NCBI GenBank assembly: GCA_017465825.1
Contig: JAFTVI010000002.1
Location: forward strand, 1-35,811
DNA length: 35,811 nt
DNA from: Clostridia bacterium
Lineage (GTDB): Bacteria; Bacillota; Clostridia; Oscillospirales; Acutalibacteraceae
Reading direction: 5' to 3'
A program made the position numbers and the translations under genes. Positions 1 through 35,811 of the stretch are shown piece by piece. Position 1 is the stretch's first letter, and each line of letters opens with the position of its first letter. The notes under the pieces were generated by a model. The model was not told the origin of the DNA. It searched no databases and saw nothing but the letters and a program-made list of their open reading frames with translations.

Positions 1-210
1 AATTTATCGGCAGATGCCGATAAATTATTGTAGCGATATAAATCCGTAAACGGATTTGCGATATACCTGACGGTGCGATATATACATTCGTATACGATAT
101 GTGCCTGTCGGCACGCGGATTTATATCATATCGCATTTGAGTAAAGCGACAAATATATCGCGTTGTAAACATATCGCGTTGCGTCTGCAACATATCGCTA
201 AATTATTGTT
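1..210. repeat. Hairpin-chain repeat, copy 1
   Basis: The stretch opens with a perfect hairpin at 1-26 (11-bp arms, loop AGAT). From about 30 to 198 follows a chain of short palindromes separated by ATATCG or GCGATAT linkers, for example AAATCCG-TAAA-CGGATTT, ACC-TGAC-GGT, GTGCC-TGTC-GGCAC and GTTGC-GTCT-GCAAC. It ends in TAAATTATTGTT (199-210), a motif that also ends other repeats in this window. Positions 21104-21274 hold a second copy in inverted orientation. No gene is visible in it. The window edge probably cuts its left end. Confidence 0.85.
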
Positions 211-223
211 TATCTTCCTATAT

Positions 224-257
224 AAAAAAACCGAGAATTAAAAAAAATTCTCGGTTT
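224..257 (-). terminator. Terminator of the glmU-pth-phosphoesterase operon
   Basis: Perfect 12-bp arms at 228-239 and 246-257 form a hairpin. On the minus strand it is followed by a run of seven T. It lies 8 bases after the stop codon of the minus-strand phosphoesterase gene. Confidence 0.85.
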
Positions 258-264
258 GCTGAAT

Positions 265-1425
265 TTATAAATACATACTGCTGAAACGGCGGCTGATATC
301 AAAGGTGCCGTCGGGCTCGATATCGGTAATGGTTACGCCCTGTGGCCAATCTTTTTCGTCACAGTCACATTTTTCGTCCAGCGTATAGGTTTCGTAGCCG
401 CCTGTCTGATTGTACACAAGGTAAACTCCGTCGTACAGGGCGCAGAAATCGTTAACGTGATCGTGACCGCTGAAAACAGCCTCGGTACTGCCAAGCTCCT
501 TGATAAGCGAGAACATTCCGCTGTTGAACTGAGAACTGCCTACCGTTTCGTATGCGTTTCCGTAAATGATCTCGCACTTGCCTGTGAACGGGAACAGACC
601 GTTTTCATCCTTTTCGGGAATGATCGCATTTTCGTACTCTTTGAGCGGAATATGCATATACATAAAGGATTTTACATCGCCGTACTGCTCCTTGAGTGCG
701 GTGATTTTATTTTTGTACCAGTCCATCTGATTATTCTTGATGAAGTCGTAGTTTATTATATCCTCGGGTGCACCGTGAGATTTTACGTATTCGGGTATAA
801 CATCTCTGCCCGAGTCAAACATAAACAGGGTTTTGAGTATCTCGTTTTCGCTTTTCATTATGTTTATGCAGTAGTTGCCGTAGCCGAAAAGCTCCTCTTT
901 GCCCTGCCTTGCAAGACAATGGGGGAAATGCGTCTGGCAGGTCATAAGCAGGTGCTTGAATCTGCCTTTTTCCTCTCTTGCCTCGTGATTGCCGAAAACA
1001 AATGCCCAATAAACGCCGATTTCTTCCATAAACTGACCGAATTGTATACAGTCAAAATGCTGAAACTTTGACTGTATAATGTCACCCGTAAGCACAACAA
1101 GGTCGGGTCTTGTGGCTTTGATATGCTTCATAAACATATCCATACATTTAAAGCGGAGGGCGGGGTCATCCCCGAAATGGAAGTCTGTGGATGATAAAAT
1201 TCTGAATCCGTTGTTTTTGATATTTCCGTTTTTGTCTACCTTTGCAATGGTAACGGAATCCTCATCCTCAGCAAGAATTTTTACATCTGAGCCGACGTTT
1301 GTTGTCCTGACCTGCTGTGAAAACATAATTTTTGCCATTTTGCCGCCGCTGACTTTGTAAAGACATCTGCCGCCTGCAAGTAAAGCCTTGTCTGTTGCTA
1401 TTCTCAATGCTTCGTATGTGTTCAT
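265..1425 (-). CDS. Calcineurin-like metallophosphoesterase
   Basis: This is a 386-residue two-metal phosphoesterase of the calcineurin/purple acid phosphatase fold. The metal-binding blocks appear in order: STDFHFG, LTGD, FGNHE, a mid-protein histidine in MYMHIPL, and SGHDH near the C-terminus. The first about 70 residues (MNTYEALRIA onward) are not part of the catalytic fold. There is no signal peptide, so it is probably cytoplasmic. The chosen ATG at 1425 has an AGGAGAG ribosome site and overlaps the pth stop codon by one base (TAATG), so its translation is probably coupled to pth. The family is certain; the substrate cannot be read from sequence. Dcr2-like protein phosphatase or a phosphodiesterase are both possible. 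Confidence 0.85.
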   Translation of the reverse strand: MNTYEALRIATDKALLAGGRCLYKVSGGKMAKIMFSQQVRTTNVGSDVKILAEDEDSVTIAKVDKNGNIKNNGFRILSSTDFHFGDDPALRFKCMDMFMKHIKATRPDLVVLTGDIIQSKFQHFDCIQFGQFMEEIGVYWAFVFGNHEAREEKGRFKHLLMTCQTHFPHCLARQGKEELFGYGNYCINIMKSENEILKTLFMFDSGRDVIPEYVKSHGAPEDIINYDFIKNNQMDWYKNKITALKEQYGDVKSFMYMHIPLKEYENAIIPEKDENGLFPFTGKCEIIYGNAYETVGSSQFNSGMFSLIKELGSTEAVFSGHDHVNDFCALYDGVYLVYNQTGGYETYTLDEKCDCDEKDWPQGVTITDIEPDGTFDISRRFSSMYL

Positions 1426-2048
1426 TACTTTTTCTCTCCTGTCAGTTGGCAATTCTGCATTGCTTTGTCTATATCTCCGTCAAGAATGTACTTTATCGCA
1501 TCGCAAGCGGTTTCCATTGTTTTTGCTAAAACGTCCTTTTCGTGCTTTGAAAAACTGCCTAAAACATAGTCTTTCAAGTCGTAATCGGGATGAGGCTTTG
1601 CACCTACGCCGATTTTGATACGGGGAAAATTGTCGCTGTTAAGGTGATAAACTATGCTTTTTACGCCGTTGTGACTGCCTGCCGAGCCTTTGCGACGTAT
1701 TCTCAGCGCTCCCATAGGAATGTCAATGTCATCAAAAATGACGATACACTTTTCGGGCGGAATTTTATAAAACTGTGCCGCCTCACGGATAGCCTCGCCG
1801 CTGTTGTTCATATATGTCTGGGGACGCATTACAAGACAGCGGTGTCCGTTGATAACGGTATCGGCAACAAGGGATTTGAATTTCATTCTGTCGGTTCTGA
1901 ATCCCTCTTTGTTTGAGAGGATATCAAGGCACAGAAAGCCTGCATTGTGTCGGGAATATTCATACTCCTTGCCCGGATTGCCCAGACCTGCAATGATGAA
2001 TTCTATTGAGCCGCCGCTCTTTTCTTTGAATTTGCTGAAAAATGCCAT
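1425..2048 (-). CDS. pth: Peptidyl-tRNA hydrolase
   Basis: Pth releases peptides from peptidyl-tRNAs that drop off the ribosome so that the tRNA can be reused. Family motifs are present: GLGNPGKEYEYSRHNAG, with the catalytic His in RHN; MNNSGEA; and FDDIDIPMGALRIRRKGSAGSHNG. It is 207 residues long, somewhat over the usual length because about 15 residues (MAFFSKFKEKSGGS) precede the conserved start. It lies 12 bases after glmU, the same gene neighbourhood as in Bacillus (glmU region to pth), and its stop overlaps the next gene. Confidence 0.97.
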   Translation of the reverse strand: MAFFSKFKEKSGGSIEFIIAGLGNPGKEYEYSRHNAGFLCLDILSNKEGFRTDRMKFKSLVADTVINGHRCLVMRPQTYMNNSGEAIREAAQFYKIPPEKCIVIFDDIDIPMGALRIRRKGSAGSHNGVKSIVYHLNSDNFPRIKIGVGAKPHPDYDLKDYVLGSFSKHEKDVLAKTMETACDAIKYILDGDIDKAMQNCQLTGEKK

Positions 2049-2060
2049 TATAAAATATCC

Positions 2061-3443
2061 TTATACTTTCTTTCTGTAAGGCTGTTTTTCCTTTACCCAG
2101 CCTTCTTTGACAGTCTGACGCTCTCTTGCAATTGCAAGTGAATTGTCGGGCACATCCTGCGTAACAGTTGAGCCTGCCGCCGTGTATGCGTTTTCGCCTA
2201 CAGTTACGGGAGCTACAAGGTTTGTGTTGCAGCCTATGAATGCTCTGTCCTTGATGACTGTTCTGTTTTTTGTTTTGCCGTTGAAGTTGACAGTTACAAC
2301 GCCGCAACCGAAGTTTACATTTTTACCCACATCGGAGTCGCCCACATAGGTAAGGTGTGATACGCTTGTGTCGGAGTCGATCGTAGAATTTTTAACCTCT
2401 ACAAAGTTGCCGAGATGCACGCCGTTGCCGATAACGGAATCGGGACGTATCTGTACAAAGGGACCGATTGTAGCATTATCAAGTACCTTTGCATTTCTTA
2501 TCTGCGCGTTGTTGAATGAAACATTATCACCGATAGTTGAATTCTGCACATAGGAGTTGGGGCCGATTACGCAGTTTTCCCCGATTTCAACGTTGCCGCA
2601 CATAATTGTGCCGGGGAGAATTTGTGTGTCCTTGCCGATAACGCAGTCGGGGCCTATCATTACTCCGTCTGTACAGGGGATGTCAACGCCGTTTTCCATA
2701 TGCTTTTGGAGAATTTCTGCTCTTGCAAGCTCGTTGAGCTGATTGAGCTGTGCTCTTGAATTTGCGCCAAGAACGGTTTTTTCGTTGCCTGCCGTGTATG
2801 CACCTGCTTTGCCGTTGCCTGAAAGAATTATTGAAATTGCATCGGTAATGTAGTATTCACCCTTTGCGTTGTTGGGAGTGATTTTGTTAAGCACGTCGCT
2901 GAGCGCATCAGCCGAGAAACAGTATGCCCCCGAATTTATTTCCTTGATGAGCTTTGTCTGCTCGTCAGCATCGTTTTCTTCAACGATTGCTTTGATATTA
3001 CCCTTTTCGTCGCGGACGATTCTGCCGTAGCCGAAGCTGTCTTTCACCTTTGCGGAGATTACGGTTGCACAGTTGCCGTTTTCTTTGTGATATGCCAATG
3101 CATCGGAGATCGTGTCTGCATCCACGAATGGAGCATCACCGTTGAGCACGATAACATTTGCGCCTTCGTGAGCTTTTATGAAGTCTGCCGCCTGCATAAC
3201 TGCGTGACCTGTACCTTTACGTTCCGCCTGATGAACGGTTTTTATGTCCTCGCTGAGGTGTCTTTCAATATATTCTGCCGCATAGCCTGTTACTACGCAG
3301 ATGTCATCAATTCCTGCCTTTTTTACAGCGCATATTACCCAATCGAGCATAGGCTTGAAAAGAACCTCACTCATAACCTTGGGCTTTGCTGATTTCATTC
3401 TCGTACCCTCGCCGCCTGCGAGAATTACGGCACAGTTTTTCAT
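2061..3443 (-). CDS. glmU: Bifunctional UDP-GlcNAc pyrophosphorylase / glucosamine-1-phosphate acetyltransferase
   Basis: GlmU makes UDP-N-acetylglucosamine, the sugar nucleotide for peptidoglycan. The N-terminal uridylyltransferase domain shows LAGGEGTRMKS followed by KPK. The C-terminal half is a left-handed beta-helix of hexapeptide repeats (for example IGPDCVIGKDTQI and VHLGNFVEVKNS), ending in the acetyltransferase region NFGCGVVTVNFNGKTKNRT. Its length of 460 residues is normal. The ATG follows GGAG, and a consensus promoter lies at 3489-3517. It heads the operon glmU-pth-phosphoesterase. Confidence 0.97.
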   Translation of the reverse strand: MKNCAVILAGGEGTRMKSAKPKVMSEVLFKPMLDWVICAVKKAGIDDICVVTGYAAEYIERHLSEDIKTVHQAERKGTGHAVMQAADFIKAHEGANVIVLNGDAPFVDADTISDALAYHKENGNCATVISAKVKDSFGYGRIVRDEKGNIKAIVEENDADEQTKLIKEINSGAYCFSADALSDVLNKITPNNAKGEYYITDAISIILSGNGKAGAYTAGNEKTVLGANSRAQLNQLNELARAEILQKHMENGVDIPCTDGVMIGPDCVIGKDTQILPGTIMCGNVEIGENCVIGPNSYVQNSTIGDNVSFNNAQIRNAKVLDNATIGPFVQIRPDSVIGNGVHLGNFVEVKNSTIDSDTSVSHLTYVGDSDVGKNVNFGCGVVTVNFNGKTKNRTVIKDRAFIGCNTNLVAPVTVGENAYTAAGSTVTQDVPDNSLAIARERQTVKEGWVKEKQPYRKKV

Positions 3444-3488
3444 TGTATCAACTCCGTTAAGTTTAAGTGTTGTGTTTCGCCGCTGTTT

Positions 3489-3517
3489 ATTATACTATTT
3501 TTATTCCGTCAATGCAA
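3489..3517 (-). promoter_or_regulatory. Sigma-A promoter of glmU
   Basis: Read on the minus strand: TTGCAT, 17-bp spacer, TATAAT. It gives a 5' leader of about 40 bases before the glmU start at 3443. Confidence 0.7.
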
Positions 3518-3521
3518 CAGG

Positions 3522-3545
3522 AAAACTCCCACAAAGGGGAGTTGT
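3522..3545 (-). terminator. Terminator of the SCP2 gene
   Basis: AACTCCC and GGGAGTT arms (3524-3530, 3537-3543) surround a 6-base loop and are followed by TTTT-CC on the minus strand. It ends the 3548-3952 gene just before the glmU promoter. Confidence 0.6.
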
Positions 3546-3547
3546 GA

Positions 3548-3952
3548 TTATTCCTTAGCTTTTTTCGCTGTCTTTTTCTTTGCAGGCTTTTCTTCTGCAA
3601 CCTTCTTAGCTCTTTTAACGGGCTCTTTTTTCATAAGGTCAACAAGCATTACTGCGTGACCCAAATTGCCCTCAACCTTGAGCTTACCTGTAAGATACTG
3701 TGCAACTGCATCGGACTTGCCCGAAAGGATATTTTCAAGCACCTTGCTTGAAACTTTGATTGATGCGGTGTTGTCGTGATAATCGTAGGGCTGAACCTCA
3801 AAAGGCTTGCCGTTTGCGTATGCAACGTAGAAAATGCCGCCGCAGTCCTCGTCTGTCAGCTCAACCTGTACTGCAAAATTTTCGGTGAGCTTGCTCTCGT
3901 CTATTTTACCGTATTTTTTATTGAGCGCTTCAAATTTTTCAATGAATGTCAT
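3548..3952 (-). CDS. SCP2 sterol-binding domain protein
   Basis: This is a 134-residue cytoplasmic protein. Residues 1-105 resemble the SCP2 lipid-binding fold, with typical FEVQPYDYHDNTASIKVS and the central stretch LSGKSDAVAQYLTGKLKVEGN before the final helix. The last about 25 residues are a lysine/alanine-rich tail (EEKPAKKKTAKKAKE), which could contact nucleic acid or membrane; that role is a guess. The ATG at 3952 follows AAGGAGAT, so longer upstream readings are not needed. It has its own promoter and terminator, so it is monocistronic. The ligand is unknown. Confidence 0.8.
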   Translation of the reverse strand: MTFIEKFEALNKKYGKIDESKLTENFAVQVELTDEDCGGIFYVAYANGKPFEVQPYDYHDNTASIKVSSKVLENILSGKSDAVAQYLTGKLKVEGNLGHAVMLVDLMKKEPVKRAKKVAEEKPAKKKTAKKAKE

Positions 3953-3985
3953 TTTAAATATCTCCTTCAAATGATTTCTGTATAA

Positions 3986-4014
3986 ATTATATTGGTTTTT
4001 CAGCTTTTTGTCAA
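3986..4014 (-). promoter_or_regulatory. Sigma-A promoter of the SCP2 gene
   Basis: TTGACA, 17-bp spacer, TATAAT on the minus strand, an exact match to the housekeeping consensus. It lies 33 bases upstream of the ATG at 3952. Confidence 0.85.
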
Positions 4015-4115
4015 TATTGATTTGTACCAAAATTGCCATAATTTGCCTTAACAAACATTTCAAGAGTATATGCAACAGTAACCAAGAAAAAATATTTCCG
4101 AAGGAGATGATTTTT

Positions 4116-5456
4116 ATGATGAAACGCGGCAAAATAAGGATGCTGTCGTTTGCAGTTGCAGTTATTGCGGCATTATCTGTATGGGGAATCACGGAAACGG
4201 TACAGAATAATAAGCTGAAAAAGGAAATGTCCGTTTCTCAGCAAAGAACGGTAACATCTTTGGCGGATTATGTGGATTCTCTCGCCAACGATTTAAGAAA
4301 AATGCAGTATGTAAATACTTCCACAATGGCGTCAACGCTGTCACTTTCTCTCTGCAAGGCTTCTGCAGGAGCAAAAAACTGCCTGTCCTCTCTGTCAAGC
4401 GGAGATACACAGCTTTCCAATATCAATAAATTTCTTACACAGTCAAGCGACTATGTGCAGTCGCTGACGAAAAGGGTGTCAAACGGCGAAACGCTCAGCG
4501 AGCAGGACCATCAGCAGATTAAAGAGCTTTATAATTATGCCGTAAAGCTGTCGGAGCAGATAAGCTATCTCGAGGAGGTTATGTTTGCCGGCGGCGTTGA
4601 TTTTGAGGATGTTACATCAACACTCAGCCTTCTTTCTGATGAAGGTGATTTGTCTGTTTCGTATTCTTCCGCAGTTTCCGATGCGGAGGATTCATTTTCA
4701 GATTATCCCACTCTTATTTATGACGGCCCGTATGCTGATAATATGCTCGAAAAGGAGTCGGAAATGCTTAAAAGCGAAAAGGAAATTTCCGAAACTCAGG
4801 CCAAGAAGAAAGCATCACAGTATTGCGGCATAAAAGAGGAAAATCTTATCCGTCAGGAGGACGAAAACGGCAAAATCAAAGCCTATGTTTTCTATTGTGA
4901 CGGCACGAGCGTTGCGGTAACGAAAAACGGCGGATATCTTATGTATATGCTGTCTGACACATTTGCAGGCGAAGAGAAGCTGAGTGCAGATGATGCAATC
5001 GCAAAAGCAAGGGAATATCTTGAAAAAATCGGTTTTTCTTCCTTGAAAGACAGTTATTACTCAATAAACGACGGTATATGCACCGTGAATTTTGCATATA
5101 CTCTCGGTGATGTGATTTGTTATGCGGATCTCATCAAGGTGGGCGTTGCTCTTGACACGGGCAAAATTGTATCTGCTGATGCAGAAGGCTATCTTATGAA
5201 TCATAAAGAACGCACTGTCAGCAGTAATGTTCTTTCGCAGAGTGCGGCGCAGAAGAATGTAAGTGCAAATCTTACCGTTACAAAGATTGATATGGCAATT
5301 ATTCCTATGAGTGACGGCAAAGAGGTTTACACATACGAGTTTTTGTGCAACGATAAGGACGGCAATGACGTGCTTGTGTATATTGACGCTCAGACAGGTA
5401 AAGAAGCCGATATCAAGTTGCTCTTGTACTCGGATGGAGGCATCCTGACAAGATAA
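4116..5456 (+). CDS. ypeB: Germination protein YpeB
   Basis: YpeB is a spore protein that stabilises the cortex-lytic enzyme SleB in Bacillus. This 446-residue protein has one N-terminal membrane segment (about residues 7-25, LSFAVAVIAALSVWGI), a helical domain, the family hallmark YPTLIYDGPYADN in mid-protein, and C-terminal PepSY-like repeats, including an EEKLSADDAIAKAREYLEKIG segment and a final DAQTGKEADI segment. The start is ATG 4116, 9 bases after AAGGAG; a second ATG follows at once. No sleB is adjacent; a lipoprotein gene follows 43 bases later. It marks the host as a spore-former by descent. Confidence 0.92.
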   Translation: MMKRGKIRMLSFAVAVIAALSVWGITETVQNNKLKKEMSVSQQRTVTSLADYVDSLANDLRKMQYVNTSTMASTLSLSLCKASAGAKNCLSSLSSGDTQLSNINKFLTQSSDYVQSLTKRVSNGETLSEQDHQQIKELYNYAVKLSEQISYLEEVMFAGGVDFEDVTSTLSLLSDEGDLSVSYSSAVSDAEDSFSDYPTLIYDGPYADNMLEKESEMLKSEKEISETQAKKKASQYCGIKEENLIRQEDENGKIKAYVFYCDGTSVAVTKNGGYLMYMLSDTFAGEEKLSADDAIAKAREYLEKIGFSSLKDSYYSINDGICTVNFAYTLGDVICYADLIKVGVALDTGKIVSADAEGYLMNHKERTVSSNVLSQSAAQKNVSANLTVTKIDMAIIPMSDGKEVYTYEFLCNDKDGNDVLVYIDAQTGKEADIKLLLYSDGGILTR

Positions 5457-5499
5457 GGACTTTTTACGGCAAAAGGGAAAAATGAAAGGACTTTCAGAA

Positions 5500-5841
5500 A
5501 TGAAGAAAACAGCAATCGTAGTGATTTTGCTGGCATTATCGGTTGTTCTTCTCTTTACGGGTTGTACAAGAAAAACGGATATGGACAATAATGTTACAAC
5601 TACAAATCCGGTAACTACTACAAGACCCGCAACGGAAAACAATTCTCTTACAACAGGCGAGCTTACAACCAAAAACGGCACTGTTGAATCCACAAGTAAG
5701 GATTCTGCATTGGGTGATGTTGTTGACGGTGTAGCAGACGGCGCGGCTGATGTTGTTGAAGGCGCGGCAGAGGGCGCAAAGGATGTTGGCGAGGGAATAG
5801 CAAACGGCGCAAGAAATGCCAAGAACAATATGGGCAGATAA
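5500..5841 (+). CDS. Small lipoprotein with Ala/Gly/Asp-rich repeats
   Basis: The signal peptide MKKTAIVVILLALSVVLLF leads to the lipobox FTGC, so it is expected to be lipid-anchored outside the membrane. A threonine-rich linker follows (NNVTTTNPVTTT), then a tail of repeated degenerate units such as VADGAADVVEGAAEGAKD that should form an amphipathic helix. An alternative ATG lies at 5482 in frame; 5500 has AGGA 9 bases upstream and gives the classic lipoprotein start. It follows ypeB on the same strand, so it may be co-expressed in sporulation. Its function is unknown. Confidence 0.7.
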   Translation: MKKTAIVVILLALSVVLLFTGCTRKTDMDNNVTTTNPVTTTRPATENNSLTTGELTTKNGTVESTSKDSALGDVVDGVADGAADVVEGAAEGAKDVGEGIANGARNAKNNMGR

Positions 5842-5853
5842 TGCAAAGCAAAA

Positions 5854-5890
5854 ACGGCGTACCGGGTAAATTGGTACGCCGTGAATTTTA
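5854..5890 (+). terminator. Terminator after the lipoprotein gene
   Basis: Ten-base arms ACGGCGTACC and GGTACGCCGT (5854-5863, 5873-5882) with a 9-base loop, followed by GAATTTTA. It lies 12 bases after the stop codon. Confidence 0.7.
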
Positions 5891-5914
5891 GCACAAAACC
5901 AATAAAGAGAATCT

Positions 5915-6203
5915 GTAGGGAGCGACGCCCTCGTCGCTCCGCTTGCAAATGTAGATATTTATACAAACAAAAACAAAGAATACAAGGCTCCCTCTCCGAG
6001 GTAGCTGTCAGCGAAGCTGACTGAGGGAGTTTAAGAAATGGCTATTCTGCAGTAATTTTAGCTTTTTTTACTCCATCCGTCGCCTTTGGCGCCACCTTCC
6101 TCAGAGAGGAAGGCTTGCTCTCTTTTTTTGATTTGTATAGTTTTTGAATTGATGAAAATGGTACATTTTCATCAATCGGAGCGACGAGGGCGTCGCTCCC
6201 TAC
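5915..6203. repeat. Four-hairpin element A, expanded by a nested repeat
   Basis: Inverted 27-bp ends (5915-5941 and 6177-6203) each contain the palindrome GGAGCGACG-CCCT-CGTCGCTCC or its complement. Just inside the right end is a perfect 13-bp-arm hairpin (6148-6176). Compared with element B, this copy has one stem base pair changed on both sides (A-T to G-C). The internal stretch 5942-6147 holds a different repeat. Together with the flanking terminators this accounts for the 442-base gap between genes; I see no gene in it. Confidence 0.85.
5986..6113. repeat. Nested palindromic repeat inside element A
   Basis: Two linked stem-loops are present. The first has outer arms CTCCCTC/GAGGGAG (5988-5994, 6023-6029) enclosing GTCAGC-GAA-GCTGAC (6007-6021). 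The second region contains CGCC-TTT-GGCG (6081-6091) and CCTTCCTC-AGA-GAGGAAGG (6095-6113). As far as I recall, repeats of this type are scattered in Ruminococcaceae genomes. Their position inside the ends of element A indicates insertion into it. Confidence 0.7.
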
Positions 6204-6244
6204 AAACAATATCATTTAATTTCTGCTGAGCTAAATTAACGTTT

Positions 6245-6272
6245 AAAGGCGAACCGTGATTGGCTCGCCTTT
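6245..6272 (-). terminator. Hairpin after the LRR/dockerin gene
   Basis: AAAGGCGA and TCGCCTTT arms with a 12-base loop lie 12 bases past the stop codon of the minus-strand gene. No long T-run follows on the minus strand, so termination strength is uncertain. Confidence 0.55.
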
Positions 6273-6283
6273 TGTGTCGATTA

Positions 6284-8149
6284 TTATTCAAGTCCTGCTG
6301 ATTTGCGGAGAATCAATCTTGCATCGGCGGCGGTGATTTGTTTATCACCATTGTAATCTACCATTTCAAGAACAGCATTGACCGATTCAAGAGTGTCAAG
6401 TCCTGCGGAAATTCTTAAAGCAAGTCTTGCGTCAGCGGCGGTAATTTCATTGTCATTGTTGACATCACCGACAATATAACTGAGCTTTTCAATTGCTCTT
6501 GTTTCCTTTTTACCGCAAACATTGCAGGCTCTTTCTTCAATACCCTCTGCACTTGCTGTGGGTGCTGTTGCAACAACCCACTCACCGAATGTGTGACTGA
6601 GTACCGGAATCTCTTTCTGTGCTGTGAGAACCTCACCGCAAACTGAACACTTTTCACCGTCTGTCAAACCTGTCTTCGTACAGGTAGCGGCATAGCCTTT
6701 TACGGTTGCTTTAGTGTGACCTGTGGCAGGAATTTCATCAGCTGTATATGTATCACCGCAAGAACAAGTATATGTTGTATAGCCGTTTTCTGTGCAAGTT
6801 GACTCGGTTATAGAACTACTATATGAATGTGTGTGTGGATTGTGATTATAGTGCATTGTAGAAGCTGTCAATTCACTATAGCCGTCAATATTTTTCCAAT
6901 CTTCTTCGCTACCGGCGTAATAAATATCTGAAATTGAAGTATACAAAAAGGCCCAAAATCCGATTGATTTTAATCCTTTTCCTACTGTAACTGAATTAAG
7001 ACTTGAACAATTAAAAAATGCTGTATCCGCAATAGAAATCAAACTGTCCGGAAAAACAAGCTCTGACAAGCTTTGACAGTTATCAAATGCACTGACACCA
7101 ATAGTTTCAATTTTATTGCCTAAATCTATATATTCCAGACATTCGCATCCGTTGAAAGCATAATCCTCAATTTTAACAACATTTTTGCATATTACGCTTT
7201 CAAGGTTTGTTGCATCCGAAAATGAATATGCACAAATTGTTTTGGTTGATTCTGCTACTGTGTATTCGGTGTGTGTACTGCCGGCAGGATACTGAATGAG
7301 TGTGTCTTGGTTTTTGTTATACAGCACACCAAAATCATCGCTGTAATAATGTTGATTCTCAACAGAAACTGTTATTTTTTTTAATGAATCACAATCGGAA
7401 AATGCATGATCACCAATATTTTCTACACTTTTGCCTATAGTAATATTTTTTATATTCTCGCAAAAACGGAAAACACCCGCTTCAATAGTTCTAACGGTAT
7501 CCGGAATTGTATAGCCCGCTCTTGTGTTCCCAGTAGGGTAATAAACAAGTGTTGTTTTATCTTTATTATATAAAACGCAAAATGTATCGGTCGAGAAATA
7601 ATCATTTTCACTGTTTACATAAACAGCCACCAAATTTGAGCATAATGAAAATGCTCGTTCGCCTATTGAGTTTACATTTTTTGGTATTGTTATCTCTCCA
7701 AGTTCAGTGCAATAAAGAAATGCCTCATCACCGATTGTTGTAAGACTGTCGGGAAGGTCAATACTGTTAAAAGAACAACCTCTAAATGCAGTTTTTCCTA
7801 TAGTCTTTAAACTATTGCCCAATTGTATTTCTTCTAATGCAGAACAATGACAAAATGCTTCATTGCCAATTGCAGTAACAGTATCAGGAAGTGTTATGCT
7901 TGTGATTTTGTCACACCAAAGAAATGCTTCATCAGCAATTGTTGTTACAGGATAACCTTCAATAAAAGCCGGAATCACAACATTACCACTTACCTGTGTA
8001 TCGCAGTATGTTATGTGGGCTTCATTGTCAACAATATCATAATATATTGTGCCGTCATTTGCAAATGTAGTGATTTCAGTTGCTGATAATATGGAAAACC
8101 ATATTATCACAGATAAGAATAGTAACAGAAATTGTCTTTTCTTTTTCAT
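6284..8149 (-). CDS. Secreted BspA-type leucine-rich repeat protein with C-terminal dockerin
   Basis: This is a 621-residue exported protein. Signal peptide: MKKKRQFLLLFLSVIIWFSILSA. Residues about 30-425 are LRR_5 (BspA-like) repeats with the recurring pattern IGDEAFxxCxxLxxIxLPxSLTTI. Residues about 440-555 carry Cys-rich repeats of the form CTENGYTTYTCSCGDTY and CSVCGE. Residues 560-621 are a duplicated EF-hand-like dockerin, GDVNNDNEITAADARLALR and DYNGDKQITAADARLILR. In ruminococci such dockerins plug into cohesins of cellulosome- or amylosome-type complexes, so this protein is probably displayed on a scaffold, binding a host or plant surface. No enzyme domain is visible. Promoter at 8185-8213. 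Confidence 0.9.
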   Translation of the reverse strand: MKKKRQFLLLFLSVIIWFSILSATEITTFANDGTIYYDIVDNEAHITYCDTQVSGNVVIPAFIEGYPVTTIADEAFLWCDKITSITLPDTVTAIGNEAFCHCSALEEIQLGNSLKTIGKTAFRGCSFNSIDLPDSLTTIGDEAFLYCTELGEITIPKNVNSIGERAFSLCSNLVAVYVNSENDYFSTDTFCVLYNKDKTTLVYYPTGNTRAGYTIPDTVRTIEAGVFRFCENIKNITIGKSVENIGDHAFSDCDSLKKITVSVENQHYYSDDFGVLYNKNQDTLIQYPAGSTHTEYTVAESTKTICAYSFSDATNLESVICKNVVKIEDYAFNGCECLEYIDLGNKIETIGVSAFDNCQSLSELVFPDSLISIADTAFFNCSSLNSVTVGKGLKSIGFWAFLYTSISDIYYAGSEEDWKNIDGYSELTASTMHYNHNPHTHSYSSSITESTCTENGYTTYTCSCGDTYTADEIPATGHTKATVKGYAATCTKTGLTDGEKCSVCGEVLTAQKEIPVLSHTFGEWVVATAPTASAEGIEERACNVCGKKETRAIEKLSYIVGDVNNDNEITAADARLALRISAGLDTLESVNAVLEMVDYNGDKQITAADARLILRKSAGLE

Positions 8150-8184
8150 AAAAATACCTCGATTCTTTATTTTAATGCAGGAGC

Positions 8185-8213
8185 ATTATAAAACAAAATG
8201 ATTTGCAGTTCAA
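8185..8213 (-). promoter_or_regulatory. Sigma-A promoter of the LRR/dockerin gene
   Basis: TTGAAC, 17-bp spacer, TATAAT on the minus strand, about 35 bases before the start at 8149. Confidence 0.75.
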
Positions 8214-8297
8214 CAGAAAAAGAACGAAATGGCGTTTTCAGGGAATGAAATGCAAAAACAATCTCATTTTTTATAAACAACCACCTGCATAAATGCA

Positions 8298-8325
8298 TTT
8301 TGTAGTACCTTAAGGTACTACAAAA
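8298..8325. promoter_or_regulatory. Operator 1 for the XRE regulator: 28-bp perfect palindrome
   Basis: An uninterrupted perfect palindrome is centred between 8311 and 8312. Its core is TAGTAC-N6-GTACTA, the same core and spacing as the site at 8353-8378. The two centres are 54 bp apart. It lies upstream of the small regulator and about 85 bp upstream of the divergent LRR gene's -35 box. Confidence 0.75.
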
Positions 8326-8352
8326 GAATAATATCACATTTTTGTGGTATTG

Positions 8353-8378
8353 TCAATAGTACAGAACGGTACTATTGA
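8353..8378. promoter_or_regulatory. Operator 2 for the XRE regulator
   Basis: Ten-base perfect arms TCAATAGTAC and GTACTATTGA surround a 6-base centre. The site shares TAGTAC-N6-GTACTA with operator 1. It ends at the ribosome site (GAGGTGG) of the regulator at 8388, so binding there would block its own expression. Confidence 0.75.
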
Positions 8379-8387
8379 GGTGGTTTT

Positions 8388-8603
8388 ATGTATCTTCCGA
8401 GGCTTCGTGATTTGCGTGAGGACAATGACCTTACACAGTCTCAGATTGCTGAAATTCTCGGTACAAAACAGACCATTTATTCGCGGTATGAGAGGGGATT
8501 TCAGAACATACCTCTTGAATTTTTGCTTGCTCTTTCAGATTACTACAATGTTTCCGTTGATTACATTCTCGGCAGAACGGACAATCCCCATATTAATATA
8601 TAA
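8388..8603 (+). CDS. Small XRE-family helix-turn-helix regulator
   Basis: This 71-residue protein is almost entirely one Cro/CI-type helix-turn-helix domain. It begins LRDLREDNDLTQSQIAEILG, with the recognition helix in TKQTIYSRYERG, followed by the conserved IPLEFLLALSDYYNVSVDYILGRTD. Such single-domain proteins bind DNA as dimers. The ATG has a GAGGTGG ribosome site. Two matching palindromes just upstream suggest strong autorepression. It is alone in its transcript and closed by a terminator; the divergent LRR/dockerin gene is the nearest other target candidate. Confidence 0.92.
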   Translation: MYLPRLRDLREDNDLTQSQIAEILGTKQTIYSRYERGFQNIPLEFLLALSDYYNVSVDYILGRTDNPHINI

Positions 8604-8605
8604 TG

Positions 8606-8647
8606 AAAAGGTTATTGACAACAGAATCAATAACCTTTGTTTTTTTG
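8606..8647 (+). terminator. Terminator of the XRE gene
   Basis: Twelve-base perfect arms AAAGGTTATTGA and TCAATAACCTTT (8607-8618, 8627-8638) are followed by GTTTTTTT. Confidence 0.92.
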
Positions 8648-8655
8648 TTTCAATT

Positions 8656-9099
8656 TTATCTTAGTTGCTTAAAGAACTCTGTCATCAGTCCTTTACAATC
8701 GTTTTCCATAAAGCCTTCCTGCAATTCGGGTTGGTGGTTATATGGCAGATTGAAAAGGGAAGTGACGGAGGAGCAGGAGCCGGCTTTTAGATCGTATGCA
8801 CCGTAAACAACCTTTTTTATCCGTGCATTGATTATTGCACCGGCACACATCGGGCAAGGCTCAAGGGTTACATACAGCGTGCAGTCGGACAGCCGCCAAT
8901 CCCCCAGAGCTTTACAGGCGTTGTCTATTGCCTGAATCTCCGCGTGTCCCAATGCGTTATGCTCTTTTTCACGGGTGTTGCGTCCCTCGGCGATAATCTC
9001 GCCGTCCTTTGCAATTACGGCACCTACGGGGATTTCCCCCTCGTTCATAGCCTCTTTTGCAAGCTCAATTGCTCGCGTCATAAGTTCTCTGTGGGTCAT
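8656..9099 (-). CDS. tadA: tRNA-specific adenosine deaminase TadA
   Basis: TadA converts A34 to inosine in the anticodon of tRNA-Arg(ACG), which lets it read several codons. The zinc-dependent deaminase signature is complete: HAEIQAI (zinc His and catalytic Glu) and EPCPMCAGAII (two zinc Cys). It has 147 residues from ATG 9099, which has GGAG 7 bases upstream; an upstream TTG at 9120 is less likely. It lies downstream of mnmG and mnmE, which also modify base 34 of tRNAs, but a repeat element separates it from mnmE. Confidence 0.95.
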   Translation of the reverse strand: MTHRELMTRAIELAKEAMNEGEIPVGAVIAKDGEIIAEGRNTREKEHNALGHAEIQAIDNACKALGDWRLSDCTLYVTLEPCPMCAGAIINARIKKVVYGAYDLKAGSCSSVTSLFNLPYNHQPELQEGFMENDCKGLMTEFFKQLR

Positions 9100-9135
9100 A
9101 TTTTTCTCCGTTTTGCACAATGCTGTTGGTATGTC

Positions 9136-9280
9136 GTAGGGGACGACGCCCTCGTCGCTCCGAATTATCCAAATCTACGATTTGGATAATTACAACAGGT
9201 AAAATCGGATTTTCAAACATTATTATTGATAAAAATGGTACATTTTTATCAATCGGAGCGACGAGGGCGTCGCTCCCTAC
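9136..9280. repeat. Four-hairpin element B (reference copy)
   Basis: This is a 145-bp element. Inverted 27-bp ends (9136-9162, 9254-9280) each fold into a GC-rich hairpin. Inside are two further perfect hairpins with 13-bp arms and 3-base loops: 9163-9191 (AATTATCCAAATC arm) and 9225-9253 (ATTGATAAAAATG arm). A near-identical copy starts at 35694, and a diverged, expanded copy is at 5915-6203. It fills the gap between tadA and mnmE and is followed by TAAATTATTGTT at 9291-9302, touching the mnmE stop codon. Confidence 0.9.
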
Positions 9281-9301
9281 GGCATAATGCTAAATTATTG
9301 T

Positions 9302-10663
9302 TTATTTTCCAACGCAGAATTTTGCGAATACTTCGTTTACTACGGCTTCTCTTGCTTTTTCGCCTGTGAGCTCAAGGAGCTTTTCTATTGCGTAATCAAT
9401 GCTTACGTTCACGGCGTCGAGCGTTACGCCCATATCAAGACCGTCGATTGCCTCTTTGAGTGATTCTGCCGCACTCTGACAGCAGGCGTACTGCCTTTCG
9501 TTTGAAAGAATTCCCGAAGATGTGTCAAGCTCTGCCGTGCCGAGGAGCTTTTCAATAACATTCTGCAGTTCTTTTACACCCTCACCCTTAACGGCGGAGA
9601 GGTAAACCACATCGGGAATGTATTCCTTCACCGTATCAACGCTGATTTTCATTTCAAGGTCGGTTTTGTTTATGATTGCAACAGCGCGCCTGTTTTTACA
9701 TTCGTCAAGAAGCTGAATATCGTCCATACTCAACTCCTGTGAGCCGTCGAAAACAGCTATAACAAGCTGTGATGTCTGCAGCTTTTGGAGTGAACGGTCA
9801 ATGCCGATTGACTCGACCAAATCATCACTCTGATGTATACCTGCCGTGTCAGCAAGACGGAGTACGATATCACCGAGCCGTACCGTTTCTTCAATAACAT
9901 CCCTTGTTGTGCCTGCAACGGGAGTGACGATTGAGCGGTCAAAGCCTGTAAGCAGATTCATAAGGGTTGATTTGCCGACGTTGGGATGTCCGCAGATAGC
10001 GGCGCTCACACCCTCGGTTACAGCTCTTCCCGAATCAAATCGGCTCAGCAGTTCCGTTAATTTTTCGTATGCAAGCTGTGCCTTCTCTTTTACATTTTCT
10101 TCGTGGGCGGCAGGAACATCCTCGTCGGGGTCGTCTGTCCACACTGCGATGCCTGCCGAGACGTTGGTAAGTGTGGCGGCTATTGAATTGATTTCACGGC
10201 TTAATTTGCCGTCAAGAGTGTTCATTGCCGCATCGAGTGCCTGTTGACCCTGTGCGGAAATGACGTTCATAATTGATTCCGCCTCTGCAAGGTCGATTTT
10301 GCCGTTGAGGAATGCACGCTTTGTGAATTCACCAGCCTGAGCAGGAACTGCACCTGCCGCAAGAACGGCTCGCAGAACGCGTTGAGTAACATACATACCG
10401 CCGTGACAGGAGATTTCCGCCACATCCTCGCCCGTGTAGCTTTTCGGCGCACGGAATATGAGCGTAACGCACTCGTCGATAAGGGTGTCGTTTTCATAAA
10501 TATGCCCGAACAGCGCGGTGTAACCCTTGATGTCGCAGAGTTTTTTGCCCAAAACGGATCTGAAAACCTTGTCCGCAACAGCTATGGCATCTTCGCCCGA
10601 TATTCTGATAACGCCGATACCGCCCGATGAATTGGGCGTGGCGATTGCCGCAACGGTAGACAT
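9302..10663 (-). CDS. mnmE: tRNA modification GTPase MnmE
   Basis: MnmE works with MnmG to build the cmnm5 group on wobble uridine (U34) of several tRNAs. The N-terminal folate-binding domain starts MSTVAAIATPNSSGGIGVIRISG. An embedded G domain has GHPNVGKST (P-loop, about residue 225), DTAGI and NKTD. The C-terminal FCVGK is the conserved cysteine tail needed for modification. Its 453 residues are normal. It begins 3 bases after mnmG ends, with its ribosome site (AAAGGA) inside mnmG. The gene order mnmG then mnmE is the reverse of the common arrangement. Confidence 0.97.
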   Translation of the reverse strand: MSTVAAIATPNSSGGIGVIRISGEDAIAVADKVFRSVLGKKLCDIKGYTALFGHIYENDTLIDECVTLIFRAPKSYTGEDVAEISCHGGMYVTQRVLRAVLAAGAVPAQAGEFTKRAFLNGKIDLAEAESIMNVISAQGQQALDAAMNTLDGKLSREINSIAATLTNVSAGIAVWTDDPDEDVPAAHEENVKEKAQLAYEKLTELLSRFDSGRAVTEGVSAAICGHPNVGKSTLMNLLTGFDRSIVTPVAGTTRDVIEETVRLGDIVLRLADTAGIHQSDDLVESIGIDRSLQKLQTSQLVIAVFDGSQELSMDDIQLLDECKNRRAVAIINKTDLEMKISVDTVKEYIPDVVYLSAVKGEGVKELQNVIEKLLGTAELDTSSGILSNERQYACCQSAAESLKEAIDGLDMGVTLDAVNVSIDYAIEKLLELTGEKAREAVVNEVFAKFCVGK

Positions 10664-10666
10664 AAA

Positions 10667-12532
10667 TCAGTTTCCTTTCCCTAAATAGATAAGTAATACG
10701 GAGATATCAGCAGGACTTACACCTGATATTCTCGATGCCTGTCCGATGTTGACAGGTCTTATTTTTTTGAGCTTTTCAACTGCCTCAAGGCGCAATCCCG
10801 TAACGTCGTCATAATTGATGTTTTCGGGAATAAGCTTTACTTCAAGACGGCGCATATCGGCAATCTGTGAACGCTGACGCTTTATGTAGCCTTCGTATTT
10901 AAGCTCCGTTTCGACCTGTTCAAAAATATCGTCGCTCAGGTCGGGGCGTGTGGTGTCGATTTCTTTAAGCTTTTCGTAATCGAGCTGAGGTCTTTTGATA
11001 AGCTCGGACAGTCGGCAACCTGTGGTAAGAGGCGCAGTTCCGCATTTTATAAACACTTCAGCGGCTTTTTCACTTGGTGCAATTACGGTGTTTTCAACTC
11101 TTTTGCGTTCCTCTGCTATAAGCTCGATTTTGTTTAAGAATTTATTGTAACGCTCGTCGGAAATAAGTCCGATTCTGTGTCCTGTTTCGGTAAGTCGGAT
11201 GTCGGCATTGTCCTGCCTTAAATAAAGACGGTATTCACTTCTTGACGTCATCATTCTGTAAGGCTCGTTGCACCCCTTTGTTACAAGGTCATCAATCAGT
11301 GTGCCGATGTAGGAGCTTGCCCTGTCAAAAATTACTTCGTCCTTGCCCTGAATCTTCAGTGCGGCGTTGATGCCTGCAACAAGTCCCTGTGCCGCCGCCT
11401 CTTCGTATCCGCTTGAGCCGTTGAACTGACCTGCGCCGTAAAGGTAAGGCACGTCCTTGAATTCAAGTGTGGGTTTCATTGTAACAGGGTCAACGCAGTC
11501 GTACTCGATAGCATACGCAACGCGCATAACCTCAACGTTTTCAAGGCCCTGAATCGTGCGCAGAAAAGCAAGCTGAACATCCTCGGGCAGAGATGAGGAC
11601 ATACCCTGAAGATACATTTCCTCGGTGTCACTACCGCAGGGCTCAATAAAGAGCTGATGACGCTCTTTTTCTGCAAAGCGCATAATCTTATCCTCAATAC
11701 TCGGACAGTATCGGGGGCCTATGCCCTCAATTTTGCCGCCGTAGAGAGGGGAGCGGTGGATGTTGTCGAGAATTATCTGCTTTGTTTTTTCGTTCGTGTA
11801 TGAAATATGGCAAACTGCCGTGTTTTCGATTTTTTCCTGTGTTTCAAAGGAGAAGGGAACTGTTTTTTCGTCACCCTCCTGCAATTCGAGCTTTGAAAAA
11901 TCAATACTTCTGCGGTTGACTCGTGACGGAGTACCCGTCTTGAACCGTCTTAAAGGTAAGCCGATTTTTTTTAGTGAATCAGCGAGACCGAGCGACGGGA
12001 ATACACCGTCGGGGCCGCTCTGATAGCACTTATCTCCCACATAGATCTTGCCGTCAAGGAACGTTCCCGTTGCAAGAATTACTGCTTTTGCCTTGTATAC
12101 GGCATCCAGCTTTGTGGTAAGCTCCCAGATGTCGCCCGCTCTCTGAATGTCAACGATTTCTGCCTGTTTCAGCTCAAGGTTGTCCTGTGTTTCAAGACAA
12201 TGCTTCATATACGCGCTGTATCTGCGGCGGTCAATCTGCGCTCTCAATGAATGAACGGCAGGACCTTTGCCCCTGTTGAGCATACGGGTCTGTATGGATG
12301 TTTTGTCAGCCGCTTTGCCCATTTCGCCGCCGAGCGCATCAATTTCACGGACAAGATGCCCCTTTGATGTGCCGCCGATTGACGGATTACAGGGCATATT
12401 GCCTACAAAATCAAGAGTTATTGTGAATACGACGGTTTTACAGCCTGAACGGGCAGCCGCAAGACAGGCTTCAATGCCTGCGTGACCAGCGCCGATGACC
12501 GCAACGTCAAATTCTCCTGCGTTAAATTTCAT
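10667..12532 (-). CDS. mnmG: tRNA uridine-5-carboxymethylaminomethyl modification enzyme MnmG (GidA)
   Basis: MnmG is the FAD-dependent partner of MnmE in U34 modification. The FAD dinucleotide fold is at the N-terminus (FDVAVIGAGHAGIEA), followed by family blocks NPSIGGTSKGHLVREIDALGG, GRFKTGTP-like RRFKTGTPSRVN, and the C-terminal helical domain with GYIKRQ and IGQASRISGVSPADI. It has 621 residues from ATG 12532, chosen because AGGAGAG precedes it; upstream in-frame codons lie in repeat DNA and are not coding. It is followed at 3 bases by mnmE. Confidence 0.97.
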   Translation of the reverse strand: MKFNAGEFDVAVIGAGHAGIEACLAAARSGCKTVVFTITLDFVGNMPCNPSIGGTSKGHLVREIDALGGEMGKAADKTSIQTRMLNRGKGPAVHSLRAQIDRRRYSAYMKHCLETQDNLELKQAEIVDIQRAGDIWELTTKLDAVYKAKAVILATGTFLDGKIYVGDKCYQSGPDGVFPSLGLADSLKKIGLPLRRFKTGTPSRVNRRSIDFSKLELQEGDEKTVPFSFETQEKIENTAVCHISYTNEKTKQIILDNIHRSPLYGGKIEGIGPRYCPSIEDKIMRFAEKERHQLFIEPCGSDTEEMYLQGMSSSLPEDVQLAFLRTIQGLENVEVMRVAYAIEYDCVDPVTMKPTLEFKDVPYLYGAGQFNGSSGYEEAAAQGLVAGINAALKIQGKDEVIFDRASSYIGTLIDDLVTKGCNEPYRMMTSRSEYRLYLRQDNADIRLTETGHRIGLISDERYNKFLNKIELIAEERKRVENTVIAPSEKAAEVFIKCGTAPLTTGCRLSELIKRPQLDYEKLKEIDTTRPDLSDDIFEQVETELKYEGYIKRQRSQIADMRRLEVKLIPENINYDDVTGLRLEAVEKLKKIRPVNIGQASRISGVSPADISVLLIYLGKGN

Positions 12533-12546
12533 ATGTCTCTCCTGTG

Positions 12547-12664
12547 AACAATAATTTAATTTACAATGTACAATTAATAAATAATAAAATTGGGTTAAAG
12601 GGCGAAGCCCTTTCCTCCATTGTACATTATACATTGTACATTGTTAATTCGATAAATTATTGTT
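12547..12664. repeat. AACAATAATTTA-bracketed repeat between murD and mnmG
   Basis: The left end AACAATAATTTA (12547-12558) and right end TAAATTATTGTT (12653-12664) are perfect 12-bp inverted repeats. Inside are imperfect TACAATGTACAATT-type arms and the hairpin AAAGGGC-GAA-GCCCTTT (12597-12613). The right end runs into the last codons of murD and supplies its stop codon. The element fills almost the whole murD-mnmG gap. Confidence 0.85.
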
Positions 12665-13955
12665 TATTCGCTACTAACTGCTTAAAATGATTACCTTTTT
12701 CTTCAAAGTCTCTGTACACGTTATAGCTTGCGGCGGCGGGGGACATAATGCACGCCTTACCCCATTTTGTGTTGGCGGTTGCGTATTCAACGGCTTCGGG
12801 CAAATCTGCAACCTTGACAACAGTTGCTTTGCAGTCCATAGCTGCAAGAGCATCAGCCGTTTTGTGACCTGTTTCGGGCAGACATACGATGTTATCAATA
12901 TCCATCTGTGCGAGAGCCTTGTTGAAATCGATGTAATCAATACCTCTGTCAAGACCGCCGATGATAAGCGTACCTACACTTCCCAGAGCCTCAACTGCGC
13001 AAATAACTGCCTCGGGAATGGTTGCTATTGAATCGTTGTAGTAGTCAACGCCGTCAAATGTGCCGAAATATTCCATTCTGTTGGGAATGCCCTCGAATTT
13101 TACGATTGCACGACGGATGGCATTGTCGTCAGCACCCATTTTTCTTGCGGCAGCCATAGCGTAGCCAATATCGGTCTTGTTGTGTCTGCCTTTGAGATTG
13201 TTGTTGAGTGTTGCAAGGAAATCGAGGAATTCGTCATTTTCGGGAACAACGGCAATTTTTTCGGAGCTGATTTCGTTTTCATTGATATATTCGCTGATAC
13301 CCTGTACGCCGTTATAAATGAAGATATCGTTTTCTTTCTGATGCTTTACAATATTGAGCTTGGAATTTACATATCCCTTGAAGCCTTCGCCGTAGTGGTC
13401 AAGATGCTCCTCGTAAACATTGGTAAGCACTGCAATATGGGGTGAAGTTCTTGTAAATTCCAGCTGATGTGAGGACATTTCAATAACGGCAACGGAATCC
13501 TTATCTCTGTCGATATCCTCAAACACGGGAACGCCTATATTGCCTATAAGGCAAGCGTCAATGCCTGCTTCGCGGAGCATTTTGAAAATAAGGGTGGATG
13601 TTGTGGTTTTGCCCTTCGTGCCTGTGATACCCACAACCGTGCAGTCGCAGTATCTTAAAAACATATCCGTCTGACAGGTGATTTCCGTTGTTTCGGGGTA
13701 TGTTACGCCCACAAAAGGTATACCGGGGGATTTGAAAACAAGGTCGTAATTGCCGAGGTTTTCAAGATAATTTTCACCGCAGGCAAAGTCAACGTTTGCA
13801 TCGCTCAATGTTACTGTGTTTCTGTCACCGATTGTAAGCTGTTTTTCGGGCAGATATCTTCTTATAAAATTGTATGTGGATTTGCCCTCTCTGCCGAAGC
13901 CGAGAATGAGTATTTTTTTATCCTTAATGTATTCAATTAAATTTTGTGCTGACAT
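12657..13955 (-). CDS. murD: UDP-N-acetylmuramoyl-L-alanine--glutamate ligase, probably the L-Glu-specific MurD2 type
   Basis: This Mur ligase (432 residues) adds the second residue of the peptidoglycan stem peptide. Visible parts: N-terminal UDP-binding domain with ILILGFGREGKS; ATP loop GTKGKTTT at 112-119; EMSSHQLE; GRHNKTDIGYA at 257-265; C-terminal domain with NDSIAT at 307-312 and SPAAAS at 405-410. Standard D-Glu-adding MurD has NDSKATN and SPACAS in the last two places, so the acceptor pocket differs. The gene overlaps murL by 23 bp, with its AGGAGATG ribosome site inside murL. That partnership suggests it adds L-Glu (MurD2). Its final Lys-Gln-stop is encoded by repeat DNA. Ligase certain; L-Glu specificity inferred. 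Confidence 0.88.
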   Translation of the reverse strand: MSAQNLIEYIKDKKILILGFGREGKSTYNFIRRYLPEKQLTIGDRNTVTLSDANVDFACGENYLENLGNYDLVFKSPGIPFVGVTYPETTEITCQTDMFLRYCDCTVVGITGTKGKTTTSTLIFKMLREAGIDACLIGNIGVPVFEDIDRDKDSVAVIEMSSHQLEFTRTSPHIAVLTNVYEEHLDHYGEGFKGYVNSKLNIVKHQKENDIFIYNGVQGISEYINENEISSEKIAVVPENDEFLDFLATLNNNLKGRHNKTDIGYAMAAARKMGADDNAIRRAIVKFEGIPNRMEYFGTFDGVDYYNDSIATIPEAVICAVEALGSVGTLIIGGLDRGIDYIDFNKALAQMDIDNIVCLPETGHKTADALAAMDCKATVVKVADLPEAVEYATANTKWGKACIMSPAAASYNVYRDFEEKGNHFKQLVANKQ

Positions 13956-15321
13956 ATAAATACATCTCCTTTACCGCTGAAGTAAATTCTTGGGGAATAT
14001 TGTTGATTTCATTAAATTCTTTCATCAGAGGTTGCTTTAATATTTCATTTATATCAAAGCTGTTGTTGAATTTTTCTGCAAGATAGGGGAGCTTTTTGTC
14101 CTCATCAAGCAGATTTTTAACACAGACGGCAACCGCGTATTTTATTTCGCTGACCGTTCCTACACATTCAAAGGGCTTTACTGCCGACAAACCTACAAGA
14201 CCGTCAAAATCTGACTCAAGCTCTTTTTTATCAAGCATATTTTCACCGAAAATGCTTTCCAACTTCTCCTGCGGTAAAAATGCCGATAGAATTCCGTAAA
14301 CAAAAAGGCACTTCGGGCAGTTACAGCACCATATATTATTTTTACTGCCTGCATTACAGCTCCTGAAAGAATGAAGATAGCTTTCGTGACGGCAGAATTC
14401 AGCCGCAATCTGCAACTCATTGAAGGGTCGCAACAGGCTGAAATATCTTATATCCGATATGATATTTTTTGAAATATACTCGGAAAAATCTTTTTCAAAC
14501 TCGTAGGATTTTGAATACTGATGATTAATATTACTGCCCTGAATATTGGATTCGTTCGCGCTGGCTTCGTTGGATAAAACGATGTTTTTACTGCCTGTGA
14601 GATATGCACAGTAGAGAGAAAGAAACGCAACGATAGCCGAAAACGGCGTGTGACCGTTCAGAAATCCCTGCTTGTTCAGCTCTAAAAGCTCGGGTGATAT
14701 TTTTCGGTAGGTTTTGATTATATCGTTTTCGCCGTAGCCTGCGGCGGTTACGGTATCTGTTCTCGCCTGCTGTGAATTGACTGTGAAAAACAGGATTTTA
14801 TTGCTAACCTTTTTTACAAGCTCCGCACTGACTGCGGAATCCTTACCGCCGCCGACGGGTACTACTGAAAAACCGGACAAATTCATTTTTTCGCCTGATG
14901 TGTCAATATCCTGCCCTGTACATTCAATTGTCAGAAAGTCATCAAAGCAAGCATCAACCCCGTTGCGGTAGAAAAATTCACCTAAGCCGCCGAAGTAAAG
15001 CTTTTTCCACCAATTGCGGTCATCTTTGTCAAGATTGCCGCACTCAACAATCATTTTCGGACAGCAAGCCGATTTTAAGTAGCTTACCGCCTCAACCATT
15101 CCCAATGAAAAAACCATTTTTCTGCCAACGGCGGAATCAAAGCTGTTGACAAGCTGTAAATTGCGCTTGTCGATTCTTATTTCGGGCTTGAAAGATGTAA
15201 GACCTTCAATTTCAAAATCGTATGAAATATAAATATTGTCGTTATCACTTGTAAGAGAGTAGGATTTGTACCTGAAAACAGGATATTTCTCCCTGAAAAG
15301 TGTATACTTATCGTTTGCCAT
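13933..15321 (-). CDS. murL: UDP-MurNAc-L-Ala-L-Glu epimerase, MurL-like
   Basis: I recognise this 462-residue protein as MurL-like. In Xanthomonas MurL uses ATP to epimerise the terminal L-Glu of UDP-MurNAc-L-Ala-L-Glu to D-Glu, replacing glutamate racemase. Features: an ATP-pyrophosphatase-type loop PVGGGKDSAV at 155-164, then NGHTPFSAIVAFLS (222-235), LSNEASANESN (249-259), HQYSKSYEFE (267-276) and a Cys cluster WCCNCPKCLFV (331-341). No membrane segment, so cytoplasmic. The start is ATG 15321 after GGTGAT; the upstream GTG/ATG codons have no spaced ribosome site. It is the first gene of murL-murD and overlaps murD by 23 bp. Recognition is from memory of motifs and context, not a search. 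Confidence 0.8.
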   Translation of the reverse strand: MANDKYTLFREKYPVFRYKSYSLTSDNDNIYISYDFEIEGLTSFKPEIRIDKRNLQLVNSFDSAVGRKMVFSLGMVEAVSYLKSACCPKMIVECGNLDKDDRNWWKKLYFGGLGEFFYRNGVDACFDDFLTIECTGQDIDTSGEKMNLSGFSVVPVGGGKDSAVSAELVKKVSNKILFFTVNSQQARTDTVTAAGYGENDIIKTYRKISPELLELNKQGFLNGHTPFSAIVAFLSLYCAYLTGSKNIVLSNEASANESNIQGSNINHQYSKSYEFEKDFSEYISKNIISDIRYFSLLRPFNELQIAAEFCRHESYLHSFRSCNAGSKNNIWCCNCPKCLFVYGILSAFLPQEKLESIFGENMLDKKELESDFDGLVGLSAVKPFECVGTVSEIKYAVAVCVKNLLDEDKKLPYLAEKFNNSFDINEILKQPLMKEFNEINNIPQEFTSAVKEMYLYVSTKFN

Positions 15322-15352
15322 AATTATCATCACCACATACTAATCTATTTTA

Positions 15353-15380
15353 ATTATACATTATTTATATCAAAAATCAA
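15353..15380 (-). promoter_or_regulatory. Promoter of murL-murD
   Basis: TTGATT, 16-bp spacer, TATAAT on the minus strand, about 30 bases upstream of the murL start. Confidence 0.65.
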
Positions 15381-15474
15381 GGGAATACATACTAAAAATC
15401 ATTGTATAACTCTGAAAAAAAGCTAAAATTTCGCTTTTTTTCTCTCAATTGTAAAAAAATACTTTATAAAACTC

Positions 15475-15503
15475 TTGACATAAAATAAACATTAATGTAT
15501 AAT
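15475..15503 (+). promoter_or_regulatory. Sigma-A promoter of rpsU
   Basis: TTGACA, 17-bp spacer, TATAAT: a perfect consensus. It gives a leader of about 60 bases before the rpsU start, as expected for a strongly expressed ribosomal protein. Confidence 0.9.
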
Positions 15504-15571
15504 AACCAAAGTATCGTTAGATACATAGATTGATTTTAACCCCTGCGGTAAATGCGGAGGGAGGGAATATA

Positions 15572-15748
15572 ATGAGCCAGATTAAAGTAAAAGAAAATGA
15601 ATCCTTGGACAGCGCGCTCAGACGTTTCAAGCGTCAGACTTCACGTGACGGTATTATTCAGGAAGTTCGTAAAAGAGAGCACTATGAAAAGCCTTCTGTT
15701 GCAAGAAAGAAGAAGTCCGAGGCTGCTCGTAAGCGCAAATTTAAGTAA
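15572..15748 (+). CDS. rpsU: 30S ribosomal protein S21
   Basis: S21 is a small basic protein of the 30S subunit that helps mRNA binding. This 58-residue protein has the family start [19 protein letters not shown] and the basic tail [15 protein letters not shown]. The ATG at 15572 follows a GGAGGGAGGG ribosome site; the in-frame ATG at 15530 lies in the leader. It has a perfect promoter and a strong terminator, so most transcripts should be monocistronic. Confidence 0.97.
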
Positions 15749-15757
15749 GTTTCTTTC

Positions 15758-15792
15758 AAGTGGGTTCTGCAAAGAGCCCGCTTAAATTTTTA
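15758..15792 (+). terminator. Terminator of rpsU
   Basis: An 11-bp stem (two G-U pairs) at 15758-15783 has a GCAA tetraloop and is followed by AAATTTTT. It separates rpsU from the peptidase gene. Confidence 0.85.
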
Positions 15793-15812
15793 TGTCAATT
15801 GGAAGTGACGGT

Positions 15813-16883
15813 ATGAATATCAATTCTCTTATGAGCCATATGCCCGAAAATGCGGATTCCGCATTGATAGTTACTCCCGAAAACCGCCGCTATTTTACGG
15901 ATTTTCCGTCCTCAGACGGTATTCTTGTTGTAACAAGACAGGGAAGTATATTTTTTACGGACAGCAGATACATTGAAGCCGCGCAGAAAACAATAACCTG
16001 CTGTGAGGTTGCAGAGGGCAAAAAGGTATATGAGCAGATACGCGATTTCCTCAATGCCAATAATGTCAAAAATATTGCCGTTGAACAGTCGGGTATAACT
16101 CTTGCACAGTTTGAAAACCTAAAGAAGAATGAGAATTTAAAAGCCTTTGAGCTTTTGAGTGATAATTCGCTGGATAAGGCAATCAGCGCATTAAGACAGG
16201 TAAAATCTGCCGATGAAGCTGAAAGAATAAAAGCGGCACAAAGAATTGCCGAAAAAGCCTTTGAGCATATTCTGGACTTTATTAAAGTGGGCAGAACTGA
16301 GCGGGAAATTCAGCTTGAGCTTGATTTCTTTATGCTCAGGAACGGAGCGGAAGCGTTATCCTTTGATACCATTGCAGTCAGCGGTGTGAATTCTTCAATG
16401 CCGCACGGCGTTCCGTCCGATAAAAGAATTGAAAACGGCGATTTTATTACAATGGATTTCGGTGCTGTTGTTGACGGCTATCACAGCGATATGACGAGAA
16501 CCGTCGCGGTGGGATTTGTTACCGATAAACAGCGTGAGGTCTACGAAACCGTACTTTATGCTCAGGAGAACGCTCTTTCCGTGCTCAGAGCAGGCGTTGC
16601 CTGTGCAGATGCGGATAAGGCGGCAAGGGATGTTATTGCATCGAAGGGCTACGGGGAATTTTTCGGTCACGGCACGGGTCACGGTGTCGGAATCGAGATT
16701 CACGAAAAACCAAATCTGTCACCGAGGTCGGATGCCACACTTCAAATCGGCAATGTTGTCACCGTTGAACCGGGCATTTATCTGCCGTCAGAATTCGGTG
16801 TCCGCATTGAGGATATGGCTTTAATCACCGAAAACGGATATGAAAATCTTACAAAAGCTGAAAAATCTCTTATCATACTTTGA
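15813..16883 (+). CDS. pepP: Xaa-Pro aminopeptidase (M24B family)
   Basis: This metallopeptidase removes N-terminal residues next to proline (or cleaves X-Pro dipeptides). The N-terminal creatinase-like domain starts around VTPENRRYFTDFPSSDG. The C-terminal pita-bread domain carries the five metal ligands: MDFGAVVDGYHSDMTRT (two Asp), GHGTGHGVGIEIHE (His), VTVEPGIYLP (Glu) and GVRIEDM (Glu). It is 356 residues from ATG 15813 after GGAAGTG; an ATG at 15792 lacks a ribosome site and sits in the terminator's T-run. The same neighbourhood, pepP followed by efp, is common in Firmicutes. PepP and PepQ are hard to separate by eye. Confidence 0.92.
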   Translation: MNINSLMSHMPENADSALIVTPENRRYFTDFPSSDGILVVTRQGSIFFTDSRYIEAAQKTITCCEVAEGKKVYEQIRDFLNANNVKNIAVEQSGITLAQFENLKKNENLKAFELLSDNSLDKAISALRQVKSADEAERIKAAQRIAEKAFEHILDFIKVGRTEREIQLELDFFMLRNGAEALSFDTIAVSGVNSSMPHGVPSDKRIENGDFITMDFGAVVDGYHSDMTRTVAVGFVTDKQREVYETVLYAQENALSVLRAGVACADADKAARDVIASKGYGEFFGHGTGHGVGIEIHEKPNLSPRSDATLQIGNVVTVEPGIYLPSEFGVRIEDMALITENGYENLTKAEKSLIIL

Positions 16884-16900
16884 TTTATTGCAAAAAAGAC

Positions 16901-16929
16901 TTGAAAAACATAACAAAATATACTATTAT
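16901..16929 (+). promoter_or_regulatory. Promoter of efp
   Basis: TTGAAA, 17-bp spacer, TATTAT, about 45 bases upstream of the efp start. Confidence 0.6.
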
Positions 16930-16976
16930 TTAATAGTAAATAATTTTATACACTTATACACACGGAGGAAAAAAAT

Positions 16977-17534
16977 ATGATTTCTGCAGGCGATTTCAGA
17001 AACGGCGTTACATTTGAAGAGGACGGCAACGTTCTTCAGGTCGTTGAATTCCAGCACGTTAAACCCGGTAAAGGCGCAGCTTTTGTCCGCACAAAGACAA
17101 AGAACATTATCACAGGCGCTGTTGTAGAAAAGAGCTATAACCCCACAGCAAAGTTCCCCACAGCTTTCATCGAGAGAAAGGAAATGGAGTATTCATACAA
17201 CGACGGCGGTCTTTACTACTTTATGGACCCCGAAACATACGATATGCTTCCCATCAATGAGTCCGACCTCAGCGACAACTTCAAGTTCGTTAAGGAGAAT
17301 ATGGTTTGCCGTATTCTTTCATACAAGGGCAAGGTATTCGGCGTTGAGCCTCCCAACTTTGTTGAGCTTCAGGTTGTTAAGACAGACCCCGGCTTCAAGG
17401 GTGACACTGCTACAAACACTCTCAAGCCCGCTACACTTGAAACAGGAGTTGAAATCAAAGTACCTCTTTTCATTGACGAGGGCGAAATGATTCAGGTTGA
17501 CACCCGTACAGGAGAGTATATGTCAAGAGCATAA
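16977..17534 (+). CDS. efp: Translation elongation factor P
   Basis: EF-P relieves ribosome stalling at proline runs. This 185-residue protein has the three-domain layout: [14 protein letters not shown] at the start, the tip loop [10 protein letters not shown] with Lys32 at the position that carries the activating modification in many species, and the C-terminal signature region [19 protein letters not shown] ending TGEYMSRA. The ATG follows a GGAGGAAAAA site. No modification genes (epmA, ymfI) are in the window. Confidence 0.98.
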
Positions 17535-17577
17535 TTATTATGTTTTTGCATATAAAATAAATCGAGGAGGTTATTTT

Positions 17578-18048
17578 ATGATGACTATAACTGAAAAAGC
17601 AGCATACCTTAAAGGTCTTGTTGAAGGTTCAGACCTTGATCAGGATAAAAAGGTTACAAAAATAATCAATGCTATTGTAGACGTTATTGACGAGCTTGCT
17701 CTTTCCGTTGCAGATGCAGAGGATGATATTGCGGCTGTTTATGATGCTCTTGAAGAAATGGACGAACATATCGACGCAGTAGACTCTGACCTTGCAGACG
17801 TTGAAGAGATTCTTTATGAAGAAGATGAAGATGATTTCTGTGACGGCTTCTGCGATGATTGTGACGATTGCTGTGATGAGTTCGATGATGACGAAGATTA
17901 CGAGGATGTTTACGAAGTTGAGTGCCCCGAATGCGGCAAGCCCTTCTGCTTCGATGAATCTGCTTTTGAAACAGAAGAACCCCTCACCTGCCCCGAATGC
18001 GGTTACGTAATCGAGGAAATCGAAATCGAGGACGAAGACGAGGATTAA
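17578..18048 (+). CDS. Acidic coiled-coil/zinc-ribbon protein, CD1247 N-terminal-domain type
   Basis: This 156-residue cytoplasmic protein has two parts. Residues 1-80 are helical (TITEKAAYLKGLVEGSDLD, then heptad-like VVDELALSVADAEDDI). Residues about 80-156 are extremely acidic and Cys-rich, with clusters such as CDGFCDDCDDCCDEF followed by a zinc ribbon CPECG (116-120) and CPECG (138-142). It matches, as far as I recall, the Clostridial family with a CD1247 N-terminal domain. The ATG at 17578 has GAGGAGG 7 bases upstream. It lies 43 bases after efp and likely shares its transcript, which hints at a link to translation. Function unknown. Confidence 0.8.
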   Translation: MMTITEKAAYLKGLVEGSDLDQDKKVTKIINAIVDVIDELALSVADAEDDIAAVYDALEEMDEHIDAVDSDLADVEEILYEEDEDDFCDGFCDDCDDCCDEFDDDEDYEDVYEVECPECGKPFCFDESAFETEEPLTCPECGYVIEEIEIEDEDED

Positions 18049-18065
18049 TCTTCATAAACAAAATT

Positions 18066-18097
18066 AAGGAGCTGTAAAAAATATAGCTCCTTTTTTT
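18066..18097 (+). terminator. Terminator of the efp transcript
   Basis: AAGGAGCT and AGCTCCTT arms with an 11-base A-rich loop, followed by a T-run. Confidence 0.88.
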
Positions 18098-18149
18098 GTT
18101 TTTTAAGTGTTACAAAAAAAGTGTTACATTGTTATTTACAATAAAAGGC

Positions 18150-18166
18150 ATATGTACAGTACATAT
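18150..18166. promoter_or_regulatory. Palindrome upstream of the secreted protease gene
   Basis: A 17-bp perfect palindrome (ATATGTAC-A-GTACATAT) lies 22 bp before a TATAAT box at 18189-18194, overlapping where a -35 box would sit. It is a candidate operator. A tandem pair of AAGTGTTACA (18105-18114, 18119-18128; 14-bp period) lies just upstream and may be a second site. Confidence 0.45.
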
Positions 18167-18302
18167 TAATTTACTTGTGTGTTTTGGTTATAATTTAAAC
18201 AGAATCGATATTAGGGGTGATTCCAATGTTTTTTAATATTTTTAGTCGAAAATTTTAAAACTTTTTAGTATATGTTTAAAATATAAAAAAGGTGGTAGTA
18301 TA

Positions 18303-19379
18303 ATGAAAAATAAATCAATAAAAAGATTATTATGTTTATTGTTATCTGTGATTATTATGTTTAGTTTTAATGTTACTATTTGTGCAGAAAGCATATTAAA
18401 TTCAGACGAAAATAAAATTATTTCAGTTTTGCAAAACACAGAATATATAAAAGATGATATCGGCTTAACAAATATCGATTTCTGTGAATTATATATAAGT
18501 GAACCTATAAATACATATGAGTTCGCAGATTCAGGGTTTGTATTTTTGCGAAATGCATATCCATTGCTTATTGATAACTGTGTAGTTGCTTTTGCATTGG
18601 AATCAGGAAACGGAGTTGAAAAAACTTTTCAAATTTCAACAGCTTTTGTCGAAAAAATAAATACAATTGAATTTGGGACTCCGTTGGCTATAGTATATGA
18701 CAACGAAGGTGCTTATATTTTTTACAACGATTGTTTTTCTTTGTTGGGATTACATTCAACAAAAATTGACAACAGGTTAAATATAAATAATTTTGATTTA
18801 GACAAGATTGATAGAGATAAATTAGATTTAGTTGCAATCACAAACGGTAAACACTTGAATTATACATATGCTTTATCATCAAGAGTAGAAATATATTATG
18901 AGTGTGATGTTGATTTTGTGAGCCAAAATCCACCCTCAAATTTATGTTGGGCAGCAAGTTGTGCAATGATAATAAACAGTGTACGAGGCTATCACTATAC
19001 CGCAGCACAAATTGCAAGACGTCATTATGGAACTTCGTATGATTTTGGACTTCCTGCGGGAGATGAAATTAGTGTTCTTGCAGATTTTTCTGTTGTATAT
19101 ACTTATAGAGGTATAAAACCAAGTGATGGAATAATGTTACATAATATAAGATATGGATGGCCTATTTTTGCACAATTTCTGACTGATAATGGTAACGGGC
19201 ATGCAGTTGTGATTTATGGAATTAACACAATAGGTGGATATTTATATATAAAGGATCCTGAATTTGGTTCTTGTACTGCTACATATAATACTACTGACGG
19301 CTATCATTATATAAGCAATTATTCAGGTGTTGAATTGACTTTTAATTACGGAACATGTCATTATTGGACGGCGGGGTAA
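18303..19379 (+). CDS. Secreted papain-fold (C39-like) cysteine protease
   Basis: This 358-residue exported protein has a signal peptide (IKRLLCLLLSVIIMFSFNVTICAES, residues 6-30), a pro-region (about 30-200) without recognised motifs, and a C-terminal papain-like domain. The catalytic set is visible: Gln208 in VSQNPPSNLCWAAS, Cys215, His300 in NGHAVVIYGI, and Asp318 in IKDPEFG. The pattern resembles the C39/papain-like family of Firmicutes surface proteases. Codon use is strongly AT-rich (TTA, ATA, AAT dominate) compared with neighbours, suggesting recent transfer. The ATG follows AAGGTGG. It is linked by 4 bases to the next gene. The substrate is unknown. Confidence 0.8.
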   Translation: MKNKSIKRLLCLLLSVIIMFSFNVTICAESILNSDENKIISVLQNTEYIKDDIGLTNIDFCELYISEPINTYEFADSGFVFLRNAYPLLIDNCVVAFALESGNGVEKTFQISTAFVEKINTIEFGTPLAIVYDNEGAYIFYNDCFSLLGLHSTKIDNRLNINNFDLDKIDRDKLDLVAITNGKHLNYTYALSSRVEIYYECDVDFVSQNPPSNLCWAASCAMIINSVRGYHYTAAQIARRHYGTSYDFGLPAGDEISVLADFSVVYTYRGIKPSDGIMLHNIRYGWPIFAQFLTDNGNGHAVVIYGINTIGGYLYIKDPEFGSCTATYNTTDGYHYISNYSGVELTFNYGTCHYWTAG

Positions 19380-19383
19380 TATT

Positions 19384-19839
19384 ATGAATAAAAAGAAAAT
19401 TACTGCTATAATCGTTATTATTTTCTTTGTTGCATTGTCAGCAGTTATCGGATTTATGCTTATTGATCGCCCCGCTTTTACTGATATTCAAAAGGATGAA
19501 ATATCATCTGTTTCATATCACATATATTATTATGAAAACAACGAACCCGTATATCTTCCTTTGCCCGAAGAAAATCTTGATGAACTTCTGGAACTGATGC
19601 AGAATATTAGAATCAGAGGTTTAGGTACAGACGAGTCTGGCAAATATGTCGGCGAAATACCGTTTATGTTTGTAGTACAGATGAAAGACGGAAAACAGAT
19701 TGAATTCGCAGCAAGCAATCCTCATATGAAAATAAACGGCAAATATTACAGTACAGAATACGAACCGGCGGATGCACTTGCTGAGTTCTGGCGTGAAAAA
19801 GCTATTGAAGGTAGAAAAGAATACGGACTCGATAATTAA
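19384..19839 (+). CDS. Membrane-anchored hypothetical protein, partner of the protease
   Basis: This 151-residue protein has one N-terminal membrane segment (about residues 6-27, ITAIIVIIFFVALSAVIGFML) and an external domain of about 120 residues, including YHIYYYENNEPVYLPLPEEN and a second part FMFVVQMKDGKQIEFAASN. I do not recognise a family. It starts 4 bases after the protease gene ends, so the two are translated together. A role as anchor, chaperone or inhibitor of the protease is a reasonable guess only. Its base composition is closer to the neighbours than the protease's. Confidence 0.7.
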   Translation: MNKKKITAIIVIIFFVALSAVIGFMLIDRPAFTDIQKDEISSVSYHIYYYENNEPVYLPLPEENLDELLELMQNIRIRGLGTDESGKYVGEIPFMFVVQMKDGKQIEFAASNPHMKINGKYYSTEYEPADALAEFWREKAIEGRKEYGLDN

Positions 19840-19910
19840 ATTTATTGTTAGTAATGTAAAAAAATGAAAACCTTGAGCTTTTATCCGAAAAAGAAAAAGT
19901 TATGAACAAT

Positions 19911-19955
19911 AAAAAACTGCCCGATAGTAAGCTTTATCAGGGCAGTTTCATATTT
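19911..19955 (+). terminator. Terminator of the protease transcript
   Basis: AAACTGCCC and GGGCAGTTT arms (19914-19922, 19940-19948), extended by GATA/TATC, are followed by CATATTTTATT. The rest of the 19840-20176 gap holds the repeat at 20055-20176 and a small GACTGC-GAGA-GCAGTC hairpin near 20005-20022; no gene is visible. Confidence 0.75.
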
Positions 19956-20054
19956 TATTCTGTTATTTTGACGAACCCGAATTTAAGATAGGTTTTTATC
20001 ATTACTCCGAAGACTGCGAGAGCAGTCCTTAATTTTTTTCGGCAAATGCCGATA

Positions 20055-20176
20055 AAATGAGTAAGTAGCAATTAGCAATGAGTAATTGTGGAAAGGGCGT
20101 TGCCCTTTGACTCATTTTATATAATTCAAGCCCGCATGGCTTCCTCAATTTCTCATTTCTCATTGCTCATTACATT
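20055..20176. repeat. Arms-plus-hairpins repeat next to yitT
   Basis: Imperfect inverted arms of AGCAATGAGTAATT type enclose AAAGGGC-GTT-GCCCTTT (20092-20108) and AAGCCCGCATGGCTTCCTC. It has the same architecture as the repeats at 12547-12664 and 25884-26050, with different arm sequence. A small hairpin CGGCAAATGCCG at 20039-20050 precedes it. It ends at the stop codon of yitT. Confidence 0.7.
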
Positions 20177-21067
20177 TCAGTTTTGGTTTGCTGTGTATAC
20201 ATCTGCTACTTCGCAAATGGAAATGTATGCAGAGCGGTCAATATTGTGGACGATATCCTTCATTTTGCCTATCTGGAATCTGTTGAGGATAATATATACA
20301 ACGCTTTTTTCAGCATTTGAGTAGTAGCCTTTTGCCTTTGTTATGGTCATTCCGCATTCAAAGCTTTCCGATAGCGCCGCACAGACTTCGTCGGGTTTGT
20401 TGGTTACAATTTGCGCGCCTTTTGAGCGGTCAAGACCTTCAACGATAAAGTCAACGGTTTTTAACGCCGCACCGTAAGTGACTATGGAATAGAGCGGCAG
20501 AATCCAGCTGTTGAATACAAATCCGCATACAATATAAAGCGCAACGTTATATATCATAACAAATGTGCCGACTGTGATTCCCAGTTTTTTTGCAAATATT
20601 ACGGCAAGAACTTCAATGCCGTCCATTGCTCCGCCATACCTGATTGCAAGACCGCTGCCTACACCTGAAATCATACCGCCGAAAAGGGCGCATAAAAGCA
20701 GATCCGAGCCTGCAAGCGGTGAAACAATGCTTACGTCAATGGGCAGAACATCCGTTATCAGCCAGGAACAAACGGAATATATCGTTACGGTAAAAATAGC
20801 GTATATGGTAAATGACAGTCCCTGTTTTTTCAGTCCGTAGAGAAACAGAGGAATGTTGAGTATCAGCAAAAATATTGAAAGTGTCAGCCATTCGGGTGTA
20901 ATCTGCGCAAGCAGCATTGATGTACCTGAAATTCCGCTGTCGTACAGCTTTACGGGATAGAGAAACAGGGTGACACCTATCGCGTTAATGATACCTGCAA
21001 TTATAAGAAATATAAAATTTTTGATTTTCAGTTTTTTGAGTTCAGCTATGATGTCTGATTTTTTCAT
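20177..21067 (-). CDS. YitT family membrane protein
   Basis: This 296-residue integral membrane protein has five to six hydrophobic segments in residues about 18-205 (for example NFIFLIIAGIINAIGVTLFL, the conserved GISGTSMLL loop, and RYGGAMDGIEVLAVIFAKK). A C-terminal soluble DUF2179 domain of about 80 residues follows (GAQIVTNKPDEVCAAL, ECGMTITKAKGYYSNAEKSVVYIILNR). The family is widespread in Firmicutes; its transport substrate is not established. The ATG follows AAGGAG. It has no close operon partners; repeats lie on both sides. Confidence 0.92.
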   Translation of the reverse strand: MKKSDIIAELKKLKIKNFIFLIIAGIINAIGVTLFLYPVKLYDSGISGTSMLLAQITPEWLTLSIFLLILNIPLFLYGLKKQGLSFTIYAIFTVTIYSVCSWLITDVLPIDVSIVSPLAGSDLLLCALFGGMISGVGSGLAIRYGGAMDGIEVLAVIFAKKLGITVGTFVMIYNVALYIVCGFVFNSWILPLYSIVTYGAALKTVDFIVEGLDRSKGAQIVTNKPDEVCAALSESFECGMTITKAKGYYSNAEKSVVYIILNRFQIGKMKDIVHNIDRSAYISICEVADVYTANQN

Positions 21068-21103
21068 TTTTACTCCTTCCGTAGAATGTAATTATTCGAT
21101 AAT

Positions 21104-21274
21104 GCGATATGTTGCTGACGCAACACGATATATTTGCTATGCAAATTCGATATATTTTCGCTTCGCTCAAATACGATATGATATAAATCCACGTGCCGAC
21201 AGGCACATATCGTATACGAATGTATATATCGCACCGTCAGGTATATCGCAAATCCGTTTACGGATTTATATCGC
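21104..21274. repeat. Hairpin-chain repeat, copy 2 (inverted relative to copy 1)
   Basis: Mini-hairpins joined by ATATCG-type linkers: GTTGC-TGAC-GCAAC (21111-21124), ATTTGC-TAT-GCAAAT (21132-21146), GTGCC-GACA-GGCAC (21193-21206), CGTATACG (21211-21218), ACC-GTCA-GGT (21233-21242) and AAATCCG-TTTA-CGGATTT (21250-21266). It aligns over its whole length with the reverse complement of about 30-198. One module is replaced by a different hairpin, and some loops differ while stems match. Confidence 0.88.
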
Positions 21275-21307
21275 TGACAACAATTTTCCGTAGGTAAATT
21301 GTTGTCA
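21275..21307. repeat. Hairpin overlapping the trpS stop codon
   Basis: Perfect 12-bp arms TGACAACAATTT and AAATTGTTGTCA (21275-21286, 21296-21307) enclose a 9-base loop. The trpS stop codon (21305-21307, minus strand) is the first triplet of the hairpin. There is no T-run, so it is not a standard terminator; it continues into the hairpin-chain repeat. Confidence 0.75.
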
Positions 21308-22309
21308 ATATTGCCAGAAGCCAACCTTTTTCATACACTTTCTGACTGTTCTGTCGGCAATACGGCTTGCTTTTTCTGCGCCGTTTCTTGCACATTCTTC
21401 AAGGTATGCCTTGTCTTTAATCAGCTTTGCGTATTCTGTCTGCAAAGGTCTTAATTCTTCAACAACAGCCTCTGCAACAGCAGCCTTGAAGTCGCCGTAG
21501 CCCTTGCCCTCGAATTCGGCGGTGATTTCATCAAAGCTCTTGCCTGTGCAGGCGGAATATATCTCCATAAGGTTGGAAACGCCGGGTTTATCCTCGCTGT
21601 AATATACTCTTGCTTCGGAGTCTGTAACCGCGCTCTTGATTTTCTTTACGATTGCGTTGGGGTCTTCGGTAACAAGAATAAATGACTTCTGATTTGTGTC
21701 GGATTTGCTCATTTTCTTTGCAGGCTCCTGAAGTGACATTACCCTTGCGCCTGCTTTTCCGATGAATGGCTCGGGAACTTTGAAGAAATCACCGTAAAGA
21801 CCGTTGAAACGGTTGGCAATATCTCTTGTCAGTTCAAGATGCTGTTTCTGGTCCGCACCGATGGGCACGTAGTCTGCGTTATAGAGAAGAATATCCGCCG
21901 CCATAAGGGTGGGGTAGGTGAACAGACCTAAGTTTACGTTGTCTGCGTGCTTTGCGGATTTATCCTTGAACTGTGTCATTCTTGATGCCTCACCGAACTG
22001 AGTGTAGCAGTCAAGAATCCAGCCCAGCTGTGCGTGAGCGGGCACGTGGCTCTGGCAGAAGATTATATTTTTTTCGGGATCAAGACCCATAGCAAGAAGA
22101 ATTGCAAACAGGTCGATTGTTCTCTTTTTTAAGTCGGCAGGAGCCGTTCTTACGGTGATTGAGTGAAGGTCAGCCGCACCGAAAAGACAGGCGTACTCCT
22201 GTGACATCGCTTTCCAGTTTTTGAATGCACCTAAATAGTTGCCGAGAGTGGGCGTACCCGTGGGCTGTATAAGGCTTAATACTACCTTTTTCTGTTCGTT
22301 GTTTTCCAT
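21305..22309 (-). CDS. trpS: Tryptophan--tRNA ligase
   Basis: This class I aminoacyl-tRNA synthetase charges tRNA-Trp. The HIGH-type motif is PTGTPTLGNYLGAF near residue 16; the ATP loop is KMSKSD. Other family blocks: ADLHSIT, QSHVPAHAQLGWILDC, and TYPTLMAADILLYNADYVPIGADQKQHLELTRDIANRFN. Its 334 residues are typical of the bacterial enzyme. ATG 22309 is preferred over one 9 bases upstream because AGGATG is correctly spaced for it. It lies 42 bases after an aminotransferase gene on the same strand; no T-box leader lies directly upstream. Confidence 0.97.
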   Translation of the reverse strand: MENNEQKKVVLSLIQPTGTPTLGNYLGAFKNWKAMSQEYACLFGAADLHSITVRTAPADLKKRTIDLFAILLAMGLDPEKNIIFCQSHVPAHAQLGWILDCYTQFGEASRMTQFKDKSAKHADNVNLGLFTYPTLMAADILLYNADYVPIGADQKQHLELTRDIANRFNGLYGDFFKVPEPFIGKAGARVMSLQEPAKKMSKSDTNQKSFILVTEDPNAIVKKIKSAVTDSEARVYYSEDKPGVSNLMEIYSACTGKSFDEITAEFEGKGYGDFKAAVAEAVVEELRPLQTEYAKLIKDKAYLEECARNGAEKASRIADRTVRKCMKKVGFWQY

Positions 22310-22351
22310 ATATATCATCCTTTTTTTGTTGCGATAAACAATAATGAATTA

Positions 22352-23536
22352 TTAAAATTTATTTTTAACTTCGCCGAGAATTTTCATACCCTTGACGATA
22401 CCTTCTTCTGTGGGGGTGGAGAAATTAAGGCGGATGCACTGTGTTTTATCTTCGGGATACATCATAAACGCCGTACCGGGTACCACAGCAACCTTGTTTG
22501 CGGCGGCGGTGTTTGCAAACGTCATCATATCCACGTTTTCGGGAAGCTCACACCATATGAACAGACCGCCCTCGGGCTTTAAGTATTTAACGAAGTCACC
22601 GAGCTCGGAATCAATAAGTGAGCACATAAGGTCAAGTCTTTTGCCGTAGTTTGCTCTTATCTTGTTGATATGACCTGCCATATCGTAATTGTTCATCCAT
22701 TCGTTAACAATCAGCTGGTTGAGTACGGGAGTGTGAACATCGCTTGCCTGCTTGCCAACTGTCATTTTTGCAATAAGCTCCTTGTTTGCGATTGTGAATG
22801 CAACTCGCAGACCGGGGGAGAGTATTTTTGAGAATGAGCCTGAATAGATAACGATTCCCTCTGTGTCGATTGACTTGATGCAGGGAATGTCCTCACCCGA
22901 ATATCTCAAATCACCGTAGGGGTTGTCTTCAAGAATGAGCACGCCGTACTGCTTTGCAAGCTCGTAAAGCCTTTTTCTCTTTTCCCAGCTCATTGTAACG
23001 CCTGAGGGATTCTGGAAGTTTGGAATTGTATAAATAAACTTTGCTTTCTTTTCGGTTTTAAGCACTTCTTCAAGCTTTTCCATATTCATACCGTCGCTGT
23101 CAACGTCAACGCCCACAAGTCTGCCCTTGTAGGAGCGGTATGTGTTGAGCGCACCGATAAATGAGGGGCTTTCGCTGATAACAACGTCATCCTCATTGAG
23201 AAGCACCTTTGATGCAAGGTCAATTACCTGCTGAGCGCCGGAAGTGATGATTACCTCGTCATCCTCTGTGCCCACATTGAAGTTCTTTTTCATATAATTT
23301 TTTACGGTATTGCGAAGAGGTGTGTAACCCTCTGTGATGCCGTACTGAAGAGCTGTGATAGGCTCTTTTTCAAGAATTTCTGCGGTGATTTTGCGTACAT
23401 CGTCAACGGGAAATGCCTCGGGAGCAGGATTTCCTGCCGCAAAAGGAATAACGTCACCCTGTGAAGTAGCTTTAAGTATCTCTCTTATTGCAGAGGGCTT
23501 GAGATTTGATATTCTGTCTGAAAATGAATAATTCAT
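22352..23536 (-). CDS. PLP-dependent aminotransferase, fold type I (MocR/2-aminoadipate type)
   Basis: This 394-residue cytoplasmic enzyme transfers amino groups between an amino acid and a keto acid. Landmarks: VIPFAAGNPAPEAFP at the N-terminus, TSGAQQVIDL, PNFQNPSGVTMSWEKRKRL, ILEDNPYGDLRYSG, and the PLP lysine in YSGSFSKILSPGLRVAF. This pattern fits the 2-aminoadipate/aromatic aminotransferase group (LysN or MocR-like C-terminal domain) without a DNA-binding domain. The substrate is uncertain. It is upstream of trpS, which may hint at aromatic amino acids, but that is only context. Confidence 0.88.
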   Translation of the reverse strand: MNYSFSDRISNLKPSAIREILKATSQGDVIPFAAGNPAPEAFPVDDVRKITAEILEKEPITALQYGITEGYTPLRNTVKNYMKKNFNVGTEDDEVIITSGAQQVIDLASKVLLNEDDVVISESPSFIGALNTYRSYKGRLVGVDVDSDGMNMEKLEEVLKTEKKAKFIYTIPNFQNPSGVTMSWEKRKRLYELAKQYGVLILEDNPYGDLRYSGEDIPCIKSIDTEGIVIYSGSFSKILSPGLRVAFTIANKELIAKMTVGKQASDVHTPVLNQLIVNEWMNNYDMAGHINKIRANYGKRLDLMCSLIDSELGDFVKYLKPEGGLFIWCELPENVDMMTFANTAAANKVAVVPGTAFMMYPEDKTQCIRLNFSTPTEEGIVKGMKILGEVKNKF

Positions 23537-23648
23537 AATATTTTACTTCCTTTTTTTTAATCTAAAATATATATTACACTAATATTATATTATTATAATT
23601 CTGAATTAGAATAATAAAAGCATAATTTATGAAAATACTAAAAAAGAA

Positions 23649-23677
23649 TTGACAAATCTTTTGAGCCGAATTATAAT
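23649..23677 (+). promoter_or_regulatory. Sigma-A promoter of glutamine synthetase III
   Basis: TTGACA, 17-bp spacer, TATAAT: a perfect consensus. The leader is about 37 bases, too short for a large riboswitch. Confidence 0.88.
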
Positions 23678-23720
23678 TACAAAAAGGTATACTTCTCAAC
23701 GACTGTAAAGGAGAAAAGCT

Positions 23721-25820
23721 ATGGCAGGTACAAATATACCCGAAATTTTCGGCAGCCTTGTGTTTAACGATCAGGTTATGCGAGAGACCCTCCCCAAGGA
23801 GGTTTATAAATCTCTTCATAAAACCATTGAAGAGGGTAAAGAGCTTGATATTACTCTTGCGAATGCAGTTGCTCACGCTATGAAGGATTGGGCAATCAGC
23901 AAGGGTGCAACTCACTATACCCATTGGTTCCAGCCTATGACGGGTATCACAGCCGAAAAGCACGACAGCTTTATTGCTCCGGCTCCGGGCGGAAAAGCCA
24001 TTATGGAATTCTCCGGTAAAGAGCTTATCAAGGGTGAGTCCGATGCGTCAAGCTTTCCTTCAGGCGGTATCCGTTCAACATTTGAGGCAAGAGGCTACAC
24101 TGCCTGGGACCCCACCTCTTATGCATTCATAAAAGAGGGTTCACTTTGCATCCCCACCATTTTCTGCTCATACACAGGTGAGGTTCTTGACAAAAAAACT
24201 CCTTTGCTCCGTTCAATGGAAGAGCTGAGCAAGCAGGCTGTGAGAGTTCTCAGACTTATCGGTGTGCCTGCAAAGCGCGTTATTTCAACAGTCGGTCCCG
24301 AACAGGAATATTTCCTTGTTGACAGAGCGCTGTACGAGAAGAGAAAAGACCTTGTGCTTACAGGCAGAACGCTTTTCGGTGCAAAATCTCCCAAGTCACA
24401 GGAGGTTGACGACCATTACTTCGGCGCAATCAAGCCCCGTGTTATGGCATATATGCACGACCTTGACGAGGAGCTGTGGAAGTTAGGTATACTTGCAAAA
24501 ACAGAGCATAATGAGGCAGCTCCCGCACAGCACGAGCTGGCTCCCGTATATACAACCACAAATATCGCAACCGACCATAATCAGCTTACAATGGAGATTA
24601 TGAAAAAGGTTGCAAGAAAGCACGGACTTTCCTGTCTTCTTCACGAAAAACCCTTTATGGGTGTAAACGGCAGCGGCAAGCATAACAACTGGTCGATTTC
24701 CACCGATACGGGTAAAAATCTGCTTGACCCCGGTAAAGACCCCAAAACAAACAAAACATTCCTGCTGTTCCTTACGGCTGTTATAAAGGCGGTTGACGAA
24801 TATCAGGATCTTCTGAGAATTTCCGCCGCAAGTGCAGGTAACGACCACCGTCTCGGCGCAAGTGAAGCTCCGCCTGCAATTGTTTCAATTTTCCTTGGCG
24901 ATGACCTTTCTGCAATTGTTGACGCAATCAAAAAGAAAGATAACGATTTTGAGAACGTACCCGAAAGAGTAAAAATGGAAACCGGTGTTGAGGTTCTGCC
25001 CGATTTTATGAAGGACACTACCGACAGAAACAGAACTTCCCCCTTTGCATTTACGGGTAACAAGTTTGAGTTCCGTATGCTCGGTTCCGCATCTTCCGTT
25101 GCAGGACCCAATATTATTCTTAATACAATTGTTGCAGAGTCACTTTCCGTTTTTGCGGATGAGCTTGAAAATGTGAATGATATCGACAGCGCTGTTATGA
25201 AGATTTGCAGACGCGAGCTCAAGGCACACGACAGGATTCTGTTTGACGGCAACGGCTATGCTGATGCGTGGGTTGAAGAAGCTGAAAAAAGAGGACTGCT
25301 TAACCTTAAGACAACCGCAGATGCGTTACCTCATTACGTAGACAGAAAGAATATAGAGCTGTTTGAAAAGCACCGTATTTTTACAGAGGTTGAGGTTCAT
25401 TCAAGATATGAAATCCAGCTTGAAAACTACTGCAAAACCATCAATACAGAGGCTCTTACAATGATTGAAATGGCGAAGAAACAGATTCTTCCCGTTGCTA
25501 TCAAATATACTACAGAGCTTTCAGAATCCGTTGAAGTAAAGAAGAATATAGGCATTGATGCGGCTGATGATGCGGCATATATTCTTGCAGTCAAGCTTGC
25601 AAAGCTGACAAATGAAATGTACAAAAAGCTTGAAACGCTTGAAAATGTTGTTGCAGACGCAAAGAACATTAAAGCAGGTCAGCCTCTTGCAGATTACAGC
25701 AGGGATAAAATTCTGGTTGCAATGAACGACCTGCGTGCCGTTGCGGATGAAATCGAAGTCGATATCCCTGACGAATATATGCCCTATCCCACATATACAC
25801 AGCTGCTGTTCAGTGTTTAA
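23721..25820 (+). CDS. glnN: Glutamine synthetase, type III
   Basis: GlnN condenses ammonia with glutamate using ATP. Its 699 residues and overall sequence mark the large type III enzyme found in Bacteroides and Clostridia, not GlnA. Type III hallmarks: [21 protein letters not shown] at the N-terminus, [66 protein letters not shown], and [17 protein letters not shown]. The ATG follows AAAGGAG. It is monocistronic with its own strong promoter and terminator. No nitrogen-regulator site could be identified. Confidence 0.97.
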
Positions 25821-25827
25821 TATGCAA

Positions 25828-25867
25828 ATAATCCCGAAGATTGCAGTCTTCGGGATTGAATTTTTTA
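25828..25867 (+). terminator. Terminator of glutamine synthetase III
   Basis: Eleven-base arms AATCCCGAAGA and TCTTCGGGATT (25830-25840, 25847-25857) are followed by GAATTTTTT. Confidence 0.9.
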
Positions 25868-25883
25868 ATGGAATGTGTTGATG

Positions 25884-26050
25884 AACAATAATTTATCAGT
25901 TAGCAGTGAGGAGTGAGATGTGATGAGTGAAGGAAAAGGCTCCGCCTTTTGAACCATTTGAATCCAAGCCGCTTTGCGGCTTCCTTAACTCCTAACTCAT
26001 CACTCCTAACTCCTCACTACAATAATTCAGCGGAACGCTAAATTATTGTT
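25884..26050. repeat. AACAATAATTTA-bracketed repeat before the GRE operon
   Basis: The ends AACAATAATTTA (25884-25895) and TAAATTATTGTT (26039-26050) are perfect inverted 12-mers. Inside are long imperfect arms of AGTTAGCAGTGAGGAGTGAG type and two hairpins, AAAAGGC-TCC-GCCTTTT (25934-25950) and AAGCCGC-TTT-GCGGCTT (25966-25982). With the glutamine synthetase terminator it fills most of the 309-base gap. A TTGACT at 26077-26082 is a possible -35 box for the GRE operon, but I see no good -10 box. Confidence 0.85.
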
Positions 26051-26129
26051 TAAAAAAACATTCCTCAAAAAAACTCTTGACTTTATTATCTTAAAATGAC
26101 AAAATAACATTATATTGGAGTGGTGCGGC

Positions 26130-26831
26130 GTGCGTATTTTTCAAAAGGGTTTCAACTTCGGTCAGGACGGTCCGGGCAACAGGCTTGTGTATCATTTACA
26201 GGGCTGTAATATGAGGTGCATATGGTGCTCAAATCCCGAGGGAATGTCATTTGGCGGCGGCACGGAATATTCTCCCGAAGAGATTGAAAAAGAGTGCATT
26301 CGCAGTAAAATGATGTTCTTTTCCGGCGGCGGCGTCACATTTACGGGCGGTGAGGCTACCGCGCAGGCGGATGATTTGCTCGAAGTGCTGAGAAAGCTCA
26401 GAAATGCAGACATTCATACCTGTATTGAAACTAACGGCACATCAACGCGGCTTGCGGAATTGCTTGAATACATAGATTATCTTATAATGGATTTCAAGCA
26501 CTACGACAGCGATACACTCAAAAAGTACACGGGTGTGGGCAATGAGCAGATAAAGAAAAATTTTGAAATGCTCTGCCAATCCGGCAGGCAGGCTCATATC
26601 AGAATACCGCTGATAAACGGTGTGAATACCGGCAGTCCGCAAGGCTTTGCAGAGTATTTTTCACGGTATGATACAGGTAATGTTGTGTTTGAATTCCTTT
26701 GTTATCACGAATACGGCAAGGATAAGTGGACTGAAGAATATAAAATGGAAAACGGTTTTGTATCAAAAGAAAAATTACAGGAATTTATTGCCGTTTTCAA
26801 GGAGTACGGACTTAAAATAGTTACAACATAA
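26130..26831 (+). CDS. Glycyl-radical enzyme activating enzyme (radical SAM)
   Basis: It installs the glycyl radical on the GRE encoded next, using S-adenosylmethionine and a [4Fe-4S] cluster. The cluster motif is CX3CX2C in QGCNMRCIWCSNPEG; downstream GGGVTFTGGEAT (SAM-binding GGE) and ETNGTS are typical. It is only 233 residues: the ferredoxin-like domain with extra cysteines seen in activases of many non-PFL GREs is missing. The GTG start at 26130 is chosen because GGAG lies 8 bases upstream. It is the first gene of a six-gene operon, 12 bases before the GRE. Confidence 0.93.
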   Translation: MRIFQKGFNFGQDGPGNRLVYHLQGCNMRCIWCSNPEGMSFGGGTEYSPEEIEKECIRSKMMFFSGGGVTFTGGEATAQADDLLEVLRKLRNADIHTCIETNGTSTRLAELLEYIDYLIMDFKHYDSDTLKKYTGVGNEQIKKNFEMLCQSGRQAHIRIPLINGVNTGSPQGFAEYFSRYDTGNVVFEFLCYHEYGKDKWTEEYKMENGFVSKEKLQEFIAVFKEYGLKIVTT

Positions 26832-26843
26832 GGAGTTGTTGTT

Positions 26844-29174
26844 ATGATTTATTCAATATACGAAAAAGGTGAGCTTACCGCTATGGCGAAAGCCCTTTTC
26901 AAGGAAGAGAGAGCAATAAAAAGGCTTGACGGCTGGTTTATTGCAAAGGAAACAGAGCGTGACTGCGAGGCAAAGTACGCTCATATGCATCCCGAAGTAA
27001 AAAAAGCACATCTTGTTTGCGAGGTGCTTAAGAATATTCCGCTTTTTATCAGCGACAACGCAGTTTTCGTCGGCACTCAGCGTGACGCATTTGCAAAGAG
27101 CTATGCGCTTATCAATCCTTCCTTCAAGGTTGAGGGATTTTCGGGCTATTGCGACCCTACGGCAATTTATAACGACATTGAGCCTGATGAAACATTTTCA
27201 AAAAACAGAATTGAAGCTATGCGAGCATACACGGAGAAAACTCCTATGGTAAGCATGCTCAACGATACATATTCAAGAGCCGAAAATTATACAAAGGAAG
27301 TTATTTTCTTTGTTGAGCAGGTAACGGGTCACGTAATTCCCGATTTCCGTTCAGCTCTTAAGCTGGGCGTTGACGCTCTTATTGACGAGGCAAATTCAAA
27401 AGAGGGTGATTTTTATACTGCGGCGGCTGTTGTTCTGGGTGGTGTAAAGATCCTTTGTGACAGATATCTTGAAATCATCGCAGAACAGAAAAAGTCCTGC
27501 AACGAAAAAAGGCTTGCACAGCTGGAGCTTATGGAGAAAACTTTAAAAAATATCTCCTGCAAGGGTGCAACCAATCTTTATGAGGCATTTCAGCTTTACA
27601 TCCTTCTCTGGACAGTTATGTGTATGGAGCAGGCTCCCAATCCTTATGCATTTTCCGTTGGTAATGCGGACAGAATTTTTGAGCCTTACAGAGGTGAACT
27701 GAGCCGTGAAGAGGCGGCAGAGCTGTTCAAGCATTTCCTTGTTTATTACAATGTGGGCGACAGAAGCTGGGCAATTTCACAGAATGTGCTTATCAGCGGC
27801 AGGGATGAACAGGGCAACGACCTTACAAATACTATGTCCTATGCAATTATGGATGCGTATTACGATATGAATCTGCCCCAGCCCATTCTCTCGGTAAAGC
27901 TTCATAAGAACACTCCCGAAAAGCTCTATGAGGAGATGGGAAGATTTTTCTTCTCTCCCGGTGTTCTCACACCCTCACTTTTCAATGACGATTCACTTTA
28001 CGAAACTCTGCCCAAGTACGGCGTTGATGTGAAGGATCTGCCCGATATCGCAGTTGCTGGCTGTCAGGAACCTCTTATTATGGGTAAGGACAACGGCAAC
28101 ACAACGAACAGCTGGCTCAATCTGCCAAAAGTGCTTGAAATGATTCTTACGGGCGGTGTTTCAACAGTTACGGGCGAAAAGCTCATTGATGCACCCAAGT
28201 GCAATCTTACTAACGTAAGAGAAGTTTTCTATGATACACTCGATAAGGTGCTTGATGAAATGGCAGTTGCGGCAAACGGCTGTTCAACTGCACTTGCAGA
28301 GCTTAAAGTGCCGTTCTTAAGCTGTTTTATGGGCGGTCTTGAATACGGCGCGGATATGCGTGACACAAAGAAACAGGGCACAAAGTACAACGGCAGCGGA
28401 TGCCTTGTTCACGGTCTTACCGTGCTGGCGGATTCATTTATTGCCCTTGACAAGTACGCAGAGAAATACCCCGACGGTATGGATACTCTCGTTGACGCTC
28501 TTAAGAATAATTTTGAGGGCTATGATGAAATAAGAGAATTCCTTTTGAGCTGTCCCAAATTCGGCAACAATATTGAAGATGTTGACAGGGAAGCAGTTGA
28601 AATTGCAAACAAGGTTTCCGATATGCTCCGCAGTAAGAAGAATTACCTTGGCAACTCATTCCGTCCCGATTTTTCAAGCCCCTCAACACATCTTCTTTAC
28701 GGCTATTGGGTGGGCGCAACTCCCGACGGCAGAAAGAGCCGCGATATGCTCGGCTACGGTGTTGACCCTCTTTACGGCGAGGCATCAAACGGACTTGGTT
28801 TCCGTATGCTTTCAAATATGAATCTGCCCTTTGAGCAGTTCAACGGCGGTTACGCTTCACATATGGGCATCGACCCCAAATATTTCAAAGGCGCAACATA
28901 CGAGGCAAAGGGTGTTGAATTCTATAACAATATTATAAGACCTCTGTTCTTCAACGAGCTTAAAGAGGGCGTTTCTCCGTTCTATCTTTATGTTAACGTT
29001 ACAACTCCCGATACATTACGAAAGGTTCTGGCTAATCCCGAAAAATATGCTCCGAGCGGAGTTTACATTATGCGTATTCACGGCACATTCGTAAACTTCC
29101 TTGACCTTTCACCGGCAATTCAGAACGATATTATTACGAGATTGGATCTTCAATCCACAAGCGTAGGTTGTTAA
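26844..29174 (+). CDS. Glycyl radical enzyme, dehydratase-like, substrate unassigned
   Basis: This 776-residue member of the pyruvate formate-lyase superfamily has the active-site set of diol/glycerol dehydratases: His163 in TGHVIPDF, thiyl Cys407 and Glu409 in AGCQEP, and Asp416 nine residues after the Cys, the spacing of propanediol dehydratase. It lacks the Cys-Cys pair of pyruvate formate-lyase. The radical glycine is Gly747 in MRIHGTFVNF; the usual motif is RVxGY, so Tyr is replaced by Thr. The operon (rhaA, rhaD) yields lactaldehyde, so propanediol dehydration is the simplest guess. No microcompartment or aldehyde dehydrogenase genes are near, so another substrate is possible. The next gene starts 1 base after its stop. 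Confidence 0.9.
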   Translation: MIYSIYEKGELTAMAKALFKEERAIKRLDGWFIAKETERDCEAKYAHMHPEVKKAHLVCEVLKNIPLFISDNAVFVGTQRDAFAKSYALINPSFKVEGFSGYCDPTAIYNDIEPDETFSKNRIEAMRAYTEKTPMVSMLNDTYSRAENYTKEVIFFVEQVTGHVIPDFRSALKLGVDALIDEANSKEGDFYTAAAVVLGGVKILCDRYLEIIAEQKKSCNEKRLAQLELMEKTLKNISCKGATNLYEAFQLYILLWTVMCMEQAPNPYAFSVGNADRIFEPYRGELSREEAAELFKHFLVYYNVGDRSWAISQNVLISGRDEQGNDLTNTMSYAIMDAYYDMNLPQPILSVKLHKNTPEKLYEEMGRFFFSPGVLTPSLFNDDSLYETLPKYGVDVKDLPDIAVAGCQEPLIMGKDNGNTTNSWLNLPKVLEMILTGGVSTVTGEKLIDAPKCNLTNVREVFYDTLDKVLDEMAVAANGCSTALAELKVPFLSCFMGGLEYGADMRDTKKQGTKYNGSGCLVHGLTVLADSFIALDKYAEKYPDGMDTLVDALKNNFEGYDEIREFLLSCPKFGNNIEDVDREAVEIANKVSDMLRSKKNYLGNSFRPDFSSPSTHLLYGYWVGATPDGRKSRDMLGYGVDPLYGEASNGLGFRMLSNMNLPFEQFNGGYASHMGIDPKYFKGATYEAKGVEFYNNIIRPLFFNELKEGVSPFYLYVNVTTPDTLRKVLANPEKYAPSGVYIMRIHGTFVNFLDLSPAIQNDIITRLDLQSTSVGC

Positions 29175-29175
29175 T

Positions 29176-30444
29176 ATGAACGCAATTGGTATAGATTTAG
29201 GCACAACGAGCATCTGCGCCGTTGCAATTGATATTGATACGGGTGCAGTTCTTAAATCAAAAACAGTGTCGAGCAATGCATTTATCAGCACGCCCAACCC
29301 TTGGGAGAGAGTGCAGGATGTGTCCGCAATCATCAATATTGCAACTTCGCTCGCAGAGGAATTTATTGATGAAAATACCTGCGTTATCGGCGTAACAGGA
29401 CAGATGCACGGCATTGTTTATGTTGATAAAAACGGCAAAGCGGTCAGCAATCTTTACACCTGGCAGGATGCAAGGGGTAATCTGCCCTACGGCGAAACCA
29501 CGTATGCAAAGCATCTTGATTCCTTTGCAGGCTACGGCAACGTTACGGATTTTTATAATAAAATCAACGGCTTGCGCCCCGAAAGCGCAGTAAGCTATTG
29601 CACGGTACACGATTACCTTGTAATGACACTCTGCGGTCTTACTTCTCCCGTTATTCATACTACGGATGCGGCAAGCTTCGGCTGTTTTGATATTGAAAAA
29701 AACACATTCAATTATGACCTGGATGTAAAAGTCACGGGCGGTTTTGATATCGCAGGGGAGTACAGGGGTATTCCCGTAGGCGTTGCCATAGGTGACAATC
29801 AGGCAAGCGTATTTTCGTCAGTTTCGAGCGATGACGATATTCTTCTCAATGTGGGTACGGGAAGTCAGGTTTCCGTTATTTCCGCAACACCCGTAACAGG
29901 TGAAAACATTGAGGCAAGACCCTTTTTCGACGGTAAATATCTGCTTTGCGGTGCGGCTCTTTGCGGCGGCAGAGCATATTCTGTGCTGAAGGACTTTTAT
30001 TCCGCCGTGCTCAGTGCGGCAGGTGTTGAAAATGCAGATGTATATGCCGTTATGGATAAAATGCTCGAAAATGTAACCGAATCACTCAATGTTGACACCC
30101 GATTTGAGGGCACAAGAAAAAATCCCGCACTGTCGGGCAGTATTTCGGGCATAAGGACTGATAACTTCACTCCCGCACAGCTCACACTCGGATTTCTTGA
30201 AGGTATGGTTGAGGAATTATATTCAATGTATCTGCAGACAGAGCAGAAAAACGGCTTTATTGTCGGTTCGGGCAACGGTGTAAGAAAAAATCCTCAGCTT
30301 GTTGCGGCGGCTGAAAGAAAATTCGGCAGTAAAATGAAAATTCCCGTGCATCTTGAAGAGGCGGCTTACGGCGCGGCTATGTACGGACTCGTTGCCTGCG
30401 GAAAATTTACCTGTGATGAGGTAAGAAAACTTATTAAATATTAA
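29176..30444 (+). CDS. FGGY-family carbohydrate kinase, sedoheptulokinase-like
   Basis: It transfers phosphate from ATP to a sugar. The 422-residue sequence shows the FGGY landmarks: GIDLGTTS (residues 5-12), GQMHGIVY (75-82), TWQDARG (95-101), catalytic Asp in GDNQAS (206-211), GTGSQVS (227-233), and a C-terminal GSGNGVRKNPQL. The GQMHG plus TWQDARG combination is closer to sedoheptulokinase or xylulokinase than to rhamnulokinase RhaB, which lacks GQMHG. It sits where RhaB would be expected, between the GRE and rhaA/rhaD, so it probably phosphorylates L-rhamnulose or a related ketose. Assignment to a substrate is inference. Confidence 0.85.
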   Translation: MNAIGIDLGTTSICAVAIDIDTGAVLKSKTVSSNAFISTPNPWERVQDVSAIINIATSLAEEFIDENTCVIGVTGQMHGIVYVDKNGKAVSNLYTWQDARGNLPYGETTYAKHLDSFAGYGNVTDFYNKINGLRPESAVSYCTVHDYLVMTLCGLTSPVIHTTDAASFGCFDIEKNTFNYDLDVKVTGGFDIAGEYRGIPVGVAIGDNQASVFSSVSSDDDILLNVGTGSQVSVISATPVTGENIEARPFFDGKYLLCGAALCGGRAYSVLKDFYSAVLSAAGVENADVYAVMDKMLENVTESLNVDTRFEGTRKNPALSGSISGIRTDNFTPAQLTLGFLEGMVEELYSMYLQTEQKNGFIVGSGNGVRKNPQLVAAAERKFGSKMKIPVHLEEAAYGAAMYGLVACGKFTCDEVRKLIKY

Positions 30445-30456
30445 GGTGATATGTTT

Positions 30457-31473
30457 ATGATAAATTCTCCTGTATTTTTTGAACGCAACCGCGTAGGCAG
30501 AGTGTACTCAGGCGGTAAGCTTTTCAGCGGTTTTTTCGGCGATGAGCCTGTTGACGGCTTTTTGCCCGAAGAGTGGATTGCATCTTCCGTTAAGGCTATA
30601 AACAAAGTTCAGCTTCACGAAAAAGAGGGTATTTCAAAAATCAAGGACAGTGATATGTACTTTGACGAATTGCTGGAGAAATATCCCTCCGAGATGTGCG
30701 GTTCAAGAGGCAAAATGCGTATTCTTGTCAAGGTGCTTGACAGCGCGGTAAGACTGCCTGCACAGGCACATCCCGACAAGCCTTTTTCAAAAAAATATTT
30801 CAACTCCTCATACGGCAAAACCGAGAGCTGGATAATTCTTGACACAAGAGAAAATGCAAAAATCTACTTCGGCTTTAAAGACGGCGTTGACAAAGTGGTT
30901 TTCTCAAAGGCGATTGACGACAGCAAGACCGATAAGGATGCTATGGAGCGTCTGATGCTTTACAGAGAGCCGCAGAAGGATGATGTTTTTCTCGTTCCTG
31001 CGAAAACTGTTCACGCTATCGGCGCAGGATGTCTTATTCTTGAAATTCAGGAGCCTACGGACTTTACGGTTCAGCCCGAGCATTGGTGCGACGAGTACGA
31101 ACTGAACGATAAAGAGATGTATCTTTCACTTACAAAGGAGCAGGCAATCGAGTGCTTTGATTTCACTCCCGCACCCGATACGAAAATGATTCCGCAGGTG
31201 CTTACGGACGCAGACGGAGTTGTTAAAGAAAATCTCATAGGTGAAAGTGCAACGGATTGCTTTATCGTTAACAGATACAATCTGAACGGCGGCAGAACCG
31301 CTCTTAATATTACCGATAGCTACGGTGTGTATATTGTCACCGAAGGCGAGGGTGTTGTTGAGAGTGTTGATTATAAAAAAGAAATAAAAAAAGGCGACTA
31401 TTTCTTTATGCCTGCTTGCTGTATGGGTAAATTCAGCATCAGCGGCAATATGAAAATTGTAGAATGTTATTAA
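30457..31473 (+). CDS. Class I mannose-6-phosphate isomerase-like cupin protein
   Basis: This 338-residue protein has the ManA fold and most metal ligands: Gln103 and His105 in PAQAHPDKPF, Glu123 in GKTESWIIL, and the later His186 in AKTVHAIGAGCLILE. The segment after it reads EIQEPTDFTVQPEHW, where classic ManA has EIQQNSDTTYR with the catalytic Arg; that Arg is not evident here. It may therefore be an isomerase with other specificity, or a sugar-phosphate-binding relative. ATG 30457 is correctly spaced from AAGGTGAT; ATG 30451 is too close. It lies 12 bases after the kinase and 10 bases before rhaA. Confidence 0.82.
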   Translation: MINSPVFFERNRVGRVYSGGKLFSGFFGDEPVDGFLPEEWIASSVKAINKVQLHEKEGISKIKDSDMYFDELLEKYPSEMCGSRGKMRILVKVLDSAVRLPAQAHPDKPFSKKYFNSSYGKTESWIILDTRENAKIYFGFKDGVDKVVFSKAIDDSKTDKDAMERLMLYREPQKDDVFLVPAKTVHAIGAGCLILEIQEPTDFTVQPEHWCDEYELNDKEMYLSLTKEQAIECFDFTPAPDTKMIPQVLTDADGVVKENLIGESATDCFIVNRYNLNGGRTALNITDSYGVYIVTEGEGVVESVDYKKEIKKGDYFFMPACCMGKFSISGNMKIVECY

Positions 31474-31483
31474 GGTGATTTTT

Positions 31484-32725
31484 ATGAACAGATACGAAAG
31501 CGCAAAAGAAATCTATGCAGCCTTGGGTGTTGACACCGAAAAGGCAATTGAAACATTAAAAGACGTTACTGTTTCGGTACATTGCTGGCAGGGTGATGAT
31601 GTCGGCGGATTTGACAACCTTGAAAGTCTGTCGGGCGGTATTCAGGCTACGGGTAATTACCCCGGTAAGGCACGAAACCCCGAGGAGCTTATGGCTGATA
31701 TTGACAAGGCATTCAGTCTTATCCCCGGCAAGAAAAAGCTCAATCTTCACGCATCTTATGCTATTTTTGAAGAGGGTGAAAAAGTCGGCAGAGATGCCAT
31801 TGAACCCAAGCACTTTGCAAAATGGGTTGAATTCGCAAAGGCAAGAAATATGGGACTTGACTTCAATCCCACATTCTTTTCACATCCTATGGTAAAGGAT
31901 AATCTTACACTTTCTTCTCCCGATGAAGAGGTGCGTACATATTGGGTAAATCACGGCAAGGCTTGTGTAAGAATCGCAGAATACTTTGCAAATGAAACAG
32001 GTACGCCCTGCGTGCTTAACATCTGGATTCCCGACGGCTACAAGGATATCCCTGCAGACAGAATGGGACCCAGAGCAAGATTTAAAAAGAGTCTTGATGA
32101 AATTCTCTCAATCCCTTACGATAAATCAAAGGTCTATGTTACTCTTGAGTCAAAGGTGTTCGGTATCGGTCTTGAAAGCTACACCGTAGGTTCAGCCGAA
32201 TTCTGCCTTTCATATTCCGCATCAAAGGGAATTACTCCTCTTATGGATAACGGACATTATCACCCCACAGAGGTTGTATCCGATAAGATTCCCTCTCTTC
32301 TTCTTTTTAACGATAAGATTGCACTTCATATCACAAGAGCAGTCCGTTGGGACTCCGACCACGTTGTTATCTTCGATGATGAAACAAAGGAAATTGCAAA
32401 GGAGATCGTAAGAAACGATGCTCTTGACAGAGTGTTCATTGCAACAGACTACTTCGATGCATCAATCAACCGCATCTCCGCCTGGATAACAGGTGTAAGA
32501 AATGTGCAGAAGGCTTTGCTTTTCGCACTTCTTGAGCCCAATGCAAAAATGAAGGAGCTTCAGGACAGCAATAAGACAACTCAGCTTATGGTTCTGCAGG
32601 AAGAAATGAAAACTGCACCTTTCGGCGATGTCTGGGCAGAATATCTGTGCAGAGCAGGCGTAACAGCCGATTACCTTACAGAAGTTGAAAATTACGAAAA
32701 AGAAGTATTGGAGAAAAGAGTATGA
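31484..32725 (+). CDS. rhaA: L-rhamnose isomerase
   Basis: RhaA converts L-rhamnose to L-rhamnulose. The 413-residue protein matches the family: VHCWQGDDVGGFDN near the N-terminus, ATGNYPGKARNPEELM, NIWIPDGYKDIPADR, LESKVFGIGLESYTVGS, then metal ligands in PLMDNGHYHPTE and ITRAVRWDSDHVV. ATG 31484 follows AAGGTGAT; a GTG 9 bases upstream is less likely. Its stop overlaps the start of rhaD (ATGA). It is the strongest marker that this operon handles L-rhamnose or a close 6-deoxyhexose. Confidence 0.97.
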   Translation: MNRYESAKEIYAALGVDTEKAIETLKDVTVSVHCWQGDDVGGFDNLESLSGGIQATGNYPGKARNPEELMADIDKAFSLIPGKKKLNLHASYAIFEEGEKVGRDAIEPKHFAKWVEFAKARNMGLDFNPTFFSHPMVKDNLTLSSPDEEVRTYWVNHGKACVRIAEYFANETGTPCVLNIWIPDGYKDIPADRMGPRARFKKSLDEILSIPYDKSKVYVTLESKVFGIGLESYTVGSAEFCLSYSASKGITPLMDNGHYHPTEVVSDKIPSLLLFNDKIALHITRAVRWDSDHVVIFDDETKEIAKEIVRNDALDRVFIATDYFDASINRISAWITGVRNVQKALLFALLEPNAKMKELQDSNKTTQLMVLQEEMKTAPFGDVWAEYLCRAGVTADYLTEVENYEKEVLEKRV

Positions 32726-33537
32726 AAGACATTCTGACAGCTCCGTTTATTGCGGAAATGAAAAAAATGACGGCAAATATGTACCGTCTTGGCTGGGATG
32801 AAAGAAACGGCGGCAACATCAGCTATATGCTCAGTGAAAATGAGGTTGCCGAGTATCTTGATATCAATAATGTAATAAGAACGATTCCCACAGGCTTTGA
32901 TGCAACCGACCTTATAGGCAAAATTTTTATCGTTACGGGTACGGGTAAGTATTTTAAGAATGTTGAGGGCGATCCCGAAAACAATCTGGGTATTATCCGT
33001 ATTGCAAAGGACGGCACAACAGCTGAACTTCTCTGGGGCTATGCAGACGGCGGTAAATTTACATCCGAACTGCCTGCACATCTTATGAGCCATATGGCAA
33101 GACTTAAGGTTGACCCCGAAAACAGAGTCGTTATGCATACTCATCCCACATACACCCTTGCTATGAACTATGTTCACGAGCTTGACGAAAAGAAATTCAC
33201 ACATACTCTCTGGGAAATGTGTACAGAGTGTATCGTTGTTTTCCCCGACGGTGTGGGCGTTCTTCCCTGGATGCTTTGCGGCACGAACTCAATCGGCGAG
33301 GCAACTGCGAAGAAAATGGAAGAATTCAGACTTGTTGTCTGGGGTATGCACGGCATCTACGGCGCAGGCAAAACTCTTGATGAAACCTTCGGTCTTATTG
33401 AAACCGTAGAAAAGGCGGCGCAGATCTATATGCTTACGGCACATCTGCCCAGAGTGAACACGATCAAGGATTCCGAAATGGTGGAGCTTGCAGAGTTCTT
33501 TGGCGTAAAATATAGAAAAGATTTTCTTGATATTTAA
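32722..33537 (+). CDS. rhaD: Rhamnulose-1-phosphate aldolase
   Basis: RhaD is a class II zinc aldolase that splits L-rhamnulose-1-phosphate into dihydroxyacetone phosphate and L-lactaldehyde. At 271 residues it keeps the E. coli pattern: LGWDERNGGNIS, catalytic Glu116 in FTSELPAH, zinc ligands His139 and His141 in VVMHTHPTY and His210 in WGMHGIYGAG, and the conserved TECIVVFPDGVGVLPWM. It is the last gene of the operon, overlapping rhaA by 4 bases. Confidence 0.97.
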   Translation: MKDILTAPFIAEMKKMTANMYRLGWDERNGGNISYMLSENEVAEYLDINNVIRTIPTGFDATDLIGKIFIVTGTGKYFKNVEGDPENNLGIIRIAKDGTTAELLWGYADGGKFTSELPAHLMSHMARLKVDPENRVVMHTHPTYTLAMNYVHELDEKKFTHTLWEMCTECIVVFPDGVGVLPWMLCGTNSIGEATAKKMEEFRLVVWGMHGIYGAGKTLDETFGLIETVEKAAQIYMLTAHLPRVNTIKDSEMVELAEFFGVKYRKDFLDI

Positions 33538-33543
33538 AAAACA

Positions 33544-33569
33544 AAAACGCATCGATATCGGTGCGTTTT
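33544..33569 (+). terminator. Terminator of the GRE-rha operon
   Basis: AAAACGCA and TGCGTTTT arms at 33544-33551 and 33562-33569, with the centre also self-complementary (one G-U pair). It lies 6 bases past the rhaD stop. The following T-run is weak. Confidence 0.7.
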
Positions 33570-33585
33570 GCATTTATTGCAGATG

Positions 33586-33614
33586 TTGACAAATTTTAGC
33601 TGACGATGTATAAT
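33586..33614 (+). promoter_or_regulatory. Sigma-A promoter of the small membrane peptide
   Basis: TTGACA, 17-bp spacer, TATAAT: a perfect consensus. The predicted transcript starts near 33621, giving a leader of about 53 bases. Confidence 0.9.
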
Positions 33615-33636
33615 TGTGTCGGTCAAAAGGCTACAG

Positions 33637-33808
33637 AAGCGGTTAGCACACTCTCCGGAAGGAGGTGTTGCATATGGATCTTACAACTTTAATCATTGTG
33701 TTACTTATTGTAATTGCAGTTGAACGAGCAATTAAGACCATAAAAAATAACCGCCCTGTTGGCGCAGGACGATTATTATTTAAATAAATCACCTTAGCTA
33801 ACCGCTTT
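33637..33808. promoter_or_regulatory. Long-range 5'/3' complementarity around the small peptide gene
   Basis: AAGCGGTTAGC in the leader (33637-33647) is the exact reverse complement of GCTAACCGCTT after the stop codon (33797-33807), plus one G-U pair. In the mRNA these would pair and close the molecule into a loop. Such end-to-end folding keeps several known type I toxin mRNAs untranslated until processed. Confidence 0.7.
33674..33787 (+). CDS. 37-residue membrane peptide, candidate type I toxin
   Basis: The peptide starts MDLTTLIIVLLIVIAVERA and ends GAGRLLFK. Residues about 3-16 form one hydrophobic segment; the rest is basic (Arg, Lys). ATG 33674 has AAGGAGG 8 bases upstream, a near-ideal ribosome site, and a perfect promoter lies further upstream. 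A second consensus promoter faces it from the 3' side and would yield an antisense RNA over its 3' end. Size, single membrane helix, basic tail and convergent antisense promoter are the pattern of type I toxins (TxpA, BsrG, Fst types). I do not recognise the sequence as a member of any of these. It stands alone between rhaD and the asparaginase gene. Confidence 0.75.
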   Translation: MDLTTLIIVLLIVIAVERAIKTIKNNRPVGAGRLLFK

Positions 33809-33823
33809 AAACGGTTACCTCTT
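33742..33823 (-). ncRNA. Candidate antisense antitoxin RNA
   Basis: From the promoter at 33830-33859 transcription would start near 33823 and run left, covering the 3' untranslated region and the last codons of the small peptide gene. A short hairpin (CGCC/GGCG, 33752-33764) followed on the minus strand by TTATTTTTT gives a plausible end near 33742, for an RNA of about 80 bases. It would pair with the 3' segment that otherwise pairs with the toxin leader. The terminator stem is short, so the 3' end is uncertain. Confidence 0.6.
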
Positions 33824-33829
33824 GGCTAT

Positions 33830-33859
33830 ATTATAGCATATGTGTTTTTTTGTTGTCAA
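33830..33859 (-). promoter_or_regulatory. Promoter of the antisense RNA
   Basis: TTGACA (33854-33859), 18-bp spacer, TATAAT (33830-33835), read on the minus strand. Both boxes match the consensus exactly. The same DNA read on the plus strand (GCTAT-ATT-ATAGC then a T-run) could end the toxin mRNA. Confidence 0.82.
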
Positions 33860-33905
33860 GTTCCGGTTTTCGGAGCTTTTTTGATATAATATAAACGGTG
33901 ATAAA

Positions 33906-34826
33906 ATGAAAAAAATCCTTCTTATTGCAACGGGCGGAACAATCGCATCGGGAATGACGGAAAACGGACTTTCTCCGCAGATTGATGCAGAAGAACTGCT
34001 GTCATTTTTGCCCGAATATGCTGAAATATGTGATGTTGACTGCATTCAGCCGTTCAGTGTTGACAGCACAAACATCACGCCCGGGCATTGGCTTAAAATT
34101 GCCAATGTTATTGAGAAAAAATATACTGCGTATGACGGTTTTGTTGTAACTCACGGAACTGACACGCTGGCGTATACTGCGGCGGCACTGTCCTGTCTTA
34201 TAGAAAATCCCGAAAAGCCGATAGTTCTCACAGGCTCTCAAAGACCCATAAGCGATGCGGACACCGATGCAAAAAAAAATATGCTCGATTCCTTGCGCTT
34301 TGCAGCTTCGGGACATCAGGGTGTTTGCGTTGTTTTCGGCGGCAGAATTATAGACGGCTTGCGCGCCAAAAAAATCAGAACAAAAAGCGACGATGCATTC
34401 CGAAGCATCAACGCTCCCGAAATCACCGCCGCAAAAAAGCACAGCAAAAATGTTAAGTTTTATTATAACCTTTGCAGGGATGTTTTTCTTATCAAGCTCA
34501 CTCCCGCAACGGATAAATCCGTTTTTGGTTTTGCTAAGCGGTTCAGGGGAGTAGTCGTTGAGGGCTACGGTCTTGGCGGAATCCCCGACTGCTATCTGGA
34601 CAAGGTCATTGAGCTTGCCGAAAACGGCACTGTTGTTGCAATTACAACTCAGGTTATGTATGAGGGCTGCGACCTGTCCGTTTATGAGGTAGGCAGACAA
34701 ATCAAGGGTAAAAAGGGCATAATTGAAACCTTTTCACTTACAGCGGAAGCTGTTACCGCAAAACTGATGTTTGCGCTCGGTCAGACTGACGATGCAGACC
34801 GTATTCAACAGCTTTTTATACAATAA
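33906..34826 (+). CDS. L-asparaginase (type I-like)
   Basis: It hydrolyses L-asparagine to aspartate and ammonia. The two active-site segments are present: IATGGTIASG near residue 7 (nucleophilic Thr) and VVTHGTDTLAYTA near residue 82 (Thr-Asp pair). LTGSQRPISDADTDAKKN follows, as does the C-terminal GYGLGGIPD. It is 306 residues, a little short of the usual 320-340, and has no signal peptide, so it is cytoplasmic. The ATG follows GGTGAT; a TATAAT lies at 33885-33890 without a clear -35. Its last 11 bases overlap the end of the convergent phosphatase gene. Confidence 0.93.
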   Translation: MKKILLIATGGTIASGMTENGLSPQIDAEELLSFLPEYAEICDVDCIQPFSVDSTNITPGHWLKIANVIEKKYTAYDGFVVTHGTDTLAYTAAALSCLIENPEKPIVLTGSQRPISDADTDAKKNMLDSLRFAASGHQGVCVVFGGRIIDGLRAKKIRTKSDDAFRSINAPEITAAKKHSKNVKFYYNLCRDVFLIKLTPATDKSVFGFAKRFRGVVVEGYGLGGIPDCYLDKVIELAENGTVVAITTQVMYEGCDLSVYEVGRQIKGKKGIIETFSLTAEAVTAKLMFALGQTDDADRIQQLFIQ

Positions 34827-35625
34827 ATTTAATAAAAGTCCTGTCATCAAATGATTTGTTGCCGGGCAATATTCCCTTTGTTGAAACGAAAATGTCATCG
34901 CAAAGGGGATTTTCTTTTATTGTACGTTCAAGCTCTTTTTCGCTTTCTTCAAGCGTTGAATCAAGATACGGATAGCCGTCGCTTGCAAGAATAACGGTGT
35001 CACCGATGTTGACTTTTTCAATCTGAATCTTTTCACGGACAAAGGGTGTGCCGTTAAGCACCGCATAGCCGAAGTTTCCGTCGTAATTTGCAAGCAAATT
35101 CTGTTTTTTCAGTATCGGAAGTATAAATTCTCTGCCTGTATCATTTTTTAAAAGCTCTTCGTCGGTTGCGCCTTCAATTTTTGATATTTCAAGCACAAGA
35201 GCACGCACCTGAGAGAGAAGTCGGTCAATATGTTTATCGTTGGGACGGTATAATTCTTCATTGCTGCCTTTATAAATTATACGGTATTGACAGTCACCCA
35301 ATGACCATATTTCATTTTTGTGACGGCTGAAAACAACTGCACATACAGCGGCTTCACCTGTGGAATTGCCGTCATAAAGCGAAAGTACCCCGCTGTTGAT
35401 TCTTTCAAAAAGCCCGTTTGCATCAATATCAAAAGGCATATCCTGCATAGCTTCAACAGCCTTTTCCATTGCGGCTCTGCCGCCTGTTTTGCCGCCGAAT
35501 GTGCGACTGCTCTTGCTCGTAACACCGTCAAAAACGGCAATAAAATCTTCATTTATAAAAAGGCCGTCCTCGCAAAGGGATTGGTCTTCTCTTTTACCCA
35601 TAATGAACTGTTCGAGAATTTTCAT
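34816..35625 (-). CDS. PP2C-type protein phosphatase-like protein
   Basis: This 269-residue protein has the PP2C/PPM pattern in order: NEDFIAVFDGVTSKSS (metal Asp, Gly), TGEAAVCAVVFSRHKNEIWSLGDCQYRI, DTVILASDGYPYL, and the final FDDRTFIKFIV (metal Asp). The usual N-terminal RxxNED block is reduced to KREDQSLCEDG, so the domain is diverged. ATG 35625 follows AGAGGTGG; a longer upstream reading runs into repeat DNA. No kinase is nearby in this window. It may dephosphorylate proteins or sense a signal. The cellular partner is unknown. Confidence 0.78.
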   Translation of the reverse strand: MKILEQFIMGKREDQSLCEDGLFINEDFIAVFDGVTSKSSRTFGGKTGGRAAMEKAVEAMQDMPFDIDANGLFERINSGVLSLYDGNSTGEAAVCAVVFSRHKNEIWSLGDCQYRIIYKGSNEELYRPNDKHIDRLLSQVRALVLEISKIEGATDEELLKNDTGREFILPILKKQNLLANYDGNFGYAVLNGTPFVREKIQIEKVNIGDTVILASDGYPYLDSTLEESEKELERTIKENPLCDDIFVSTKGILPGNKSFDDRTFIKFIV

Positions 35626-35693
35626 ACTTCCACCTCTGTATACATTATAAATATGATGAGGGGTAATGTCAAACAATAATTTATCGCTGTCCC

Positions 35694-35811
35694 GTAGGGA
35701 GCGACGCCCTCGTCGCTCCGAATTATCCAAATCTGCGATTTGGATAATTACAACACGTTAAATCAAATTCTTAAATATTATTATTGATAAAAATGGCACA
35801 TTTTTATCAAT
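35694..35811. repeat. Four-hairpin element C, cut by the window end
   Basis: This copy of element B is complete up to the third hairpin: left end 35694-35720, first inner hairpin (AATTATCCAAATC arm), second inner hairpin (ATTGATAAAAATG arm) ending exactly at 35811. The right end should lie just beyond. It is preceded by AACAATAATTTA at 35672-35683. Differences from element B in the hairpins fall in the loops (GCA for GTA; TGC for TAC). Confidence 0.88.

Follow-up and report, generated by a model that had tools for sequence, protein, structure and literature searches.

The Fst/par system has facing promoters and a shared terminator. In the txpA/RatA system of the Bacillus subtilis skin element, the toxin gene and the antisense RNA overlap at the 3′ end of the toxin gene. 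According to PMC3531473, ~270 nt separate the txpA terminator from the mapped start, the regions of nt 96-98 and 218-220 of the mRNA are joined by a helix, the overlap of RatA with txpA is predicted to be ~120 nt, RatA is cleaved at nt 198-206 and very strong Shine-Dalgarno (SD) sequences are reported for txpA and yonT. Together with excerpts on bsrG/SR4, txpA/RatA is taken here as a precedent for RNase III cleavage upon antisense binding (PMC3531473, PMC5848175). The type I modules of C. difficile, such as CD2907.1/RCd9, are described as convergent overlapping genes, 13 modules in the genome, encoding toxins of 34-59 aa, with eight modules located in prophages or skin (PMC6563280). For the toxins of the Fst/Ldr type the motif PXXXGC is given (PMC8309996).

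Here we compare these systems with a locus in a stretch of 35,811 nt (from here: the window) from contig JAFTVI010000002.1 of a Clostridia bacterium of the Acutalibacteraceae (GCA_017465825.1). We consider this locus a probable type I toxin-antitoxin cassette, with a mode of action like that of txpA/RatA and bsrG/SR4. A first-pass annotation, made from the sequence letters, had proposed a candidate type I locus at this place. The proposal is supported, but the locus does not stand alone, as it is one of ten complete copies in its genome.

The neighbours of the cassette are a gene for a rhamnulose-1-phosphate aldolase on one side and one for a type I asparaginase on the other. In the comparison for an empty site, the asparaginase gene was found in 0/10 other genomes of the genus at E 1e-40. 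The toxin promoter at positions 33586-33614 of the plus strand reads TTGACA-17-TATAAT and the antisense promoter at 33859-33830 of the minus strand TTGACA-18-TATAAT, with a TG before the −10 box. Both match the consensus in 12/12 positions, exactly as annotated in the first pass, and the span between their outer ends is 274 nt. The toxin mRNA probably starts near 33621 with a leader (33621-33647) that forms the 5′ arm of a long-range pairing. It is followed at 33648-33668 by a hairpin, ACAC-T-CTCC-GGAA-GGAG-GTGT, that has a GNRA loop, encloses the SD sequence and was predicted by folding at −10.6 kcal/mol. The ribosome-binding site AAGGAGGTG (33659-33667) ends 6 nt before the ATG of an open reading frame at 33674-33787 including the stop codon, of which 33674-33784 translate into the 37 aa MDLTTLIIVLLIVIAVERAIKTIKNNRPVGAGRLLFK. 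Hence, the 37-residue peptide with a near-ideal ribosome site was read correctly before. The 3′ arm that pairs with the leader lies at 33797-33827, and the toxin mRNA terminator at 33858-33884 (hairpin 33858-33878) begins within the −35 box of the antisense promoter, yielding a predicted mRNA of ~262 nt.

On the minus strand, promoter, terminator and a covariance model together predict an antisense RNA, the probable antitoxin, at 33738-33823. Its predicted length of ~86 nt agrees with the about 80 nt anticipated earlier, it folds as two hairpins, the 5′ one of which is the complement of the 3′ arm, and it is nested wholly inside the mRNA. In contrast, RatA extends beyond txpA, and the shared terminator of par was not seen in the window cassette. 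The antisense terminator hairpin (33746-33777), followed by a T run, is placed inside the end of the reading frame; therefore, the bases that form this terminator also encode the basic tail of the peptide.

Two further elements of the window lie outside the cassette. A hairpin with a T run at 33544-33571, after the rhamnulose-1-phosphate aldolase gene, is a likely terminator and gave weak matches to SpF10 RNA on both strands. Positions 35680-35811 belong to a dispersed repeat of ~115-132 bp, for which 40 near-full-length places among 79 candidates were counted in the own genome, sometimes at contig ends (C4, C6, C10, C20). Contig C10 was considered as a continuation of the window and rejected, because the 127 bases that both have in common are this repeat.

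The 220-nt core at 33621-33840, which the first-pass annotation had singled out for folding, folded at −63.1 kcal/mol (z = −4.1), and 0/200 shuffles were as good. The 11 nt AAGCGGTTAGC at 33637-33647 are the exact reverse complement of 33797-33807, as claimed, and the end-to-end helix is even longer, involving ~26 nt of the leader with gaps. It follows automatically from this complementarity that the 11 nt of the leader recur in the antisense RNA, a coincidence that had been listed as an observation of its own. A search for inverted repeats at the settings used returned none in the window and two pairs in another copy (L022); it was empty in the window because the arms are interrupted, and it was folding and duplex tests that revealed the helix. 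For the pair of antisense RNA and mRNA, a higher stability was predicted than for the separate folds (−193.7 vs −105.3). The GGAGGTG of the SD sequence is predicted to be closed in the full, the 3′-truncated and the nascent mRNA, which speaks against the type I reading and leaves no simple opening by 3′ trimming of the kind known for the hok mRNA. By analogy with txpA and yonT, the strong SD sequence may compete with the hairpin.

A DNA search of the own genome yielded 13 matching stretches, resolved into the ten complete copies and two antitoxin-only remnants at C2:31358 (L021, 300-481) and C10:208 (L024, 1-330). In the remnants the antisense RNA is preserved together with its promoter (11/12 and 12/12 positions, respectively), while the toxin half was lost and replaced by other sequence. 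A copy of the dispersed repeat is located directly upstream of the remnant on C10. From 15 copies we built a covariance model of the antisense RNA, here called R1, which excludes the promoters and matches the window at 33736-33827. R1 found 12 places in the own genome and 16 in another one (G003). With the own genome counted, matches were present at E 1e-3 in 7/11 genomes of the genus and 30/200 of the family, and at E 1e-4 in 7/295 genomes of the order and 23/391 of the class. Some matches are arranged in tandem: four occur ~340 nt apart in G129, and in the single-contig genome G627 five copies follow each other in a row (C1:2361700-2364300), each of the five with an SD-preceded reading frame. 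Four of the copies in this row encode near-identical 22-aa peptides of the type MEYVYIIIFMIVFITLIESIKK, and the fifth a longer relative.

Among 135 R1 matches, 104 were examined for their anatomy, after dropping those under 35 bits, duplicates of one place where loci overlap, and L074, which lies opposite another match on the other strand; 15 of the 104 rows include source copies of R1. An antisense promoter with at least 10/12 consensus positions was found within the next 45 nt in 94/104 matches, compared to 1.3% of 2080 shuffled windows, and a sense promoter of the same quality in 72/104 matches, compared to 27/520 shuffled windows. Both promoters reached this value in 71/104 matches, so the expectation that homologues keep the facing promoters was borne out. 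A reading frame behind an SD sequence was present in 77/104, a few of which are plainly spurious. A plus-strand terminator was found in 49/94 copies only, which is a point against the type I reading. At 26 of the 45 class-level places listed outside the own genome, read in a further round (two more were read separately), the antisense promoter reached at least 10/12 in 20, the sense promoter in 14, and 19 had a reading frame. A chance origin of the anatomy of the window cassette is very unlikely because it is conserved in so many copies.

In Vescimonas fastidiosa MM35, an isolate from humans, R1 matched five places of an 861-kb replicon at E 0.01. Three of them are complete and lie on NZ_AP023416.1 near 292022, 308869 and 347057; L145 and L146 have both promoters at 12/12, and L148 has a 12/12 sense promoter with TTGACA-16-TATAAT on the other strand. 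The remaining two lack a toxin reading frame. In the PLSDB table, which is itself incomplete, no gene is annotated at the two matches within 307000-311500. Moreover, a class C copy (see below for the classes) is matched at the DNA level by four records from human faeces that bear the name bacteriophage and have no annotation, two of them over at least 80% of the copy. The cassette with class C peptides can be read in MT835905.1 (1425-1690) and MT839148.1 (660-960). With a phage copy as the query, a BLAST search of the class genomes gave matches in 2/341 genomes, the own genome among them. The window DNA itself had no match in phages, and five patterns were not found in viral contigs, a weak negative because exact patterns were used. 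No description of this cassette family was found in the open literature, as judged from titles and the beginnings of abstracts and with most subscription papers outside the search.

An alignment of 13 copies was used for the analysis of covariation. The 12-bp helix between leader and 3′ region was paired in 99.4% of cells, and three pairs had changed on both sides; the compensatory changes anticipated in the first pass thus exist. The whole structure was paired to 95.6% compared to 26-54% in slid versions, and its covariation score and count of double changes were reached by 0/500 shuffles. One of five pair measures, the number of further pair types, was not above the shuffles (148/500 reached the count) and argues against the type I reading. 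The outer arms change jointly between copies, e.g. CAAGAGG/CCTCTTG, CGTAGAGG/CCTCTACG and CATAGAGG/CCTCTATG. For a permutation test of the duplex between leader and 3′ region, the first 53 of the 104 rows were taken and the 44 with both promoters used as complete copies; the leader was cut too early in L058, L060, L090 and L091 and too late in L023. The mean energy was −37.9 kcal/mol for native partners and −32.5 ± 0.6 for re-dealt partners, and 0/5000 permutations reached the native value, but many copies are closely related, so that these figures, like the pN/pS ratios below, are inflated by kinship and are no independent counts; the double changes are the direct evidence. The motif C-GNRA-G was present in the leader region of 41/44 complete copies and in 207/2200 shuffles.

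By reading, the peptides of the ten complete copies in the own genome were assigned to three classes: class A, the window type (three copies), class B of the kind MVKVILFLFFYVIHKDTKSVTLTIKKK (four copies) and class C of the kind MPIIITLHIFKYTVTIRIKRNNRHSDK (three copies). Pooled pN/pS ratios in the reading frame were 0.51 for A (13 peptides), 0.46 for B (12) and 0.36 for C (23), compared to 0.93-1.77 in the two other frames, pointing to frame-specific purifying selection; here the 48 peptides were assigned by motif, a procedure that is biased towards conserved tails and overlooked at least L023, L031 and L041. Two copies in G001 (L046, L051) encode longer class B variants of 34 aa with an extra segment before the tail KSVTITIRKK, and their best sense promoter reaches only 8/12. 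For the window peptide, AlphaFold predicted a helix spanning residues 3-25 (pLDDT of 94 for the first 20 residues; low pTM of 0.42; small alignment of 11 rows) and, with low confidence, a short second helix at 30-35. This is in agreement with the helical peptide with a basic tail described in the first pass. For a class C peptide (L095), strands at residues 2-9 and 12-19 were predicted (pLDDT of 87 for the first 20 residues; low pTM of 0.32; small alignment of 21 rows; like the window peptide, it is short), giving class C a predicted beta-hairpin fold.

Sequence searches with the window peptide in Pfam, NCBIfam, PHROGs, PADLOC and PDB gave no family, consistent with the lack of recognition in the first pass; the best PHROGs match had E 0.13 and is annotated as of unknown function. 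That no toxin family is matched is a further point against the type I reading. Representatives of the three classes had no match over the cut-off in Pfam and NCBIfam, none at E 0.1 in PHROGs and none at E 1 in PADLOC, and one phage class C peptide matched Pfam MpPF26 below the cut-off (E 0.022). In phages and plasmids the window peptide had no match at E 1; a class B peptide had none in plasmids.

By its RNA, the cassette resembles bsrG/SR4. Among RNA families, Rfam RF01412 (BsrG) matched the window cassette best, with 32.1 bits and E 6.8e-6, and did not reach the cut-off of 55. The alignment covers the full length of the model (1-259), including the long-range pairing of 5′ and 3′ ends and the SD hairpin, with some non-standard pairs. 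At E 0.1, BsrG matched only 7/12 further loci, which, like the low score, tells against the type I reading, and it was over the cut-off in 0/11 genomes of the genus. The 10 BsrG matches listed for the genus coincide with R1 loci in every case; among 14 control genomes, B. subtilis was the only one with a match. Besides the score, the cassette differs from bsrG/SR4 in its peptide, which is unrelated by profile, and in the high copy number. Against the Hol_Tox profile of TxpA/BsrG-type toxins (PF16935, cut-off 23.3 bits), the window peptide remained unmatched at E 10, and the representatives of classes A to C likewise had none, which also separates them from txpA/RatA. However, at four of the loci to which R1 leads in other Clostridia, the peptide exceeds the Hol_Tox cut-off: L073 (E 1.1e-7), L079 (7.2e-9), L166 (1.9e-12) and L160 (4.7e-7). 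In each of the first two, the antisense promoter scores 12/12 and the sense promoter 10/12, and the 5′/3′ helix folds; the promoters are middling in L166 (10 and 9 of 12) and weak in L160 (7 and 9). The suggestion of a possibly undescribed family thus holds for the peptide, which matches no known family, but less so for the RNA frame, which resembles BsrG below the cut-off and carries Hol_Tox at related loci. With Fst/par the cassette shares the facing promoters and a short helical membrane peptide; the window peptide, on reading, lacks the PXXXGC motif. The convergent overlapping layout resembles the C. difficile modules, a likeness by description. We read the window cassette as a divergent, expanded branch of the BsrG-like architecture with new peptides. 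On the best reading, it works like txpA/RatA and bsrG/SR4, yet falls outside BsrG by the Rfam cut-off and outside Hol_Tox by its peptide.

Signs of shuffling were found between copies. The reading frame of one G006 copy equals that of the class A copy of G004 save two bases, and its terminator, linker and 3′ part equal, save a few bases, the class B copy of G004, located 0.9 kb from the A copy. Among the 39 of the 44 complete copies that had a class, the nearest frame belonged to another peptide class in 6, two of these (L064, L065) on weak similarity. These sequence patterns point to an exchange of peptide and antitoxin halves between copies. The best explanation for three classes in the ten own-genome copies is an RNA frame that constitutes a conserved regulatory cassette with an exchangeable reading frame.

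The many dispersed copies, the tandem arrays and the inverted-repeat ends that include the promoter boxes would also be expected of a miniature mobile element or dispersed inverted repeat, in which the arms are terminal inverted repeats and the reading frame is accidental. We regard this as very improbable: the purifying selection is specific to the reading frame, the SD sequence and GNRA hairpin are conserved, both arms carry promoters at or near consensus, and the arms co-vary between copies instead of showing a single fixed sequence. A small membrane protein that is harmless and serves in housekeeping or under stress, with the same antisense control, would fit the position of the window copy between metabolic genes, and the toxicity of the peptide is itself deduced. 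It is an unlikely reading, as several unrelated peptide classes and the Hol_Tox toxins of related loci stand under the same double control, an indirect argument.

Both the own genome and Vescimonas have antitoxin-only copies, which, together with the class C cassette on human-faecal records called bacteriophage, raise the question whether the antisense RNAs act mainly in trans, such copies serving as anti-addiction devices against phage toxins or as a buffer. This would be compatible with a type I function. In the own genome, non-cognate antisense/mRNA pairs share perfect runs of 7-34 nt (median 17), and some cross-talk between copies is possible from their sequences; cognate pairs, in contrast, are perfectly complementary over at least 88 nt. 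The remnants may also simply be decaying; one of them has the dispersed repeat directly upstream. A predominant action in trans appears improbable.

For the type I toxin-antitoxin reading, two hallmarks were found: a small peptide reading frame with a ribosome-binding site that is under selection and, at the sequence level, an antisense gene that has a promoter and a terminator to itself and whose RNA is complementary to the toxin mRNA. We infer that the cassette is transcribed in cells, including the antisense RNA, and that the peptide is toxic. The pairing of 5′ leader and 3′ region and the GNRA-capped SD hairpin would keep translation of the folded mRNA poor. From the opposite promoter, the two-hairpin RNA of ~86 nt would be made. 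Over its full length it is complementary to the mRNA 3′ half, which it would bind, probably first at the hairpin loops. This binding would displace the 5′ arm and create a substrate for RNase III, and by analogy with txpA/RatA and bsrG/SR4 cleavage at the window mRNA should follow. Once the antisense supply falls, surviving mRNA would be translated and the 37-aa peptide would insert into the membrane and slow or stop growth.

More tentatively, one RNA frame may serve across Clostridia as a general cassette for exchangeable toxic peptides, comprising Hol_Tox, other helical families and the beta-hairpin class C, with recombined halves and with copies on chromosomes and in gut phages. To our knowledge, a beta-hairpin class C would have no predecessor with this fold among the membrane-acting type I toxins. 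Similarity searches have difficulty with peptides of 20-40 aa, and here it is the RNA frame that finds the family. Unrelated peptides, one class perhaps of a different fold, are brought under one regulatory device, which makes it testable whether the RNA rather than the toxin is the unit kept by evolution. The finding also gives a function to unannotated intergenic spaces of gut Clostridia, including those of the cultured human isolate V. fastidiosa MM35.
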